Shown in pieces: positions 1-64,000 of a stretch of DNA of 64,000 nt. The notes beneath the pieces are model-generated. The model searched no databases. It saw nothing but the letters and a program-made list of their open reading frames with translations, and was not told the DNA's origin. Origin of the DNA: Nitrospirota bacterium. Its GTDB lineage: Bacteria; Nitrospirota; Nitrospiria; 2-01-FULL-66-17. The stretch covers positions 186,001 to 250,000 of the forward strand of contig JBFLXB010000001.1 in the NCBI GenBank assembly GCA_040757335.1, written 5' to 3'. How positions within the stretch are numbered: the first letter of the stretch is position 1; every line of letters begins with the position of its first letter. Both the position numbers and the translations under genes were made by a program.

Positions 1-1956
1 GGCTATTCTCCGACCAGGTATACGCGGACCCCGAGGCCGTGATCACGGTCCCGAAGTGAGGGTTGGCGATGACGTTGACCCACGGCAGCGGCGTTTCGCG
101 ATCTCCTTCCAGGACGATGACATAGTCCCGTCCATTGTCGGCGAATCCGCCGAGCCCGTTGGCGAGGGTGAGGGCAGGGATTGCGACGGGCGGTTCGGGA
201 CGGGTCGGGATTGGCTCCTGAGCGCTGGGGGGTTTGAAGGCGTCCCGCCATTGCGGTTCGGGATAGGGTCGATCCAGTTGGGTGGCCAGCCCCCCGCGGT
301 CGCCGCTGACGATCGCCCGGGCCACGCCGGCGAGCAGAAGACGCTCGGCCTCGCCCATGCCGTCGCCACGCAGGAGGTAGATGCCGCCCGGACGGTGTTT
401 CCACGCGCCCCACGGCCCGCTTTCCAGGAGCGCGACGAGCGCGGCGTGCATTTCGTTCAAGTAACTGACCGGGTGTTCGTTGACGATGACGACATCCGCG
501 CTCAGTCCCTTCATGCGCCAATACTCCTGGGCCTGCAAGACTTGGCGCACGAGGGGCAGGTCGTGTTCCTTGACCACGCGTACCAACAGAATCGGTAGAT
601 CGCCCGAGATCCCGTGGGCCCAGAGCCCGGCCTGGCCCAGGACGTTGCGGGCCAACACCTCCGGGGCCGCGCGCAGCGAGCCGTCGGTGTATAACACGCG
701 GGAGGCCAAGCGATCGAAGAGTTGGGCTTCGTCGCTGGAGATGCCCAGGTGCCGCAGGCGGATCTGCGCGTGGGTGAACGCGAGCGCAAAGGTCCGGCCT
801 TGCGCGCTGGGGTCGTGGTACTTCTGGGCCAGGACCAGGGCGGCGTCGCGGGTTCCGGCCATCCCGGTGGCGAACGAGAGGCGCACGAAGCCGCCGGGGG
901 CGAGGCGGATACGCGTCCTGAGGCTCACGATGGGATCGAGCACCGCGCCGGTGGTGCCGGATAAGGCTCGTCCATCGAGCGCGATCGGGTCGTCGGGGCC
1001 GCGACCGCGTCCGAGGAAGCGAGCCCGATCGCTCTCCCATTCGACCGGTCCCTGCATGCGTGCTTCCACGCCGAGGACGTGCACCGCCCACGCGCCTGAT
1101 TCGTCGCCGGCGCGCGCGCGGCGTGCGCACAGCAGGGCGGCGCTCTCGGGGAGGTATTCGGTCTCCACGAACAGGTTGCTGAAGGTCGGGTGAACCAGAT
1201 CATCGGCGGGCGGGGCCAACACGATTTCCGCATAGCTCGTCACTTCGAGTTCGCGCGGGCGGTCGCTGCGATTGGTGACCGAGAGGCGGCGAACCTCGAC
1301 GTCGTCCTCCGCCGATACCGCGATCTCGATCTGCGTCTCGATCTCGTCGTCGCGGCGGTGGAACACGGCTTTCTCCGCCAAGAAGGTGGCGAGGTAGTTG
1401 TCGGGCGCGCCGCCCATCGGATGAGCCGTCGCGGACCACACCGACCCGCTGCGAACGTCGCGCAGGTAGAGGAACTGGCTTCCCGGGTCGCGGGTCGGGT
1501 CCTCGCGATACCGCGTGACCGCGCGGCCGCGGCAGAGGCTGGCGCCCCCTCCCGCGTTGGTGATGATCACGGTGTAATTGCCATTGGAGAGAAAGTGCGC
1601 GTGAGGGTACAACGTGTGAGGCGACCGGAACCGGCGCACTGCCTGGGGCGGCACCGGGGCCGCGACCCGCGTTTCCTCGGCCGGTCGAGGTTGGGTGATC
1701 GGCAGGTGGCGCGGCACGCGCTCCTGGAGCAGCAGCTCGGTGGCCTGCACCCGCGGGTCGGCGTGGAATCGCTCCACCATCGGATACCCCAGGAGGGTAT
1801 TGGCCAGGGCGACCAGGGTCATGCCCTGGTGGTGCGCGAGGTAGGCCTGCACCACCACGCCGTGCGAGCCGTGCGGTCGGGGACCTGGTCGGGGATCGGC
1901 CTCGTCGGTCCGGCGGGTGGTGAAGTCGATGGCGTCGTAGTAGCCGTACCGTCCAG
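1..1956 (-). pseudogene. Continuation of the cyclic glucan synthase gene after the frameshift (GH94 phosphorylase part), partial at window edge
   Basis: Reading the minus strand from about 1956 to position 1 in the shifted frame gives one uninterrupted stretch of about 650 codons. It starts GRYGYYDAIDF-like and continues through VVVQAYLAHHQGMTLVALAN, PHAHFLSNGNYTVIITNAGG and LRDVRSGSVWSATAHPMG to the window end. These are the motifs of the GH94-type C-terminal region of NdvB proteins. It has no stop and no start of its own and is cut by the window edge. Compared with the usual G-L-x-G-R-Y-G family sequence, about four bases seem to be missing near 1946-1956. Either the gene is inactivated or the assembly has an indel error. 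Confidence 0.75.
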
Positions 1957-4900
1957 CCCGCGTTCGGAGAGGTGTTGCAGGTTCTGGATCGCCTCCTTCG
2001 CGTCCACCATGACGGCCAGGGCGGTGGCGTACGGCGCGACCACCAGATCGTCCCCGAGCCCCCGCTTTAACCCCAATCCGGGCACGCCGAATGCTTTGTA
2101 TTGATAGGTGCCGTGCGCGTCGACGAGGTTGAACGCGGACTCCGAGATGCCCCACGGCACGCCCTGTTGGCTCGCGTAGTCGATCTGGCAGCGCACCGCC
2201 ATCCGGCACGACTGATCCAGCAGCGTATCGGGATACCGTCGCATCATCAGGAGCGGCATCAGGTATTCGAACAACGTGGCGCTCCAGGAAAGCAACGTGG
2301 GGGCTCCATCCACGCTGGTGACGAGGCGCCCGAGGTGAAACCAGTGGGTTTCGGGCACATCGCCTTTGGCGATCGCGATGAAACTGGCCAGCCGGGCTTC
2401 CGAGGCGAGCAAATCATAATAGGAGAGATCCAGGCGGCCGGGCCCGTCCGCGTCGGCGAGACGGTAGCCGATCGAGAAGATTTTTCGTTGGGCGTCGTAC
2501 AAGGAGCCGAATTTCATCCCGTCGGCGCACGCCAGCGCGCGATCTGCGAGCTCGTTCACACGCGCGGCGGCCAGCTTGCTAAGGTGGCACCGCCCTTCAA
2601 CCAGCTCAGGGCGAGCGCCATCCTGAGCAGGGTCGCCGGACATGGCACGGGCCACGGCGTGGGCCCAGTAGGCCACTTCGCGTTCCGCGGGAGAGGCGTC
2701 GGGTCCGATGTCGAGTCGGTCGATGGCTGCGCGGAACGAGGGGACCAACCGGTCGAGTTGCTCGAGTTGTTGGTCCGCCTCCTCGGGCCCAGTCAGGAGC
2801 CGCTGCACGGTTTGCGTCTCCGTCACGAGTGGGGGCAACCGGTCGCCCAGTGGCGGCGGAGCGCCCGCGACCGCCTCCAATGAGAGTCGGAGGATCTCGG
2901 TGGTGTCGGCCAGGCCGGCCACGATCTGCTTGGGTGTTTGCGGGGTTCGGGCCAATTGGCGCAGGCCCCCGGCCAAGGTCAGGAGCGCCCCGGCGAGGTT
3001 GCCGCTATCCACGGTTGAGACATACCGGGGGGAGAGGGGAGTCAGGCTGCGGGTATCGTACCAATTCAGGAGATGCCCTTCCCATCGCTCGAGTCCTTCC
3101 AGGGTGGTCATGGTCAGGTCGATCCGATCCAGCAACTCAGGGGTGCGGATGTAGCCGAGGTCGTGGGCAGCGAGGGTCGATAGCAGGCCCAGCCCGATAT
3201 TGGTGGGCGATGTCCGGTGAGCCACCGTGGGCCCCGGCGTTTCCTGGAGGTTGTCGGCGGGCAGCCCGTGATCCTCGGCGCCCATGAACGTGTCGAAGTA
3301 CCGCCACGTGCGGCGCGCGATGAGCCGCAGGAACAGCTGTTCTTCCTGGGCGAGGTGCACTCGTCGCGGCGCGACCAGCCGGCTCAACCAATACGCGACG
3401 AACGGCGCCGCGGTCCATGAGACCAGCAGCGGCGCGGCCACCAGCATGGAGGAGGGACGCAACGCGGTGATCGCGGCCGCGATCCCCGCGGCGATGACGG
3501 GGCTGGCGAGCATCGCCCCGGCGAAGGACAAGACCCGGCTCCGGCGCGCAAGACCGGCCGCCCGGGCCGCGACCGCGGCTGCGGTTTCCCATTGTAGGAG
3601 CCGTCGCTGGGTCATGACCAGTCGGACGAGGGTGAGCGCGATGGCGTGCAGCATCTCGTAGGTGTGGTAGGCGAGCAGCGTGACCTGAAGCAGCACTTGC
3701 GCGGCCGCGGTCTCCACGTCGTCCCAGCTTTCGCGCAGGAAGACGCCCCATTGCTGTTGGTTCCGGGGGCCGGCGATGGTTCGGAGCAGCAGGGGGTAGA
3801 GGCCGAAGGCGAGGGCGGCCAGAACCCCCGTGGTCCAGACCGCGGGATGTCCCGGCAGCCGGGTCCAGGCCAGGGCGAGGAAGGCGACCGTGGCTGGGGC
3901 GACCAGGCTGCGGCGAAGATTATCGAAGATCTTCCAGCGCGAAATCAGTGGCAGCCGGTTGCGCTCCAGGCCTTGGCGGGTGGGCACGACCGGAAAGAGC
4001 CAGAAGAGGATCTGCCAGTCGCCACGCACCCACCGATGCTGGCGCCGGGCGTGGGTGAGCACGCTCGACGGATAGTCGTCCACCACTTCGACGTCGGTTA
4101 CCAGCGCGGCGCGCGCGTAGAGGCCCTCGAACAGGTCGTGCGAGAGCAGGGCGTTCTCGGGCACCCTCCCGTCCAGCGCGGCCATAAACGTGTCCACGTC
4201 GTAGAGGCCCTTGCCCGCGAACAACCCCTCTCCGAAGAGGTCCTGATAGGTATTCGACACCGCAGTGGTATACGGATCAACCCCGGTATGGCCCGCATAC
4301 ACCCTGGCGAATCGTGATCCCGCCGCGCTCGCCATGGTGACGCTGACGCGAGGTTGCAGGATGCCGTAGCCCTCGGTGACGCGTTGCAGGCCGGGGTCGA
4401 AGAACGGACGATTGAGCGGGTGCGCGATGACGCCGATCAGTTTTTTCGCGGCGTCGCGCGGGAGGCGGGTGTCGCTATCCAAGGTGAGGCAATACCGGAT
4501 GCTCGGCAGGACGCTCAAGTCGCCGACCTGGATCCGAAAACCGGTGTCGGTTGCGCCGCGCAACAGCCGGTTGAACTCTTCGATCTTGCCGCGCTTGCGT
4601 TCCCAACCCATCCACGAACCCTCTCCCGGGTTCCATCGCCTCGCGCGATGAAACAAGAAGAAGCGATCGGTGCGTCCCTCGCCGTGCCGCGCGTTGAGGG
4701 CGTTGATTCCGGCGCGTGCGGCGGCGAGAATACTGTCATCCTCCGGCATCTCCGCGGCAGGCGCATCGGCAAAGTCGCTGAGGATCGCGAAGTGGATGCG
4801 CGGATCGAGGTTGCCGAGAGCCTGGACCTCCAGGTGCTCCATCAGCTCGTTCACTCCGGTCACGCTGGTCAGGAGCGTGGGCACGATCACCATGGTCCGC

Positions 4901-6345
4901 GCGTGCTCCGGAACGCTGCCGGAGCAGTCGAGGCGGGGGAGCCGCCGTGGCGGCACGACCCACGCCGCCAGCCGCTGCACAAGCGCGATCGCGAACTCGC
5001 TGGCGGGGAACACGAGCAGTCCCGCTGCACACAGGTGCATCCAGGTTGCCGCGCGGGACAGGCCGGCGTACGACGCAGCCCAGGCGAGCAGCAGCCCCGT
5101 GATGAGTCCGATGGAGCCGAGGTAGATCTCGGTGGCATAGAAGGAGACGACGCGTCGGAGGCGCTCGGCCAGGCGTGGAAGGTACTCCACGTCGGTCTCG
5201 AGCTCGGGGCGACCCTTGCCGATCAGGTGGTATCCGACGTGAGCGGCTCGCCCGGAGGGGTCCAGCTCGGCCGCCTGGCGGGCGCTTTCCACGGTACGAA
5301 GCGCGACGCGGAGCTGGGCTTCGCCGGTCGGCTCGGCCAGGTCCTCGACCGCGTGTCGGTAGAGATCGCGACTCAGAAAATCCATGGTGCCGTACACCCC
5401 GGCGGGGTCGCGCTGGAGCACCTGCTCGATGAGGCTGACGTGTTCGACGTACTCGGGCCAGTCCAGCGTCGAACAGAGGCGAAGGCTGGTGATGGCGTTG
5501 GCAATCGCGACCTGGGCGGTGGCTTGCCTGGCGTGTTCGGTCCGGATGATGTCTTCGGCGGTCGTCCCGTGATCGCGGAGCGTCGCCTCGACCGCCGCCC
5601 GAAGCGGTGAAACCACGGGCCCGTACTCGCGGATTCGTTGCAGCAGTTGGACGACAAATGCGGTGTCGAGGACCACGGGCAGCGGTCGCAGGACCGAATA
5701 GTCGTGATCCGCATCGATCTCAGACAGATAGCGGTCGGCCGCGCCGCGAGCGCTTCGGGCCTCGAGCATATCCTCTGCGAGGCGTCGGATATTTTCGATG
5801 AGCGCCAGCTTGAGCATGCTGGGCCACGCCCAGAGCTCGCCGATCGTCAGGGGGGCAACCGTCTGGTACGCGACCACGAAGCGGGTCAAGCGGTGGCGAT
5901 CCAACCGGCTGTCACTCTGCCGAATGAGCTCCAACGCCATCGCGTAGATGCGCGCCGTTCCGAACCGCTCCCGCGAGGCGAGTTTCGGGAGCTGGAGATA
6001 GTACTCGCGCGGGAGGGTGTGGAGGATGCCGCGGATCTCGGCTTCGACGAGATGGAAGTTGTCCAGCAGCCACTCTGCCGCGGGCGACATGACCTCGCCG
6101 CGGTGGACGTCGTCGGCCATGATCCGGTAGGCGTCGCGCAACACCCGCGCGTTGTCTTCGAGTTGGGGAAAGAAGCGACGGGCCCGCCGGCGGGGATTGC
6201 GAGCGAGCGTAAAACTGGCGGCGAGCGCCTTGGCACGCTCTTCGAGCCGTTCGATACTGAGGATTTCGCCGCGCAGGGGTTGGGCGGTTTTGACGTGCCT
6301 CCCGCCCCTGATGAGTCGGTACAGCGCGGCGAGGCGGTCACTCAT
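1819..6345 (-). CDS. Cyclic beta-1,2-glucan synthase-like protein (NdvB/GT84 family), N-terminal 1508 codons before a frameshift
   Basis: Large polytopic glycan synthase. The N-terminal ~400 residues are helical. Membrane segments lie near residues 400-460 and 830-1000. Between them is an inverting glycosyltransferase core with a DSD motif (LDSDTRLP, about residue 620) and the RRQHRW (QxxRW type) motif near 768. A glucoamylase-like domain follows (about 1010-1480; e.g. NIGLGLLSTLAAHDLGY, YYDLLASEARLASFIAIAKG). Family members are around 2800 residues and end in a GH94 phosphorylase domain. Here the frame leaves the family sequence at about 1950, after LSERGLDG, and ends in low-complexity Thr/Pro sequence at 1819. 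The true continuation is the next entry. A 33-bp palindromic repeat also lies inside this part. The family makes cyclic periplasmic glucans; product specificity here is inferred. Confidence 0.85.
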   Translation of the reverse strand: MSDRLAALYRLIRGGRHVKTAQPLRGEILSIERLEERAKALAASFTLARNPRRRARRFFPQLEDNARVLRDAYRIMADDVHRGEVMSPAAEWLLDNFHLVEAEIRGILHTLPREYYLQLPKLASRERFGTARIYAMALELIRQSDSRLDRHRLTRFVVAYQTVAPLTIGELWAWPSMLKLALIENIRRLAEDMLEARSARGAADRYLSEIDADHDYSVLRPLPVVLDTAFVVQLLQRIREYGPVVSPLRAAVEATLRDHGTTAEDIIRTEHARQATAQVAIANAITSLRLCSTLDWPEYVEHVSLIEQVLQRDPAGVYGTMDFLSRDLYRHAVEDLAEPTGEAQLRVALRTVESARQAAELDPSGRAAHVGYHLIGKGRPELETDVEYLPRLAERLRRVVSFYATEIYLGSIGLITGLLLAWAASYAGLSRAATWMHLCAAGLLVFPASEFAIALVQRLAAWVVPPRRLPRLDCSGSVPEHARTMVIVPTLLTSVTGVNELMEHLEVQALGNLDPRIHFAILSDFADAPAAEMPEDDSILAAARAGINALNARHGEGRTDRFFLFHRARRWNPGEGSWMGWERKRGKIEEFNRLLRGATDTGFRIQVGDLSVLPSIRYCLTLDSDTRLPRDAAKKLIGVIAHPLNRPFFDPGLQRVTEGYGILQPRVSVTMASAAGSRFARVYAGHTGVDPYTTAVSNTYQDLFGEGLFAGKGLYDVDTFMAALDGRVPENALLSHDLFEGLYARAALVTDVEVVDDYPSSVLTHARRQHRWVRGDWQILFWLFPVVPTRQGLERNRLPLISRWKIFDNLRRSLVAPATVAFLALAWTRLPGHPAVWTTGVLAALAFGLYPLLLRTIAGPRNQQQWGVFLRESWDDVETAAAQVLLQVTLLAYHTYEMLHAIALTLVRLVMTQRRLLQWETAAAVAARAAGLARRSRVLSFAGAMLASPVIAAGIAAAITALRPSSMLVAAPLLVSWTAAPFVAYWLSRLVAPRRVHLAQEEQLFLRLIARRTWRYFDTFMGAEDHGLPADNLQETPGPTVAHRTSPTNIGLGLLSTLAAHDLGYIRTPELLDRIDLTMTTLEGLERWEGHLLNWYDTRSLTPLSPRYVSTVDSGNLAGALLTLAGGLRQLARTPQTPKQIVAGLADTTEILRLSLEAVAGAPPPLGDRLPPLVTETQTVQRLLTGPEEADQQLEQLDRLVPSFRAAIDRLDIGPDASPAEREVAYWAHAVARAMSGDPAQDGARPELVEGRCHLSKLAAARVNELADRALACADGMKFGSLYDAQRKIFSIGYRLADADGPGRLDLSYYDLLASEARLASFIAIAKGDVPETHWFHLGRLVTSVDGAPTLLSWSATLFEYLMPLLMMRRYPDTLLDQSCRMAVRCQIDYASQQGVPWGISESAFNLVDAHGTYQYKAFGVPGLGLKRGLGDDLVVAPYATALAVMVDAKEAIQNLQHLSERGLDGTATTTPSTSPPAGPTRPIPDQVPDRTARTAWWCRPTSRTTRA
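2604..2628. repeat. Short palindromic repeat inserted in the glucan synthase ORF
   Basis: Arms GCTCAGG (2604-2610) and CCTGAGC (2622-2628) form a 7-bp stem with an 11-base loop. On the minus strand the surrounding codons read ARPELVEGRCH. This peptide is the typical read-through product of a widespread short repeat with a TTCGACAGGCTCAGG-like core. It interrupts an otherwise family-like stretch (between AMSGDPAQ and LSKLAAARVNEL) without breaking the frame. Confidence 0.55.
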
Positions 6346-6533
6346 CGCCGGCTCACCGGCCAGTCTGTTCTGCGGTCGGATCTGACCGATCTACTACCGG
6401 CCGACTCCTTCGGAATCCACGACCCGAGGGCGCTGTGCCCGCCTGGGCAACGACAGGTTCAGACAATGGGGCGGAGGACATGCCCGCATCGTACCATCTT
6501 CTTCCGGGAATCGCGCGCGCTGACGAAGTCACA

Positions 6534-6562
6534 TTGACTCCGTGAACTTAGCGTGATACGGT
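6534..6562 (+). promoter_or_regulatory. Putative sigma70-type promoter of the psiE-like gene, near-leaderless
   Basis: TTGACT at 6534-6539, a 17-bp spacer, then an extended -10 TGATACGGT (hexamer 6557-6562, a 3/6 match). The expected transcription start is about 6569, only ~3 nt before the ATG at 6572, and there is no Shine-Dalgarno sequence. Weak -10; moderate support. Confidence 0.4.
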
Positions 6563-6571
6563 CCGCCGCCT

Positions 6572-7084
6572 ATGGACGAGAAATATAAAGAAGCGGAACG
6601 AAGCTCCTTCAGTCGCCAGTTGATCCTCGGTCGTCCCGTGAGCCGCGCGGCGATCGACGTGATGGAGGTGCTGGACGGCTGGGGATATATCACGGCGGGG
6701 ATCAGTTTTCTGGCGCTGGGCATGGTGGTGTTCGTCCATGCCTGGTATGCCTTCGCGATCACGGTGGGTTCCACGGTTGTTCCTGCCGTGCTGGGCCTTC
6801 TCCATGACCTCTTGCTGGTAATCATCCTGTTAGAGCTTTTTCGTACCATCATTAATTTCCTTAAGACCAAAGCCATCACATTGGAACCGTTTCTGTACAT
6901 CTGCATCATCGCGTCCACCCGGCGCATCCTCACGACGGGGGCCCAGATTGCCAACGTGGAGGACCTGACCGATCAACTCTTCCATCGGTATCTGCTCGAT
7001 GTGGGGGCGAATGTGTTGGTGATCGTCGCGCTGGTCATCGCGTTATATGTGGTTCGCATATCTCCGCAGCGGAGTATGACCTAG
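6572..7084 (+). CDS. psiE: PsiE-family membrane protein (phosphate-starvation-inducible E-like)
   Basis: A 170-residue integral membrane protein with four hydrophobic segments (about 45-65, 72-92, 105-120 and 138-158), matching the usual PsiE length and layout. The conserved central part reads LHDLLLVIILLELFRTIINF, followed by EPFLYICIIASTRRIL, a PsiE hallmark. PsiE is induced by phosphate starvation in E. coli but its biochemical role is unknown. The gene stands alone, divergent from the glucan synthase. The only upstream signal is a promoter that nearly abuts the ATG, so the mRNA may be leaderless. Confidence 0.85.
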   Translation: MDEKYKEAERSSFSRQLILGRPVSRAAIDVMEVLDGWGYITAGISFLALGMVVFVHAWYAFAITVGSTVVPAVLGLLHDLLLVIILLELFRTIINFLKTKAITLEPFLYICIIASTRRILTTGAQIANVEDLTDQLFHRYLLDVGANVLVIVALVIALYVVRISPQRSMT

Positions 7085-7181
7085 GGCGGGGTCATGGCGC
7101 ATGAGACATGCGGAGGTTCATGAGATCTCGCCATCATTAGTGAACGATTTCAGCTCCAACATTGGATTCAAGTAATCCCGC

Positions 7182-7210
7182 TTGACCGCGCCTTCCGTTC
7201 AGCGTACGAT
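7182..7210 (+). promoter_or_regulatory. Putative promoter of the small-protein operon
   Basis: TTGACC (7182-7187, 5/6 match to consensus), a 17-bp spacer and TACGAT (7205-7210, 4/6). The expected start near 7217 gives a leader of about 190 nt before the GTG at 7409. Confidence 0.5.
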
Positions 7211-7246
7211 GATGCCATGACGTTCTAGCCCCGCTGGCTGTCCTAT

Positions 7247-7279
7247 CCGTCGCGCTTGACCGTTCCCACCGCGCGACGG
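7247..7279. promoter_or_regulatory. Perfect 9-bp inverted repeat in the leader, possible operator or RNA hairpin
   Basis: CCGTCGCGC (7247-7255) and its exact reverse complement GCGCGACGG (7271-7279) are separated by 15 bases. The interval contains TTGACC (7256-7261), 17 bp upstream of a weak GATTCT. It could therefore be an operator over a second promoter or a hairpin in the leader. No T-tract follows, so a terminator is unlikely. Confidence 0.4.
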
Positions 7280-7372
7280 ATTCTCCAGTCTCCGCCGCTT
7301 CTACGCCGAAGTCTCTGTTGGTCGTTGCTTGTAACGGGCGGCCACCGTCCGTTGATCAGATAGAGCTGATCC

Positions 7373-7387
7373 GGCTCAGGGAGAGAA
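7373..7387. repeat. Direct repeat copy 1, upstream of a small ORF
   Basis: GGCTCAGGGAGAGAA occurs exactly here and at 7814-7828. Similarity extends to about 23 bp with three mismatches. Both copies lie 20-35 nt upstream of a start codon. Confidence 0.6.
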
Positions 7388-7408
7388 CCGTCCGACAAGG
7401 AGTAGCAC

Positions 7409-7558
7409 GTGTGGTGGACGAGCGCTGTGACTCTGATGATGGTGTGGCTGCTCGGGGTGGTGAGCCACTACACGATGGGCGGGCTGATTCATGTCCTGTT
7501 GATGGTGGCCTTGATCACCGCGGCGGTGAGTCTTATGCGGAGCCGGAGACTCGCGTAA
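7409..7558 (+). CDS. Lmo0937-like small membrane protein (49 aa)
   Basis: GTG start with AGGAG at 7398-7402, ending at TAA. The protein has two hydrophobic stretches around a central motif SHYTMGGLIHVLLMVALI. This matches the layout of the Lmo0937 family of tiny membrane proteins (hydrophobic segment, T/S-YTMGG-IH, second hydrophobic segment, short charged tail). Members are often stress-associated and have no known biochemical role. First gene of a close series of small ORFs. The family assignment rests on remembered motif similarity. Confidence 0.7.
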   Translation: MWWTSAVTLMMVWLLGVVSHYTMGGLIHVLLMVALITAAVSLMRSRRLA

Positions 7559-7600
7559 CCAACGGAAGATGACATCTTTACTGCTCGAATAGGAGGCGCC

Positions 7601-7762
7601 ATGGACTATAGCAAAGCGGTCTTTAAGCGCGAAGCATGGGGCACCAAACCGTGTAAGCATCCCACGAAGGAGTCGGAATATTTCATGGGCAAGAACACGG
7701 GGAAGACCGTCTGTACGATGTGCGGAAAACTCTTTCTTTCCGGGCTGCCCGTGAATCCCTGA
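7601..7762 (+). CDS. Small Cys-rich protein (53 aa), possible metal-binding, unknown function
   Basis: The ATG has a strong Shine-Dalgarno (AGGAGG, 7591-7596). The protein is soluble and basic, with one Cys-Lys-His (PCKHP, residues 17-21) and a CTMCGK motif (residues 38-43). Together these could ligate one zinc or similar ion, as in a small zinc ribbon. No family recognised. It lies 42 nt after the Lmo0937-like gene and about 97 nt before the next small ORF. Confidence 0.65.
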   Translation: MDYSKAVFKREAWGTKPCKHPTKESEYFMGKNTGKTVCTMCGKLFLSGLPVNP

Positions 7763-7813
7763 CAAAATAGAGACCGGTCGACGTAGCGACCGTGTTCTCC
7801 AGTCTTCCAATCA

Positions 7814-7828
7814 GGCTCAGGGAGAGAA
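7814..7828. repeat. Direct repeat copy 2, upstream of a small ORF
   Basis: Second exact copy of GGCTCAGGGAGAGAA, within an intergenic gap of 97 nt and about 30 nt before the next ATG. Its repeated placement suggests a regulatory or RNA-level role, or a leftover of local duplication. Confidence 0.6.
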
Positions 7829-7859
7829 ACGTTATCCCGTGAACAGAGAGGTGACCGAG

Positions 7860-8012
7860 ATGTATCAAGCGACGAGTGGTATCGTCGGATTGTTCGCAGT
7901 GCTAAGCCTGACATTGGGTCTGGCCATCTGGGCGTCGTGGACCAAGGGGCGTATGAAGAAGACAAACCAGAGTAGCCATCCCGTCGTTCCATCGGGAGGA
8001 GGAGTCCCATGA
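7860..8012 (+). CDS. Small single-pass membrane protein (50 aa), unknown
   Basis: MYQATSGIVGLFAVLSLTLG begins a protein with one membrane segment (about residues 6-26), then a basic KGRMKK stretch and a short Ser/Pro/Gly tail. This predicts a cytoplasmic C-terminus by the positive-inside rule. An in-frame GTG at 7839 is an alternative start. The stop overlaps the ATG of the next ORF (ATGA, 8009-8012), which implies translational coupling. No family recognised. Confidence 0.55.
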   Translation: MYQATSGIVGLFAVLSLTLGLAIWASWTKGRMKKTNQSSHPVVPSGGGVP

Positions 8013-8152
8013 CACCGGAAGAGCAAATTTCGAAGATGACCAAAGCGATCAATCAGGCCATCAAGGTGATGAACGACCGGTTCGGATCAACGGAAGGGGA
8101 CGTGGCCAGGGCGATTGCGGACCTGAAGGCGTCGCTGCAAACTTCAGCGTGA
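8009..8152 (+). CDS. Small helical soluble protein (47 aa), unknown
   Basis: Preceded by GGGAGGAGGAG (7994-8004) and starting inside the stop of the previous ORF. It is charged, has no Cys and is predicted to be all helical (MTPEEQISKMTKAINQAIKV onward). Its stop overlaps the GTG of the methyltransferase gene (GTGA, 8149-8152). The double overlap makes it very likely that this short frame is translated. It could be a small adaptor of its neighbours; this is inference. Confidence 0.65.
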   Translation: MTPEEQISKMTKAINQAIKVMNDRFGSTEGDVARAIADLKASLQTSA

Positions 8153-8988
8153 ACACGGGTCCGCACGATGGGGCGCTACGCTGGCCGCTCCCCATACACG
8201 ACCATTGGTCCACGCCGTTTGCCGAGGCGTTGCTGCACCATCTGGATCTCTTCACCGGGGCCACGGTTTTGGATGTGGCGTGCGGCCACGGCACGCCGGC
8301 GTTCTATCTGGCGGAGCAGGTCGGCCCCACCGGACAAGTGCTCGGCATCGACCTGAGCGAACAGAAGATCGCGCGCGCTCGAGAGGCTCAGAAGCAGGAT
8401 CTCCCGTGGCTTCGCTTCGCGTGCTTGGACATGCGCTCGCTGCCTTCACGCGTGCCGATCGTCGATCGGATCACCGGCAACCTCGCGGTCCTGTTCTTTC
8501 GTCCGCGCCGGCTCGAAACGGTCCGTGGCTTGTTCGACCACCTGAAGCCGGGCGGCCAACTCGTCCTGACGTTCCCGTCCCGCGGGACGTTTGCGCTGCT
8601 TTGGCGGAGAATCGATCGGGAACTCGCCGCTCGCGGGTTGGACGCTGAGCGCCATTATCTCGCGGAGTACGTGACGGAGCGGCCCTCCGCGGACGAGGGG
8701 CGCGCCTGGCTCGACGCGCTGGGATTCGAGCGTATCGAGGTGGCCGAGTGGCCCCTGGAGATCCCCACTGGTCCCGGCCAGTCGTTTCTTCGCCATCCGA
8801 TCCTCCGAGGCGGCTTCCTCGACGACGTGTACGATTGTTTCGACGATCGGGGCGTTGCCGAGGAGGTTATGAAGCGAGTGTCTTACGACATCCCCAGTTT
8901 CACGCCCTTGATCGCTCAGCGGTGCGTGCTGTCGGGATGGAAGAAGGCCGGGGCGGGACTCGGGCTCGCTGAAGCCGCAATCTGCTGA
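8149..8988 (+). CDS. Class I SAM-dependent methyltransferase
   Basis: 279 residues of the Methyltransf_11/UbiE type. Motif I VLDVACGHGTPAFYLAEQVG (about residues 41-60), the acidic SAM-ribose residue in VLGIDLSEQKIARAR, motif II near LACLDM/NLAVLFF and motif III LKPGGQLVLTFPS. The C-terminal half is less conserved and may choose the substrate, which cannot be told from sequence. The GTG start is fixed by the overlap with the preceding 47-aa ORF. It is the last gene of the micro-operon, so it may act on a lipid or small molecule linked to the small membrane proteins (inference). Confidence 0.85.
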   Translation: MNTGPHDGALRWPLPIHDHWSTPFAEALLHHLDLFTGATVLDVACGHGTPAFYLAEQVGPTGQVLGIDLSEQKIARAREAQKQDLPWLRFACLDMRSLPSRVPIVDRITGNLAVLFFRPRRLETVRGLFDHLKPGGQLVLTFPSRGTFALLWRRIDRELAARGLDAERHYLAEYVTERPSADEGRAWLDALGFERIEVAEWPLEIPTGPGQSFLRHPILRGGFLDDVYDCFDDRGVAEEVMKRVSYDIPSFTPLIAQRCVLSGWKKAGAGLGLAEAAIC

Positions 8989-9240
8989 CCGCACGTCGCT
9001 GGGGGATGCCCCGAAACAGGCTAATCGATCCTTGCCGAGGCTCTCGAGAATGATGCGCCTGGTTCTACGAGCGAGGGATCGGTACATCCTTCCTGACTTC
9101 GGGGTAGAGATCTCCAGTCCTCAGCCGTCCAGAACCCTCCGTTTGGGGGATAGCCGTCTGAAGCGCTCAGATGATACTGTTACCTTGCAATTTCGAGGCG
9201 GGATTTGTTACCCGTATCCATCGGGGAGCAGGGGTCCGAT

Positions 9241-9588
9241 ATGAGTCGCCTGTCATGCGCCCAGGCAAGTGGGATGTTGTTGCTCGCCGGGTGGTTGGTC
9301 GTCTGCCTCTTGTGTCAAGGCTATCCCGACACGGCCCACGCCCATCATGCGGACCCTGCCGATCTCGACCGCGGGTGCCTCATTGTGGCCGAGGTTTCTC
9401 CGTTCGCCGCTTCCCAGTTGTTGGCCGAATCAACGCGTTGCACCGGCGACATTGACGATCCGTTTCTGGCGGCGCCACCCTCCCCCGGGGTGGTATTCGG
9501 AAGTGTACATCCGGCGGTTCATCCAGGTGTCTCGTCCTCTCTGAGGTCCGCCAAGCTCTTCCAATTGCACCGCGTGTACCGCATTTAG
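9241..9588 (+). CDS. Secreted hypothetical protein (115 aa) at the start of the metal island
   Basis: A signal peptide is clear: hydrophobic core MLLLAGWLVVCLLC, then AHA just before HHADPADLD. The mature part has a His pair, two Cys and a Pro/Val-rich tail and matches no known family. I chose the ATG at 9241, with GGGGAGCAGGGG upstream, over an in-frame TTG at 9205. Its position ahead of Spy-like and copper genes suggests a periplasmic metal-related role (inference only). Confidence 0.55.
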   Translation: MSRLSCAQASGMLLLAGWLVVCLLCQGYPDTAHAHHADPADLDRGCLIVAEVSPFAASQLLAESTRCTGDIDDPFLAAPPSPGVVFGSVHPAVHPGVSSSLRSAKLFQLHRVYRI

Positions 9589-9690
9589 CGCATCGCCCGT
9601 TCGGGCTGATGTCCGACGTTCGTTTCTAGCTTCCTGACAACGTAGTACGCGGCATCGACCATTGCCCGGTTGGGCCGCGAGGAGAACCGG

Positions 9691-10194
9691 ATGAATCGGC
9701 GCGCTCCGTCGGTTGTCGTGGTCCACCTGTCGTTGGCGGCAACCGGGTTCTTGCTCAACTTCTGGTGGGAAATGATGCAGTCGCCGCTGTACGCAGACGT
9801 CGGGCGCAAGTCGTACGCCGAGATTTTGACGTCGCGGTTGCATTGCACGGTGGGCGACATGGTGATCCTCCTGGGCGCGTATTGGATCGTGGCGTTGGCA
9901 ACCGGCAATCGGTTCTGGGTGTTGCACGGCCGTATCCGGGATGTCGCGGCGTTCACGGCGCTCGGGCTGGGATACACCGTGGTGAGCGAGTGGGTGAACG
10001 TGGACCTTCGCAGCGCGTGGAGTTACTCCGGTTCGATGCCTCGCGTGCCGTGGATTGCCACTGGATTGGCGCCGTTCCTGCAGTGGATCGTTCTACCTCC
10101 GCTAATCGCGGGGGTGAGCCGGCGTTTGGTGGGGCTGCCTCACGATGGCGGCTCCAATACGGACACACATCTCTACGAAGAAAAGGAGCGAAAC
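9691..10194 (+). CDS. Polytopic membrane protein (about 168 aa), reads without a stop into the next gene
   Basis: ATG at 9691 with GAGGAG upstream. Four hydrophobic segments (about 8-25, 57-75, 85-103, 125-142) with an NFWWEMMQSPLY motif after the first. Similar uncharacterised membrane proteins occur in bacterial metal-resistance clusters, as far as I can recall. There is no stop codon: the frame continues through a Shine-Dalgarno (AAGGAG, 10184-10189) into the Spy-like protein, so a 392-residue fusion (9691-10869) is encoded. The 10194 end given here is the boundary to the internal start, not a stop. Confidence 0.6.
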
Positions 10195-10869
10195 ATGAAG
10201 CGTGCGATCACCGGTCTTGTGATGATGATGGCCTTGCTGTCCTCGACCGCCGTGGCTTTGGCCCAGATGGGGAAGTCAGACAAGGGAGGGGGCGGCATGA
10301 TGGGTGGGGGCATGATGGGCGATGGGATGATGGGCGGCGGCATGATGGGTCGCGAAGACGATGGCGGGATGGGGATGCACGGTCCGGGAATGGAAATGGG
10401 CGGCATGAGCGAGATGAAGAAGATGATGCGCGCCATGCCCAGGCTCAATCTCACACCCGATCAAAAGAAAAAGGTCCAGCTCTCGACCCTCCAGCACCAG
10501 AAAGAGGCGATTCCGCTGCTGGGCCAAATCCGCATGGCGGGCGTGGAAATTCAAGAACTGCTGCTTGCAGATTCCGTAAACCTCGACAAGGTCAAGTCCA
10601 AGGTCAAGGAGAAATACGACGCTGGCGCGAAGCTGGAGATGAGCCATTTGGCGCTGGCGCAAGAGATCAAGAAGATGCTCACGCCCGAGCAGCGGCGACA
10701 GATGGAGTCCATGATGATGCCAATGGGGCCGATGATGGAGTCCATGCCCATGATAGGGGGCATGATGGGCTCCCCGGCGGGCTCGGCCAGGCCGGAACCG
10801 GCACCTTCAGAAGCGCCCGGCGGGTCGAGCGGGGGGGCGACCGACTCCAAGGACCCGCACCATCCTTGA
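10195..10869 (+). CDS. Met-rich periplasmic Spy/CpxP-like (LTxxQ) metal-binding protein
   Basis: Starts MKRAITGLVMMMALLSSTAVALA, a typical signal peptide, behind AAGGAG. Then comes a repeated MMGGG/MMGDG Met-Gly block (about residues 30-60), the type of thioether-rich segment that binds Cu(I) or Ag(I). Next is a helical domain with LTPDQKKKVQ and LTPEQRRQME, the two LTxxQ motifs of the Spy/CpxP/ZraP family. A second Met-rich tail closes it. It likely binds copper and/or acts as a periplasmic chaperone. It is in frame with the upstream membrane protein, so both a fused and a separate form may be made. Confidence 0.8.
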   Translation: MKRAITGLVMMMALLSSTAVALAQMGKSDKGGGGMMGGGMMGDGMMGGGMMGREDDGGMGMHGPGMEMGGMSEMKKMMRAMPRLNLTPDQKKKVQLSTLQHQKEAIPLLGQIRMAGVEIQELLLADSVNLDKVKSKVKEKYDAGAKLEMSHLALAQEIKKMLTPEQRRQMESMMMPMGPMMESMPMIGGMMGSPAGSARPEPAPSEAPGGSSGGATDSKDPHHP

Positions 10870-10945
10870 GGAGGACTGCAGATGACGACGACCAATCCGT
10901 GGAGAACCGGGGCGTAAAAGCAACCACGGACACGGAGGCAGCGTG

Positions 10946-13351
10946 ATGGCAACTGATCCGGTCTGCGGCATGACGGTTGACGAGGCGTCGGCCGCGGGAA
11001 CAGCGATGTTCGAGGGGCGGGCGTTCTTCTTTTGCTCTATTCACTGCTTGCGGGCGTTTGAGGCCAACCCCAAGCCCTTTGTCGCGTCCAGCTCCATTCA
11101 TGCCATGCCGGAGGGTCTCCCCCCAGCCAAGACGACCAAGGCCGCCAAGGAGATGGCCAAGGACCCGATCTGCGGGATGGTGGTGGAGAAGGCCACCGCA
11201 CTCAAGACCGAGCGTGCCGGGCGGGCGTACTACTTTTGCAGCGCGGGGTGCCAGCGCACATTCGAATCGCCCGAACAGGAACTCAAGTCCATGCGCACCC
11301 GCGTCACGATCGCGCTCACCGGCGTGCTGGCCTTGGCCGTGCTGCGCGCCGCCGCGTTCCTGGCGCTGGCCACCGGCGCCACGATCGTCACGTGGGCGCC
11401 GATCCCGCAACTGCCGTGGTTTACGTGGGGCGTGTGGCTGTTCCTGTTGGTCACGCCGGTGCAGTTCATCGGCGGGTGGTCGTTCTACGTGGGGTCGTGG
11501 ACCGCGATCCGCACGCGCACCATCAACATGGACTTCTTGATCGCGCTCGGCACCACGGTCGCGTACCTCTACAGCGTCGCGGTGATCTTCTTCCCGTGGG
11601 TGCTGCCGGTGAAGATCGAAGAGCGGGATGTGTATTTTGAAGTCTCGGCCGTGATTATCGCGTTTGTGCTGCTCGGCAAATACATGGAGGAGATGATCAA
11701 AAAACGCTCGTCGGCCGCGGTGCGCAAGCTCTTGGATCTCAAACCCGCCACCGCGCGCGTGATCCGCGAAGGCGCCGAGATGGAGGTGCCGGCCGAGAGC
11801 GTGATGGTCGGCGAGGTCGTGGTGGTGCGGCCCGGGGAGAAGATCGCGACCGATGGCGCGGTGATCGAGGGTGCGTCCTCGGTGGACGAATCCATGTTGA
11901 CCGGCGAATCCATGCCCGTGGAGAAAACGATGGGCAGCCAAGTCATCGGCGGCACGCTCAACCGCGCGGGCCTGCTGCGCTTCAAAGCCACGCGGGTCGG
12001 CGCAGAGACGGCCCTGGCGCAGATCATCAAGATGGTGGAAGAGGCGCAGGCCAGCAGCGCGCCCATCCAGCGCCTGGCTGATCAGGTGACCGGCTATTTT
12101 GTCCCGGCCGTGGTGGGTGTGGCGGTGCTGGCGTTCGCGGGTTGGTGGCTGGCCGGCAATTTCCCGCAAGCCCTGCTCGCGTTCATCGCGGTGCTGATCA
12201 TCGCGTGTCCGTGTGCGTTGGGCATCGCCACGCCCGCTGCGCTGATGGTGGGCGTGGGCAAGGGCGCGGAGGGCGGCATCCTGATCCGCGGGGGCGAGGT
12301 CTTGGAGCGCGCGCAAAAACTCACCGCGGTCGTCTTCGACAAGACCGGGACCCTGACGCGGGGGGAACCAAACGTCACCGACGTGGTGCCGCTCGCTGGC
12401 CTGACGGAGACAGAAGTCCTGCGCCTGGCTGCGGCGGTGGAGGTCGGCTCGGAGCATCCGCTAGGGGAGGCCATTGTGCGGGCGGCGCAACACCGGAAAT
12501 TGGACCTGCCCAAGGTGAGCGACTTCGAGGCGATTCCCGGTCACGGGATTCGGGGGCGAATCGCAAATCCCCCCTCCGCCCCCCTTTTTCAAAGGGGGGA
12601 ACCACATCACCTGTCACAGCCGTTCCTCCCCCCTTTGGAAAAGGGGGGAGGAGGGGATTTGGTTTTGCTCGGCAACCGACGGTTGTTTCGGGCCGAAGGG
12701 ATCGATCCGTCGCCTGCAGAATCCACGATGACCCGCCTGGAATCCGAAGGCAAGACCGCGATGCTGGTGGGCGCAGACCGCGCGCTGGTCGGCATTGTTG
12801 CCGTGGCGGACACGCTCAAACCCGAGGCGAGGGAAGCGGTCGGCGCGCTGCGCCAGGAAGGCGTCGAGGTCATCCTCCTCACCGGCGACAACCAGCGCAC
12901 GGCCCACGCCATTGCGCGCGAGGTCGGCATCGAACACGTGATTGCCGAGGTTTTGCCGGCGGACAAGGCCCGGGTCGTCCAGGACCTGCAGAAGCAGCGA
13001 AAGATCGTGGCCATGGTGGGCGACGGGGTGAACGACGCGCCCGCGCTCGCCGCCGCGGACATTGGCATCGCGATCGGATCCGGTTCCGATGTCGCCAAGG
13101 AAACCGGCGGCATCATCCTTGTCAGAAACGACGTGCGCGACGTGGTGGCGGGCATCCGTCTGTCCCGCGCGACCATGCGCAAGATCAAACAGAATCTGTT
13201 CTGGGCGTTCATTTACAACAGCGTGGGCATTCCGATCGCGGCGCTCGGGTTTTTGAATCCGATTGTCGCTGCGGCGGCCATGGCGCTGAGCTCCTTGTCC
13301 GTGATCGTGAACTCGGCGCTGTTGAAACGACAGAAGTTGGCGGTGGCGTGA
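10946..13351 (+). CDS. copA: Copper/silver-exporting P1B-type ATPase with two N-terminal YHS domains
   Basis: About 801 residues. YHS domain 1 (DPVCGM, residues 4-9, with FFFCSIHC) and YHS domain 2 (DPICGM, residues 73-78, with YYFCSAGC) replace the usual HMA domains. The core has the actuator TGES, the CPC metal site (residues 421-423), phosphorylation D465 in DKTGTLT, ATP-binding GHGI and hinge GDGVND. CPC predicts Cu(I)/Ag(I) efflux to the periplasm. Residues ~541-572, between GHGI and NRRLF, come from a 96-bp palindromic repeat inserted in frame. ATG 10946 was chosen (GGAGG at 10934-10938); a GTG lies one codon earlier. Confidence 0.93.
12565..12660. repeat. 96-bp palindromic repeat inserted in frame in the P1B ATPase gene
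   Basis: The ends AAATCCCC and GGGGATTT are exact complements. Each half also contains its own C6-T/A-G6 hairpin (around 12580-12599 and 12629-12647). The two halves together form an imperfect inverted repeat of about 35 bp. It codes for Pro/Gly-rich peptides ([18 protein letters not shown]) that are foreign to the ATPase family. The length is a multiple of three, so the frame is kept. Confidence 0.8.
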
Positions 13352-13375
13352 CGTGGATCTCCGGAGGCAACGGCC

Positions 13376-13573
13376 GTGAATGAGCGAATGAGGGCGTGCG
13401 TGCGCGACTGGGCCTGGATCTGCCCGTACCTGATGCTGGGGTTGGCCGCGGGAATCTTGATCCTGTTCGGCGTCACGGTCTGGACCTCGATTCTGGTCGC
13501 GCTCCTCCTGGTCTGTCCTGCGATCATGATTTGGGGAGCATTGTATCTAAGACGACGTTCTCCGAAAGGGTAG
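13376..13573 (+). CDS. Small two-segment membrane protein (65 aa), unknown
   Basis: GTG start with CCGGAGG upstream, 24 nt after the ATPase stop. Two hydrophobic segments (about 14-34 and 37-56) end in a basic RRRSPKG tail. Resembles the many tiny membrane proteins that follow copper ATPases, but matches no family I can name. An in-frame ATG lies four codons in. The next gene starts one base after its stop, so the three genes are probably one operon. Confidence 0.6.
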   Translation: MNERMRACVRDWAWICPYLMLGLAAGILILFGVTVWTSILVALLLVCPAIMIWGALYLRRRSPKG

Positions 13574-13574
13574 T

Positions 13575-15281
13575 ATGGATTCCCGTCCGTTCAGGCTCAG
13601 ATTCGCAGACGTCAATCGCCTCCGCGCGATTCTGATGATCGTGCTCGAATCCGGCGGAGCGATCGTGATCGAACGGTTGCGGCTCAATTACCTGCTGCCG
13701 CTTCGATACCGCGTTGGCCGACTCCTCAGAAGGAGACCGTCCGAGCACGAGCTGACCCGAGTCGAAGCGACCACGCTCTTCTCGCCCCCGGCGTTGCGTG
13801 CGCTCCTGGAGCGGCTCGGTCCCACCTTTGTCAAATTCGGGCAGATCCTCAGCATGCGCGCCGATGTCGTGGGCGCGGAGCTCTCCGAGGAGCTGTCCAA
13901 GCTCCAGAGCAATGTCGGCCCGTTTCCCTATGAGATTGCGAGGGAGATCATCAAGGAGGAGCTGGGCCGGCATCCCGAGGACCTGTTCGCTTCGTTTGAA
14001 AAGGTCCCGGTGGCCGCGGCCTCATTGGCGCAGGTCCATCGCGCCCTTCTCAAAGACGGCGCGGAAGTGGCGGTCAAGGTCCAACGGCCCGGTATCCGCA
14101 AGATCATCGAGCAGGATATCCACATTCTGCATTTTCTCGCGGGCTTGGCCGAGCGGTTCCTTCCGGAGCTTCGGCTCTACCGACCGGCAAGGATCGTGCA
14201 GGAGTTTGCGGACTGGACGCTCCGTGAGCTCGACTTCAAGGCCGAAGGGCACAATGCGGAGCGGTTTCGCTACATCTTCCGCGAGAATCACGACATCTTC
14301 ATCCCCAAGGTCTATTGGGACTACACGACCCCGCGCGTGCTCACCGCCGCGTTTTCGCACGGGGCCAAGGTGACGGATCTCGAGCGGATCGCGGCCTTTG
14401 GCGTGGATCGCAAGAAACTGGCCTCGATCGGGGTGGATGCGTTCTTCCAGCAATTTTTCGTGGCGGGTTTTTTCCACGCGGATCCTCATCCCGGCAATTT
14501 CTTCGCCATGCCTGACGGCTCGCTCTGTCTGCACGATTTCGGCATGGTGGGGTACCTGGATCAGGCGTCACGGCGGGAACTGTTGAGCTGTTTGATTGCG
14601 TTCGTGAACAAGGACATCGAGGGCTACACCAAGCACCTCATGCACATGGCCGTGACTGACGAGCGCAGCGACGTGACCGGTTTCGAGAAGGACACGGCCG
14701 GGATCCTGAGCGAGTTCTTCTTCTCCGAGCATCCGCCGAGCGTGGCGTGGGCGTTCTTCAACGTGATCAACCGGGCGACCAGCCGCGGGATCCGGTTCCC
14801 GGGTGACCTGGCGCTCTTCGGCAAGGCGCTGGTCACCACAGAGGGCATGGGCAGCAAGCTCTACCCGGAGTTCGATCTGAACTCGGAGTTGGCGCCGTTC
14901 GTGACCAACGCGCTCAAAGGGTACTTCTCGCCCACCAAGGCGTTCGAGCAGCTTCAAACCGATCTCCTCGATTACGCGGCGTCTGTGCGAACCTTCCCCG
15001 ATCGGGTGCTCAATGTGCTGACCAAGCTCGAAAAGGGCGAGATCGGCGTGAAGCTGGACACGGGCGATTTGGAAGGCATGAAGAAGGAATTCGATCGCCA
15101 GAACGACCTTCGCATCTTGGGCATGGTCCTCACCGCGGTGGTGGTCGCCACGCTCGCGTTGCTGCACTTGGAAGGCACGGCCACAATCCTCGGTATTCCG
15201 CTGAGCCGCCTGGGTCTGGTCGTGACCGGCGTGTTGTTGGTCTGGTTCGTGATGCGCCTGCGGCAGGGACCGAGAGGCTAG
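13575..15281 (+). CDS. ABC1/UbiB-family atypical kinase
   Basis: 568 residues. Diagnostic KxGQ motif (K87-F-G-Q90) in the N-terminal extension, the Ala-rich nucleotide loop VAAASLAQVH, VKVQRPG with the catalytic Lys, ADPHPGN and LHDFGM. Two membrane segments lie at the C-terminus (about 515-532 and 540-558), as in bacterial UbiB. UbiB proteins support ubiquinone or other isoprenoid-lipid metabolism through ATPase activity; the target here is unknown. Its location in a metal island, with an ICMT-like protein and a lycopene-cyclase-like protein nearby, hints at isoprenoid or quinone handling in the envelope (inference). Confidence 0.9.
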   Translation: MDSRPFRLRFADVNRLRAILMIVLESGGAIVIERLRLNYLLPLRYRVGRLLRRRPSEHELTRVEATTLFSPPALRALLERLGPTFVKFGQILSMRADVVGAELSEELSKLQSNVGPFPYEIAREIIKEELGRHPEDLFASFEKVPVAAASLAQVHRALLKDGAEVAVKVQRPGIRKIIEQDIHILHFLAGLAERFLPELRLYRPARIVQEFADWTLRELDFKAEGHNAERFRYIFRENHDIFIPKVYWDYTTPRVLTAAFSHGAKVTDLERIAAFGVDRKKLASIGVDAFFQQFFVAGFFHADPHPGNFFAMPDGSLCLHDFGMVGYLDQASRRELLSCLIAFVNKDIEGYTKHLMHMAVTDERSDVTGFEKDTAGILSEFFFSEHPPSVAWAFFNVINRATSRGIRFPGDLALFGKALVTTEGMGSKLYPEFDLNSELAPFVTNALKGYFSPTKAFEQLQTDLLDYAASVRTFPDRVLNVLTKLEKGEIGVKLDTGDLEGMKKEFDRQNDLRILGMVLTAVVVATLALLHLEGTATILGIPLSRLGLVVTGVLLVWFVMRLRQGPRG

Positions 15282-15316
15282 AGCCCTTTCATGAACGGCA
15301 CACGTGCTCAGAGCTC

Positions 15317-15450
15317 TCTCCTTCCCCCCTTGCGGGGGAAGGATGGGATGGGGGGCCGTCAGGCTCGAAGGGGGCATACCTCCGCTCGAGGCGAGCACCG
15401 TCCCCGTAGGCGCCCCCCACCCTGCCCCTCCCCCGCAAAGGGGGGAGGGA
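15317..15450. repeat. GC-rich imperfect inverted repeat, about 134 bp, intergenic
   Basis: The left arm (about 15317-15355) and right arm (about 15412-15450) are imperfect reverse complements. Each carries a CCCCnTTGCGGGGG-like hairpin. Read as protein it gives PPCGGRMGWG and PHPAPPPQRGEG, typical of such repeats and not of a gene. It separates the UbiB-like gene from the DUF2933 operon and resembles the element inside the P1B ATPase in style, not in sequence. Confidence 0.7.
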
Positions 15451-15480
15451 AATTTCATGCGGCGGGGTGAGTCAGAGCTC

Positions 15481-15699
15481 ATGACCATTAACCAGCAATC
15501 CACACCGCGCCTGGGATGGCGCTCGATCCTTGCGCTATGCGGGTTTCTGGCCATTGCCGCGTTCTTTCTGCTGTCAGAGCATCGCGCGCACGCTTTGGGC
15601 ATCCTGCCGTACGTACTGTTGCTGCTGTGCCCGATCCTGCATCTGTTCGGCCACGGCGGGCACGGCCGTCATTCCGGAGGAGGAGACCGACATGAATAA
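15481..15699 (+). CDS. DUF2933-family small membrane protein
   Basis: 72 residues, one or two hydrophobic segments, with the family hallmark FLLSEHRAHALG followed by LPYVLLLLCPILHLFGHGGHG. DUF2933 proteins are common next to copper and silver resistance genes and have a His-rich tail (HGGHGRHSGGGDRHE here) that could bind metal. I chose the ATG at 15481. The open frame upstream is only the palindromic repeat. Its last 8 nt overlap the next gene. Confidence 0.85.
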   Translation: MTINQQSTPRLGWRSILALCGFLAIAAFFLLSEHRAHALGILPYVLLLLCPILHLFGHGGHGRHSGGGDRHE

Positions 15700-16369
15700 T
15701 TCCGCTCCCTCCTATGGCTTGTGGTCGCTGGTGATCATCAACTCCTTGATCTTCATCATGTTCGCGTTCAGCTTTGCCAAGCCGCAGACCTCACGCGACT
15801 GGCGATCCTTCGGCGCGTTCTCCGCGTTCCTGGTGGCGCTGTTCACCGAGATGTATGGGTTCCCGCTCACCATCTACCTCTTGTCTGGGTGGTTGCAAAG
15901 TCGCTATCCGGGGGTGGATTGGTTCTCGCATGATGCCGGCCACCTGTTGGAGGTCTTGTTCGGCTGGCGCACTAACCCGCATTTCGGTCCATTCCACGTC
16001 CTGAGCTTTGCGCTCATCGGCGGCGGCTTCATCCTGCTGTCCAATGCCTGGAAGGTCCTCTACGCGGCGCAGCAGTCCCACACATTGGCGACCACCGGTC
16101 CCTACGGCCGCATCCGGCATCCCCAGTACGTGGGGTTTGTCTTGATCATGGTCGGATTCGTGGTGCAGTGGCCCACGATCCTGACGTTGGCCATGTTCCC
16201 GGTCCTGGTCGTCATGTACGTCAGGCTGGCGCGCCGGGAGGAGCGTGAAGTCTTGGCGGAATTCGGCGAGGAGTACGCCCGCTACGCGGCGCGCACTCCG
16301 GCCTTTTTCCCCCGTCTCGGCGCGATCAACGCGCGGACGCGGGACCTGCCGACCAGCGGACGCCGGTAG
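15692..16369 (+). CDS. Isoprenylcysteine carboxyl methyltransferase-like (ICMT/PEMT) integral membrane protein
   Basis: 225 residues with four to five membrane segments. The conserved C-terminal SAM-binding part reads GPYGRIRHPQYVGFVLIMVGF, followed by REEREVLAEFGEEYARYAART, the RHPxY and EE-ExxF-G-Y pattern of the ICMT/phospholipid methyltransferase group. Such proteins with a DUF2933 partner are frequent in copper and heavy-metal clusters; their substrate is unknown. GGAGGAGG precedes the ATG, which overlaps the DUF2933 stop. The SAM synthetase gene starts 19 nt downstream, so a SAM-consuming and a SAM-making enzyme sit side by side. Confidence 0.85.
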   Translation: MNNSAPSYGLWSLVIINSLIFIMFAFSFAKPQTSRDWRSFGAFSAFLVALFTEMYGFPLTIYLLSGWLQSRYPGVDWFSHDAGHLLEVLFGWRTNPHFGPFHVLSFALIGGGFILLSNAWKVLYAAQQSHTLATTGPYGRIRHPQYVGFVLIMVGFVVQWPTILTLAMFPVLVVMYVRLARREEREVLAEFGEEYARYAARTPAFFPRLGAINARTRDLPTSGRR

Positions 16370-16388
16370 CACGCACGAGGAGATCGAC

Positions 16389-17573
16389 ATGCCTCGCCAC
16401 ATCGTGGTCACACCATTATCTCGGCTGCCGATCGAGCAACTGGCGGTCGAATTGTGCGAACACAAGGGCGTCGGACACCCGGACACCATCGCGGACACGG
16501 TTTGCGAGGCCGCGTCGCGCGAACTCTCCTTGGCGTATCGCAAGACCTACGGCCACATTCTGCATCACAACCTTGACAAAGGCTTGGTTGTGGCAGGGCG
16601 AAGCGAGCCGCGGTTTGGCGGCGGGATCTGCCTCGAGCCGATCAAGGTCATTGTCTGCGGCCGAGCGACCAACCAGAGCTCGGCGCTCGATGTCCGCGGG
16701 CTGGTCGAAGCGGCTGCGCAGCGCGCGCTGGAGCGGAATCTGCGCTGCGGCTTGGGTCATTTCAAAGTCCTGACCGAGATCCGCGAGGGCAGCGCGGACC
16801 TCAGGGAGGTGTTTGCGCGCGGCGCGCGGGCGCCCCTCGCGAATGACACCTCGTTCGGCTGCGGGTACGCACCGTACTCCAGGTTGGAGCAAGTCGTGCT
16901 CACCCTCTCGCGCTTGTTGAAGGCGCCGGAATTTAGGTCGGCGTTTCCGGCTGCCGGGGATGATTTCAAGATCCTGGGGCACCGGGTCAACGGGGACCTG
17001 CACGCCACGATCGCGCTGGCCTTCGTGGACCGCCACGTGGAGAGCGTGTCCGCGTACTTTGCGACCAAGCGCGCGATCCGCGACTACCTTGCCGACCAGG
17101 TCGGCGTGCCGGTGGCGATTCGCATCAACACGCTGGACGACCTCGCGGCGACGAACGAGCAGGGCGTGTACCTCACCGTGACCGGACTGAGCGCGGAGAT
17201 GGGAGATGACGGTCAGGTGGGGCGCGGCAACCGGGTCAATGGGCTGATCACGCCGAACCGGAGTATGTCGCTGGAGGCTGCGGCGGGGAAGAATCCGACC
17301 TCGCACGTCGGCAAAGTCTACAACGTCCTGGCCATGCTCATGGCCAAGGATCTCTACGAACGCCTCGATGGGGTGGACGAAGTCAGCATCACGCTCCTGT
17401 CCGCCATTGGTGAGCCCACGGACCAACCCCAGGTTGCGGCCATCGAGATCGGCTCGCGACACGGGGTCCCTTCGGACGTGAACCGCAAGGCCGAGGCAGC
17501 GGCTGATGAGTGGTTGGCAAGAATCGAAACAATCACGGATCTGATCCTTGGTGAGCGTGTCACATTGTATTGA
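16389..17573 (+). CDS. mat: Archaeal-type S-adenosylmethionine synthetase
   Basis: 394 residues, the usual length of the archaeal MAT family (distinct from bacterial MetK). N-terminal LCEHKGVGHPDTIADTVCEA, then LDKGLVVAGRSEPRFGGG, NDTSFGCGYAP, EMGDDGQVGRGNRVNGLITP and NPTSHVGKVYNVLA are family blocks. It makes SAM from ATP and methionine. ATG 16389 has AGGAG at 16378-16382. Its place between an ICMT-like methyltransferase and the CopA oxidase suggests it serves local methylation rather than being the main housekeeping enzyme (inference). A decayed copy of its 5' end lies at 21596. Confidence 0.93.
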   Translation: MPRHIVVTPLSRLPIEQLAVELCEHKGVGHPDTIADTVCEAASRELSLAYRKTYGHILHHNLDKGLVVAGRSEPRFGGGICLEPIKVIVCGRATNQSSALDVRGLVEAAAQRALERNLRCGLGHFKVLTEIREGSADLREVFARGARAPLANDTSFGCGYAPYSRLEQVVLTLSRLLKAPEFRSAFPAAGDDFKILGHRVNGDLHATIALAFVDRHVESVSAYFATKRAIRDYLADQVGVPVAIRINTLDDLAATNEQGVYLTVTGLSAEMGDDGQVGRGNRVNGLITPNRSMSLEAAAGKNPTSHVGKVYNVLAMLMAKDLYERLDGVDEVSITLLSAIGEPTDQPQVAAIEIGSRHGVPSDVNRKAEAAADEWLARIETITDLILGERVTLY

Positions 17574-17605
17574 GAGACGGGGAGCACATGGCGAAGGAGG
17601 TGCGA

Positions 17606-19369
17606 ATGAAGGGATTCTTGTTTATAGGGCTGGCGGTATGGGCCGCAACGGCTTCGGCTTGGGCCGGCGAGTACAACCTGGTGATCGACCAAACCACGGT
17701 CGACATCACGGGCCGAGAGCGCACGGCCGTGACGATCAACGGGGCGGTGCCGGGGCCGGCGCTGCGGTGGCGCGAGGGCGAGGAGGTGACCCTCCACGTC
17801 ACCAACCGGCTCGACGAGCCCACGTCCATCCACTGGCACGGCGTGATCGTCCCAAATTCCATGGACGGCGTGCCCGGCATCAGTTTCGAGCACATCCATC
17901 CCGGCGGGACGTTTACGTACCGCTTCACGGTTAAGCAGAGCGGCACCTATTGGTATCACAGCCACTCCGGACTGCAAGAGCAGTCCGGGATGTATAGCCC
18001 TCTGCTCATCGACCCTGCGAAACCTGAACCGTTTCGATACGACCGGGAGTACGTGGTGATGCTCTCGGACTGGACCGATGAGCATCCCGATCGGGTCCTG
18101 GCCAAGCTCAAGAAACAGAGCGGGTATTACAACTTCCACAAGCCAACGGTTGTGGACTTCTTCCGCGACATCGGGAAGAAGGGGTGGCGCGAGACGCTGT
18201 CGGACCGCCTGGCCTGGGGCCGCATGCGCATGGACCCGACTGACATCGCGGACGTCACCGGCTACACGTACACGTTCCTGATCAACGGCCAGCCGCCCGA
18301 GGCCAACTGGACGGCGCTGTTCAAGCCGGGCGAGCGAGTCCGATTGCGGTTCATCAACGCCGCGTCGATGACGTACTTCGACCTGCGCATCCCCGGGTTG
18401 AAGATGGAGGTGGTGCAGGCCGACGGGCAGGACACCGAACCGGTGGCGGTGGACGAGTTCCGCATCGCGGTCTCCGAGACCTACGACGTGATCGTGGCGC
18501 CGCAGGAAGATCGGGCCTACACGATCTTTGCCGAGGCCATGGACCGCAGCGGCTACGCCCGCGGCACGCTCGCGCCTCGTACCGGCATCGAGGCCCCGAT
18601 CCCGGCGATGCGGCCGCGGCCAGTCCGCACCATGGCGGACATGGGCATGGCTGAGGGCGCGCACGGGATGGCGTCGAAGAGCCCGGCGCAGGAGAAAGAG
18701 ACTACCATGCCGGAGATGGATCATGACGGACCGGGAGACATGGGCGCCATGCCGGGGATGGACCACGGAGCCATGAACCAGGAACCCGGACACGCCATGC
18801 CGGGCATGGCCGAGAGTACCGAACCGCCCACGGTTATGCACGGTCCCGACACCCACGGGAAGGGCAATTCCATGGTCGCGATGATGCCGAGAAGCCGGCT
18901 TGCCGAGCCGGGCGCGGGGTTGGAGCACACGGGTACCCGTGTGCTGGCTTACACCGATCTGCGGGCCCGCGAGCCTGGCTACGATCGCCGACCACCCGAG
19001 CGGGAGATCGAGCTGCATCTCACCGGCAATATGGATCGCTACATTTGGGGGTTCAACGGGAAGAAGTATTCGGAATCCGAGCCGATCCCGATGCGGTACG
19101 GCGAGCGGTTGCGCGTCGTTCTGGTCAACGACACCATGATGGAGCACCCCTTGCACCTGCACGGGATGTGGATGGAGCTCGAGAACGGCAATGGTGAGCA
19201 CAACCCGCGGAAATTCACCATCAACGTCAAGCCGGGCGAGCGGTTGTCGTTCCTCATGACCGCCGACGCCCTGGGCGCGTGGCCGTTCCATTGTCACTTG
19301 GGCTACCACATGGCCGCGGGCATGATGGCGCACGCGGTGGTTTCCGAGCACGGCGCGGAGGCGCACTGA
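17606..19369 (+). CDS. copA: CopA multicopper oxidase (copper resistance)
   Basis: 587 residues. Signal peptide MKGFLFIGLAVWAATASAWA. Copper ligands are intact: HWHG (H76, H78), HSHSG (H118, H120), HPLHLHG (H514-H519) and HCHLGYHMAAGM (from H562). A Met/His-rich stretch (about residues 340-420, with repeats such as MDHDGPGDMGAMPGMDHG) is the CopA/PcoA copper-binding insert. Exported enzyme that oxidises Cu(I) in the periplasm. AAGGAGG at 17594-17600 decides the ATG at 17606 over one at 17588. Its stop overlaps the copB start (ATGA). Confidence 0.95.
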   Translation: MKGFLFIGLAVWAATASAWAGEYNLVIDQTTVDITGRERTAVTINGAVPGPALRWREGEEVTLHVTNRLDEPTSIHWHGVIVPNSMDGVPGISFEHIHPGGTFTYRFTVKQSGTYWYHSHSGLQEQSGMYSPLLIDPAKPEPFRYDREYVVMLSDWTDEHPDRVLAKLKKQSGYYNFHKPTVVDFFRDIGKKGWRETLSDRLAWGRMRMDPTDIADVTGYTYTFLINGQPPEANWTALFKPGERVRLRFINAASMTYFDLRIPGLKMEVVQADGQDTEPVAVDEFRIAVSETYDVIVAPQEDRAYTIFAEAMDRSGYARGTLAPRTGIEAPIPAMRPRPVRTMADMGMAEGAHGMASKSPAQEKETTMPEMDHDGPGDMGAMPGMDHGAMNQEPGHAMPGMAESTEPPTVMHGPDTHGKGNSMVAMMPRSRLAEPGAGLEHTGTRVLAYTDLRAREPGYDRRPPEREIELHLTGNMDRYIWGFNGKKYSESEPIPMRYGERLRVVLVNDTMMEHPLHLHGMWMELENGNGEHNPRKFTINVKPGERLSFLMTADALGAWPFHCHLGYHMAAGMMAHAVVSEHGAEAH

Positions 19370-20121
19370 TGGCCAACGTGAGCGACGTGATCCACGGAAT
19401 CGTGCGGTTCGGAACGGTGCTGCTCATGGCCGTGCTTGCGCTGGCCTGGCGCGCCGAGCCCGCGGCAGCGGACGAACCCTCAGACGAACCCACGTACGTG
19501 ACATTCGTCGAGGCCGACCAGTTCGAATACCGGGCCCGCAAAGGGAATGACGCCTTCGGCTGGGAGGCGCAGGGCTGGGTCGGTGGGGACTACGACAAGG
19601 TCTGGTTCAAGACACGAGGCGAGGACGTGGTCAACGGCGGCGCGACGGACGCCGAACTGCAGCTTCTTTACAGCCGGACCGTTTCCGCGTTCTGGGATGT
19701 ACAGGCAGGGGCACGCTACGACGTCAAACCGAACCCCTCGCGCGGCTACGCGGTGCTGGGCGTCCAGGGGCTTGCCCCGTATTTCTTCGAAGTGGACGCG
19801 GCCGCGTTTGTCAGCGATGAGGGCGACGTGTCGGCGCGCCTCGAGGCGGAGTACGACCTGTTGATCACGCAGCGACTGATCGCCAAGCCGTCCGTCGAGG
19901 TGAACGTCGCGCTGCAGGAGGTCGAGGAGCTTGGTCTTGGTTCCGGCGTGACCGAGGTGGAGGCGGAATTACGCCTTCGCTACGAGATCGTGCGAGAAGT
20001 CGCTCCGTACGTGGGCGTTTCGTGGGAGACCAAGGTCGGTCCCACTGCCGACATGGCACGCCGCAATGGACAGGACGTGGACGACGTGGCCTTCGTCGCC
20101 GGCCTCCGGGCCTGGTTCTAA
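19369..20121 (+). CDS. copB: CopB outer-membrane copper resistance protein
   Basis: 250 residues with a signal peptide (ending PAAAD). The mature protein has the CopB/PcoB beta-barrel pattern: YVTFVEADQFEYRARKGND, WEAQGWVGGDYDKVWFKTRG, QAGARYDVKPNPSRGYAVLG and a terminal aromatic residue (RAWF) as in outer-membrane barrels. The Met-rich N-terminal block of classical CopB is missing, so it is a short form. Translationally coupled to copA. Confidence 0.9.
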   Translation: MANVSDVIHGIVRFGTVLLMAVLALAWRAEPAAADEPSDEPTYVTFVEADQFEYRARKGNDAFGWEAQGWVGGDYDKVWFKTRGEDVVNGGATDAELQLLYSRTVSAFWDVQAGARYDVKPNPSRGYAVLGVQGLAPYFFEVDAAAFVSDEGDVSARLEAEYDLLITQRLIAKPSVEVNVALQEVEELGLGSGVTEVEAELRLRYEIVREVAPYVGVSWETKVGPTADMARRNGQDVDDVAFVAGLRAWF

Positions 20122-20162
20122 ATCGGAATCGACCGACCGGGAACGAGACAAGGAGGGACAAG

Positions 20163-20807
20163 ATGGCACAAAACCCATGGAAATGGATCGGACCTGGCCT
20201 GGTCGTCGTTGTCGTGCTCTTTGTCGTGGTGTCCTATCTCTATGACCAGAAGGTCCAAATGGAGGTTGTCAGTCATATGCCGGAGCCTCCGGATGTGCCC
20301 GGAGGCGGCGTTTATGCCGGAACGCTCACCGATTCCGACGCAGGCAAGGCCTACCTGCGTCTTTGGGAGGTCAACACGCGGCGGTTGAACGGCCCGGCGT
20401 ATGACCTGGAAATCCGGCTGAACGACGCGGCGTTCTTCAAGGCCTTGGCAGCCGTGGAAAGTAAGGACGAGCGCGATGCCGACGCGCGGTACAAGGCATA
20501 CCAGGCGCGGTATCACTTTGACCGCGATCTCGTCTTCACTGTGGAGCTGCATGGGCCCAAGGGACGGCTCTTCGATGTAAAGCCGAAGCGGCTGGCCACA
20601 CTTCGGCTGGACGCTGGGGCCGCGTACGAGGCGGAGAACTGGTCCGAGTCGAATCGATCGAGCGAGTATCACCGCGAGGCCGTAGTGACGTTCGCACGAC
20701 ACGATGGACATCCCATCCTCGCTCCGGGCACCAAGACGCTTGAACTCGTCTGGCGCGATCCCGCAGAGGAGCGGCGCGCGGTGTGGGATCTGAGTCAGGA
20801 GCCTTGA
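20163..20807 (+). CDS. Membrane-anchored periplasmic protein, unknown
   Basis: 214 residues, ATG behind AAGGAGGG. An N-terminal membrane anchor (about residues 9-26) is followed by a soluble domain with alternating strands (YDLEIRLNDAAFFKAL, DLVFTVELHGPKGRLFDVKP, TKTLELVWRDP). No Cys, no Met-rich segment and no recognised family. It follows copB by 41 nt and precedes the lycopene-cyclase-like gene by 59 nt, so it is probably transcribed with the copper genes. A role in envelope protection is possible but unproven. Confidence 0.65.
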   Translation: MAQNPWKWIGPGLVVVVVLFVVVSYLYDQKVQMEVVSHMPEPPDVPGGGVYAGTLTDSDAGKAYLRLWEVNTRRLNGPAYDLEIRLNDAAFFKALAAVESKDERDADARYKAYQARYHFDRDLVFTVELHGPKGRLFDVKPKRLATLRLDAGAAYEAENWSESNRSSEYHREAVVTFARHDGHPILAPGTKTLELVWRDPAEERRAVWDLSQEP

Positions 20808-20866
20808 GGTGTGGAATCCAATCGCATGACCACAGGGATTCACAGGCACGTTTTGAGAGGGCGGTG

Positions 20867-21589
20867 ATGGACCGGCACGCCTGGTTGCTCTGGTCGCTGG
20901 GATTTTTGGTGGTGTGGGTCGGGCTGTATCTGCTGAAGCCTGCCAGGCGGGCCCAGATGGTCCGAACCAGTCTTTGGACCATGCCGCTGGGTCTGACCGA
21001 ACCGCTTTTCGTGCCGGAATACTGGAACCCGCCGACCCTGTTCGATCTCGCCCAGCGCACCGGGTTTGATCTCGAGAGCCTGATCTTCACATTTGCCATC
21101 GGCGGCATCGGCACGGTGCTGTACGAGGCAATCGTGCCTGTTCGGCACGTCGCGATGAGTCACGCGGAGCGGTCTCATCCCCGCCACCGCTTTCACGGAC
21201 CCGCGCTGATCAGCCCCATGCTCGTCTTCGGGCTCCTGATGGCGGGAACCAACTGGAACCCCATCTATGCCGGGAGCCTCGCCATGTTCGTGGGAGCCAT
21301 CGCGTCGTTGCTCTGCCGGCCGGATCTCAAGCTCAAAATCTGGATCGGCGGCGGCGTGTTTCTCCTGCTCTACTTCGTGTTCTTCCAGTTGCTGGATCTG
21401 GCGTTCCCGGGTTACGTCGAACGGGTCTGGACCCTCTCGGCCCTCTCCGGCGTGTTGGTCTGGGGTGTGCCACTCGAGGAGTACGTGTTCGCCGTGACCT
21501 TCGGCATGATGTGGTCCAGCGTGTATGAACATCTCTCGTGGCAAAAGGTCGTGCCGGTTGGAGCGGTCGTCATTAAAGGGGTGAGCTAA
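20867..21589 (+). CDS. Lycopene cyclase domain (CarR/CrtY-type) membrane protein
   Basis: 240 residues, six to seven membrane segments. The end carries WGVPLEEYVFAVTFGMMWSS, matching the PxEE signature of the heterodimeric/fungal-type lycopene cyclase domain that is repeated in CrtYc/CrtYd and CarR proteins. The first half (GLTEPLFVPEYWNPP) also fits. No other carotenoid gene (crtB, crtI, crtE) is in the window, so whether it cyclises a carotenoid is open. ATG 20867 (AGAGGG upstream) was chosen; a GTG lies one codon earlier. Confidence 0.75.
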   Translation: MDRHAWLLWSLGFLVVWVGLYLLKPARRAQMVRTSLWTMPLGLTEPLFVPEYWNPPTLFDLAQRTGFDLESLIFTFAIGGIGTVLYEAIVPVRHVAMSHAERSHPRHRFHGPALISPMLVFGLLMAGTNWNPIYAGSLAMFVGAIASLLCRPDLKLKIWIGGGVFLLLYFVFFQLLDLAFPGYVERVWTLSALSGVLVWGVPLEEYVFAVTFGMMWSSVYEHLSWQKVVPVGAVVIKGVS

Positions 21590-21595
21590 GTCCCT

Positions 21596-21664
21596 ATGGG
21601 ACGTCAGATCATCGTGAATCCGTTGTCTCGCCTGCCCATCGAGCAACGGGAGGTGGATCTGTGA
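21596..21664 (+). pseudogene. Remnant of a second archaeal-type MAT gene (first 22 codons only)
   Basis: The 22-codon frame MGRQIIVNPLSRLPIEQREV-DL followed by TGA matches the first 22 residues of the MAT at 16389 at 15 of 22 positions. The block PLSRLPIEQ is identical. The following sequence no longer resembles MAT. Synonymous differences show that it is a diverged copy, not a recent duplication. It is probably what is left after deletion of a paralogue. Confidence 0.7.
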
Positions 21665-21703
21665 GGAGAACGCTGCCGGCGCCGTGATGGAAAGGAGCCT
21701 ACT

Positions 21704-21928
21704 ATGCATTTCGACGGCTGGGGGTTTTTCGGCATGCATGTGTTCTGGTGGTTGTTTTGGATCGTTCTGATCCTAGCGTTCTTTTCATTGTTGACCCCAG
21801 TGCCGCGCCACCGGGCGCGCGAAACGCCGCTGCAGATCCTGCAGCGGCGCTACGCAGCGGGAGAGCTCTCGACCCAAGAGTACGAAGAGCGCAAGGCGCG
21901 GCTTGAACGCGATGCGCCGAAGACCTAG
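21704..21928 (+). CDS. SHOCT-domain small membrane protein
   Basis: 74 residues. One membrane segment (about 8-30), then the SHOCT-type C-terminal motif LQILQRRYAAGELSTQEYEE-RKARL. SHOCT modules are short oligomerisation domains common in membrane proteins near metal-resistance genes. AAGGAG precedes the ATG. It lies 27 nt upstream of the P1B ATPase gene and is likely co-transcribed. Confidence 0.85.
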   Translation: MHFDGWGFFGMHVFWWLFWIVLILAFFSLLTPVPRHRARETPLQILQRRYAAGELSTQEYEERKARLERDAPKT

Positions 21929-21955
21929 TCCGATGCTCTCTCCGGGAACCGGATT

Positions 21956-24418
21956 ATGAAGACGAGTGTCATCGAAGTCGGCGGCATGCTGTCGGCCTTG
22001 AGCGCCCGTGGCGTGGAGAAGCGGCTTTCGCGGCTGCCGGGCGTGCAGCGCGTCGAGGTGAATTACGTGGCCGGCAGCGCGACCGTGACCTACGACGAGA
22101 CCGTGACCGACCTCAAAGCAATCAAAGCCGCGGTGCACGCGTGCGGCTACCACTGTAGCGGCGAGCGGCTGCCGAAGCACGTGTGCGTGCCCGAGGATCC
22201 GCCAGGCGCAGCCGTGGCGCTGCCCGCGGGCGCCGCGGCCGCCCATGTCGGTCATGCGGAACACGCTGCGCACGAGACTCGGCCCGTTGAAGGTGTCGTG
22301 CGCCCGACCGCCGCCGAGCACCGCGAGCACGCCGCACCGGCCGCCCACGCCGATGCCATGGCCCACGAGATGGGCCATGGCGCGGGCATGGATTTGCAGA
22401 CCATGGCGCGGGACATGCGCAATCGCTTCTGGGTCGCGCTCGTCTTTACCGTGCCGGTGTTTCTGTATTCCCCCATGGGTGGCATGTTCGCCCCGCCCGC
22501 GCCGCCGTTCGATCTTCCGCTCAATACGTGGCTGTTCCTGCTCGCGAGCGTTGCCGTGCTGTACCCCGGCTGGCCGTTTCTGGTCGCGGCCTGGCGCGCG
22601 CTCAAAAACGGCGTGCTCAACATGGCGGTGCTGGTGGTGCTCAGCGTGGGCACCGGGTATCTGTTCAGCGTGGGGGCCACCTTTTTCTTCGAAGGTGCGC
22701 AGTTCTACGAAGCCGTGTCGGTGCTGCTCGTGTTCATCCTGCTCGGGCACTGGCTGGAGATGCGCGCCCGCGCCGGCGCGTCGGCGGCGATCCGCGCGCT
22801 GCTCGATCTGGCTCCGCCCATGGCCACGGTGATCCGCAATGGGCGCGAGGTCGAAGTGCCGACCGCCGAGGTCCTCGTAGGCGATCTGGTCGTGATCCGT
22901 CCCGGCAACAAGATCCCGGTGGACGGCGAGGTGCTCGAGGGCGAGTCCCAAGTGGACGAGTCCATGCTCACCGGCGAGTCCATGCCGGTGGGCAAGAAGC
23001 CCGGCGCTACGGTGATCGGCGCGACCATCAACAAGAGCGGCAGCTTCCGGTATCGCGCCACCAAGGTCGGGGCCGACACCGCGCTGGCGCAGATCGTGAA
23101 GCTTGTGCAGGAGGCGCAGAACTCCAAGGCCCCGGCGCAACTGCTCGCGGACCGCGCTTCGCAGTGGCTGGTGATGATTGCCGTGGTGATCGGGTTGCTC
23201 ACCTTTTCCGTCTGGTTCTGGTGGATCGGCCAGCCGGTGCTGTTCGCCCTCACCTTGACGATCACGGTCTTCGTGATCGCCTGCCCGGACGCGCTCGGAC
23301 TCGCCACGCCCATGGCCGTCATGGTCGGCACGGGTTTGGGGGCGACGAACGGGATTCTCTTCAAGAACGCCGCGTCGCTCGAGGGGGCGACCAAACTCGA
23401 TATCATCGTGTTCGATAAGACCGGTACGCTCACCGTGGGTCAGCCTGCGGTGGTGGAGGTGGTCGCGGCTTCCGGCACGACGCAGGAGGTGGTGCTGGCA
23501 ACGGCTGCCGCGGTGGAGCAAGGCACGGATCATCCGCTCGCCCAGGCCATTCTCCGCCGCGCCGCCGGGCTCGCCGTCGAGAAACCGGTAGGGTTTTCTG
23601 TCATCGAGGGCAAGGGCGCTCACGCTGAAGTCGGCGGCGAGACCGTGTTTTTGGGCAACCGTCGGCTCATGGATGAGCAACGCATGGACATGGCCGGACT
23701 CCAGGAGAAAGCCTCGGAGCTTCAGGGCGCGGGACGAACCGTGGTGCACGTCACCCGCGCAGGTCGGGTCATCGGGTTGATCGCGATCGCCGACGCGGTG
23801 CGCCAGACATCGTCCGACACGGTGAAGGCGCTCAAAGCGCGCGGAGTACAGGTCGCGATGCTCACCGGCGACAATCGTGGCACGGCAGAGCGGATTGCGG
23901 CGGAGCTCCACCTGGATGTCGTGTTGGCCGACGTCCTGCCGGGCCAGAAGGCGGCCAAGATCAAGGAACTCCAGGCCCAGGGCAAGAAGGTCGGCATGGT
24001 CGGGGACGGCATCAATGACGCGCCGGCGCTGACGCAGGCGGACGTGGGCTTTGCCATCGGTACAGGTACCGACGTGGCCATGGAGAGCGCGGACGTGGTG
24101 CTCATGAAGAGCGATCCCTTCGACGTGGTGGGCGCCATCACGCTGTCCCGCGTGACCCTGCGCAAGATGCATCAAAACCTCTGGTGGGCGGTGGCCTACA
24201 ACGTCGTCGCATTTCCCGTCGCGGCGGGCGTGTTCTATCCCTTCGTTATCAGCCCCGAGGTGGCGGCGCTCGCCATGTCCGGCAGCTCCGCGCTGGTGGC
24301 GGTCAACGCCCTGCTGCTCAAGCGCACGCGGCTGGCCGGCATTCATCGGGTGCAAGCCGCCTTGGCGGACAACATTTCCGGGTTTCTCGAAGGGACGCCG
24401 CGAAACCGCGTGGCGTGA
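21956..24418 (+). CDS. P1B-type heavy-metal ATPase with CPD motif, His-rich N-terminus and degenerate HMA domain
   Basis: 820 residues. The N-terminal 70 residues keep the HMA fold pattern ([21 protein letters not shown]) but have [11 protein letters not shown] in place of GMTCxxC, so the metal-binding Cys pair is lost. A His-rich linker follows (residues ~95-150). The core has TGES, the transmembrane motif C443-P-D ([11 protein letters not shown]), D487 in DKTGTLT, an HP motif and GDGIND. His-rich N-termini are typical of CopB-like P1B-3 pumps, whose motif is CPH; CPD is a less common variant. The transported ion (Cu, Ag or another) cannot be fixed from sequence. Confidence 0.9.
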
Positions 24419-24477
24419 TGAGCGCCAGGAGGCGAAGCCCGCCCCATGTCGATCCAACCGATCCAAGGAGGAAGGTG

Positions 24478-24930
24478 ATGCCCAAGGCGAGAACGGCGAA
24501 GCACGCGATCACGACGATCCTGGTCCCAACCGATTTCTCTGAGCATTCCCGGCCCGCCCTGAGTTACGCCGAGATGTTGGCCAAGACGTTCGATGCCAAG
24601 ATCGTCCTGGTTCATGTGATCGATACCGTAAGCTTCGCCGTAGCCGAATCGGTGCAGTGGACGGAGCTGTACCCGCGCTTGGCGGAGAAGATCCAGCCAA
24701 TGCTCGACGGGCTGATCCGTGAGTCTGAGCGGAAGGGCGTTTCGGCCGTCGGTCGGGTGACCGAGGGCGTGCCCTATGACCAGATCGTCAAGGCCGCCGA
24801 GGCCGCCAACGCCGATCTCATCGTCATCGGCACCCATGGCCGAACCGGCATGCGTCATGTGCTGCTCGGAAGCGTGGCGGAACGAGTCGTTCGCCTGGCG
24901 CCGTGTCCGGTGCTGACCGTGAGGAAATGA
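24478..24930 (+). CDS. UspA-family universal stress protein
   Basis: 150 residues, one Usp domain: TTILVPTDFSEHSRPAL at the start and the ATP-binding loop GTHGRTGMRHVLLGSVAERV at the end (G-2x-G-9x-G-S). Strong Shine-Dalgarno AAGGAGGAAGG. It probably binds ATP and acts in stress survival. It follows the P1B ATPase by 59 nt, and its stop (TGA) overlaps the next gene's ATG, so it belongs to the island operon. Confidence 0.92.
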   Translation: MPKARTAKHAITTILVPTDFSEHSRPALSYAEMLAKTFDAKIVLVHVIDTVSFAVAESVQWTELYPRLAEKIQPMLDGLIRESERKGVSAVGRVTEGVPYDQIVKAAEAANADLIVIGTHGRTGMRHVLLGSVAERVVRLAPCPVLTVRK

Positions 24931-25547
24931 TGAGTCGCGGAACCGTCGAAACGGATGACATCGAGCTGAAGCTCAATCCGGATGGGTCACTGGTGCCGCT
25001 CGAACCGCGAAGCTGGTTCGTCTGTTTCGTTCCGGGAATCGACAAGCAGTGGTGGCATCCGTTCGTCCACAAAGTCCACAAGCACGTGTTTGCGATGCGG
25101 CCGGTCGGTGATGGGACATGGACCTTGTTCGAGCCTTGGTGGACGCGACTGCTCACGGCCACGATTACGTCGGAGCAGGTGAAGAAATTTCTGCGCTGGG
25201 GCGCCCAAGGCGACGTCCTGCTGGTCCGCGAAGCCATCCCCGGACGCTCGAGTCAGGCGCGCGGTTGGATGACCTGCGCCGCCCTGGCGAATTACCTCCT
25301 CGGACGGCCGTACTGGGTCTGGACGCCGCACGCGCTGTATCGTCGGCTGCTGCGGGAGCCGAACGTCTGCCGCGTGAACGTCTCGGCGGTGCTGAGCTAC
25401 GACGTGGCGGAGATGGGGACCGCGGCATCGCGGTTCGTTGGGGGTTGTGACGAGTGTTGTCAGCCGGATGCGCCCAAACGACGCAAGGGCTCGGTCAAGC
25501 CGTTCTGTATGAAGTGTGGCCGGGATCTCGCTGTCCGGACGGGGTGA
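24930..25547 (+). CDS. Hypothetical protein with C-terminal zinc-ribbon Cys pairs
   Basis: 205 residues, no membrane segment. The N-terminal two-thirds are Trp- and His-rich (WWHPFVHKVHKHVFAM, LFEPWWTRLL) with a conserved-looking ARGWMTCAALANYLLG block. The C-terminus carries CDECC and CMKCGR (about residues 175-200), a likely zinc ribbon. I do not recognise the family. The ATG at 24930 overlaps the uspA stop; an alternative ATG lies one codon earlier. The 20-nt gap to the exporter operon suggests co-transcription. Confidence 0.6.
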   Translation: MSRGTVETDDIELKLNPDGSLVPLEPRSWFVCFVPGIDKQWWHPFVHKVHKHVFAMRPVGDGTWTLFEPWWTRLLTATITSEQVKKFLRWGAQGDVLLVREAIPGRSSQARGWMTCAALANYLLGRPYWVWTPHALYRRLLREPNVCRVNVSAVLSYDVAEMGTAASRFVGGCDECCQPDAPKRRKGSVKPFCMKCGRDLAVRTG

Positions 25548-25570
25548 TGAGGGATGGAAGGAGACGAACC

Positions 25571-26521
25571 GTGACGGCGAAGATGCAACGAGGGCTTTGG
25601 GCGGTGGCGCTCTTGCTTGTGGTGGCCGGCGCGACTTGGCTTGCGTGGCGCTGGTTTGCGCCGTCTGGTTTGCCGGAGGGCATCCTGGAGGGGTATGGCC
25701 GGATCGAGGGGACGGAGGTCACGGTGAGCAGCAAGGTGTCGGGACGCCTCGCCAAGATGGCGGTCACAGAAGGCGATCGCGTGGAGGCGGGGGCGCTGAT
25801 CGCGGAGCTCTCGGCCGAGGAGATCCAGGCGCGCCTGGCTCAGGCGGGAGGCCGGCTGCGGGCCGCCGAGCAACGGATCAAAGAGCTCTCCGCACGCCTG
25901 GAGACTCTGGAACACCACGCGGTCACGGCGCGTGCCGATCACCAGCGCAATCAAACCCTGGCGCGCAGTGGAGCCATCTCCCGACAGCAACTCGACGCGT
26001 CGGAGAACGCGGTACGCGCAGCCGAGGGGGAACTCGTTGCCACGCGCGAGCTGTTGGGCGCGGCCCGGGGCGAGGCGACCGCGGCTCGAGCCGCGAGGGA
26101 CGAGGCGCAGGCCGTCGCGGCCGAGACGCGCATCAGCGCACCCGTGTCGGGCACGGTGACCACCAGGGCGGCGGAGGTGGGCGAGTTCGTGTTCCCCGGC
26201 AAGCCCCTGGTGGTGCTCGTGGATCTGGCCAGACCGTATCTCCGCATCTACCTGCCGGAACGCGACATCGGCAAAGTCAAGCTCGGCGATCCCGCACGCG
26301 TGTACGTGGACTCGTTTCCCGACCGGCCGTTCGAGGCGACCGTGACGGAGGTTGCGAACAAGGCCGAGTTTACGCCCAAGGACGTGCACATGCCGGATGA
26401 GCGCGTGACCCTGGTGTACAGCGTCAAGCTGGAAATCAAAAACCCCGAGGGGATTCTCAAGCCGGGTATGCCGGCGGACGCGCTGGTCCGCTGGCTGCCC
26501 GAGGCCGAGTGGGGGCGATAG
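25571..26521 (+). CDS. HlyD-family membrane fusion protein of an ABC exporter
   Basis: 316 residues. Membrane anchor (about 9-26), biotinyl-lipoyl half (VSSKVSGRLAKMAVTEGDRVEAG), a long coiled-coil of about 100 residues, the second half (ISAPVSGTVTTRAAEVGEFV) and a beta-barrel domain. This matches the YbhG/YhiI type of periplasmic adaptor. GTG start with AAGGAG upstream. It is followed after 4 nt by the ATPase gene and forms a four-gene exporter with it. Confidence 0.9.
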   Translation: MTAKMQRGLWAVALLLVVAGATWLAWRWFAPSGLPEGILEGYGRIEGTEVTVSSKVSGRLAKMAVTEGDRVEAGALIAELSAEEIQARLAQAGGRLRAAEQRIKELSARLETLEHHAVTARADHQRNQTLARSGAISRQQLDASENAVRAAEGELVATRELLGAARGEATAARAARDEAQAVAAETRISAPVSGTVTTRAAEVGEFVFPGKPLVVLVDLARPYLRIYLPERDIGKVKLGDPARVYVDSFPDRPFEATVTEVANKAEFTPKDVHMPDERVTLVYSVKLEIKNPEGILKPGMPADALVRWLPEAEWGR

Positions 26522-26525
26522 GATC

Positions 26526-28463
26526 GTGGACGGGCCGGCCGTGATCGAAACGCACGCGCTCACGCGCCGGTACCGCGAGCGCACGGCTGTGCAGGGGCTG
26601 TCGCTCTCCGTTCGCCGCGGCGAGGTGTTCGGCCTGCTCGGCTCCGACGGGGCTGGCAAGACCACCACGCTGCAAATGCTCGCAGCCATTCTCGACCCCA
26701 CCGAGGGATCGGCGACGGTGCTTGGGTACGATACCGTGCGCGAGGCGTCGGAGGTTACTGCACGTCTCGGGTACATGTCGCAGGCCTTCAGTCTGTATGG
26801 GCGGCTGTCCGTGGACGAGAACCTGGAATTCTTCGCCGACCTGCACCGGGTACCGGAGCCGACACGAAGCGAGCGCACGCGGCGGTTGACCGAGTTCGCC
26901 CGCCTAGTGCCGCATCGTGGCCGGGCTGCGCGCCACCTCTCTGGCGGCATGCAGAAAAAGCTCGCGCTGTGTTGCGCCCTGATCCATCAGCCCGAGCTTT
27001 TGATCCTGGACGAGCCGACCACGGGCGTAGACCCGGTGTCGCGCCGCGAATTCTGGACCATCCTGTATCAGGCGCTCACGACAGGCGCCACCATCGTCGT
27101 GTCCACACCGTACATGGACGAGGCGGAGCGCTGCACGCGCGTGGCGCTGCTGCACGAAAGCCGACTCATCGCTTGCGACGCCCCCGCGCGGCTGCGCTCC
27201 CAACTTCCAGGCCGCATGATCGAACTCAATGCGCGCCCTCAGCGTCAGGCGCTCGCGGTCTTGCAGCAGGCCCTGCCGAAAGCGCGTCCCTATGTGTTCG
27301 GCGAAACGCTGCACCTCCATGCGGCGGAGGGCGCCGTGTCGGACATTTCCCTCCGCCGCCTGCTCGAGTCACGCGGCGTGACGGTCGCGCAGATCCGTCC
27401 GGTCGCTCCCAGCCTGGAGGACGTGTTCGTCACGCGCTTGGCAGAGACCGCGGCGGTGGCTCCGCCGGCAGCCGCTACGGCCTCGGCGAGACCGGGCGCT
27501 GAAGTCGCAGTGCAAGCGCAGGACCTGACCATGCGCTTCGGCGCGTTCACTGCCGTGGACCGGGTGAGTTTTTCGGTGCGGCGCGGCGAGATCTTCGGAT
27601 TCCTCGGCCCCAATGGGTCGGGCAAGACCACGACCATCCGCATCCTGTGCGGCCTGCTTGCGCCCACCGCGGGCCAGGCCACGGTGGCGGGCTATGATGT
27701 CGGCCGGCAACCTGAGGCGGTGAAGGCGCGCATCGGCTACATGTCACAGCGGTTTTCGTTATATGAGGACCTGACGGTGGGCGAGAACATCGCGTTTTTC
27801 GCCGGGGCCTACGGCGTGCCGGCCGCGGAACTCCCGGCGCGGCGCGACTGGGCTCTGACCCTGGCCGGGCTCAGCGGCGCGGACACGCGGCTAGTGCGCT
27901 CCCTGTCGGGCGGGTTGAAGCAGCGGCTTGCCCTGGCCTGCGCCGTGCTGCACGAACCGGAGGTCCTGTTTCTGGACGAGCCCACGGCCGGCGTGGATCC
28001 GCTGTCGCGGCGGCGGTTTTGGGATCTGATCTACCACTTGTCCGACCGGGGGGTCACCGTGTTTGTGACAACCCATTATATGGACGAGGCGGAGCATTGC
28101 CACACCCTCGGGTTGCTCTACTCCGGGCGTCTGATTGCTCTGGGCTCGCCGGAAGAACTCCGAACCGGCATGCGCGCCGGGGAGATGCTCGAGCTGGAGT
28201 GCGATCAGTCGATCCAGGCGCTCGCGATCTTCCAGGAGGCGGAAGGGATCCGAGCTTCTTTCTTCGGCGATCGACTGCATCTCCTGGTCGATGACGCGGA
28301 GACGGCTCGGCCGCGGATTGTCGATCGCCTGCAGCGGGAAGGCCATCATGTTCACCGGGTCGAGCGCGTGCCCTTGAGCATCGAGGACGTCTTCATCGCC
28401 TTCATTGAGATGGAGCAAGCCCGCCTCGAAACAGCCCAAGCCCAGGCCGGAAACACTGCATGA
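26526..28463 (+). CDS. ABC exporter ATPase with two fused nucleotide-binding domains (YbhF-like)
   Basis: 645 residues. NBD1: Walker A GSDGAGKTT (from residue 39), signature LSGGMQKKL, Walker B LLILDEPTTGVDP. NBD2: GPNGSGKTT (about residue 361), LSGGLKQRL, VLFLDEPTAGVDP. In NBD1 the position after Walker A Gly is Ser-Asp instead of Pro-Asn, a small deviation. Two permease genes follow, so the exporter has one polypeptide with both ATPases and two different membrane subunits. YbhFSR of E. coli is the closest known layout (multidrug/cation export). Confidence 0.92.
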   Translation: MDGPAVIETHALTRRYRERTAVQGLSLSVRRGEVFGLLGSDGAGKTTTLQMLAAILDPTEGSATVLGYDTVREASEVTARLGYMSQAFSLYGRLSVDENLEFFADLHRVPEPTRSERTRRLTEFARLVPHRGRAARHLSGGMQKKLALCCALIHQPELLILDEPTTGVDPVSRREFWTILYQALTTGATIVVSTPYMDEAERCTRVALLHESRLIACDAPARLRSQLPGRMIELNARPQRQALAVLQQALPKARPYVFGETLHLHAAEGAVSDISLRRLLESRGVTVAQIRPVAPSLEDVFVTRLAETAAVAPPAAATASARPGAEVAVQAQDLTMRFGAFTAVDRVSFSVRRGEIFGFLGPNGSGKTTTIRILCGLLAPTAGQATVAGYDVGRQPEAVKARIGYMSQRFSLYEDLTVGENIAFFAGAYGVPAAELPARRDWALTLAGLSGADTRLVRSLSGGLKQRLALACAVLHEPEVLFLDEPTAGVDPLSRRRFWDLIYHLSDRGVTVFVTTHYMDEAEHCHTLGLLYSGRLIALGSPEELRTGMRAGEMLELECDQSIQALAIFQEAEGIRASFFGDRLHLLVDDAETARPRIVDRLQREGHHVHRVERVPLSIEDVFIAFIEMEQARLETAQAQAGNTA

Positions 28464-29563
28464 GAAGCTTGATCGGCGCGGTCATGCGGAAGGAGGTGCG
28501 CGAGATCCGCCGTGATCCGGTGACCATCTGGGTGGCCGTGGCTCTGCCGCTCATCATGCTGTATCTCTTCGGTTCGGCCCTGTCCCTGGATGTGAAAGAC
28601 GCGTCACTTGCCGTCTACGACCAGGACGATAGTGCGGAGAGCCGGGCGCTGATCGACGCGTTTCCGAACTCGGGCTATTTTCGGCGGGCGCACGAGATCC
28701 GTGCGGACACAGAGATCGGGCCACTGCTCGACCGCGGTCAGGCTCGGCTGGTGTTGGTGATTCCAAGCGACTTTTCCCAAAAGCTCGCCGCCGGCAAGAC
28801 GGCCATGGTTCAGACGCTGGTGGATGGTTCGTTTTCCGCAACGGCCATGGTGATCGCCGGCTATGCCGCCGCCATCATCCACGCCTATAACCTGGAACGG
28901 GTGCACCACGCCGCCGCCCCCGTCACGGTGGAAACCCGCGTCTGGTTCAACGCGCCCCTCAAGAGCGTGAACTACATCGTGCCCGGCTTGTTCGGGGTCA
29001 TTCTCATGGCGTTCCCGCCGCTGCTCACCGCGCTCGCGGTGGTGCGCGAAAAGGAGGCTGGCTCAGTACAACAGATCTTCGTCTCGCCCATCCAGCCGTA
29101 CCAGTTCATCGCCGGCAAGATGGTGCCGTACGCCGTGATCGCCTTCGTCGAGATGCTCCTGATCCTGGTTGCAGGCCTGTGGGGGTTTGGGATCCCATTC
29201 CGGGGTAGCCTGCTGCTGTTTCTGGCGGCCACCACGATCTACGTCGTCTGCACCGTGGGCTTGGGCCTCTTGATCTCCACGGTCACGCGCAGCCAGCTCG
29301 TGGCCATGCTGCTTGCGCTCATCGTGACCCTCATGCCCTCGTTTCTGTTCTCCGGGTTTCTGTTTCCGATTTTCACCATGCCGGAAATGATGCAGATGTA
29401 CACCTATTTGTTCCCGGCACGTTACTTCATCGAAATTGTGCGTGGCATTCTGATGAAGGACGTGGGGCTGGAGGTGGTGTGGCCGCAGTTCGCACTGCTG
29501 CTGGTCTACACGGCGATCGTATTTGCCGTTGCGACCTTGCAGTTCCGCAAGAAGGTGGCCTGA
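28460..29563 (+). CDS. ABC-2 type permease, first subunit (YbhS-like)
   Basis: 367 residues: one N-terminal membrane segment, a periplasmic domain of about 140 residues, then five membrane segments with LVVREKEAGSVQQIFVSPI (the conserved E-x-G-T/S-x-x-x-L/I-V-S-P motif of ABC-2 permeases). The ATG overlaps the ATPase stop (ATGA), so it is translationally coupled. Confidence 0.9.
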   Translation: MRSLIGAVMRKEVREIRRDPVTIWVAVALPLIMLYLFGSALSLDVKDASLAVYDQDDSAESRALIDAFPNSGYFRRAHEIRADTEIGPLLDRGQARLVLVIPSDFSQKLAAGKTAMVQTLVDGSFSATAMVIAGYAAAIIHAYNLERVHHAAAPVTVETRVWFNAPLKSVNYIVPGLFGVILMAFPPLLTALAVVREKEAGSVQQIFVSPIQPYQFIAGKMVPYAVIAFVEMLLILVAGLWGFGIPFRGSLLLFLAATTIYVVCTVGLGLLISTVTRSQLVAMLLALIVTLMPSFLFSGFLFPIFTMPEMMQMYTYLFPARYFIEIVRGILMKDVGLEVVWPQFALLLVYTAIVFAVATLQFRKKVA

Positions 29564-30681
29564 TGATCGACGCCGGACGCCTGGCCGCGGTCATGCGCAA
29601 GGAGCTGATCCAGTTCCTGCGAGACCGACTGATGCTCTTCCTCATCGTCTACTTGTATACGGTGGAAATCCTGATGTGCACCTACGCCTTGTCGTTCGAC
29701 GTGCGCCACCTGCCCACGGTGGTGGCGGATTTCGATCGCTCGGCCGCCAGCCGCCTGCTTGCCGAGCGGTTCCGCAGCTCGGGGTATTTCGATGTCAACC
29801 ATCAGACCACGCGGGATGTGGAGATCGCCGGCCTGCTCAACCGCGGCAAGGCCTTGGCGGCGCTGGTGATTCCCCCGGAGTTTTCCCGCCGCCTGGCCGC
29901 CGGGACGCCGGTGTCGGTGCAGCTCCTGCTCGACGGGTCGAACGCCAACACGGCCAGCGTGGCCCAGGGGTACGCCCAGCGCATCGTGCAGGCCTACGCC
30001 CTGGAGCGCTTTCAGGCGTCGGTGCCGGAGCCGCCGGTATTGCCGGTCGAACACCGCCCGCGCATCTGGTACAACTCCGAGCTCAAGTACGCGTACTTCA
30101 TGGTACTGTCCATGATCGCCTTGGCCGGGATGATGGTGGGGGTGATCACCACCGCGGCCGGCATCGTGCGCGAGAAAGAATCGGGCACGATCGAGCAAAT
30201 GCTGGTCACGCCCGTCAGACCTGCTGAGCTGCTCGTGGCCAAAATGCTGCCCATGCTGCTCGTCGGATTGCTGGCGCTCGTGCCGAGCCTGCTCATCGCC
30301 GCCTGGGTCGGGGTGCCGATGCGCGGGAGTCTCGCGCTGTTCTTTCTCTTCTCCGCCGTGTTTCTGGTGAGCAGCATGGGCATCGGTATTCTGGTCGCGA
30401 CCTTTGCGGACACCCTGCAGCAGGCGTTGCTGATGTCGTTCTTCGCCTTGTTTCCCGTGCTGTTCCTGTCCGGAACCCTGGTGCCGGTGGAGAGCATGCC
30501 GGTCGGGTTCCAATATCTGGCGGAGTTGAGCCCGTTGACGCACTACATGGAGGCCATCCTCGGTATTTTTCTCAAGGGCGTGGGAATGGAGGTCCTCTGG
30601 CATTCCTTCGCCGTGATCGTGTTGATTGCAGCGGTGTTGCTGGCCGGCGGCATCCTGCATCTGCGACGTCGCATGCATTAA
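29563..30681 (+). CDS. ABC-2 type permease, second subunit (YbhR-like)
   Basis: 372 residues, same layout as the preceding permease: N-terminal segment (LFLIVYLYTVEILMCTYAL), periplasmic domain, then GIVREKESGTIEQMLVTPVRP and several membrane helices. The ATG shares a base with the previous stop (TGATG). The two permeases are paralogous and probably heterodimerise. The exported substrate is unknown; the metal-island context suggests drugs or toxic compounds. Confidence 0.9.
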   Translation: MIDAGRLAAVMRKELIQFLRDRLMLFLIVYLYTVEILMCTYALSFDVRHLPTVVADFDRSAASRLLAERFRSSGYFDVNHQTTRDVEIAGLLNRGKALAALVIPPEFSRRLAAGTPVSVQLLLDGSNANTASVAQGYAQRIVQAYALERFQASVPEPPVLPVEHRPRIWYNSELKYAYFMVLSMIALAGMMVGVITTAAGIVREKESGTIEQMLVTPVRPAELLVAKMLPMLLVGLLALVPSLLIAAWVGVPMRGSLALFFLFSAVFLVSSMGIGILVATFADTLQQALLMSFFALFPVLFLSGTLVPVESMPVGFQYLAELSPLTHYMEAILGIFLKGVGMEVLWHSFAVIVLIAAVLLAGGILHLRRRMH

Positions 30682-30723
30682 AACGAGCGGGTCTTCGAGC
30701 AATCCACAGAGAGGGTCTGGTCT

Positions 30724-31479
30724 GTGAATCAGAGGAATGTGGCAATAGGAGGGCGGTTGACGCTCCGGGGCCTTCCGGTGACCGTTCGGTGGCTGTTCAG
30801 TTGCTTCCTGATCACCGTAGGGCTGGGTTACGTTCTGGCTATCACCTACCTCTTTCTCCTGGATGTCGAGCCTCACGGGAAGATGAGGATGAATCTCGTT
30901 CAGGCCACGATCATCAAATACTACGGAAACCGCGGGAATACGCGGCTGGAGGTCGCCCTCAACGGCTCCATGGCGGACAAGATCAGCCCGGCCGAGAAGG
31001 CCGACATAATCGGGTGGATCCGCAACGGGGCCGCGGCCGCGGACTATGAGACGGTTCAACCGCTGTTTGCAAAGAACTGCGTATCGTGCCACAGCGCGGA
31101 GTCCGGTTATCCGATTCCACCATTGACGAGCTATCAAGAAGTTACAACAGTGGCTGAGGTCGATTTGGGACAATCCGTGCGCGCGCTGGCGCGTGTGAGC
31201 CACGTCCATTTGTTCGGCATGAGTTTTGTCTTTCTCTTGACTGGCCTCATCTTCGCGCTGACCGAGATCAACAAGCGGCTGCGGCTGGTCATCGTGCTTC
31301 TTCCCTTCATCGCGATCTGGCTGGACATCGGATCCTGGTGGGTCACCAAGTATGAGCCGGTCTTCGCGTACACCGTGATCATTGGCGGTATCTTGATGGG
31401 GCTGGCGCTCGCGGCTCAGATCCTCATCTCACTGTGGGAGATGTGGTTGACAAGGGTTGGGGATGGCCATGAAGCGTGA
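30724..31479 (+). CDS. Membrane protein with a single c-type haem motif (CVSCH)
   Basis: 251 residues. One membrane segment (about 22-45), a periplasmic domain of ~120 residues with the haem-attachment motif NCVSCH (C119-H123 region), then four membrane segments. A His (SHVHLFGM) stands at the start of the second membrane block and could be an axial ligand. Similar proteins are uncharacterised. It could be an electron-transfer or sensor subunit. GTG start after a 42-nt gap from the ABC permease. Confidence 0.7.
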   Translation: MNQRNVAIGGRLTLRGLPVTVRWLFSCFLITVGLGYVLAITYLFLLDVEPHGKMRMNLVQATIIKYYGNRGNTRLEVALNGSMADKISPAEKADIIGWIRNGAAAADYETVQPLFAKNCVSCHSAESGYPIPPLTSYQEVTTVAEVDLGQSVRALARVSHVHLFGMSFVFLLTGLIFALTEINKRLRLVIVLLPFIAIWLDIGSWWVTKYEPVFAYTVIIGGILMGLALAAQILISLWEMWLTRVGDGHEA

Positions 31480-31539
31480 GGCCACGGACGCAGGCGTGAG
31501 AACGAAAAGCTTTCCGACGACTGGAAAGGAGACGCGACC

Positions 31540-31704
31540 ATGGAAAAAGATCCGGTGTGCGGCATGTTGGTAGATCCCTTGCGCGCGGTGGGACAGAGAA
31601 TCGCGGCAGGGAAGACCTATTATTTCTGCAGCGCGAACTGTTTGGCGAAATTCGACGCTGCGCCCGAACGCTTCGTCTCGGGAGAAACTAAGGAGAAGAG
31701 ATGA
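31540..31704 (+). CDS. YHS-domain small protein (54 aa)
   Basis: MEKDPVCGMLVDP at the start and TYYFCSANCLAKFDAAPERF form a complete YHS domain, the putative metal-binding module also found twice at the N-terminus of the P1B ATPase at 10946. AAAGGAG lies upstream. It may act as a soluble copper carrier for the same system (inference from shared domain and context). Confidence 0.85.
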   Translation: MEKDPVCGMLVDPLRAVGQRIAAGKTYYFCSANCLAKFDAAPERFVSGETKEKR

Positions 31705-31880
31705 TTCCTCGGTGGACTCTCGCTTATGCGAGGCGCGGGCTGTCCGAGACCGACACATGAGATCGTCGCGGATCGATACTTGTTCCAGCGGGAAAAGGGG
31801 CTATGCTCTTCCCTTGCCCGCCGTAGATGCTTGCGACGCGTGAGCCGTGGTCCGGCGGGATACGCGTATAACGAGGGAGC

Positions 31881-32459
31881 ATGTTTGAACGTCTGCGTGA
31901 GTGGTCCCAGGAGGCGTGGCGGCCGGTGTTGCATTGGCACCTCGCGCTGGCGTCGCTCGGGTTTGCCTGGATCGTCTATCTCCTCACGGCCGCGGAGAGC
32001 GGATGGGTACGGATCATCGATGACGCCAACCTGGTGTTTCACGAAGCCGGGCACCCGATCTTTGGCATCCTGGGATCGACCTTGGGATTGTACGGCGGTA
32101 CGCTGGGCCAACTCGCGATCCCGGCCGGCATCGCGGCCGCGTTTTGGGCGAGACGCGAAGCCGTGGGCGTTGCAGTGACGGGGTTTTGGTTCTTCGAGAA
32201 CTTCTTGAACATTGCGCGTTACATGGCCGACGCTAGGGCGCAAGTTCTGCCCTTGGTCGGCGGTGGCGAGCACGATTGGACCACCATCTTCAGCCGTTGG
32301 GGTGTGCTGTCGTCCGACACCGCGATCGCCGGATTCGCGGCGGGCGTCGGATGGTTGGGCATGATCGGGGTGTGGGGTTGGTTGGCGTGGCAATGCCTGG
32401 CCTCACGCGATCATCGCCAAGGCACCGAAGAGATGGTCGATCGCTTCTCTCGATCGTAA
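31881..32459 (+). CDS. Integral membrane protein with HEAGH motif
   Basis: 192 residues, four to five hydrophobic segments. VFHEAGHPIFGILGSTLGLYGGTLGQL carries an HExxH motif at the border of a membrane segment, as in site-2-type metalloproteases, but no second conserved D-G motif of M50 enzymes is obvious. It might instead be a metal-binding membrane protein. A gap of 176 bp separates it from the YHS gene, so it may have its own promoter. It is the last plus-strand gene of the island. Confidence 0.65.
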   Translation: MFERLREWSQEAWRPVLHWHLALASLGFAWIVYLLTAAESGWVRIIDDANLVFHEAGHPIFGILGSTLGLYGGTLGQLAIPAGIAAAFWARREAVGVAVTGFWFFENFLNIARYMADARAQVLPLVGGGEHDWTTIFSRWGVLSSDTAIAGFAAGVGWLGMIGVWGWLAWQCLASRDHRQGTEEMVDRFSRS

Positions 32460-32576
32460 CGTCACGCCGCCCGGCTCACGTCCTTTATCCCGGGATTACG
32501 CAACATTCTGCTGCAAGATCGGCCTTCAATCGGCCGGCCGAGGCAATCCACTCGCCAGGCTTTTCGAACCTAGGGT

Positions 32577-33398
32577 TCATACGGGCGGAGGAAGGGAACC
32601 CAGGAACGCGCGCCACGCGGCTTCGTACGCCTCGGCCGAGACATCGTCGAAGTCGTTGTGCCTGCCCGCGACCGATACCCAGAGCTTGGGGTCACGAGCC
32701 GCCTCGAACAGGCGGCGCCCCATCCATTCGGGAATGATCTCGTCTTCCGCCGCGTGGATCACCATCAACGGGCACGTCACGGATGTGATCTTGCTCAGGT
32801 TGTCGAATCGTGTGCGTATCATAAATGAGACCGGGAGCCAGGGGTACGCCACGCGCGCCATGTCCGGAATGCTGGTCATCGGGCTTTCCAGCACGAGGCC
32901 GGCCGGTCGTACTTCGGTCGCGAGCTGCGTGGCGGGCCCGGTCCCCAGACTGCGTCCCACCACGACCACGCGGTCGGGAGGCACGGCGAGTTCACTCGTC
33001 ACGTCTGCCCACACGGACCGGGCGTCGCGGTACAACCCGTCTTCCGAAGGGGTCCCCGCGCTGCGTCCGTAACCGCGGTAGTCCACGGCGTACACGGCAA
33101 GCCCCGCTCGATGCCATTGCGCGTAGTGGTATACGCGATCGCCGAGGTTGCCCGCGTTGCCGTGAAAGTCGATCGCGGTGTAGCGGGCCTCCGGGTTCGG
33201 GATGTGCCAGGCGTGCAGCCGGACGCCGTCGTCGGTGGTGAGCCAACGATCTTCAAACCGCAGGCCAAGGGAGCGGGGCGTTGCCGAGAGGTCGGCGGCT
33301 GGAAAGTAGATGAAGCGGTCCTCCATCAGTACCATCGCGCCGCTGATGGCCGCCAGAGCAACGAGCACGCTGACGCCGACCAACACCACGATCCGCAC
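32577..33398 (-). CDS. Alpha/beta hydrolase (BEM46-like), membrane-anchored
   Basis: 273 residues from the GTG at 33398, which has GGGAGG just upstream; an in-frame TTG at 33446 is a longer alternative. An N-terminal membrane anchor is followed by an alpha/beta hydrolase fold. DFHGNAGNLGDR is the oxyanion region, GRSLGTGPA the nucleophile elbow (Ser), HAAEDEIIP carries the acid and GRHNDFDD the catalytic His. Serine esterase or peptidase-like; substrate unknown. Convergent with the preceding island gene. Confidence 0.88.
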   Translation of the reverse strand: MRIVVLVGVSVLVALAAISGAMVLMEDRFIYFPAADLSATPRSLGLRFEDRWLTTDDGVRLHAWHIPNPEARYTAIDFHGNAGNLGDRVYHYAQWHRAGLAVYAVDYRGYGRSAGTPSEDGLYRDARSVWADVTSELAVPPDRVVVVGRSLGTGPATQLATEVRPAGLVLESPMTSIPDMARVAYPWLPVSFMIRTRFDNLSKITSVTCPLMVIHAAEDEIIPEWMGRRLFEAARDPKLWVSVAGRHNDFDDVSAEAYEAAWRAFLGSLPPPV

Positions 33399-33517
33399 GC
33401 GACCTCCCTCGCCCGCGATGGTACGAAGGTGCGGGTCGTCCGTCAACGTGGTTGTCGTACTTGCTTTCCGCCCCCATGGTGTGGTGAACTGCCGCGAACT
33501 CGGGGCATGGAACGCTG

Positions 33518-34231
33518 ATGACTGGGAATCGACCGTTAAGGTGGTGGAGGATATGGATTGCGCTGAGCCTCGCGTTGACCGTGATATCGGCCTGCGCGGC
33601 TCGGAATGTGAAGATCGACCACGACAGCCTGTCGGCGCTGAAGGACGGACCTCCGCTCAAACTGGCGCGCCAGAAGCCGCCCGGGTTTGTGGTCTCGGAC
33701 CCCGGCAACTCGGTGGTGGATTCGCTCTTCGGGGTGTCCGGTGGCACGCTCGTCACTCCCGGCCGGAGCGCGGGCGATGCGCCGATGGAAGAGGAGTATG
33801 CGCTCGACGACCCGGCCGTCAGCGTCGGGGACAAGGTGTTCGAGGCCCTCGCGTTCGAGTTGGGGGTGCAGCGCGACCCGTCAGACCGGCGCGTGTTGAC
33901 CGACGATCGTCTCGAGGCCGGGACTGGCGCGGCGGGCCCTGACGGCTGGCTGCTTGAGGTCACCACGCTTCGCTGGGGCCTTGCCTATGATAAGAAGTTC
34001 TGGACGCGTTACCACGTACGACTCGAGGCCAGCGGTCGCTTGATCGATCTCTCCCGCCGACGGGTCGTCTGGCAGACCAAGTGCGACGGATCGGAGGAGG
34101 AGGCGTCGAAGGGAACGCTTCTGGCCGATCTCACTGCCGCTGACGGCGCGGAGCTGAGGGAGCGGCTCGGGGCCGCGGCGGAGCGGTGTGCGGAGGAGTT
34201 GGTCGCCCACCTCTTCGCCGGCGTCCGGTAG
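33518..34231 (+). CDS. Putative lipoprotein, unknown function
   Basis: 237 residues with a lipobox (LTVISAC, lipidated Cys at about 26). The mature domain has no family I recognise. It contains GWLLEVTTLRWGLAYDKKFW and RRRVVWQTKCDG, a beta-rich pattern seen in outer-membrane-associated lipoproteins. Divergent from the hydrolase gene, with about 70-120 bp between starts. Confidence 0.65.
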   Translation: MTGNRPLRWWRIWIALSLALTVISACAARNVKIDHDSLSALKDGPPLKLARQKPPGFVVSDPGNSVVDSLFGVSGGTLVTPGRSAGDAPMEEEYALDDPAVSVGDKVFEALAFELGVQRDPSDRRVLTDDRLEAGTGAAGPDGWLLEVTTLRWGLAYDKKFWTRYHVRLEASGRLIDLSRRRVVWQTKCDGSEEEASKGTLLADLTAADGAELRERLGAAAERCAEELVAHLFAGVR

Positions 34232-34261
34232 GGCGCGGACGCGCCCTCGCCCGTCCAGCCG

Positions 34262-34282
34262 CGGCCATCTGCGGCGTTGCCG
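34262..34282. repeat. Repeat fragment shared with the inverted-repeat element at 50590-50779
   Basis: This 21-base stretch (core GCCATCTGCGGCGTTGCC) is identical to 50605-50625, one base inside the left terminal repeat of that element. The flanks are only weakly alike, so this is a partial or decayed copy. Confidence 0.6.
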
Positions 34283-34307
34283 CTGCGCATCCGGTCCTCA
34301 CGTCGTG

Positions 34308-34335
34308 GTAGGGGCGTATTGCAATACGCCCCTAC
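34308..34335. repeat. Perfect 28-bp palindrome (REP-like) in intergenic region
   Basis: GTAGGGGCGTATTG followed directly by its exact reverse complement. Such palindromes with GTAGGGGCG ends are common dispersed intergenic repeats in bacteria. No gene lies in 34232-34469. The palindrome is too far from the upstream stop and lacks a T-tract, so it is not a typical terminator. Confidence 0.75.
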
Positions 34336-34469
34336 AGGTCCGGTGCTCGCGGCGCCTGGCGACCCACCTTCGAGAGGACGGATGCCGGAAGTCCCCGAAG
34401 GGGGCATCTGACCGCTGCTGAACGGGCGAAGTGCAGGCATCGGTCGGTTGTAGGAATCTCGTTTGGTCA

Positions 34470-34751
34470 ATGTCATCCCGCGCGTTCAAAGAAGAGAAGA
34501 CATTTACGCTTCGTGTCAGTCTCGAGGCGGCGTTTCCGGAGGATTATGACGGGGACGACGATCAGTATCAGTGGCTGCGCGAGTGGGACGGGGCGATCAA
34601 GGGCGAGGTGTTGAGGGCGGTGTTCGCGGCGCTCCGTCGTTATCCCGGGTGGACCGCGCGGGTTCGAAATCGCGGAATGTCCGAGCAGGACGAGATCGAG
34701 ATCGTGCTGTCCAAGGACTTCGAAGCAGGGGCAGCGCCGAGCGGTTCGTAA
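34470..34751 (+). CDS. Small hypothetical protein (93 aa), acidic N-terminus
   Basis: MSSRAFKEEKTFTLRVSLEA begins a compact, soluble protein: strand, an acidic DYDGDDDQYQW loop, a helix (GEVLRAVFAALRRY) and strands. It is probably a small alpha/beta domain and resembles conserved short hypotheticals I cannot name. No good Shine-Dalgarno is visible, and the frame is open back to 34431, so the start is uncertain. Confidence 0.55.
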   Translation: MSSRAFKEEKTFTLRVSLEAAFPEDYDGDDDQYQWLREWDGAIKGEVLRAVFAALRRYPGWTARVRNRGMSEQDEIEIVLSKDFEAGAAPSGS

Positions 34752-34836
34752 GCTCAGCAGCCGTGAGGTCCAGCCCAACGCCCCCGAGCCGACACCGTGT
34801 GGTATGCTCGCGAGCGTCGGCAGACAGGAGCATCGG

Positions 34837-35562
34837 GTGAAGAAGGGCCGCCCCTCCAAGCCGGATCTGAGCGGCGAGGTTTCGATCGCCGTGATCATCA
34901 AGTCGCGTGACAACGCGGTGCTGCGCGGCGTGCGGCCGTACCTGCGCTGGGTGACGCGCAGCGGGGGCGCACCGTGTCTGGTGTCGCCGGGTGAACCGGT
35001 TCCACGCTCGGCGCGCGGCCTGCTGTTCCTGGGCGGGGAAGACCTCGCGCCCGAGCGGTACGGGGAACGCAACCGGTACTGCGAGCGAATCAACGAACCT
35101 CGCGACGCGTTCGAGCTGGGTCTGCTCGCGGCCGCCCTCAAAGACGATGTCCCGATCCTGGCCGTGTGTCGCGGCATCCAGGTCCTCGCGGTGGCCCTGG
35201 GCGCGACCCTGTATCAGGACATCCCGATCGAACACCGCGCGGCGGGTCGGCGTTCGCGGGTGATCCACCGTGGCCCGAGACACACCGACTCGTCGCACCG
35301 CATCACGATCGCACCCGGAAGTATGCTCGTGCGGTTGATCGGCCGCGCGAGCGCGCTCGTCAACAGTCATCACCACCAGGCGGTGCGGAGCCTTGGGCCC
35401 AACACCCGGGTGGTCGCCCGAGCGAGCGACGGGACCATCGAGGCGATCGAACACACGGCCAACCGGTTCGTGTTGGGCGTCCAGTGGCATCCCGAACGCT
35501 GGCCGCATCCCTCGTCCGACGCCATCATGAAAGGATTCCTGACCGCGTGCGCTGGGCCATGA
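34837..35562 (+). CDS. Class I glutamine amidotransferase-like hydrolase (peptidase C26, gamma-glutamyl-GABA hydrolase type)
   Basis: 241 residues. Nucleophile Cys in LAVCRGIQVL, catalytic His-Glu in GVQWHPER, oxyanion region LFLGGEDL, as in C26 hydrolases such as PuuD. AGGAG at 34826-34830 decides the GTG at 34837 over an ATG at 34804. A plausible -10 (TATGCT, 34802-34807) lies upstream. Its stop overlaps the M28 peptidase ATG (ATGA). It likely cleaves gamma-glutamyl bonds. Confidence 0.9.
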   Translation: MKKGRPSKPDLSGEVSIAVIIKSRDNAVLRGVRPYLRWVTRSGGAPCLVSPGEPVPRSARGLLFLGGEDLAPERYGERNRYCERINEPRDAFELGLLAAALKDDVPILAVCRGIQVLAVALGATLYQDIPIEHRAAGRRSRVIHRGPRHTDSSHRITIAPGSMLVRLIGRASALVNSHHHQAVRSLGPNTRVVARASDGTIEAIEHTANRFVLGVQWHPERWPHPSSDAIMKGFLTACAGP

Positions 35563-36620
35563 CCGGACTGATTGTCGCGGGCCTGGTGGTCGTCGGTCTG
35601 CTCTGGTGGCTCGGCGCGATGTTTTGGATGCCCGGCGCGAGCGTGAGCGGCCCTCTTGCGCCGCCCACCCAGCGTGAGGCGGCGCTCAGCGCGCGCCTGG
35701 CCCGCGACGTGGAGGCCCTGGCCGGCGAGATCGGCGAACGCAACGTTCTGCACTACGACGAACTGCTGGCCGCGGCGGATTACATCGACGGCGCGCTGGA
35801 GGCCGCGGGCTACGAGGTACACCGGCAACGTTATGAGCTGGACGGGCGCCCATACGACAATCTTGAGGTCGAACAAAGGGGCTCCACCTCGGCGGACGAG
35901 GTGGTCGTCGTCGGCGCGCACTACGACACGGTCCCTGACTCGCCGGGCGCGAACGACAACGCAAGCGGCGTGGCGTCGCTCCTGGCCCTGGCCGAGTACT
36001 TTGTCACCCGCCAAACCGCCCGCACGCTGCGCTTCGTGGCCTTTGCCAACGAAGAGGCGCCGTTCGCGCACACCGCGCGCATGGGGAGCGTGGTCTACGC
36101 CAAACGCTCCAAGGCACGCGGCGAGCGCATTGCGGCGATGATCAGCTTGGAGACCATGGGCTACTTCACCGACGAGCCCAACTCCCAGCGCTACCCTTCG
36201 GTGCTTCGTTGGATCTACCCCGACACCGGCAACTTCATCGCCTTCGTGAGCAACTTGGGGTCGCGGGGCCTGCTCAAGCGCGCTCTGAGGGCATTCCGCA
36301 GCCACGCGTCGATCCCTTCGGAAGGCGGCGCCGTGCCCGAGCGCCTGCCCGGGGTGGGATGGTCGGATCACTGGTCGTTCTGGCAGGAGGGTTATCGCGC
36401 GATCATGGTCACGGACACCGCCCTGTACCGCTACCCCGCGTACCACGCCGAAGGGGACATCCCGGATCAGGTGGACTTCGAACGCCTGGCGCGCGTGGTC
36501 GCGGGGCTGGAGATCGTGGTGGCGGATCTGGCAGGCGGCGTCACCGGAACCGTCTCGCCGCGCCGGCCGACCGAGCCGGACGTGATTCCCCCGCAGGATC
36601 TCCCGGAACTCGTCGAGTAG
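35559..36620 (+). CDS. M28-family zinc metallopeptidase, membrane-anchored
   Basis: 353 residues. N-terminal anchor (about 2-20). Zinc ligands in the M28 order: GAHYDTV (His, Asp), PGANDNASGV (Asp), NEEAPF (Glu pair), ISLETMGY (Glu/Asp position) and a late His (YPAYHAEGDIPDQVDF). An aminopeptidase facing the periplasm is expected. It is coupled to the C26 hydrolase, so the pair may trim gamma-glutamyl peptides (inference). Confidence 0.9.
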   Translation: MTGLIVAGLVVVGLLWWLGAMFWMPGASVSGPLAPPTQREAALSARLARDVEALAGEIGERNVLHYDELLAAADYIDGALEAAGYEVHRQRYELDGRPYDNLEVEQRGSTSADEVVVVGAHYDTVPDSPGANDNASGVASLLALAEYFVTRQTARTLRFVAFANEEAPFAHTARMGSVVYAKRSKARGERIAAMISLETMGYFTDEPNSQRYPSVLRWIYPDTGNFIAFVSNLGSRGLLKRALRAFRSHASIPSEGGAVPERLPGVGWSDHWSFWQEGYRAIMVTDTALYRYPAYHAEGDIPDQVDFERLARVVAGLEIVVADLAGGVTGTVSPRRPTEPDVIPPQDLPELVE

Positions 36621-36646
36621 ATTCGCCGACCGACAAGGGTGTGGCG

Positions 36647-36835
36647 TTACCGGTGCCTTTCTTCCTCTGATTGCAGGTCGCGCTGGGCGTCGTCCGCGTG
36701 GCTGCGCGTCTTTTCATAGTCGTGTCGCGGCTGGGGTGACGAACAGGCGGGCAGGAGTGCCGGAACAATAACCAGCGTGACCAACAGCCAAATTGCGTGC
36801 CTCCAAGTGACGTGTCTCCAAGTGAAGTGCCTCAT
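36647..36835 (-). CDS. Small lipoprotein (62 aa), last gene of the LPP20/LpoB operon
   Basis: A membrane segment ends in LPAC, a lipobox with the lipidated Cys at about residue 31. The mature peptide of ~30 residues is highly charged (HDYEKTRSHADDAQRDLQSE). The ATG overlaps the stop of the upstream LPP20 gene (ATGA), which supports real translation. The N-terminus is coded by two near-copies of a 15-nt unit (ACTTGGAGRCACGYM), so it may vary by slippage. Confidence 0.6.
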   Translation of the reverse strand: MRHFTWRHVTWRHAIWLLVTLVIVPALLPACSSPQPRHDYEKTRSHADDAQRDLQSEEERHR

Positions 36836-37923
36836 GGTCGGGGCTCCTGGGATGAGGGTGGTGAGGCGAAATCAGTGTCAGTGCCGAATAGAAACGCAGC
36901 CAGGGTGCGGCCCGCATCGTCCGACACGGCGTGCTGCGCGGCGCGCAGCGCGCGGGCCCGCGCTTCCGGTTCCGTCAGATGGCCTTCGCGGCCGTTGCGA
37001 CGAATGGATCCGATGATCTGGTCGGTGGATCGATCCAGCAGGTCGAAGCTGGCGGTCCAGCGAACGAACGGTCCCTGGGGCATGTGATCCACGGACTCGA
37101 AGGTGGCCGCGCCCCGGATGACGATGTCCGCGGGAGCCCCGTCCGCGCCGCTGACCGGCAAGCCGTAGGTGTTGAGGCCCTGGGTGAGCGCGCTCCGGAT
37201 TGCGGCGGGCTCGTCACCCGTGACCTCGAGCGCAATGTGCACGTGTTGTTCGAGGTCGCGCTGCAACTGGAGTCTGACGGTTCTAAGCCGGGTCAGTGGA
37301 TCAGCGCCGCGTCCGGACGGGTCCACGATCTGCAGGTCGGTATGGTACGCGTCGCGGAGCAGCAGAAGTCTCACCGCCAAGTGGAGGGCGCGTATCCGGC
37401 CCAACGGGTCATCGCTGCGCTGGGACGAGTGGAGCAGCGCGTCGATTTCTCGGTCGAGGCCCGCGATGCGTTCGCGCAGCGTGGCCGCGGCCTGCCGCCG
37501 ATCCATGGTCGCCAGGGCATAGTAGGCCCCGGTGTTCGCGTTGTGATACCGCTCGGCAATGGCCACGTGCTCCAGCACCTTGCCGGTGGACACCTTGGTG
37601 ACCTGGTCGATCGAGATGTCGCGTTGCGACGCGGTCTTGCCCGAGTCATCGGCCTGTAGGTAGCGCTCCCACTCGGTGGTGCGCTGTGAGATCTGCGCGG
37701 AGAACACCCGGGATACCGCGGCGTAAGCCCGGTCCTCGGCGGCCTCGGGGTTGTCGGCGCGGCCCACGCCGGTCACGTAGCTTGCGTCGGGATAGCGCGC
37801 GCTGCGCCCCTCCACCCAGTCGGGCTCGCGGGCGGTCAGAATACCGGTGGTCGCGCACGCGAGCAGGGCGCTTGCCAGCACCAGCGAGGGTCCGAATGCG
37901 AGCGCGGGGCGCCGGGTCGCCAC
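36832..37923 (-). CDS. LPP20-family lipoprotein
   Basis: 363 residues, GTG start, lipobox LASALLAC (Cys at 23). WVEGRSARYPDASYVTGVGRADNPEAAEDRAYAAVSRVF is the LPP20 domain hallmark: a P-x-W-V-x-G followed by G-x-G and a helix of repeated Ala. The C-terminal half has strands typical of the family's second domain. It probably sits on the inner face of the outer membrane. One base separates it from the COG3014 gene upstream. Confidence 0.85.
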   Translation of the reverse strand: MATRRPALAFGPSLVLASALLACATTGILTAREPDWVEGRSARYPDASYVTGVGRADNPEAAEDRAYAAVSRVFSAQISQRTTEWERYLQADDSGKTASQRDISIDQVTKVSTGKVLEHVAIAERYHNANTGAYYALATMDRRQAAATLRERIAGLDREIDALLHSSQRSDDPLGRIRALHLAVRLLLLRDAYHTDLQIVDPSGRGADPLTRLRTVRLQLQRDLEQHVHIALEVTGDEPAAIRSALTQGLNTYGLPVSGADGAPADIVIRGAATFESVDHMPQGPFVRWTASFDLLDRSTDQIIGSIRRNGREGHLTEPEARARALRAAQHAVSDDAGRTLAAFLFGTDTDFASPPSSQEPRP

Positions 37924-37924
37924 G

Positions 37925-39334
37925 TCAATACGCGGAGACGGTCCCGACCGCGCGCTCCGCGATGAAGAGCTTGCGCCCGGCTGCCAGCGTCACGTCGCGG
38001 GTGGTGGTCGCGCCGGGCGCTCCGTCCGGTACGATCTCCACGGTATACCGCCCCGGGGGCACCAAGATCCGCGCCATCCGGATGGCTCCAGGCAGCGTGC
38101 GCCAACTGCGCGTGTCCGCCTGTTCGGACGCCAGGCCGTAGAGGTTGCCGAGCAACCCCACGATGGCGCCGCTCCCGTCGCCCTTTGACTGGTTCACCCC
38201 GTGCTCGGCCGCCCTGGTGGCCGCGTATTTGGCGGCCGCGCGCGCAATGGCTTTGGCCGAAATGCGGCCGATGCGATCGGCCAGGTCTTTCTGGGCGATC
38301 GCCGTGATGTCTTCCACTAGAAACGTGCGTTGCAGAAACGTGGATTGCGACCCCGCGACGCCGGCTTCGCCTACCACGCGCACGTCGGCGCCGCTCAGGC
38401 CGGTGGGTCTCGGCACGAACTTCGGGAATGCGACGCGAAGGATATAGACGCCGCCCGAGCCGTCGGGAATCGGCGCGTCCACGAACTCGTTCACCTTGAC
38501 GGGGGCCAGCCCGTCGTAGCTGACGATGATGAGCTCGGCTTGGGTCCTGAAGTCGCGCTGCCTGATCCAAGTGGCAGCGGGAAAGAGTTCGCGGTAGTGC
38601 GCGTGTTCATCGGTCAGGTCCAGGGCTTCGGTGACGCGCAATAGGTCGGCCGGAAGGGTCGGTGGGATGGGGGTGCCGTATTGCTCAAGGTAGACGCGAT
38701 AGGTGTCGTAGGCGTTGCGATACGCGATGAACGCGTCGTTGAGTTCGCCCCGGCCTTCGTAAAGGATGCCCGACAAGTAGCGGGCGAACGCGTCCTCGCG
38801 ATAGACGTTCTTCTTTGCGTAGCGGTCGTTGATGACGTTGAGTTTATGGTCGACCTTGCGGGCTTCGACCAGCGCATCATCCCACTCGCCCAGGAGCGCG
38901 TAGTTCAGAGCGCTGACCACGTTGATCAAGACCGTCTCGAAATCTTCGCCTTCATACGGCAGCGTGAGATCGTTGCTGAACATGGCGCGGGCTTCCGCGG
39001 TGACGCTCTTGGTGAATAGGTCATCGATGAGGAGTTCGGCGCGCTCGAGGAAGCGGTTGCTCTCCTCGTATCGCCCGGCGTAATGCAGCGTCATGGCGCG
39101 GTCGAGCGCGTACAGGACTTGGTTCTTGCGCCCGTAGTGTCGGGCGTGTTCCTCAACCAAGTGGTCGGCGTCGGCAAAACGCGCCTGGGCCAGGGACGTC
39201 TCCACGCGCACGTAGTGCTGAGTGGGAGGCGCACAGGCCGCGAGCATCCCCACGAGCCATCCCCCGAGCCACCCGATAATGAGCCGGGAGCAGGAGGCCC
39301 GCAAGCCGCGGCCAGCGGTAGAGGGCGATGCCAC
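37925..39334 (-). CDS. COG3014-type TPR lipoprotein
   Basis: 469 residues from a GTG, lipobox LAAC (Cys at 34). The N-terminal half has helical repeats (YALDRAMTLHYAGRYEESN, AFARYLSGILYEGRGELNDA) of TPR type. The C-terminal half is beta-rich (SGGVYILRVAFPKFVPRP, LVPPGRYTVEIVPDG). This layout is that of the uncharacterised COG3014 lipoproteins, which are found with LpoB and LPP20 genes as here. Predicted outer-membrane lipoprotein in peptidoglycan or envelope assembly (inference). Confidence 0.82.
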   Translation of the reverse strand: MASPSTAGRGLRASCSRLIIGWLGGWLVGMLAACAPPTQHYVRVETSLAQARFADADHLVEEHARHYGRKNQVLYALDRAMTLHYAGRYEESNRFLERAELLIDDLFTKSVTAEARAMFSNDLTLPYEGEDFETVLINVVSALNYALLGEWDDALVEARKVDHKLNVINDRYAKKNVYREDAFARYLSGILYEGRGELNDAFIAYRNAYDTYRVYLEQYGTPIPPTLPADLLRVTEALDLTDEHAHYRELFPAATWIRQRDFRTQAELIIVSYDGLAPVKVNEFVDAPIPDGSGGVYILRVAFPKFVPRPTGLSGADVRVVGEAGVAGSQSTFLQRTFLVEDITAIAQKDLADRIGRISAKAIARAAAKYAATRAAEHGVNQSKGDGSGAIVGLLGNLYGLASEQADTRSWRTLPGAIRMARILVPPGRYTVEIVPDGAPGATTTRDVTLAAGRKLFIAERAVGTVSAY

Positions 39335-39357
39335 GGGAGGCGAACAGCCTGGGCGCG

Positions 39358-39966
39358 TCAGAACCCGAACCGGCGCCGCTCGACCAGTTTTTTGATCTTC
39401 TTGTCGCCGAACCAGACCTTGACGTTGGTTTCCAGGTCGATCATTTCCAGGGTGACCTGGTAATAGACCACCTTTTCCCGGCCTTCCTCGTCCTCGATGC
39501 TGTTGATTTCTCCCTTGAGCATGTAATCCGCGCCGATCTCCTTGCCCAGGCCCTTCGCGGTCTCTTCGCTGGCGTGGGTCTGCTGCTCGGTCCGTTCCTC
39601 GCGGAGCTCTTCGCGCTCACCCTTGGACGCCACGAACTGTACCCGGCCCGAGTTGGTCAACTCGCGTTCCAGGTCCTTGGTGAACGTCGGGACGCTGATG
39701 TGTTCGTGGCTGCGGTTGACCACGGTGCCCACGATGACTGTGGGCTCCTTGCGGTGCTGCTTGAGGTGTTTGTCCACCCACGGGCGCGAGAGGGCTTCCG
39801 AGACCATGGCCTCGGCCACCATGCGGGAGTCCGTGTCGTTCCACCGGCCGCTCAGGTCGATGGTCTCGCCCACGTCCACCCGCGAGACCTGTTTCTTCGC
39901 GCAGCCGCCGGCCGCGACGCCGATGACCAACGCCAGGGCTGCCACTGCCATCACCATGTGTTTCAT
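39358..39966 (-). CDS. lpoB: LpoB-like penicillin-binding-protein activator lipoprotein
   Basis: 202 residues, lipobox VAAGGC (Cys at 22). DLSGRWNDTDSRMVAEAMVSEAL, TVIVGTVVNRSHEHISVPTF and ADYMLKGEINSIEDEEGREKVVYYQVTLEMIDLETNVKVW are conserved LpoB (YcfM) blocks, down to the C-terminal strand. In E. coli LpoB activates PBP1b from the outer membrane. It lies 54 nt after an LPP20-type gene and 23 nt before the COG3014 gene. Confidence 0.88.
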   Translation of the reverse strand: MKHMVMAVAALALVIGVAAGGCAKKQVSRVDVGETIDLSGRWNDTDSRMVAEAMVSEALSRPWVDKHLKQHRKEPTVIVGTVVNRSHEHISVPTFTKDLERELTNSGRVQFVASKGEREELREERTEQQTHASEETAKGLGKEIGADYMLKGEINSIEDEEGREKVVYYQVTLEMIDLETNVKVWFGDKKIKKLVERRRFGF

Positions 39967-40020
39967 CGAGTCCTCCTGTCTCTGTGCGCGGGCATCGTCT
40001 CCCGATCCGAAATCAAAACG

Positions 40021-40602
40021 CTAGCGACGCCGATCCTCCTCGGCCGCGAGGTCGTCGAACGCCCGCTCCGCGTTCTCCTTGATGTAGGCCTTCACATTGG
40101 CGTTCAACACCTGCATTTTCTTGACCTGGTCCTCGAACGCCTTGAGGTCGAGCCGCGCCAGCGAGTAGATGGTGGCGTTGTTGGGGTCCTCCCAGCGGTC
40201 TACGATCATCACCCCGGACAACGTGACCGCGGAGAAGGTCTTGATGGTCTGTTCGATGTGCTGTTCCTCGCTGCTCGGGGTCTCGGCCGTGATCGCCGCG
40301 CCGCCGGTGGTGGAGGCCGCGTAGTCCTTCATCAGCGAGGCGGAATACGTCTCGAACACCTTGGCCACCTCGGCCCGGGCCCGGTTCTCCGCGGAGGTCA
40401 CGGCCAGGGGCTTGTTGTGGACGCCGGTGACGGCTCCCACGCCGTAGAACACGTGCTCGCCCGCGTCCTTGAACGCGCCGCTTCCCTTGATCACCCAGGC
40501 CGGGGTTTCCTTGGGCATGAGCGCTTGCTTGCCCCCGCAGCCCGCCAAGATCCCGACCGCCACCACGACCAGCATCCTCGTCATGACCTTCGTGTTCGAC
40601 AT
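40021..40602 (-). CDS. LPP20-like lipoprotein, first gene of the LpoB operon
   Basis: 193 residues from the ATG at 40602, which has GGAGGGAG upstream; a longer open frame to 40710 is less likely. Lipobox GILAGC (Cys at 22). PAWVIKGSGAFKDAGEHVFYGVGAV followed by an Ala-rich helix is the LPP20-type domain. The end is a charged helix. Shares its layout with the lipoprotein at 36832, so the operon has two paralogues around lpoB and the COG3014 gene. Confidence 0.8.
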   Translation of the reverse strand: MSNTKVMTRMLVVVAVGILAGCGGKQALMPKETPAWVIKGSGAFKDAGEHVFYGVGAVTGVHNKPLAVTSAENRARAEVAKVFETYSASLMKDYAASTTGGAAITAETPSSEEQHIEQTIKTFSAVTLSGVMIVDRWEDPNNATIYSLARLDLKAFEDQVKKMQVLNANVKAYIKENAERAFDDLAAEEDRRR

Positions 40603-40762
40603 GTCCCACTCCCTCCGCGATCCGGCGAATAGCGACACCGTGTCCGACCCGACCACCCGACCGGGCACGCGCAGCGACGCGGCCCGATCCACGACCGCAA
40701 ACCATAACATAGACCTGGAAGCGAGTCACTAGGGATGGACGTGAGCGCGCGGCGCAACGGGC

Positions 40763-40792
40763 TTGAGCACGACCGCGGCATTTCCCTATACT
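40763..40792 (+). promoter_or_regulatory. Putative promoter of the threonine degradation operon
   Basis: TTGAGC (40763-40768), 18-bp spacer, TATACT (40787-40792, 5/6 match). Transcription would begin near 40799, leaving a leader of about 64 nt before the ATG at 40863. Confidence 0.5.
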
Positions 40793-40862
40793 GAGCCCAA
40801 GTATTCAGGCGACTCGCTCACGTCACGCTCGGGGAGCCGGGTCACGGGCGGTACCCCCAGCC

Positions 40863-41819
40863 ATGAAGAATATTCTCGTCACCGGCGCCACGGGACAAAT
40901 CGGTTCCGAACTCACGCCCGCCTTGCGGCGACGGTACGGAGGCGAATGCGTGCTGGCCGGTGTGCACACGCGCCGGCCGGATCCCGAGTTGGCCGAGTCG
41001 GGTCCGTGGTGCTCGTTGGACGTGCGGGACCGCACCGCGCTCCACGCCGCCATCGTCGAGCACCGCATCGACACGATCGTGCACCTCGCCTCGCTGCTCT
41101 CCGCCACCGCGGAAGAACAGCCGCAACTCGCGTGGGACGTCAATGTGAACGGCTTGATCAACGTGCTGGAGGCCGGCCGCGAGTATGGCTGTGCGGTATT
41201 CTTCCCGAGCTCCATCGCCGCGTTCGGACCGTCGACGCCGGCCGAGCACACGCCGCAGGACACCATCCAACGTCCGAACACGATGTATGGGATCACGAAG
41301 GTCACCGGGGAGTTGTGGTGCGACTACTATCACCGGCGGTACGGCGTGGACACCCGTGGCCTCAGGTATCCGGGTCTGGTTTCTTCCAAGACCTTGCCCG
41401 GCGGCGGCACCACGGATTACGCGGTGCATATCTTCTACGCGGCGTTGAAGGACCGGCGGTACGAATGTTTTCTCAAACCCGACACGCGCCTCGACCTGAT
41501 GTACATGCCAGATGCCGTTCGCGCCGCGATGCAACTCATGGAGGTGGACGGCACACGCTTGCGGCACCGCAACGCGTACAACGTCACGGCCATGAGCGCG
41601 GCGCCGCAGGACCTGGCTGCGGCCATTCGGCGACACATCCCCGATTTTTCGATCAGCTACAGGATTGACCCGGTGCGCCAGGCCATCGCGGACTCGTGGC
41701 CCCGGCACATGGATGATCGCGCGGCGCGCGAGGAGTGGGGTTGGCGACCGACGTTCGATCTGCATGCCATGGCCAAGGACATGCTGGACAGGCTCTCGCG
41801 ACACCCTAGGCCCGCGTGA
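40863..41819 (+). CDS. tdh: NAD-dependent L-threonine 3-dehydrogenase (SDR/epimerase type)
   Basis: 318 residues, extended SDR fold. NAD site VTGATGQIG (residues 6-14). Family blocks WDVNVNGLINVLE, FFPSSIAAFGP, TMYGITKVTGELWCDYY (catalytic Tyr and Lys), GLRYPGLVSS, PGGGTTDYAV and LDLMYMPDAVRA identify the short-chain threonine dehydrogenase rather than UDP-glucose epimerase. It oxidises threonine to 2-amino-3-ketobutyrate. The next gene, 10 nt downstream, is its usual partner KBL. Confidence 0.9.
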   Translation: MKNILVTGATGQIGSELTPALRRRYGGECVLAGVHTRRPDPELAESGPWCSLDVRDRTALHAAIVEHRIDTIVHLASLLSATAEEQPQLAWDVNVNGLINVLEAGREYGCAVFFPSSIAAFGPSTPAEHTPQDTIQRPNTMYGITKVTGELWCDYYHRRYGVDTRGLRYPGLVSSKTLPGGGTTDYAVHIFYAALKDRRYECFLKPDTRLDLMYMPDAVRAAMQLMEVDGTRLRHRNAYNVTAMSAAPQDLAAAIRRHIPDFSISYRIDPVRQAIADSWPRHMDDRAAREEWGWRPTFDLHAMAKDMLDRLSRHPRPA

Positions 41820-41829
41820 GGGAGACGCG

Positions 41830-43053
41830 ATGCCGCAAGGCAAAATCGAGCCGCTACTGGCCCGCGCCCTCGAGGACCTGGAGGCCGCGGGCAGGCTCAA
41901 GGGGCGCGAGCACATCATCATCGGCGTGAAGCCGGGGCGGGGCGAGGGTGGTCCGCGCTATTTCCTGGATGGATGCGGGGACCGGGCGTTCCTGCGCATG
42001 AACTCGAACTCGTATTTGGGCCTGGCGCTCCACGCGCGGGTCATCCACGCCGACGCCCGCGCCACCGAGGCGTTCGGCGCGGGCCCGGGCGCGGTGCGGT
42101 TCATCAGCGGGACGTATCGACCCCACGTCGAGTTGGAGCACCGGCTGGCCGCGTTCCACGGCCGCGACGCGGCCATGGTCATGAGCGCGGCGTATGCGAC
42201 CGTGGTCGGCGTGCTCCCCCAACTCATCGGCGACAACACGCTCGTCGTCAGCGACGCGCTCAATCACAACTGCATCATCACCGCCATCCGCCTGGCCCGC
42301 CCGGCGCACAAGGCCGTGTACCCGCATCTGGACCTTGCGGAGTTGGAGCGGGCCCTGCAGACGCACCAGGGACGGGCAACGCGCGCCGTGGTAGTAACCG
42401 ACGGAGTGTTCAGCATGCGCGGGGATCACGCGCCGTTGGAACGGATCGCCGCGATGTGCGAGCGCTACGATGCGGGCTACCCGGAAGGCGTGCTCACCGT
42501 GGTGGACGATTCGCACGGCGTGGGCACGTTCGGCCGTACTGGGCGCGGCACCGAGGAGTTCACGGGCGGCCGCGCGGATATCCTGATCGGCACCTTGGGC
42601 AAGGCCTTCGGCGTCAATGGGGGATACGCGGTCTCCAGCGTGCGCGTGATCACCTACCTGAGAGAAACCGCGCCGTCCTACATTTACTCCAACCCGATTA
42701 CCCCGGGAGAAGCCGCCGCGGCACTCGCATCCCTTGAGATCCTGGACAGCCCCGAGGGGGCGGCGCGCTTGAAGCACCTCCGTGGCTTGGCCGCCCGGAT
42801 GAGAGCAGGGCTCGTGGGCTTGGGCTTGGAAACGATCCCGGGCGAACACCCGATCGTCCCCATCCTGATCCGGGACCCGGCCAAGACCGCGGCATTGGTG
42901 CGTCATTGCTTCAACCACGACATTCTCGTCACCGGGCTCGCGTACCCGGTGGTGCCGAGAGGCGAAGACGAGATTCGGCTGCAGGTCACCGCTGACCAAA
43001 CCGACCACGATATCGACCACGTGCTGGCGGTCCTGAAGACGTTTCAGGGCTGA
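41830..43053 (+). CDS. kbl: 2-amino-3-ketobutyrate CoA ligase (glycine C-acetyltransferase), PLP enzyme
   Basis: 407 residues, alpha-oxoamine synthase family. N-terminal FLRMNSNSYLGLALH, GTYRPHVELEHRLAAFHGRDAA, the Asp of VVDDSHGVGTFG, and the PLP Lys in GTLGKAFGVNGGY. The tdh neighbour points to KBL rather than BioF, which has the same fold. Product: glycine and acetyl-CoA from the Tdh product. GGAGACGCG is the ribosome binding site. Confidence 0.9.
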   Translation: MPQGKIEPLLARALEDLEAAGRLKGREHIIIGVKPGRGEGGPRYFLDGCGDRAFLRMNSNSYLGLALHARVIHADARATEAFGAGPGAVRFISGTYRPHVELEHRLAAFHGRDAAMVMSAAYATVVGVLPQLIGDNTLVVSDALNHNCIITAIRLARPAHKAVYPHLDLAELERALQTHQGRATRAVVVTDGVFSMRGDHAPLERIAAMCERYDAGYPEGVLTVVDDSHGVGTFGRTGRGTEEFTGGRADILIGTLGKAFGVNGGYAVSSVRVITYLRETAPSYIYSNPITPGEAAAALASLEILDSPEGAARLKHLRGLAARMRAGLVGLGLETIPGEHPIVPILIRDPAKTAALVRHCFNHDILVTGLAYPVVPRGEDEIRLQVTADQTDHDIDHVLAVLKTFQG

Positions 43054-43060
43054 TCAGCGG

Positions 43061-43204
43061 TTGGAAGTCCGCCGTGCCTTGCTCGACGTGCTCAACGCGA
43101 TACCCAAGCGCATCGACCCGTCCTTCAACGTGACCATCCAACTGGCGGCGTGGGGTGTGGGGCAACAGATCTTGACCTCGGAACGCGTACCGGGCTATTC
43201 TTGA
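43061..43204 (+). other. Protein-like open frame of unclear status (possible gene remnant)
   Basis: A TTG-started 47-codon frame (LEVRRALLDVLNAIPKRIDP onward, ending VPGYS) lies just behind kbl. It has a convincing amphipathic character but no Shine-Dalgarno and no family match. It may be the tail of a lost gene or chance. Confidence 0.25.
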
Positions 43205-43288
43205 GTTCTACCCTTCGGATAGAGCCTCACGCTCTCAGCCAGGGAGCGTTCCTTGCGAGCCCAGCGTTCGTGATGATGAGGTGATTTT

Positions 43289-43474
43289 ATGCGATCCGTG
43301 AAGACTCTCCCGCTGTCCCTCGGCGCCGTCGCGATCCTGGGCGTGGGGTATCTCCTGTCCGCCGTCGCGTCTAAGGTCCAGCCGACCGAAGCCGAGATCG
43401 AGAGCCAGCCCGTGCCCGAGCGACCGGTCGGCGTGGTCCGGATGACCGGGTTGAGCTACACGGCGCAGGACTGA
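43289..43474 (+). CDS. Small membrane-anchored protein (61 aa), unknown
   Basis: One N-terminal membrane segment (about residues 8-26), then an acidic, Pro-rich periplasmic tail (TEAEIESQPVPERPVGVVRM). GATGAGGTG lies upstream. Convergent with the next gene. No family recognised; moderate support from the signal-anchor pattern only. Confidence 0.5.
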   Translation: MRSVKTLPLSLGAVAILGVGYLLSAVASKVQPTEAEIESQPVPERPVGVVRMTGLSYTAQD

Positions 43475-43511
43475 GCGCGGCAGCCCGCCTCTCGGAAGCC
43501 CGAAGGCGGAG

Positions 43512-44069
43512 TTACGACTGTGCAGTCAGCCTGTTACGGCGTACCAACCTGAGGATCGTATCCCCGAATTGAAGCTGCTTGGATCGAGGTGCGCCTCGGA
43601 GCCATTGAAAGTCTTCGGTGGGGAGCGACGCCTTGAAGAACCGATCGGCCTTCATCACGTGGGGGTACATGGTTGCGAACCACCATAGAAAGGCCTGTGC
43701 TTCGGGGCTGGTCTTGGCTTCGAGGCATTCGAGGTACAAACAGGAAATGGCGATTTCGAAATCGTTGCGCTCATCCGTGCACGCCTGCAGCATTGCGCCG
43801 GGGTCCTCAGCGTGCTCGGAGAGAGCCACCGCGTCATTGAGCGCGCGGTAAAATATTTCTTCTCCCCCTGGGATCAGGAACAGTTTGATCACGCTGTCCC
43901 GGGCTTCCGTGCGACTGGTTTGAGCGAGATCGTGCAGAACGCGGAAGGCGGAGGCCGCCACCAGATGCACAGGCAGAGGATCTTCACCGCTGAAGAGCAT
44001 CCGAATAGCCGCATCGACGTTCCGTCGTGCCGTTTCGAGTGTGGCGCTGCGTGCTGACGATTCAGGCAT
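43512..44069 (-). CDS. Conserved hypothetical protein (185 aa), helical
   Basis: All-helical, soluble, no Cys cluster beyond TC and ISCLYLEC. Begins MPESSARSATLETARRNVDA and contains LPVHLVAASAFRVLHDLAQ, a block I associate with uncharacterised bacterial proteins in many phyla. No catalytic motif is visible. The stop is 37 nt from the convergent small ORF. Confidence 0.65.
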   Translation of the reverse strand: MPESSARSATLETARRNVDAAIRMLFSGEDPLPVHLVAASAFRVLHDLAQTSRTEARDSVIKLFLIPGGEEIFYRALNDAVALSEHAEDPGAMLQACTDERNDFEIAISCLYLECLEAKTSPEAQAFLWWFATMYPHVMKADRFFKASLPTEDFQWLRGAPRSKQLQFGDTILRLVRRNRLTAQS

Positions 44070-44251
44070 GGTACATCCGAACCGACTCCGGTGGCGGCTA
44101 GGTGCGCGTATTCTACGACGGCCGGGGGTTGATTTCAGCGACCAGCAGGAACAGCCGTTGGAGGTGGCGCTCCTTGGGCTCGATGCTCCGGCCTGGACGC
44201 GGTGGACCCGTGGCGTTCAACCCGGATTCCTGACCGGTTCGGAGGGGGCAG

Positions 44252-44650
44252 ATCGAACCGTCTGACTACGCGGTCCTTGCGGACGTCACGCTGGCGGTCC
44301 ATGCCGCGTTCGTCGCTTTCGTGATCGGCGGGCAAGCGGCGGTCCTCATCGGCTGGCTGGAGGGGTGGCGATGGACGCGCGGGCTTGCTTTCCGGATCGC
44401 GCACCTGGCCGCGATCGGTTTCGTGGTCGTGGAGTCCTGGATCGACATTCCGTGTTCGCTGACCGTCCTGGAGAACGCCCTTCGTGTGCGTGCGGGGGCC
44501 GTGGCCTACGAACACGGCTTCATTCGTGATTGGCTGACCCGTCTGCTGTTCTACTCCGCGCCGTGGTGGGTCTTCACTCTGGTCTACACGCTGTTCGGCG
44601 GGTTGGTGCTCACCACCTTTGTCGTCTATCCTCCGCGGCGACGCGGATGA
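44252..44650 (+). CDS. DUF2784-like membrane protein with apparent non-canonical start
   Basis: About 132 residues, four membrane segments. The DUF2784 pattern (YAVLADVTLAVHAAFVAFVIGG, then ESWIDIPCSLTVLENALR and FYSAPWWVFTLVYTLFGGLVL) begins well upstream of the first ATG/GTG/TTG in frame (GTG 44321). The frame is open back to a stop at 44231. An ATC at 44252 lies just behind GGAGGGGGCAG, where the family's Met is expected. So the start is a rare ATC, a mutated ATG, or the gene is truncated and inactive. Confidence 0.6.
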   Translation: MEPSDYAVLADVTLAVHAAFVAFVIGGQAAVLIGWLEGWRWTRGLAFRIAHLAAIGFVVVESWIDIPCSLTVLENALRVRAGAVAYEHGFIRDWLTRLLFYSAPWWVFTLVYTLFGGLVLTTFVVYPPRRRG

Positions 44651-44731
44651 GCTGTCTCCGTCCCGCTTCACATCGTCGCCACGCGCGGGCGGATCGTTGC
44701 CCGGACCACGATGTTGTTCGGGTGCGAACCA

Positions 44732-44760
44732 TTCACAAGGCGGGATCCTTTACGTAAGGT
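44732..44760 (+). promoter_or_regulatory. Putative promoter close to the MBL-fold gene start, near-leaderless
   Basis: TTCACA (44732-44737), 17-bp spacer, TAAGGT (44755-44760, 3/6). The start would fall at about 44767, the ATG is at 44768, and AAGGT is the only weak Shine-Dalgarno-like string. Low to moderate support. Confidence 0.35.
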
Positions 44761-44767
44761 AGGGCCC

Positions 44768-45802
44768 ATGCGTCCGTCGTTTCATCCCCGGTTGATCAAC
44801 GACCCGTTTGGCGACCCCGGCGTGTACGTGGAGTTCATGTTCGAGCGGCGGGCGATACTTTTTGATCTGGGTGATCTCCACGCGCTTTGGCCCCGTAAGA
44901 TTCTCAAGGTCACGCATGCCTTTGTGTCACACACCCACATGGACCATTTCGTAGGATTCGACCAGGTGGTACGGGTCTGCCTGGGCCGGAACAAGCGCAT
45001 CCGGCTATTCGGCCCGCCGGGATTGATCGAGCAAGTCGCGCACCGGCTGGCGGCCTATACCTGGAATCTGGTCCGCGATTACCCCGAGGACTTCAGCATT
45101 TCCGTAACTGAGGTTCACCCCGGGAAACGCGGCGTGCGCGCGGAGTTCGCCTGCCGCACCGCGTTTCAGCGCCAAGAGGCGGGGACCGCGGCGTTCGCGG
45201 ATGGGGTCCTGGTGGACGACGACACCGTCCGCGTGCGTGCAGTGATGCTCGATCATAAAGTTCCGTGTTTGGCGTTCAGCCTCGAGGAAAAGGCGCATGT
45301 GAACGTGTGGAAAACGAAGTTGGAGGAGCTGGGGCTCCCGATTGGCCCGTGGCTTAAGGGCATGAAGGACGCGGTACTCCGTGGTGATCCGGACGAGTCG
45401 CCCTGTCGCGTGTGGTGGCGGGACGGAGCGGAGGAGCGGCAGCGCACGGTGCCGTTGGGATGGCTCAAAGAGCGGGTCTTGCGGATCGTACCGGGTCAGA
45501 AAATCGTGTATGTGGTCGATGCAGTCTACCACGCAGAGAACGCGCGCGCGATCGTGGAACTGGCCCGACACGCTGACGTGCTCTTCATCGAAGCTGCGTT
45601 CCTGCATCAGGATGCGGAGCGGGCGGCCGAGCGCGCGCACCTGACGGCGCACCAAGCCGGTTTGCTCGCGCGGGAGGCGGGGGCGAAGGCCATGGTGCCG
45701 ATGCATTTTTCGCCCAGGTACGCCGGTCAGGGCGATCGGCTGCGCGAAGAGGCTGAACGGGCGTTTGCGTCCCGGCCCACGTCAGTCCGAGACGGGACGT
45801 GA
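44768..45802 (+). CDS. Ribonuclease Z-like MBL-fold protein
   Basis: 344 residues. Metal motif H55-T-H-M-D-H60 (SHTHMDHF), AVMLDHKVPCLAFSLEE (the RNase Z-like exosite region), and further ligands in YVVDAVYH and PMHFSPRYAG. Closest in pattern to ElaC/RNase Z, tRNA 3'-end processing. The LEEKAHVNV segment and the long middle insert are not standard, so another nuclease role is possible. Confidence 0.8.
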   Translation: MRPSFHPRLINDPFGDPGVYVEFMFERRAILFDLGDLHALWPRKILKVTHAFVSHTHMDHFVGFDQVVRVCLGRNKRIRLFGPPGLIEQVAHRLAAYTWNLVRDYPEDFSISVTEVHPGKRGVRAEFACRTAFQRQEAGTAAFADGVLVDDDTVRVRAVMLDHKVPCLAFSLEEKAHVNVWKTKLEELGLPIGPWLKGMKDAVLRGDPDESPCRVWWRDGAEERQRTVPLGWLKERVLRIVPGQKIVYVVDAVYHAENARAIVELARHADVLFIEAAFLHQDAERAAERAHLTAHQAGLLAREAGAKAMVPMHFSPRYAGQGDRLREEAERAFASRPTSVRDGT

Positions 45803-45824
45803 CGGGCACCGGGGGGGCGGATAC

Positions 45825-46031
45825 TTAGAGCGACAGCTTGCCTTCGTGCGAGGCGATGATGTTGGAGACGCCCAGGCGCCTGCGAATGTCATCCATGGCG
45901 GAGTCGAAGTCGGTGTGCACCGCCTTGTTGATCCACACGTCTGCCGGGTGTTTGGGGTCGGGGTTGGGGTCCGCGACGATGTAGCCGCCGTCGACCTTCT
46001 CCAACAGCACTCTGAGGTCTTTGTTCGACAT
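45825..46031 (-). CDS. Small conserved hypothetical protein (68 aa)
   Basis: MSNKDLRVLLEKVDGGYIVA begins a short soluble alpha/beta protein with SAMDDIRRRLGVSN. The minus-strand ATG has ATAAGATCGTGCTGGT upstream, with no strong Shine-Dalgarno. No family recognised. Confidence 0.55.
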   Translation of the reverse strand: MSNKDLRVLLEKVDGGYIVADPNPDPKHPADVWINKAVHTDFDSAMDDIRRRLGVSNIIASHEGKLSL

Positions 46032-46085
46032 ACCAGCACGATCTTATAAGCGATCGGGCGGAGCTGTCAATCGCGCGCCGGCGGC

Positions 46086-46505
46086 TCACCCTTCGTGATT
46101 GGCCCTCACTCGGCCCCGAGCCGCCTTTTTCAAGCTTTGCTGCCGTTTGTCCTCGAGCATCTTGGCTTTCGCGCGTTTCGAGCGCTTGCGTTTCTGACGC
46201 CGGATCTTCTCGATGCGCTGTTGTTCGGCGCTGGCTTCGCCGAGTTGTTGGCGCTCGATCTTCTCGACGAGAATGCGTCGGGCGTAAAAGCGATTGAGAC
46301 CCTGCGATCGCGACGCCTGGCACCGCACGCTGATCCCACTGGGGCGATGAACCAGGACCACGCAGGTGGCGGTCTTGTTCACGTGTTGACCGCCGGGTCC
46401 GGAGCCGCGAATGAAGGTTTCTTCCAGATCCTGCTCACGCACCCCGAGTCGGGCCATCCGCGCGAGCAAGTCCTGCTCTTTCTGGGGGGACACGGGCAAG
46501 GCCAC
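46086..46505 (-). CDS. Peptide chain release factor-like protein (RF-1 domain, ArfB/PrfH type)
   Basis: 139 residues. GGQ motif in GSGPGGQHVNKTATCVVL, then a long basic C-terminal tail (KIRRQKRKRSKRAKAKML) for the ribosome tunnel or rRNA. No codon-recognition domain is present, so it is a stalled-ribosome rescue-type hydrolase rather than a full RF. It hydrolyses peptidyl-tRNA. Confidence 0.88.
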   Translation of the reverse strand: MALPVSPQKEQDLLARMARLGVREQDLEETFIRGSGPGGQHVNKTATCVVLVHRPSGISVRCQASRSQGLNRFYARRILVEKIERQQLGEASAEQQRIEKIRRQKRKRSKRAKAKMLEDKRQQSLKKAARGRVRANHEG

Positions 46506-46613
46506 GTCAGGACGCCTCCATCCGCCGCATGACCTTCACGAGGCACATGGCGACGTACCCGAAGCTCCCTGGTCGGTATGCCCGGTCCGGGCGCACGTCG
46601 GCCGCGTGCGGCG

Positions 46614-46928
46614 TTACTCCGCCGCGCCCTCGACAAAATCTTCGAGCGCGAGCAGCCCCAGGCGCAGGCGCTCTTTCATCTCCGGGTCGACGTCCGAATG
46701 GGCGAGCAGCACGTGCAGGGCTTCGCGGATCCCGTTCTTCGAATACGGAAGGAGCGAGACGTCGTAGGTCCGCCGAAACAACGAAACCGGATCCGGACTG
46801 TTCATCACGTCGCGCTGGTAGGCCTCGGGGCTTTCCCATCGCGGCGGCGAGAGGGCGGCCAGCGATTCAAGCGTTTCGCCGTAGGCATTGACAATGATGA
46901 CGGCTTCTTCGGGGGTCAGGTTCGACAT
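46614..46928 (-). CDS. Hypothetical helical protein (104 aa)
   Basis: From the ATG at 46928 (MSNLTPEEAVIIVNAYGETL). A soluble all-helical protein, later part LLAHSDVDPEMKERLRLGLLALEDF. The open frame continues upstream to 47033 without family-like sequence, so I use the ATG. Function unknown. Confidence 0.6.
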   Translation of the reverse strand: MSNLTPEEAVIIVNAYGETLESLAALSPPRWESPEAYQRDVMNSPDPVSLFRRTYDVSLLPYSKNGIREALHVLLAHSDVDPEMKERLRLGLLALEDFVEGAAE

Positions 46929-47060
46929 GACGGGTGGCCGCTCGCGCTGAACGCCCGGTTCTCGGGATGCGCGAACGTGGTTCGCCCACTCGTGAATCGC
47001 CCGACGGTACCACGATCTCGCCGATGCCCGCAACCGAGGGCGCCGACAGGCCGTCTGTCC

Positions 47061-47089
47061 TTGTCAAGGGGCCGGGTGCCTCCTATAAT
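47061..47089 (+). promoter_or_regulatory. Strong sigma70 promoter, transcript expected to be leaderless
   Basis: TTGTCA (47061-47066, 5/6), 17-bp spacer, TATAAT (47084-47089, 6/6). The expected transcription start 7-8 nt later coincides with the A of ATG 47097. Confidence 0.75.
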
Positions 47090-47096
47090 CACGCGC

Positions 47097-47891
47097 ATGG
47101 GACCTCGCGTCGGCGTGGGGGTGGCGGCATCGCTGATCAGCCTGACGACGGCGGTCGCGGCTCTCCCCGCCGTGCCTACTCTTGGTGCGGACCACGTGCC
47201 ATTCGGCCAGGGCGAACGTCTGGTCTACTCGATCGGCTGGTACAACATCGTCGGGGGCACCGCGGAGCTCACCGTGGACGAGCGCGATTACCAGGGCAAG
47301 CCCGTGTATCGGATCGTCTCGCTCGCCAGATCGAACGCGTTCGTATCGATGTTTTTCCCGGTGGAGGATCGTATCGAGAGCCTGATCCACCGGGAGACGC
47401 TGGCGTCGCTGCGGCTCGACGTGAAGCAGCACGAGGGCAAACGTCGCCGCGCCCGCCAGACGGAGTTCGATCAGGTGAATCACACCGCGACCGTCTCCAA
47501 GAACGGCGAACGCAAGGTGTACGAGATCCCTCCGGACGTGCAGGATTCACTGTCCGTTCTGTACTATTTCCGCAGTTTGCCCAATCTCAAAGTGGGGGAG
47601 ACCGCGACCATCGACGTGCACGAGAGCAACAAGAACTGGCGGCTGGCGATCATCGCGCTGAACCGCGAGCGGGTGGAGACCGCGGCCGGAGAGTTCGACA
47701 CCATCCGCACCAGAGCCACGGTCGAGTTCGAAGGCGTGTTTCTGGACCGGGGCGACGTGTACGTGTGGTTTACGGACGACGAACGCCGGCTGCCGGTGCG
47801 GATGGACAGTAAGATCAAGATCGGAAGAATCTCCGCCAAGCTGATCGAGTATCGCCCGGCGACCCATCCCGCGGAGGCGCGCCTGCCGTGA
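47097..47891 (+). CDS. DUF3108-domain exported protein
   Basis: 264 residues. Signal peptide (GVAASLISLTTAVAALPAVP). The mature protein has the DUF3108 pattern: GERLVYSIGWYNIVGGTAELTV, RIVSLARSNAFVSMFFPVEDRIES, FDTIRTRATVEFEGVFLDRG and a final YVWFTDDERRLPVRMDSKIKIG. Family members are periplasmic, lipocalin-like and of unknown function. A consensus promoter sits only 7 nt upstream and no Shine-Dalgarno is present. The stop overlaps yacG (GTGA). Confidence 0.88.
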   Translation: MGPRVGVGVAASLISLTTAVAALPAVPTLGADHVPFGQGERLVYSIGWYNIVGGTAELTVDERDYQGKPVYRIVSLARSNAFVSMFFPVEDRIESLIHRETLASLRLDVKQHEGKRRRARQTEFDQVNHTATVSKNGERKVYEIPPDVQDSLSVLYYFRSLPNLKVGETATIDVHESNKNWRLAIIALNRERVETAAGEFDTIRTRATVEFEGVFLDRGDVYVWFTDDERRLPVRMDSKIKIGRISAKLIEYRPATHPAEARLP

Positions 47892-48079
47892 AGGAACCTC
47901 CGCGCTGTCCGATTTGCCGGCTTCAGCCTGCGGATGCTGCGTACGCCCCGTTCTGCAGCGCCCGCTGTCGCGACGTGGACATGGGGCGGTGGTTGTCCGG
48001 AACGTATCGCGTCCCCACCGACGAGTCGGCCGCCGAGTCACCGACCCCTGAGTCCGGCAACGGTCACGAGCCGGAGTGA
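47888..48079 (+). CDS. yacG: DNA gyrase inhibitor YacG
   Basis: 63 residues. Zinc ligands C7-x2-C10 and C23-x3-C27 (CPIC, FCSARC) followed by RDVDMGRWLSGTYRVP, the YacG signature. It binds GyrB and blocks its activity in E. coli. GTG start overlapping the DUF3108 stop. Confidence 0.93.
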   Translation: MKEPPRCPICRLQPADAAYAPFCSARCRDVDMGRWLSGTYRVPTDESAAESPTPESGNGHEPE

Positions 48080-48173
48080 ATGGCCGCTCGCGCTTGTGTT
48101 TCGTGTGCGCGTCCGTTAGAGTAATCGCGCGCGACGCGCGGGCCGTAGGAGCCCGTGAGGACGCACCGCATGG

Positions 48174-48602
48174 ATGGCCGTGTCGGAACCCATCACGTAT
48201 CGCGAAGGCGGCCCGCTGGACCTGGGAGAACTGCAGCGCCTCTTGGATCAGACGCCCTGGGCGCGCGGGCGCTCGAAGGACGGACTCTCGCGCATGCTCG
48301 CCCACACCTCGTTCGTCTTCACGGCGTGGGACGGACCCCGCTTGGTCGGCTTTGCGCGCGTGTTGACCGATCAGGTGTATCGGGCCACTTTGTGGGACGT
48401 GGTGGTGGACGCGCACTACCAGGGTCGCGGCGTGGGCGAAGGACTGGTGGCGTCCGTGCTGGAGCATCCCGTCTTGTCTCGCGTCGAGAAGTTCTGGCTC
48501 AACACCCGCGACAAACACAAGTTCTACGAGCGGTTCGGGTTCGTCTCCAGCACCCAGGGCATGGTTCGGGAGCGCCCGAGGTCCAACGGTTCCGGTATAT
48601 GA
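48174..48602 (+). CDS. GNAT-family N-acetyltransferase
   Basis: 142 residues. VGFARVLTDQVYRATLWDVVVDAHYQGRGVGEGLV contains strand 4 and the acetyl-CoA loop Q-x-x-G-x-G (QGRGVG); KFYERFGF is the usual C-terminal motif. Substrate unknown. An ATG at 48170 in another frame is not used. The M20 peptidase starts 15 nt later. Confidence 0.9.
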   Translation: MAVSEPITYREGGPLDLGELQRLLDQTPWARGRSKDGLSRMLAHTSFVFTAWDGPRLVGFARVLTDQVYRATLWDVVVDAHYQGRGVGEGLVASVLEHPVLSRVEKFWLNTRDKHKFYERFGFVSSTQGMVRERPRSNGSGI

Positions 48603-48617
48603 CAGGGAGGACGACCC

Positions 48618-49778
48618 GTGCCCGCGGCTGATGCGCTAAACCACGCCCGGTTGATCGACTACTTCACGGAACTCGTCCGGATCGACAGCCTTTCGCGGCG
48701 TGAAGGTGAGCTGGCTCGGCGGCTGAAGTCCGACCTGGAAGCCTTGGGCGCCAAGGTCCGGATCGATGAGGCGGGGGAACGAGTGGGCGGCGACACCGGG
48801 AACGTGATCGCCACGATCCCCGGCACGACCCCCGGACCCTGGCTGCTGCTGTCGGCTCACATGGACACTGTGGTCCCCGGTGAAGGCGTGACGCCGGTTC
48901 GCGGGCGCGACCGAATCACCAGCGACGGCCGCACGATCCTGGGAGGGGACGACAAATCGGGCGTGGCCATCATCATGGAGGTGCTCCGTACGCTGGCGGA
49001 GCGGCCGACCCCTCACGGCGGGATCGAGGTCGCGTTCACGATCTGCGAAGAGGCCGGCTTGTTGGGGGCCAAACATCTCGCGGCCGATGCGCTCAAAGCT
49101 CGCGACGGTTTGGTACTCGACAGCGAACACGCAAACTTTCTGTTCACCAAAGGGCCGGCCGCGGACAAGATCGAGTTCACGGTGGTGGGGCTCGAGGCGC
49201 ACTCGGGCATCTGCCCCGAGCGGGGCATCTCGGCGATCAAGGTCATGAGCGAGGCGATCGCGGCGATGCGGCTGGGACGGATCGACGAGGAGACCACTGC
49301 GAACCTCGGCGTGCTGCGGGGGGGCGCGGCGACCAACATCGTGCCCAAAGAAGCGGCGGTGTCCGGCGAGGCGCGGAGTCTGAACGAAGCCAAGCTCGAC
49401 GCCCAAACCGCGCATATGCGGCGTTGTTTCGCGGACGCGGCGGAGCGCCATTGCGTGACGGTGGACGGGGTCACCCACCGCGCGCGCGTGGTCGAACGTA
49501 TCGAACGGGACTTCCCCCGCCTCGACGTGCCCGATGAGGCGCCGATCGTCCGCGCGGTCCTGGAGGCGGCGCAGCGGGTCGGCTGGTCGGTCGCCACGCG
49601 GTCCACCGGCGGCGGGTGCGACGCCAACGTGTTCAACCAGAAGGGACTGCGCGTGGCGAACCTCGGCACCGGCATGAGGGCCATTCACACGGTGAAAGAG
49701 TATCTTCTGCTCGACGAGTTTGTCCGCGCCGGGGAGGTGGTGATGGAGACGGTTCGGCTCCACGCGGAGCCGCGGTGA
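48618..49778 (+). CDS. M20/M25-family metallopeptidase (PepT-like)
   Basis: 386 residues. Zinc motifs: SAHMDTVVPG (His, Asp), ILGGDDKSGVA (bridging Asp), FTICEEAGLLGA (Glu-Glu) and VLDSEHAN (Asp). The dimerisation domain carries VVGLEAHSGICPERG; the last His is near AIHTVKEYL. Resembles PepT2/YqjE-type tripeptidases. GTG start with GGAGG. Confidence 0.9.
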   Translation: MPAADALNHARLIDYFTELVRIDSLSRREGELARRLKSDLEALGAKVRIDEAGERVGGDTGNVIATIPGTTPGPWLLLSAHMDTVVPGEGVTPVRGRDRITSDGRTILGGDDKSGVAIIMEVLRTLAERPTPHGGIEVAFTICEEAGLLGAKHLAADALKARDGLVLDSEHANFLFTKGPAADKIEFTVVGLEAHSGICPERGISAIKVMSEAIAAMRLGRIDEETTANLGVLRGGAATNIVPKEAAVSGEARSLNEAKLDAQTAHMRRCFADAAERHCVTVDGVTHRARVVERIERDFPRLDVPDEAPIVRAVLEAAQRVGWSVATRSTGGGCDANVFNQKGLRVANLGTGMRAIHTVKEYLLLDEFVRAGEVVMETVRLHAEPR

Positions 49779-49782
49779 CATT

Positions 49783-49816
49783 GGATGTGTGAGGGATGTG
49801 TGAGCGGGATGTGTGA
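49783..49816. repeat. Three copies of GGATGTGTGA in the M20-SDR intergenic gap
   Basis: Exact copies at 49783-49792, 49794-49803 and 49807-49816 (spacers of 1 and 3 nt). They could be operator sites or a simple slippage product. No gene overlaps them. Confidence 0.6.
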
Positions 49817-49879
49817 ACGCGCGGCGCGTCGGATTCCCGGCAGCGTGTTGCGGGGAGCTTCAACCAAGGAGGGGCGGCG

Positions 49880-50590
49880 ATTCTGCTCAAAGACAAGATC
49901 GCATTGGTAACGGGCGGGGGACGGGGCATCGGACGGCAGATTGCGCTGGCCTTTGCGGCGGAAGGCGCGCACGTGGTGGTCGCGGCGCGGACGGAGCGGG
50001 AGCTCAAACCCGTGGCCGACCGGGTGACGGCGTTGGGGCGAAAGGCGTTGGCCGTGCCGACCAACGTGGCCGACGACGTACAGGTGGCGGCGTGCGTGGC
50101 CGCTGCGGAACGCGAGTTCGGTCGGATCGATATCCTGGTCAACAGCGCGGCCGTGGTGTTCATCGAGCCGCTGGTCAAGACCACGGTCGAGCAGTGGAAT
50201 CAAACCCTGGCGGTGAACGTGACCGCGGCGTTCTTGACCACGCGGGCGGTCATCCCAGGAATGGTGCAACGCAACGAAGGGCGCGTCATCAACGTCTCAT
50301 CCACGGCCGGGGTCGAGGGCTTCGCGAACTTCTCGGCCTTCTGCGCGTCCAAGTTTGCGCTGATCGGCTTGACCCGGTCCTTGGCCAAAGAACTTGAGGG
50401 CACCGCGGTGACCGCGAACGCCCTGTGTCCGGCGCTGGTGGGCACCAAGCGCGCGAAACCGCCCGCCTCCAAGGGGCGGGCGCAGTCGGGTGAGCCCCGG
50501 TCCGAGATCGCGGATGTGGCGGTGTTTCTGGCCAGCGAAGGGGCGCGGGCGGTCAGTGGCGCGGCCATCGAAATCTCATGGCGCACGTAG
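49880..50590 (+). CDS. Short-chain dehydrogenase-like protein with catalytic Tyr replaced by Phe; apparent ATT start
   Basis: 236 residues if the ATT at 49880 is the start, which lies 5 nt behind AAGGAGGGG (49866-49874). The next codons, LLKDKIALVTGGGRGIGRQI, are the normal SDR N-terminus. The first canonical start (TTG 49904) would remove strand 1 of the Rossmann fold. NAD(P) site GGGRGIG, NSAAV, catalytic Ser in NVSSTAG are intact. The YxxxK motif reads F154-C-A-S-K, so the catalytic Tyr is gone. Either a non-catalytic fold or a decaying gene. The stop TAG abuts an inverted-repeat element. Confidence 0.75.
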   Translation: MLLKDKIALVTGGGRGIGRQIALAFAAEGAHVVVAARTERELKPVADRVTALGRKALAVPTNVADDVQVAACVAAAEREFGRIDILVNSAAVVFIEPLVKTTVEQWNQTLAVNVTAAFLTTRAVIPGMVQRNEGRVINVSSTAGVEGFANFSAFCASKFALIGLTRSLAKELEGTAVTANALCPALVGTKRAKPPASKGRAQSGEPRSEIADVAVFLASEGARAVSGAAIEISWRT

Positions 50591-50779
50591 AGCCTGTCCA
50601 GGAGCGGCCATCTGCGGCGTTGCCGACTTTCTCATGGTGCCACGGCCGCCTCACCGTCTCGGCGGCGCTCGTAGCGTGGCGCCACTTCCTCGTGGCGCCA
50701 CTCGCCTCACGTACGACCCAGTACGCTGCGGTGCGGGCGCTCGCGGCGCCTTGCATCTGGCGCGCTCCTGAACAGGCTC
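50590..50779. mobile_element. 190-bp MITE-like element with 17-bp terminal inverted repeats
   Basis: The left end GAGCCTGTCCAGGAGCG (50590-50606) matches the reverse complement of the right end (50763-50779) at 16 of 17 positions. The interior is rich in further small palindromes (GTGGCGCCAC around 50689 and 50713) and has no convincing gene. A 21-base part of the left side recurs at 34262-34282. No target-site duplication is evident, and no transposase is nearby. The name MITE-like is a structural description only. Confidence 0.6.
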
Positions 50780-50822
50780 CGCTTTCGCGGACGTCAATAA
50801 GGTAGAGGCCGGGCCAAGACCA

Positions 50823-51476
50823 TTGTCAAAACCCTTTCCGGTTGACCTTCTCCTGTTCGATCTCGACGGCACGTTGGCGGATACCAAGGCGGATTTGGCC
50901 ACGGCCGTCAATCTGACGTTGCGCGATTTCGGGTTGCCGCAGCATCCGCCGGAGCGCATTTATACGTTCGTGGGCGACGGGGTCAGGGTGCTGTTGGCCC
51001 GGGCGTTCGAGAGCCGGGGCGCCAAGGCGCTCGAAGAAGCGCTCGCGGTGTTTCGCGGACATTACCTCGACCATTTGCTCGACGAGACCCGCCTGTACCC
51101 AGGGGTCGAGAAGGTGCTGGAACATTTTGCCGGCAAAAAAAAAGGCGTGGTCACCAATAAGCCCATCGAATACACTTTGAAGCTGATGGATGGCTTGGGC
51201 GCGCGCGATCGGTTCGACGTGATCTTAGGGAGCGACGGTACGGCAAAGCTGAAGCCGCATCCCGAGATGATCGACCGGGCGCTTGGGACCGTGTCGGTGA
51301 AAGCGGAGCGCGCCGTGATGATCGGGGACAACGTCAACGACATCCAAGCCGCTCGGGCCTCCGGGGTTCGGTCAATCGCCGTGGGATACGGGTTGGGCGA
51401 TCCCGCGGCCTTGCGGGCGGCTGAGCCCGACTTTTTCTGTGAGCGGATCGAGGATGTGATGGACATTCTTTCGTGA
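50823..51476 (+). CDS. gph: HAD-family phosphatase, phosphoglycolate phosphatase-like
   Basis: 217 residues. Motif I DLDGTLADT, motif II TNK (VVTNKPIEY), motif III with K (AKLKPHPEMI), motif IV GDNVNDIQAARASGV. The cap domain is of the Gph type. Start TTG at 50823. A run of nine A (51135-51143) encodes three Lys and is a possible slippage or sequencing-error site. The stop overlaps the next gene (GTGA). Confidence 0.87.
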   Translation: MSKPFPVDLLLFDLDGTLADTKADLATAVNLTLRDFGLPQHPPERIYTFVGDGVRVLLARAFESRGAKALEEALAVFRGHYLDHLLDETRLYPGVEKVLEHFAGKKKGVVTNKPIEYTLKLMDGLGARDRFDVILGSDGTAKLKPHPEMIDRALGTVSVKAERAVMIGDNVNDIQAARASGVRSIAVGYGLGDPAALRAAEPDFFCERIEDVMDILS

Positions 51477-52168
51477 GTGGGCGCATTCGGTCTCGATTCG
51501 GGACGATCATCCCGGTCGTCTTGCTCGCCTGCGTTGGCTGCGCTACCACGCGACAGTCCGCCGCGGAGTTGAACGCCGGGCTTGCGTGGGTGGTCCCTGC
51601 CGAACGGTCCCAGGGATGGCCCTTGGCGACCGAAGACGCGGTCCGGTTGGAGCGGGTGCCGGCCGTGGTGATCGCGTGGGTGCCCTCTCCGGCGGGCCAG
51701 GGGGAGACGCCGTACCGGGCGACCCGAGCCGCTCGGGAAAGCTGGATCGCCGCGATCGAAGACAAACTCGACCGCAGCGGGTTGGTCACGCGCGCGGAGG
51801 GGAGTCCACCCGACACGTTCGACGACGGGGTGACGGTGACCGGTCTGCAAACGCTCGGGACGAACCAGCAAGCGGACGTGATCGTGTTGTTCGGCCTTGA
51901 CGCGGCCGAGCGACGATATCACGTGTCGTGGCCGACCAGACCCGTATACGTGGTGGACGTGATCGAGGTGCAGACCACTGCGCGGGCGGTTGGCGTGACT
52001 CCGACGGGGCGTCCGGTGTTCACCGAAACCCAGACCGGTTTTGACGAGGGGCCGACTCGATTTGAGGACGAAGTGGAGCAGGCTTCGGGCCGGGCGGCTC
52101 TCAACGCCTTAGGTGACGCCATCGTGCGCCGTCTCAGCCAGATCTCGCCGGGAAGGGGTTCGCGATGA
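51473..52168 (+). CDS. Putative lipoprotein upstream of the M16 peptidase pair
   Basis: 231 residues, GTG start, lipobox LACVGC (lipidated Cys at about 23). The mature part has DVIVLFGLDAAERRYHVSWPTRP and VVDVIEVQTTARAV, a compact beta-rich domain without a recognised family. Coupled on both sides (GTGA with gph, ATGA with the M16 gene), so it may be an accessory factor of the peptidases. Confidence 0.65.
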   Translation: MSGRIRSRFGTIIPVVLLACVGCATTRQSAAELNAGLAWVVPAERSQGWPLATEDAVRLERVPAVVIAWVPSPAGQGETPYRATRAARESWIAAIEDKLDRSGLVTRAEGSPPDTFDDGVTVTGLQTLGTNQQADVIVLFGLDAAERRYHVSWPTRPVYVVDVIEVQTTARAVGVTPTGRPVFTETQTGFDEGPTRFEDEVEQASGRAALNALGDAIVRRLSQISPGRGSR

Positions 52169-53673
52169 GGCGGGTAACGCGGAACGGACTGGTCTTGGCT
52201 GTGCTCCTATGTTGCGCGGCGCCGCGCGTCGGCGACGCGGCGTCGCTGCTGGAGGGGCGGGTCGTGGACCGGACGCTGGACAACGGGATGCGGGTGCTGA
52301 TCGTGAAACGGCCGGCGGTCCCGACCGTGTCGTACAACCTCACGGTGCGGGCGGGATCGGTGGATGAACCGGGCGGACAGAGCGGATTGGCGCACTTGTT
52401 CGAGCACATGGCGTTCAAGGGGACCGAAAGGATCGGCACGCGCGACTTCTCGGCCGAGCGACCACTGCTGGAAGAACTCGATCGGCTCGAAGTCGACCTC
52501 CAACGCGAACTGGCACTTCCCCGCAACCCCGACACCAAGCGTCTCGCGGAGCTCCGTCGGCGCTTCGCCGAGGTGCAGGACCGGGCGCGCGCCCTGGTCG
52601 AGCCGAATGAGTACGGCGCGATCTACGACCGGCAGGGCGCGGTGGGCCTAAACGCGAGCACGGGCGCGGATCTGACGCGGTACGTCGTCAGCCTGCCCGC
52701 GAATCGCCTCCCGCTCTGGATCGCCTTGGAGGCCGATCGCTTCAGCCGCCCGGTGTTCCGAGAATTCTACACGGAGCGCGACGTGGTGCTGGAAGAACGG
52801 CGGTTGCGCGTGGACAACAACCCGGGCGGGAAGCTCTACGAGGCGTTCTTGACCACCGCCTTTGCCGCGCACCCCTACCGCGTCCCGACCATCGGATGGA
52901 GTTCGGAGGTGGACCGGCTGACCGCGCCCCAGGCTCGCGCGTTTTTCGAGGAACAGTATGCGCCCGCCAACGCCGTGTTGGCCATCGTGGGCGACGTGGA
53001 CGTTGACGCGACGCTTCGCCAGGTGGCGGCCTCCTTCGGCGCGATTCCGGCGCGGCCCGCTCCGGCCGGCGGGGTCGCCCAAGAGCCTCGACAGGACGGC
53101 CAGCGTCGGGTCGAGGTCGAATACGACGCCCAACCGGAGCTGTTGGTGGGCTATCACCGTCCGGGAATCGATCATCCCGACGACCCGGTGTTCGATGTCA
53201 TCGAGTCGCTCTTGTCGTCGGGGCGCCGCTCGCGCCTGTACGCCGAACTGGTCACGACACGCCAAGTGGCCGTGGCCGCCTCGGCATCCGCCGGTGAGCC
53301 GGGCTCCAGGTACCCGAATCTCTTCGTCCTCCGCGCGGTTCCCCGAGCGCCCCACACCCTGGACGAGGTCGAAGCCGCGCTGCTGAACGAAGTGGAACGG
53401 CTTCAGCGCGAGGAAGTGCCGGCTCGGGAGCTCGAACGGGTGATCAACCGCCTTGATGCCGGTTTGATCCGGTCGCTGCAGTCCAACGCCGGACTGGCCT
53501 CGCAGCTGGCCTACTTCGAGGCGGTGGCGGGCGACTGGCGGTACATCCTGGGCATCAGGGACCGCACCGCGGCCGTGACGGCCAAAGACGTCCAACGCGT
53601 GGCCTCCACCTGGTTGGTCAAGCGAAACCGCACCGTGGCTCGCCTGGTGCCGGCCTCCCCATCGGCGCCGTGA
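52165..53673 (+). CDS. M16-family zinc peptidase, catalytic subunit
   Basis: 502 residues, signal peptide (LVLAVLLCCAAPRVGDA). Inverted zinc motif H77-L-F-E-H81 with downstream Glu (EERRLR), then the two M16 repeats. DRTLDNGMRVLIVKRPAVPTVSYNL is a standard opening. Periplasmic endopeptidase. The next gene is its non-catalytic partner, a frequent heterodimer. Confidence 0.92.
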   Translation: MRRVTRNGLVLAVLLCCAAPRVGDAASLLEGRVVDRTLDNGMRVLIVKRPAVPTVSYNLTVRAGSVDEPGGQSGLAHLFEHMAFKGTERIGTRDFSAERPLLEELDRLEVDLQRELALPRNPDTKRLAELRRRFAEVQDRARALVEPNEYGAIYDRQGAVGLNASTGADLTRYVVSLPANRLPLWIALEADRFSRPVFREFYTERDVVLEERRLRVDNNPGGKLYEAFLTTAFAAHPYRVPTIGWSSEVDRLTAPQARAFFEEQYAPANAVLAIVGDVDVDATLRQVAASFGAIPARPAPAGGVAQEPRQDGQRRVEVEYDAQPELLVGYHRPGIDHPDDPVFDVIESLLSSGRRSRLYAELVTTRQVAVAASASAGEPGSRYPNLFVLRAVPRAPHTLDEVEAALLNEVERLQREEVPARELERVINRLDAGLIRSLQSNAGLASQLAYFEAVAGDWRYILGIRDRTAAVTAKDVQRVASTWLVKRNRTVARLVPASPSAP

Positions 53674-55184
53674 TGCGGTTCTTGATCGCCACGGTGCTCG
53701 CGATGCTGACCGCCTCGACCCTGTGGGCGGGCTCCGAACCGCCCCCTGTGCGCCCGCAGGACCCACGGACCATGACGTTCCCCAGCGAGCCGTTTACGCC
53801 GCCCAGAGCCGAGCGGGTGACACTCCCCAACGGGATGATCCTCTACCTGCTGGAGGATCACGAGCTTCCGATCGTCAACCTGACGGCCATGATCCGCACG
53901 GGGAGCGTGTATGATCCGCCGGCCAAGATCGGGCTGGCGGAGTTGACCGGCACGGTCATCCGCACCGGCGGCACGGCGTCACGATCCGGGGACGAGGTGG
54001 ACGACGAGCTGGAGTTCGTGGGCGCGGAGCTCTCGTCGTCGATCGGACAAGATGCGGGGTGGGCGTCACTCAACGTGTTGACCAAAGATTTGGACCGCGG
54101 CGTGACCTTGTTCGCGGACATGTTGATGCGGCCGGCATTCGCGCCCGAGAAAGTCGATTTGGCCAAGAAGCAAGCCATCGAAGGGATCCGGCGACGGAAC
54201 GACCATCCCGGCTCGATCGTGTCGCGGGAGTTCAACAAGCTGCTGTACGGTCCCGAACACCCGTTCGCGCGGGAGAGCACCGAGGCGACGATCAACACGG
54301 TCACCCGCGACGACCTGATCGCGTTTCACCGGCGGTACTACCACCCCAATACGCTGATGGTGGCGGCCACGGGCGACTTTCAGCGGGATGACTTGATCGC
54401 TCTGCTTCGCCGGTCATTCGACGGATGGGCCTCGGAACGCGTCACGTGGCCCGCGGTGCCTCGCGTCGCCGAGCAGCCCAACGCTCGTGTGAACTTCATT
54501 GCGCGCGATGGGACGCAGACCCAGGTTCGGATGGGATGGTTGGGCATCAAGCAGTCGGACCCGGATTTTTTTGCGTTGTCCCTGCTCGACGACATCCTGG
54601 GCGGACAGGCGTTTACGAGCCGGCTGTTTCAGGAGGTGCGCACCAAGGCAGGCCTCGCCTATTCGGTGGGGAGCGCCGTCGTGCCCGGACGATTCGACCG
54701 CGGGACGATATTTCTCTACGCGCAGACCAAAACCGAGTCCACGACGCAGGCCATCGCCTCCATGCGCGAGCAGGTCGAACGGCTCCTGACCTCGCCGGTG
54801 TCTGAGCGGGAGTTGACCGACGCCAAACAGGCGTTTCTCAACTCGTTCGTGTTTTCGTTTTCCAACCCCGCGCAGATCACCAACCGTCAGATGTCGCTCG
54901 AATACTACGGCCTGCCGGCCGACTTTCTCGAGCGATTTCGATCCAACGTCGAACGGGTCACGGCGCGCGATTTGCTCCGTGTGGCCAGGCGACACCTGGT
55001 GCTCGACCGGCTCGTGATCCTCGCGGTGGGCGACGATCGGTTGTTTGAGCCGCCGCTGTCCACATTCGGCGCGGTTCGCGTGATCGACCTGGAACGCGCT
55101 TCCGCGAACGGCGAGCCCCGGGCCAAACCTTCCCTCCGCGCGCCGGTTGCTTCGCCACCTGGAATGTCCCATCGGGCCGATTAA
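53673..55184 (+). CDS. M16-family protein lacking the HxxEH zinc motif (partner subunit)
   Basis: 503 residues, signal peptide (FLIATVLAMLTASTLWAG). RAERVTLPNGMILYLLEDHELPIVNLTAMIRTGSVYDP is the M16 opening, but the zinc motif position reads GLAELTGTVIRTGG, so no metal can bind. M16B pairs often combine one active and one inactive subunit. The ATG 53673 shares a base with the previous stop; a GTG one codon earlier is an alternative. Confidence 0.9.
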   Translation: MRFLIATVLAMLTASTLWAGSEPPPVRPQDPRTMTFPSEPFTPPRAERVTLPNGMILYLLEDHELPIVNLTAMIRTGSVYDPPAKIGLAELTGTVIRTGGTASRSGDEVDDELEFVGAELSSSIGQDAGWASLNVLTKDLDRGVTLFADMLMRPAFAPEKVDLAKKQAIEGIRRRNDHPGSIVSREFNKLLYGPEHPFARESTEATINTVTRDDLIAFHRRYYHPNTLMVAATGDFQRDDLIALLRRSFDGWASERVTWPAVPRVAEQPNARVNFIARDGTQTQVRMGWLGIKQSDPDFFALSLLDDILGGQAFTSRLFQEVRTKAGLAYSVGSAVVPGRFDRGTIFLYAQTKTESTTQAIASMREQVERLLTSPVSERELTDAKQAFLNSFVFSFSNPAQITNRQMSLEYYGLPADFLERFRSNVERVTARDLLRVARRHLVLDRLVILAVGDDRLFEPPLSTFGAVRVIDLERASANGEPRAKPSLRAPVASPPGMSHRAD

Positions 55185-55209
55185 CATTCGCGCCTGGGCG
55201 CGTCAAGGC

Positions 55210-56292
55210 TCAGTGACGTTTTTGCAGCAGCAGCGCCGCGCCAATCGCTAGGAACAGCAAGTTGGCAGCCCAGGCAGCCACGTGAGGAGGGAGCAGGCCG
55301 CCTCGGCCCAGGGAAATGGAGAGAGAGAAAACCATCCAGTAGGACAGACCCAACAACAAACTGATCCCCACGGCCAGGCCCCACCCTCCGCGCCGCGTCT
55401 CGACCAGACCAAAGGGAACTCCGAGAAGCGCCATCACCACGGTGAGAAACGGAACCGACATTCTGGAGGCGACGTCCACCGCGTACCGTCCCGGATTGAT
55501 ACCGGACCGTTCGAGGTCGGCGACGTAGGACCGCAGCTTCGGATAGTTCAGGTGTTCCTCTTTGATTTCGAGCCGACTAAAATCCCCCGGCAAGGTCGAT
55601 AGGTCGAGGCGCCGCTCGGCGAATCGTTCGACCCGCACCGCGCCGTCGGCATCGAACACCCGTTCGACCCCGTCGAACGCGATCCAAGCGCCCCGCTCAA
55701 AGTTCACCCGCGGCGCTTCGACCTCCCGTTCGAGGTTGAACCCGTCTCCCACTTCATAGAGTCGGACTCCCAAGAGCGCCCGGTTGGTCGGGTCCGCCAT
55801 CCGAACGTTGAGGAACGTGCGGCGCTCCAACCGCACCCAGAGACGGTCGCGCTGGACCATCGAAGGGTGGGGGCGACCCTCGATCCGAACGTCCTTGACG
55901 AGTTGGGCGTGAGCGGTGGCCGTGGGGATCAGCGACCAGTTGGCGGCGAACGCGGCGGCCCCGAGGAGCAAGGCGGTCGCCACGATCGGCGCAACGACGC
56001 GCCAGAGCCCCACCCCGCAGGCTCGCAGCGCGGTGACCTCGTGCTGGCGCGACAACACGGTCATCGCCAGCACACTGGCCGTCAACGCCGCCAGGGGCAA
56101 CACTTCGTACGCAGCCCGGGGCAGCCTGAGCGCGAAATACGCGATCATCGCGGCGGCCGCGGGTTGATGTTCGCTGAACTTCCCGAACTTGCTGAAGACG
56201 TCGCTGACCAGGTAGATCAGCACGAGCCCGCCCAAGGTCAGACCGACGAGCCGAAGATAGTGCCGAGCGAGATATCTGAAGAGAATGGGCAT
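55210..56292 (-). CDS. lptG: LPS export ABC transporter permease LptG
   Basis: 360 residues, YjgP/YjgQ family: six membrane segments in two blocks of three around a periplasmic beta-jellyroll (residues ~110-280). LSRQHEVTALRACGVGLWRVV is the coupling-helix region. The paired gene directly upstream is LptF; which is F and which is G follows gene order and is less certain. Moves LPS from the inner membrane to LptA with LptB. Confidence 0.88.
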   Translation of the reverse strand: MPILFRYLARHYLRLVGLTLGGLVLIYLVSDVFSKFGKFSEHQPAAAAMIAYFALRLPRAAYEVLPLAALTASVLAMTVLSRQHEVTALRACGVGLWRVVAPIVATALLLGAAAFAANWSLIPTATAHAQLVKDVRIEGRPHPSMVQRDRLWVRLERRTFLNVRMADPTNRALLGVRLYEVGDGFNLEREVEAPRVNFERGAWIAFDGVERVFDADGAVRVERFAERRLDLSTLPGDFSRLEIKEEHLNYPKLRSYVADLERSGINPGRYAVDVASRMSVPFLTVVMALLGVPFGLVETRRGGWGLAVGISLLLGLSYWMVFSLSISLGRGGLLPPHVAAWAANLLFLAIGAALLLQKRH

Positions 56293-56310
56293 CGCTGATC
56301 CCGTGCGCCG

Positions 56311-57432
56311 CTACCCGCGGCGCGGTGCTCCGCGATCCATGCGCCACACGAGCAGCATCGTGGCCGCGGCGAGGACGGCGTTGGGTACCCAGGCGGCGGC
56401 CGGAGCCGGCAGCCAGGCGCGGGCGGCGATGGTGTCGGCTCCGATCAACAAGAGGTAGTACGCGCCCACCACCAACACCCCGAACCCGAATCCGCTCATC
56501 CGGCCGGTGTGGGCGGTCGACAGGCCGAGCGGCACTCCGAGCAGGCCGAGCCAGAACGTCGCGAGTGGGAACGCCAGGTCCTTATACGCGGTGAAGATCG
56601 CTCGCTCGGTCTCGGCGGACACGCCCCCGCTTTGCCGACGTTCCTCGTCCGCCCGGGCGCGCAACGCGGAGATCGAGCGCGGCGGGCCTCCCGGCTCCCC
56701 GGCGGAACCGAGCCGCGACGAGTCGAGTCGCAACTCGTAGCTTTCGAACCGCGCGATCTGATACCGATCGTCCGCTTCATCGCGCTGCGTGCGGTGAATA
56801 CTGCCGCGGTGCAACCGCAGGCTGGCGCCCGGCTCACCGCCGCCGTTGAGGAACGTGCCGCGCCAGGCCAAGATCAGCCATTCCGATCCGTCGGCGCGCT
56901 CGTCCACGATCAACACGCCTTCGATCTGATTGGGGCTGGGGACGCGCTCGACGTACAGGGTCATGCCGTCGAGGGCTTCGCTGAATGTTCCCTCCACCAC
57001 GGCGAGCGTGGCGTGCTGTTTCAGCAGATCCGAGGTCAGGCGGCGGAAGGACGCGCCGCTCCAGGGCTGCCCATAGAGCGACAGCGCGTAAGCCGCCGCG
57101 CACAGGCACGCGGCGAACACGCCGACCGGCCACAGCAGGCGGCGCGTGGGAGACCCGGCCGCCCGCAACGCCAGGATCTCACGGTCGGCGGACAGACGGT
57201 TGAACGCCCCGATCGTGGCCATCAACGCCGCCACCGGCAGCGTGATGACGAAGAAGGCCGGAAGCAGGGTGGCGAAGATCCGGGCCAACACGCCGATCTC
57301 CACCCCTTGGTTGACCAGGAGGTCGATCAGCCTCAGCGCCTGCTGGGTGACGAGCAAAAACGCGAGGACCGCCACGCTGAGCGTAAAGGGAACCACCAAT
57401 TCCTTGAGAAGATAGCGCGTGATGATCGTCAA
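56311..57432 (-). CDS. lptF: LPS export ABC transporter permease LptF
   Basis: 373 residues, same YjgP/YjgQ layout: ITRYLLKELVVPFTLSVAVL, FNRLSADREILALRAAGSPTRRLL (the conserved coupling region) and three C-terminal segments. Eighteen nt separate it from lptG, so the two are one operon. The promoter region is shared with the divergent TPR gene (57433-57576). Confidence 0.9.
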   Translation of the reverse strand: MTIITRYLLKELVVPFTLSVAVLAFLLVTQQALRLIDLLVNQGVEIGVLARIFATLLPAFFVITLPVAALMATIGAFNRLSADREILALRAAGSPTRRLLWPVGVFAACLCAAAYALSLYGQPWSGASFRRLTSDLLKQHATLAVVEGTFSEALDGMTLYVERVPSPNQIEGVLIVDERADGSEWLILAWRGTFLNGGGEPGASLRLHRGSIHRTQRDEADDRYQIARFESYELRLDSSRLGSAGEPGGPPRSISALRARADEERRQSGGVSAETERAIFTAYKDLAFPLATFWLGLLGVPLGLSTAHTGRMSGFGFGVLVVGAYYLLLIGADTIAARAWLPAPAAAWVPNAVLAAATMLLVWRMDRGAPRRG

Positions 57433-57511
57433 CTGAGCCCCCGGGACACGGCGCGGTCACTATAACGGAAGCCCAACCGCGGTGCAACGCGCGCCGAAAA
57501 GGGCGAAATTC

Positions 57512-57539
57512 TTGACACTCCGATGCCCTATGTTACAGT
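57512..57539 (+). promoter_or_regulatory. Promoter of the TPR gene
   Basis: TTGACA (57512-57517, 6/6), 16-bp spacer, TACAGT (57534-57539, 4/6). The start would be near 57546, so the ATG at 57523 lies inside the promoter and cannot be used. This places translation at the GTG at 57577. Confidence 0.6.
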
Positions 57540-57576
57540 GTGGGTCGCCGACCGGCTGACACTTCCTGGAGGTTCC

Positions 57577-59760
57577 GTGGCATCGGACAAGAACTCCATC
57601 ATCCTCAACGCCCAACGTTTAACTGCCAAAGGTGAGATCGACAAGGCGATCGAGGCGTGGAAAACGCTCATCGCCGAAACGCCGAACGACGGCAACATTT
57701 ACAACACGGTCGGCGACCTGTACCTGAAGAAAAACGCCAAAGCCCAGGCGATCGAAGCCTTCCTCAAAGCTGGAACGACCTTTCAGGACGCCGGCTTTGC
57801 GCTCAAGACCATCGCGGTTTACAAGAAGATCATTAAACTCGACCCCACGCGCATGGACGTGGTGCTCAAACTGGCCGACGTCAACGCCGAACGCGGGATC
57901 GTGGGGAACGCGGTCGAAGATTACCTGAAGGTCGCGCGCCACCAGCTCAAGGAAGGCCGCGTCAAGTCCGCGATCGAGGTGTACCGGAAGATCGCCGCGT
58001 TGGACCAGAGTAATCCGACCATCGGGTTGAAGCTCGCCGAGTTGTGCCACAAGGAGGGCATGCTCGACGAAGCCAGGGAAGAGCTGACCCGGGTCGCCAC
58101 TTTCCTGGAAAGCGCGGGGCGAACGGACGAGCTCGCGCAGGTGCGCGCCAGACTCGCGGAGTTGGGGCTCGAGCGCGTCTCCGCCGCGGCGCCTCCGGAA
58201 CCCACGTTCGAAGTCGAACGGGCGTCGCTCGCCGAAGGCAGCGCGGAAGAGACCACGATGATGACGGACGCGGAGCCGCCGCGAGCGGCGGGCGCCCCGC
58301 CCGCGGACATCGCCGCGCCGGATCCGGTCCAGGCTCCGCCGGCGCCCGAGCTGTCCCGACTAAAAACCGCGCAGGAGTTCGACGAAACCACGCACGAGCG
58401 GCTGCGCGACGCGCTGACGGAAGCGGATGTGTACGTGAAGTACGGGATGGTGGACAAGGCGATCGCTCACGTCAAAGCGCTGGCGCAACACGATCCCAAC
58501 GACGTGGCGATCCAGTTGAAACTGAAAGAGCTCTACATCGTCCATGGCGACACACGCGCCGCCGCCGAAGTGTGCCAGCGCGTTGCGGAACTCTACAGAA
58601 CGTTGGGACAGGACGCCGAGAGCGAGGCGATCCTCCGCGAAGCCGCCGAGTTGAGTCCCGACTCCTCGGTGGTCCCCTCTGGGGACGAGCAGCCAGAGGC
58701 GGCGGGTCAGTCGGAAGAACCCGCGGGTGTTGCTGGCCCAGCCTCGTCCGACCCCGCAGCCAACGACGCACTCGAGCAGGATCTGGCCGAAGCCGACTTC
58801 TACTTTCAGCAGGGGTTCGACGAGGAAGCCCGTCGTTTGTTCAGCGCGATCCTGAAGAAGGAGCCTGGTCATGCCCTGGCCGTCCAGCGTCTGGGAGAAC
58901 TCGACTCGCGGGCGGCAAGCGCTCAGCCCGCGAGTGCGGCGGGCCACGCGCCCTCAGAACATGAGCTCGAAGGGACTTCCCGTACGGTGCGACCATCAGA
59001 GTTGGAGGAAACCAGCCTGGGAGCGAGCCTGACCCTCCAGGAGCCGCCAGTCATTGCGGGCGCTCAGCCCCCAAAGAGCGCGAACCCACCGGGAGAAACG
59101 ACCAAGGAAGAAGAGTACATCGACCTGGTGGAAGCCTTGCGGGAGGACATGGAGCGAAGCCTGCCTCCCGAGGAACCCGAGGAACTCAGCCAAGAGTTGT
59201 CCGCCGAGCGCGAACTGGAGAACGTGTTCCGAAAGTTTCAGAAAGGCGTCCAAGAACAATACGGGAAGGAAGACTATGAGACCCACTATAACCTCGGGGT
59301 GGCCTACCGCGAGATGGGCTTGTTGAACGAGGCGATCTCCGAGTTTCGGTTGGTCCTCAAGTCTCCGGACCGGTTGATTGCAGCCACCTCGATGATCGCG
59401 TCCTGTTACCGGTCGAAGGGCGCGCTCCCTCGCGCCGAGGAAACCTTGCTGGAGATCCTGAACAAGCCGGAGTACGCCGAGATGGAGGGCATCGCCGGGC
59501 TGGCGTTCGAACTGGGACAGATCTTGGAAGTCCAGGGAAGGAACGACGACGCGCTGGCGCAGTACTACCGCGCCAAAGAGCTCGAACCGGGGCATCAGGA
59601 AGCCGTCAACCGGATCGCTCAACTCGAGCGGCGCAGCGCGGGCCCACCCCAGGCCGCGCCGGCGCCTAAACCGACGACGGGAGGCAAGCGTGCGCCGGAA
59701 GCCCCGCAGCCCGCGCGCCAGGATGCGCGAAGAGACCGGAAAAAAGTCTCGTACCTGTAA
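57577..59760 (+). CDS. Large tetratricopeptide-repeat protein
   Basis: 727 residues from the GTG at 57577 (GGAGG at 57568-57572). N-terminal TPRs: KGEIDKAIEAWKTLIAETPNDGNIYNTVGDLY, then KTIAVYKKIIKLDPTRMDVVLKLADV. A middle low-complexity Ala/Pro/Glu linker (about 210-290 and 400-560) separates them from a second TPR block (YNLGVAYREMGLLNEAISEFRLVL, IAGLAFELGQILEVQGRNDDAL). No signal peptide, so cytoplasmic. It is followed after 16 nt by an ExeA-type ATPase and probably works as a scaffold with it (inference). Confidence 0.85.
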   Translation: MASDKNSIILNAQRLTAKGEIDKAIEAWKTLIAETPNDGNIYNTVGDLYLKKNAKAQAIEAFLKAGTTFQDAGFALKTIAVYKKIIKLDPTRMDVVLKLADVNAERGIVGNAVEDYLKVARHQLKEGRVKSAIEVYRKIAALDQSNPTIGLKLAELCHKEGMLDEAREELTRVATFLESAGRTDELAQVRARLAELGLERVSAAAPPEPTFEVERASLAEGSAEETTMMTDAEPPRAAGAPPADIAAPDPVQAPPAPELSRLKTAQEFDETTHERLRDALTEADVYVKYGMVDKAIAHVKALAQHDPNDVAIQLKLKELYIVHGDTRAAAEVCQRVAELYRTLGQDAESEAILREAAELSPDSSVVPSGDEQPEAAGQSEEPAGVAGPASSDPAANDALEQDLAEADFYFQQGFDEEARRLFSAILKKEPGHALAVQRLGELDSRAASAQPASAAGHAPSEHELEGTSRTVRPSELEETSLGASLTLQEPPVIAGAQPPKSANPPGETTKEEEYIDLVEALREDMERSLPPEEPEELSQELSAERELENVFRKFQKGVQEQYGKEDYETHYNLGVAYREMGLLNEAISEFRLVLKSPDRLIAATSMIASCYRSKGALPRAEETLLEILNKPEYAEMEGIAGLAFELGQILEVQGRNDDALAQYYRAKELEPGHQEAVNRIAQLERRSAGPPQAAPAPKPTTGGKRAPEAPQPARQDARRDRKKVSYL

Positions 59761-59776
59761 CACGTAAGGAGGCGTC

Positions 59777-60610
59777 GTGAGCTATCTGGAATACTACCAA
59801 CTTCGAGAGCATCCGTTTTCCACCTCGGTCGACACGCGGTTCTACTACAACAGCCAACAACACAACGACGCCTTGGTCCGGCTGATGTACGCGGCTACCG
59901 AACGTAAAGGGTTGGCGGTATTGGTCGGGGACGTGGGCACCGGGAAGACCACACTCGCGCGCCGGCTGCTCGACCAACTCGACGACGCGCAGATCGAGGC
60001 GGCGCTGCTGATCATCGTGCACGCGGCGGTCACTTCGCAGTGGTTGCTCAAGAAGATCGCGACCCAAATGGGAGTGGAACAGCCGGCTGACGATTCGCCC
60101 ACCGTATTGAGTCAGTTGTCCCAGCGATTGGTGGAGCTTTTCGAACAGGGGAAGAAGGTCGTGGTATTGATCGACGAGGCGCAGATGCTCGCCAACCGCG
60201 AGGTGATGGAGGAGTTTCGCGGGATTTTGAACATGGAAATCGACGGGCAGAAATTGATCACGTTCATCCTCTTCGGTCTGCCCGAACTCGATCAAGTGCT
60301 CGCCCTGGACGGTCCGTTGGCCCAGCGCGTCGCCATCCGCTTCCAACTCCGCGCGCTCAGCGAAGCCATCACCAGGGATTACATCATGTTCCGGCTCAAG
60401 GTCGCGGGCGCCCAGAGCGCACCCTTTACCCCCGGGGCGATCGCGGCGATCCATCGCGTCACCGGCGGAACCCCCAGGGTGATCAACACCCTCTGCGACA
60501 ACGCGCTCCTGGAGGGGTACCTCCGGAAGCGTACTCCGATCGACGAAGGGTTGATCCAGGAACTTGCCGGCGACTTAAAGCTCGACGTCTCGCTGCCCTC
60601 GGCCGCTTGA
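59777..60610 (+). CDS. ExeA-like AAA ATPase
   Basis: 277 residues. Starts SYLEYYQLREHPFSTSVDTRFYY, the standard ExeA/GspA-type opening. Walker A GDVGTGKTTLARR (about residues 51-63), Walker B VVVLIDEAQML, sensor 1 ITFILFGLPELD. Members power secretion, polysaccharide or transposition complexes; the TPR partner and nearby manC fit envelope polysaccharide. GTG start behind AAGGAGGCGTC. Confidence 0.9.
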   Translation: MSYLEYYQLREHPFSTSVDTRFYYNSQQHNDALVRLMYAATERKGLAVLVGDVGTGKTTLARRLLDQLDDAQIEAALLIIVHAAVTSQWLLKKIATQMGVEQPADDSPTVLSQLSQRLVELFEQGKKVVVLIDEAQMLANREVMEEFRGILNMEIDGQKLITFILFGLPELDQVLALDGPLAQRVAIRFQLRALSEAITRDYIMFRLKVAGAQSAPFTPGAIAAIHRVTGGTPRVINTLCDNALLEGYLRKRTPIDEGLIQELAGDLKLDVSLPSAA

Positions 60611-60718
60611 CCCCGTAGGCTTGCATTTTGGGGGCCCATTCGATAGGGTAGCGCCCACGCTCGAATCGGTACGCCCGGGCACCAAAGATCCAGCCGAGGC
60701 AGTACCCCGTCCATAGGA

Positions 60719-62032
60719 ATGGCCAAACGCGTTTTCATCAAGACGTGGGGTTGTCAGATGAATGAACACGATGCCGAACGCATGGCCGGCCTCGTGGCGC
60801 CGCTCGGTTACGCGCTCACCGCGACCCCGGACGACGCAGACCTCATCCTCCTCAACACCTGCAGCATTCGCGACAAGGCCGAACAGAAGGTATACAGCGA
60901 CCTGGGGCGCCTGACGGCGCTCAAATCGGAACGGCCCCACGTCGTGATCGGCGTCGCGGGCTGCGTGGCCCAGCAGGAAGGCGCCGCGCTGGTTCGCCGC
61001 GTACCCGCGGTTGACATGGTCTTCGGATCCAAGAGTATCGAGAAGCTCCCCGAGCTGTTGAATCGGGCGTTGACCGTGCACGGTCCGGTGGTGTGTACCG
61101 ACGATCCCATCGGGATCGCGCCCACGTTGCCAGCGGATCGCCGAGAGCGGGTCCGCGCCTGGGTATCGATCATGGAAGGATGCGAGAACGCGTGTGCGTT
61201 TTGCGTGGTGCCCGCCGCGCGCGGACGCGAGCGTAGCCGGTTGAGCCGGGAGGTGTACGCGGAGATCGCCGCGTTGTGCGCGGACGGTTGTCGCGAGGTG
61301 ACCTTGCTCGGACAGAACGTCAATTCGTACGGTCGCACCTCCGAGGAAGGGGTGGATTTCGCCGATTTACTGGGCATCATTCATCCCATCGAGGGACTGG
61401 CGAGGATCAGGTTCACCACGTCGCACCCCAACGCCATGACGCCCAAACTGATCGACGCGTTGGCGCGCCTCCCCAAGATGTGCCGGCACCTTCATTTGCC
61501 GCTGCAGTCGGGCTCGGACCGGACGCTGGCCCGCATGCGGCGTGATTACACGGTGACGGACTATCTGGCGGTCGTAGACGCGCTCCGAGCGGGTCTACCC
61601 GACCTCGCGTTGACCACGGATATCATCGTGGGGTTTCCCGGGGAAACAGACGAGGATTTCGTCGCGACCACGGGGGTGCTCGAGGCCATTGAATTCGACA
61701 ATATCTTCGCGTTCAAATACTCCCGGCGGCCGCGCACCGAGGCGCTGTCCCTGGACGGGCACGTGGCGGAACCCGAGAAGGACCGGCGACTGCAGGAGGT
61801 GTTGGCCGTGCAGCGGCCCATCACGCAGCGCAAGAACCAGGCGTACCAGGATCGTGTCGAGGACGTCCTGGTGGAAGGACCCAGCAAGACCGACCGCTCA
61901 CGCCTCGCGGGCCGAACCTCGAGCAACCGGACGGTGAACTTCGACGGCCCGACGTCGTTGATCGGGGAGATCGTGTCGCTTCGAATTACGCGCGTCAAGG
62001 CGAATTCCCTGGAGGGGAGCCTGTGCTCGTGA
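60719..62032 (+). CDS. miaB: tRNA-2-methylthio-N6-dimethylallyladenosine synthase MiaB
   Basis: 437 residues. UPF0004 domain (KTWGCQMNEHDAERMAG, LNTCSIRDKAEQK, GCVAQQEG), radical SAM cluster C155-x3-C159-x2-C162 (CENACAFC), and a C-terminal TRAM domain. The QMN-x5-E opening is typical of MiaB. It thiomethylates A37 of UNN-decoding tRNAs. It overlaps vanZ by 10 nt. Confidence 0.95.
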   Translation: MAKRVFIKTWGCQMNEHDAERMAGLVAPLGYALTATPDDADLILLNTCSIRDKAEQKVYSDLGRLTALKSERPHVVIGVAGCVAQQEGAALVRRVPAVDMVFGSKSIEKLPELLNRALTVHGPVVCTDDPIGIAPTLPADRRERVRAWVSIMEGCENACAFCVVPAARGRERSRLSREVYAEIAALCADGCREVTLLGQNVNSYGRTSEEGVDFADLLGIIHPIEGLARIRFTTSHPNAMTPKLIDALARLPKMCRHLHLPLQSGSDRTLARMRRDYTVTDYLAVVDALRAGLPDLALTTDIIVGFPGETDEDFVATTGVLEAIEFDNIFAFKYSRRPRTEALSLDGHVAEPEKDRRLQEVLAVQRPITQRKNQAYQDRVEDVLVEGPSKTDRSRLAGRTSSNRTVNFDGPTSLIGEIVSLRITRVKANSLEGSLCS

Positions 62033-62469
62033 AGCCGGAGGATGCGCGGGACCTGGCGTTGCCCCGGCCGACCGCCCGCGCGATCACCGTGTGGTGGGTC
62101 ACCGTGACGGTGTATGCCGGAGCGATATTTGGGGCGTCTTCGACACCGCATCCGCTCGGCGTCCACACTCTTCCCCCGTTCGTGGACAAGGTGGTTCACG
62201 CCCTGGTGTACGGCGGTTTGTCCTTCACGGTCTGGATGGCGCTGCGATCATCCGCACCAAGCGCATCGACCAGGCGCCTTTCGTTGTTTGCGATCGTGCT
62301 GACCGCGTTATACGGGTTGACCGACGAGGTCCATCAGTCGTTCGTGCCGGGACGGAGTATGGAGATGCTCGACCTCGCGGCGGATGCGGGGGGCGCGGGC
62401 CTCGTTCAGGGCGGCATGTCGTACGGCCGGCGGTCGCGCGGACCAAACCCCGGGAACCCGACGCCGTGA
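62023..62469 (+). CDS. VanZ-like membrane protein
   Basis: 148 residues, four membrane segments. FVDKVVHALVYGGLSFTVW and LYGLTDEVHQSFVPGRSMEMLDLAADAGGA are the VanZ domain motifs (H-x-x-x-Y and TDE-x-HQ-F-x-x-R). GTG start with GGAGGGG. It sits in an operon with manC and may contribute to cell-surface glycan or lipid handling. Confidence 0.88.
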   Translation: MLVKPEDARDLALPRPTARAITVWWVTVTVYAGAIFGASSTPHPLGVHTLPPFVDKVVHALVYGGLSFTVWMALRSSAPSASTRRLSLFAIVLTALYGLTDEVHQSFVPGRSMEMLDLAADAGGAGLVQGGMSYGRRSRGPNPGNPTP

Positions 62470-63908
62470 CGTCTCCTCACCTGCACGCGGTGATCTTGGC
62501 CGGGGGAAGTGGCACGCGGTTCTGGCCGCTGTCCCGGCGGCTGGCTCCCAAACAGCTCCTGTCGTTGACGGGCGACCGCACCATGCTCCAAGACACCGTA
62601 CTCCGAATCGCTCCCGTCGTGGCGGCTGACCGCACGTGGGTGGTGACGGGCTGCGACGTGGCCGACGAAGCGCGTCGCCAGTTGCGCCTCATCGGCGCGG
62701 GGGCGACGGTGGTGGCGGAGCCCGTGGGCCGGAACACGGCCCCGGCCATCGCGGTCGCAGCACACCGATTGATCGCCGCGGATCCCGACGCGATCATGAT
62801 CGTCCTGCCTGCGGACCACGCGATCGCCAAACCCGAAGCGTTCCGCGAATGCCTGGACCACGCGTCCGCGGTAGCGGGCAACGGCTATCTGGTGAGCATC
62901 GGCATCGTACCCCGGCGCGCCGAAACTGGGTACGGGTACATCAAACAGGGCGACGCGCTGCCTGAGAGTGGGCGCCGCGAAGGTGGTCGCGGCGCGTTCC
63001 GGGTCGCTCGGTTCGTGGAAAAGCCGGATCGCGTCACGGCCGAGCGGTACGTGGGCGAAGGGGGCTACTTGTGGAATTCGGGCATGTTCGTCTGGCGCGC
63101 CTCCGTCATCCTGGATGAATTGGCGCGTCACGCCCCGGGAGTATCCGCAGCCGCCTCCCGCATCGCCGAGGCCATGAGCTCCGGCGCGGACGACACGCGA
63201 CTCCGGGCGCTTTATGAAGCGGCGGAGGCCGTGTCCATCGATTACGCGGTGCTGGAGCGATCCACCCGTGTGGCGGTGGTGCCGGCGGAATTCGGGTGGA
63301 GCGACGTGGGGAGTTGGGCGGCGCTCGACGACGTGGCGGTCAAGGACGAGCGCGGCAACGTGCTCAGCGGACGGGTGGTCGACGTGGACAGCCAACGCTC
63401 GATCGTGTACGCGCAGGATCGAGTGGTCGCCACGATCGGATTGAACGATCTGATCGTCGTGGACACTCCGGACGCCACGTTGGTCTGCGCCAAGGACCGC
63501 GCGCAGGACGTGCGCAAGGTCGTGGATGCGCTCGAAGCGCAACGCGCCCAGGAGCACATCGTCCATAAAACCGTGCAGCGCCCGTGGGGAGCGTACACCG
63601 TGCTGGGTGAGGGACCGGGCTACAAGATCAAATGGATCGTCGTGAACCCCGCCTCTCGCCTGAGCCTGCAAATGCACCGCCGCCGCAGCGAGCATTGGGT
63701 GGTGGTGGCCGGTACCGCGCGGGTGACGTGCGGGGAGCGCACCTACGACGTCAGGACCAACGAGAGCACCTACATCCCGCCGGAGACCAAACACCGCCTC
63801 GAGAACGTGGATCCTCAAGTTCCACTTGAAATCATCGAGGTCCAGAACGGTCCGTACCTGGGGGAAGACGACATCCAGAGGTTCGATGATGACTTTGGAA
63901 GGAAATAG
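62466..63908 (+). CDS. manC: Mannose-1-phosphate guanylyltransferase / mannose-6-phosphate isomerase (ManC/AlgA type)
   Basis: 480 residues, GTG start overlapping the vanZ stop. NTP site LAGGSGTRFWPLSR (about residues 10-23), FVEKPDRVTAERYV and GYLWNSGMFVWRASVI as in GMP domains, then a C-terminal type II phosphomannose isomerase cupin (RPWGAYTVLGEGPGYKIKWI, SLQMHRRRSEHWVVVAG, STYIPPETKHRLEN). Makes GDP-mannose for surface polysaccharides, with the following phosphomannomutase. Confidence 0.95.
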   Translation: MTSPHLHAVILAGGSGTRFWPLSRRLAPKQLLSLTGDRTMLQDTVLRIAPVVAADRTWVVTGCDVADEARRQLRLIGAGATVVAEPVGRNTAPAIAVAAHRLIAADPDAIMIVLPADHAIAKPEAFRECLDHASAVAGNGYLVSIGIVPRRAETGYGYIKQGDALPESGRREGGRGAFRVARFVEKPDRVTAERYVGEGGYLWNSGMFVWRASVILDELARHAPGVSAAASRIAEAMSSGADDTRLRALYEAAEAVSIDYAVLERSTRVAVVPAEFGWSDVGSWAALDDVAVKDERGNVLSGRVVDVDSQRSIVYAQDRVVATIGLNDLIVVDTPDATLVCAKDRAQDVRKVVDALEAQRAQEHIVHKTVQRPWGAYTVLGEGPGYKIKWIVVNPASRLSLQMHRRRSEHWVVVAGTARVTCGERTYDVRTNESTYIPPETKHRLENVDPQVPLEIIEVQNGPYLGEDDIQRFDDDFGRK

Positions 63909-63923
63909 GCCGACGATCGAACC

Positions 63924-64000
63924 ATGAGCATCTATCGCGAATACGACATTCGGGGCGTGGTCGGGACGGACCTGACGTTTGACGTAGCGGAACAGGTCGG
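63924..64000 (+). CDS. Phosphomannomutase/phosphoglucomutase, 5' end only
   Basis: MSIYREYDIRGVVGTDLTFD is the conserved N-terminus of the alpha-D-phosphohexomutase family (ManB/AlgC; YDIRG motif). The gene is cut by the window end. Next to manC it supplies mannose-1-phosphate for GDP-mannose. Confidence 0.9.
   Translation, partial: MSIYREYDIRGVVGTDLTFDVAEQV

Follow-up and report, generated by a model that had tools for sequence, protein, structure and literature searches.

The described genes closest to the locus reported here are of two kinds. The first are general-stress small-protein genes (CsbD-like and Lmo0937; RpoS- or sigma-B-dependent), whose products are small and often membrane proteins. 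For example, Lmo0937 in Listeria is encoded by a sigma-B-dependent gene (PMC7690807, PMC2813243). The second encode small-molecule class I methyltransferases (UbiE, ArsM, BioC and the trans-aconitate and juvenile-hormone-acid methyltransferases), which the enzyme at our locus matches best by profile and by fold. A literature search on a five-gene system with such a methyltransferase found nothing specific.

The locus lies in a stretch of 64,000 nucleotides (the window), part of a Nitrospirota genome of 3.56 Mb in 61 contigs. Its features are as follows.

6572..7084, plus strand: PsiE-family membrane protein (PF06146, 37.0 bits against a cut-off of 23.9), outside the putative tight operon
7369..7391, plus strand: 23-nt direct repeat, copy 1, 17 nt before ORF1
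7409..7558, plus strand: ORF1, GTG start, 49 aa, DUF5670/Lmo0937-family membrane protein
7601..7762, plus strand: ORF2, ATG start, 53 aa, uncatalogued small protein with a CxH...CxxCG pattern
7810..7832, plus strand: 23-nt direct repeat, copy 2, 27 nt before the ATG of ORF3
7860..8012, plus strand: ORF3, ATG start, 50 aa, orphan one-segment membrane protein (predicted)
8009..8152, plus strand: ORF4, ATG start, 47 aa, conserved microprotein, predicted helical hairpin
8149..8988, plus strand: methyltransferase, GTG start, 279 aa, class I SAM-dependent, with its own C-terminal region

Layout and surroundings of the locus

An earlier note on this DNA had described four small ORFs of 49, 53, 50 and 47 codons, each with a good Shine-Dalgarno, followed by a class I methyltransferase and overlapping at the last two junctions. 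That description stands: the ORFs are where it placed them, with the right starts, a purine-rich Shine-Dalgarno precedes each of the four, ORF3 and ORF4 overlap in ATGA, and ORF4 and the methyltransferase overlap in GTGA. The protein types that it assigned also held up. The distances between ORF1 and ORF2 (42 nt) and between ORF2 and ORF3 (97 nt) are larger. ORF3 has an alternative GTG start at 7839, which would give 57 aa.

The two copies of the 23-nt repeat are 91% identical to each other, and their exact 13-mer core occurs just twice in the whole genome, both times at this locus, and the idea of a genome-wide regulatory motif was rejected on that ground. The two copies could belong to a common leader or promoter, or stem from duplication of a short local stretch. 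Promoter-like matches in the region are in no excess over chance, the terminator-like matches present do not fix where transcripts start or end, and no credible member of a known RNA family was found there. A plasmid or phage origin was rejected, as there is no close DNA match on plasmids and ORF3 and ORF4 are absent from plasmids. A search of a collection of genome contigs for related loci returned generic methyltransferases only.

Elsewhere in the window, two ORFs (10943-13351 and 21956-24418) resemble heavy-metal P-type ATPases and another (17570-19369) resembles a multicopper oxidase. These putative assignments, made by looking at the sequence, likely indicate a copper or metal resistance region. 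Upstream of the locus, on the minus strand (1819-6345), is a 1508-aa ORF with the look of a cyclic beta-glucan synthase.

The small proteins and the methyltransferase

ORF1 scores 41.5 bits against NF033488 (cut-off 30) and 38.8 bits against PF18919 (cut-off 23.5), and the matches cover positions 2-42 and 1-42, respectively, of the 43 in the models. With both Pfam and NCBIfam above curated cut-offs, ORF1 reads as a member of DUF5670/Lmo0937 and as a real gene, beyond chance. DUF5670 is present in 36 of the 296 genomes of our phylum sample.

In this sample, 12 other genomes hold a relative of ORF2 (a weak one in three of them), and its homologues span several phyla and keep a W, CxH and CxxCG. 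We take ORF2, on these conserved residues, to be a real gene, beyond chance. The zinc-ribbon-type CxH...CxxC residues are conserved in the close homologues, and the pattern looks zinc-binding. ORF2 matches no family in Pfam, NCBIfam or PADLOC, and in PHROG it has weak matches of unknown function only. Relatives occur on plasmid pG of Xanthomonas (L167, 1399-1500) and on a Streptomyces plasmid (L168, 2501-2641); the gene tables of these plasmids list no gene at either site. There is a weak match in a Gordonia phage, and a search of viral contigs with ORF2 gave no match.

ORF4 has homologues in 49 of the 296 genomes, at 60-82% identity. Its dN/dS is 0.11 against the homologue in family-mate G002 and mostly 0.1-0.3 against the others, and a Shine-Dalgarno precedes most of 40 homologues. 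Such values and the retained Shine-Dalgarno argue that ORF4 is a real gene under strong purifying selection. The AlphaFold2 model (mean pLDDT 76) has two helices, at residues 3-25 and 29-46. Every match of ORF4 in Pfam is sub-threshold, on which ground the named families were rejected, and NCBIfam, PADLOC and PHROG likewise hold no catalogued or named family for it. We also rejected the idea that ORF4 is part of an RRM protein, since those matches are weak and to one RRM helix only.

The methyltransferase scores 59.5 bits against PF13649 (cut-off 27). The glycine-rich motif I, DxAxGxG, is invariant across the alignment of its family, which places the enzyme among the class I SAM-dependent methyltransferases, and homologues begin at the same position, which supports the GTG start. 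Homologues are present in 77 of the 296 genomes; that of G002 is 76% identical and the others 54-70%. Its scores are far under every curated equivalog cut-off, which excludes ArsM (51.3 against 263 bits), UbiE (39.8 against 216) and BioC (42.5 against 184.95). Mad2 of the MADS defence system was also rejected, because the match is confined to positions 278-428 of the 492 in the model, a SAM-binding part that is shared; PADLOC gave no other hit among the five proteins. The best fold matches of the structure model are small-molecule methyltransferases, for example trans-aconitate and juvenile-hormone-acid methyltransferases. These matches are generic only, since the mean pLDDT of the model is just 63. 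The substrate is probably a small molecule. On the enzyme tree, the branch leading to the window's enzyme measures 0.38 and that of its family-mate 0.053, which may reflect faster evolution or a relaxed constraint.

ORF4 and the methyltransferase in related genomes

We scanned 31 loci for ORF4 within about 1.5 kb upstream of the enzyme on the same strand. It was found in 11, namely in this genome, in G002 and in genus g7, where all nine genomes have it. The 11 paired loci form two groups on the enzyme tree, and the same-strand pairing thus occurs in more than one lineage. It may descend from a single ancestral pair, with later losses.

The surroundings of the pair differ. All nine g7 loci have small genes between ORF4 and the enzyme, c12 and c29 together in four (c12 in L010, L014, L015 and L019; c29 across L010-L032) and c29 alone in five. 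These are two more uncatalogued small-protein families, and c12 also lies 3' of ORF4 in several further genomes. In 14 loci the place before the enzyme is taken by a member of the c29/c40 family, and in part of genus g3 the genes upstream of the enzyme are c40 and weak CsbD-like ones, the similarity to CsbD being under the cut-off. Six loci, with examples in part of g3, have a fatty-acid desaturase gene (PF00487) arranged tail to tail with that of the enzyme; it is absent from the window and most other loci. RRM genes are near the enzyme in many loci. Other g3 genomes encode, about 43 nt upstream of ORF4, a hydrophobic protein of some 55 aa. Tiny membrane genes therefore recur near ORF4, and they are of differing families. 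The window's association of PsiE with ORF4 has parallels: G029 has a PsiE gene 5' to a relative of ORF4, both on one strand, and in G204 a PsiE gene is found close to another such relative (L121 8991-9809 and 7229-7477; L122).

The account that we prefer, tentatively and at somewhat less than an even chance, is that ORF3, ORF4 and the methyltransferase are a micro-operon for stress or membrane adaptation, beside separately conserved stress genes, in which ORF4 is not an obligate subunit of the enzyme. The three genes would be the tight unit and share transcription; ORF1, ORF2 and the PsiE gene would be neighbouring stress-type genes, sharing the transcript or not. ORF4 would be a small, soluble helical hairpin produced with the enzyme under the same condition, most likely self-associating or binding another stress protein and not a required enzyme subunit. 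The enzyme would use SAM to methylate a small molecule, perhaps the carboxylate of a fatty acid or another compound linked to lipids, and this methylation would serve membrane or cold adaptation. The sigma-B dependence of the ORF1 family in Listeria, the PsiE gene upstream, and the weak CsbD-like, RRM and desaturase genes that relatives carry nearby lend the stress idea indirect support.

Chance could instead have gathered unrelated small genes here, with ORF4 and the enzyme linked by inheritance only and ORF3 spurious. We consider this rather unlikely. No homologue of ORF3 was found, G002 lacks it and has a different frame before its ORF4, and its codon score is poor, similar to those of wrong, non-coding frames. 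The ATGA overlap is weak evidence. It is nearly automatic, because the ORF4 family begins MT (ATGAC or GTGAC in homologues) and any open frame in register ends there; in six relatives, an unrelated open frame of at least 35 codons ends at the same TGA of ORF4. The high variability of the neighbourhoods also fits with chance. However, of 165 spurious ORFs only 1.2% reach the hydrophobicity of the segment in ORF3 (KD19 maximum 2.16), and mononucleotide shuffling gives a p of about 0.02 for an open frame as long as ORF3. In addition, chance does not readily give the same-strand pairing of ORF4 with the enzyme in two clades amid differing surroundings. ORF3 is probably a real gene, and it may go untranslated.

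Alternatively, ORF4 could serve the enzyme as an accessory subunit or a regulator, its hairpin docking on the enzyme and controlling activity or substrate delivery; the two proteins could meet even where their genes are apart. The pairing in two clades and the GTGA overlap in the window are consistent with this, as is the presence of the enzyme in 43 of the 49 genomes with ORF4. However, 34 of the 77 genomes with the enzyme have no detected ORF4, six with ORF4 have no enzyme, and the genes are unlinked in most genomes that carry both. Shared ancestry accounts for part of the co-occurrence, the overlap is not conserved (in G002 about 135 nt separate the two genes), and in other genomes ORF4 sits with different small genes. 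We judge a subunit role unlikely.

The earlier note had proposed one membrane-associated complex of all five products, which the order and spacing of the genes here and the two membrane proteins among the products might suggest; it is very improbable, as the five-gene order, whose recurrence it had proposed checking, was seen at no relative locus inspected, so a conserved five-gene operon is rejected, 30 DUF5670 loci searched for relatives of PsiE, ORF2, ORF3, ORF4 and the methyltransferase held ORF1 relatives only, no ORF2 relative adjoins this methyltransferase family at the loci inspected, and ORF4 and the enzyme are often apart. Of the homology and synteny that it had named as a check, homologues exist for three of the four small ORFs (ORF3 being the orphan) and synteny with the methyltransferase for ORF4 only. 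In G283 and G112, ORF2 seemed to be linked to a methyltransferase, and this link was set aside, since the methyltransferase of these genomes is related only distantly (the G112 copy has a very long branch in the enzyme tree) and another frame intervenes.

Returning to the micro-operon that we favor, the recurring pairing offers one concrete partner for ORF4 to test, and if lipids are what the enzyme modifies, membrane adaptation in these bacteria would gain a further component. The useful outcome is two uncatalogued small-protein families, ORF2 and ORF4. Both are conserved, outside Pfam and NCBIfam and with no named match in PHROG or PADLOC, and thus are easily missed in annotation. The strong purifying selection on ORF4 provides a testable handle on the roles of tiny proteins in a poorly studied bacterial class. 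We speculate, as a doubtful proposition, that ORF4 is the founding member of a microprotein family, so far uncharacterised, in this class, and acts as a mobile adaptor or regulator with lineage-specific partners that include unnamed small-molecule methyltransferases, and that it and ORF2 are two families missed by the libraries.

Comparison with described systems

The likeness to general-stress small-protein genes lies in the company that ORF1, ORF4 and the enzyme keep, both here and in relatives. The CsbD similarity is sub-threshold and ORF4 matches no named stress family. The likeness of ORF1 to the Lmo0937/DUF5670 family is closer. In addition to passing both cut-offs, ORF1 agrees with it in length and in hydrophobic character, with no sequence difference that would set it apart. 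It sits near an unrelated methyltransferase, whereas its relatives do not.

Similarly, the enzyme shares with the small-molecule class I methyltransferases the SAM-binding domain, with VLDVACGHG in the region of motif I, and the presence of a C-terminal part. Unlike the named enzymes, it has conserved sequence of its own (RITGNLSVMFFRP and GGFLDDAYECF), which marks it as belonging to a distinct, unnamed methyltransferase group.
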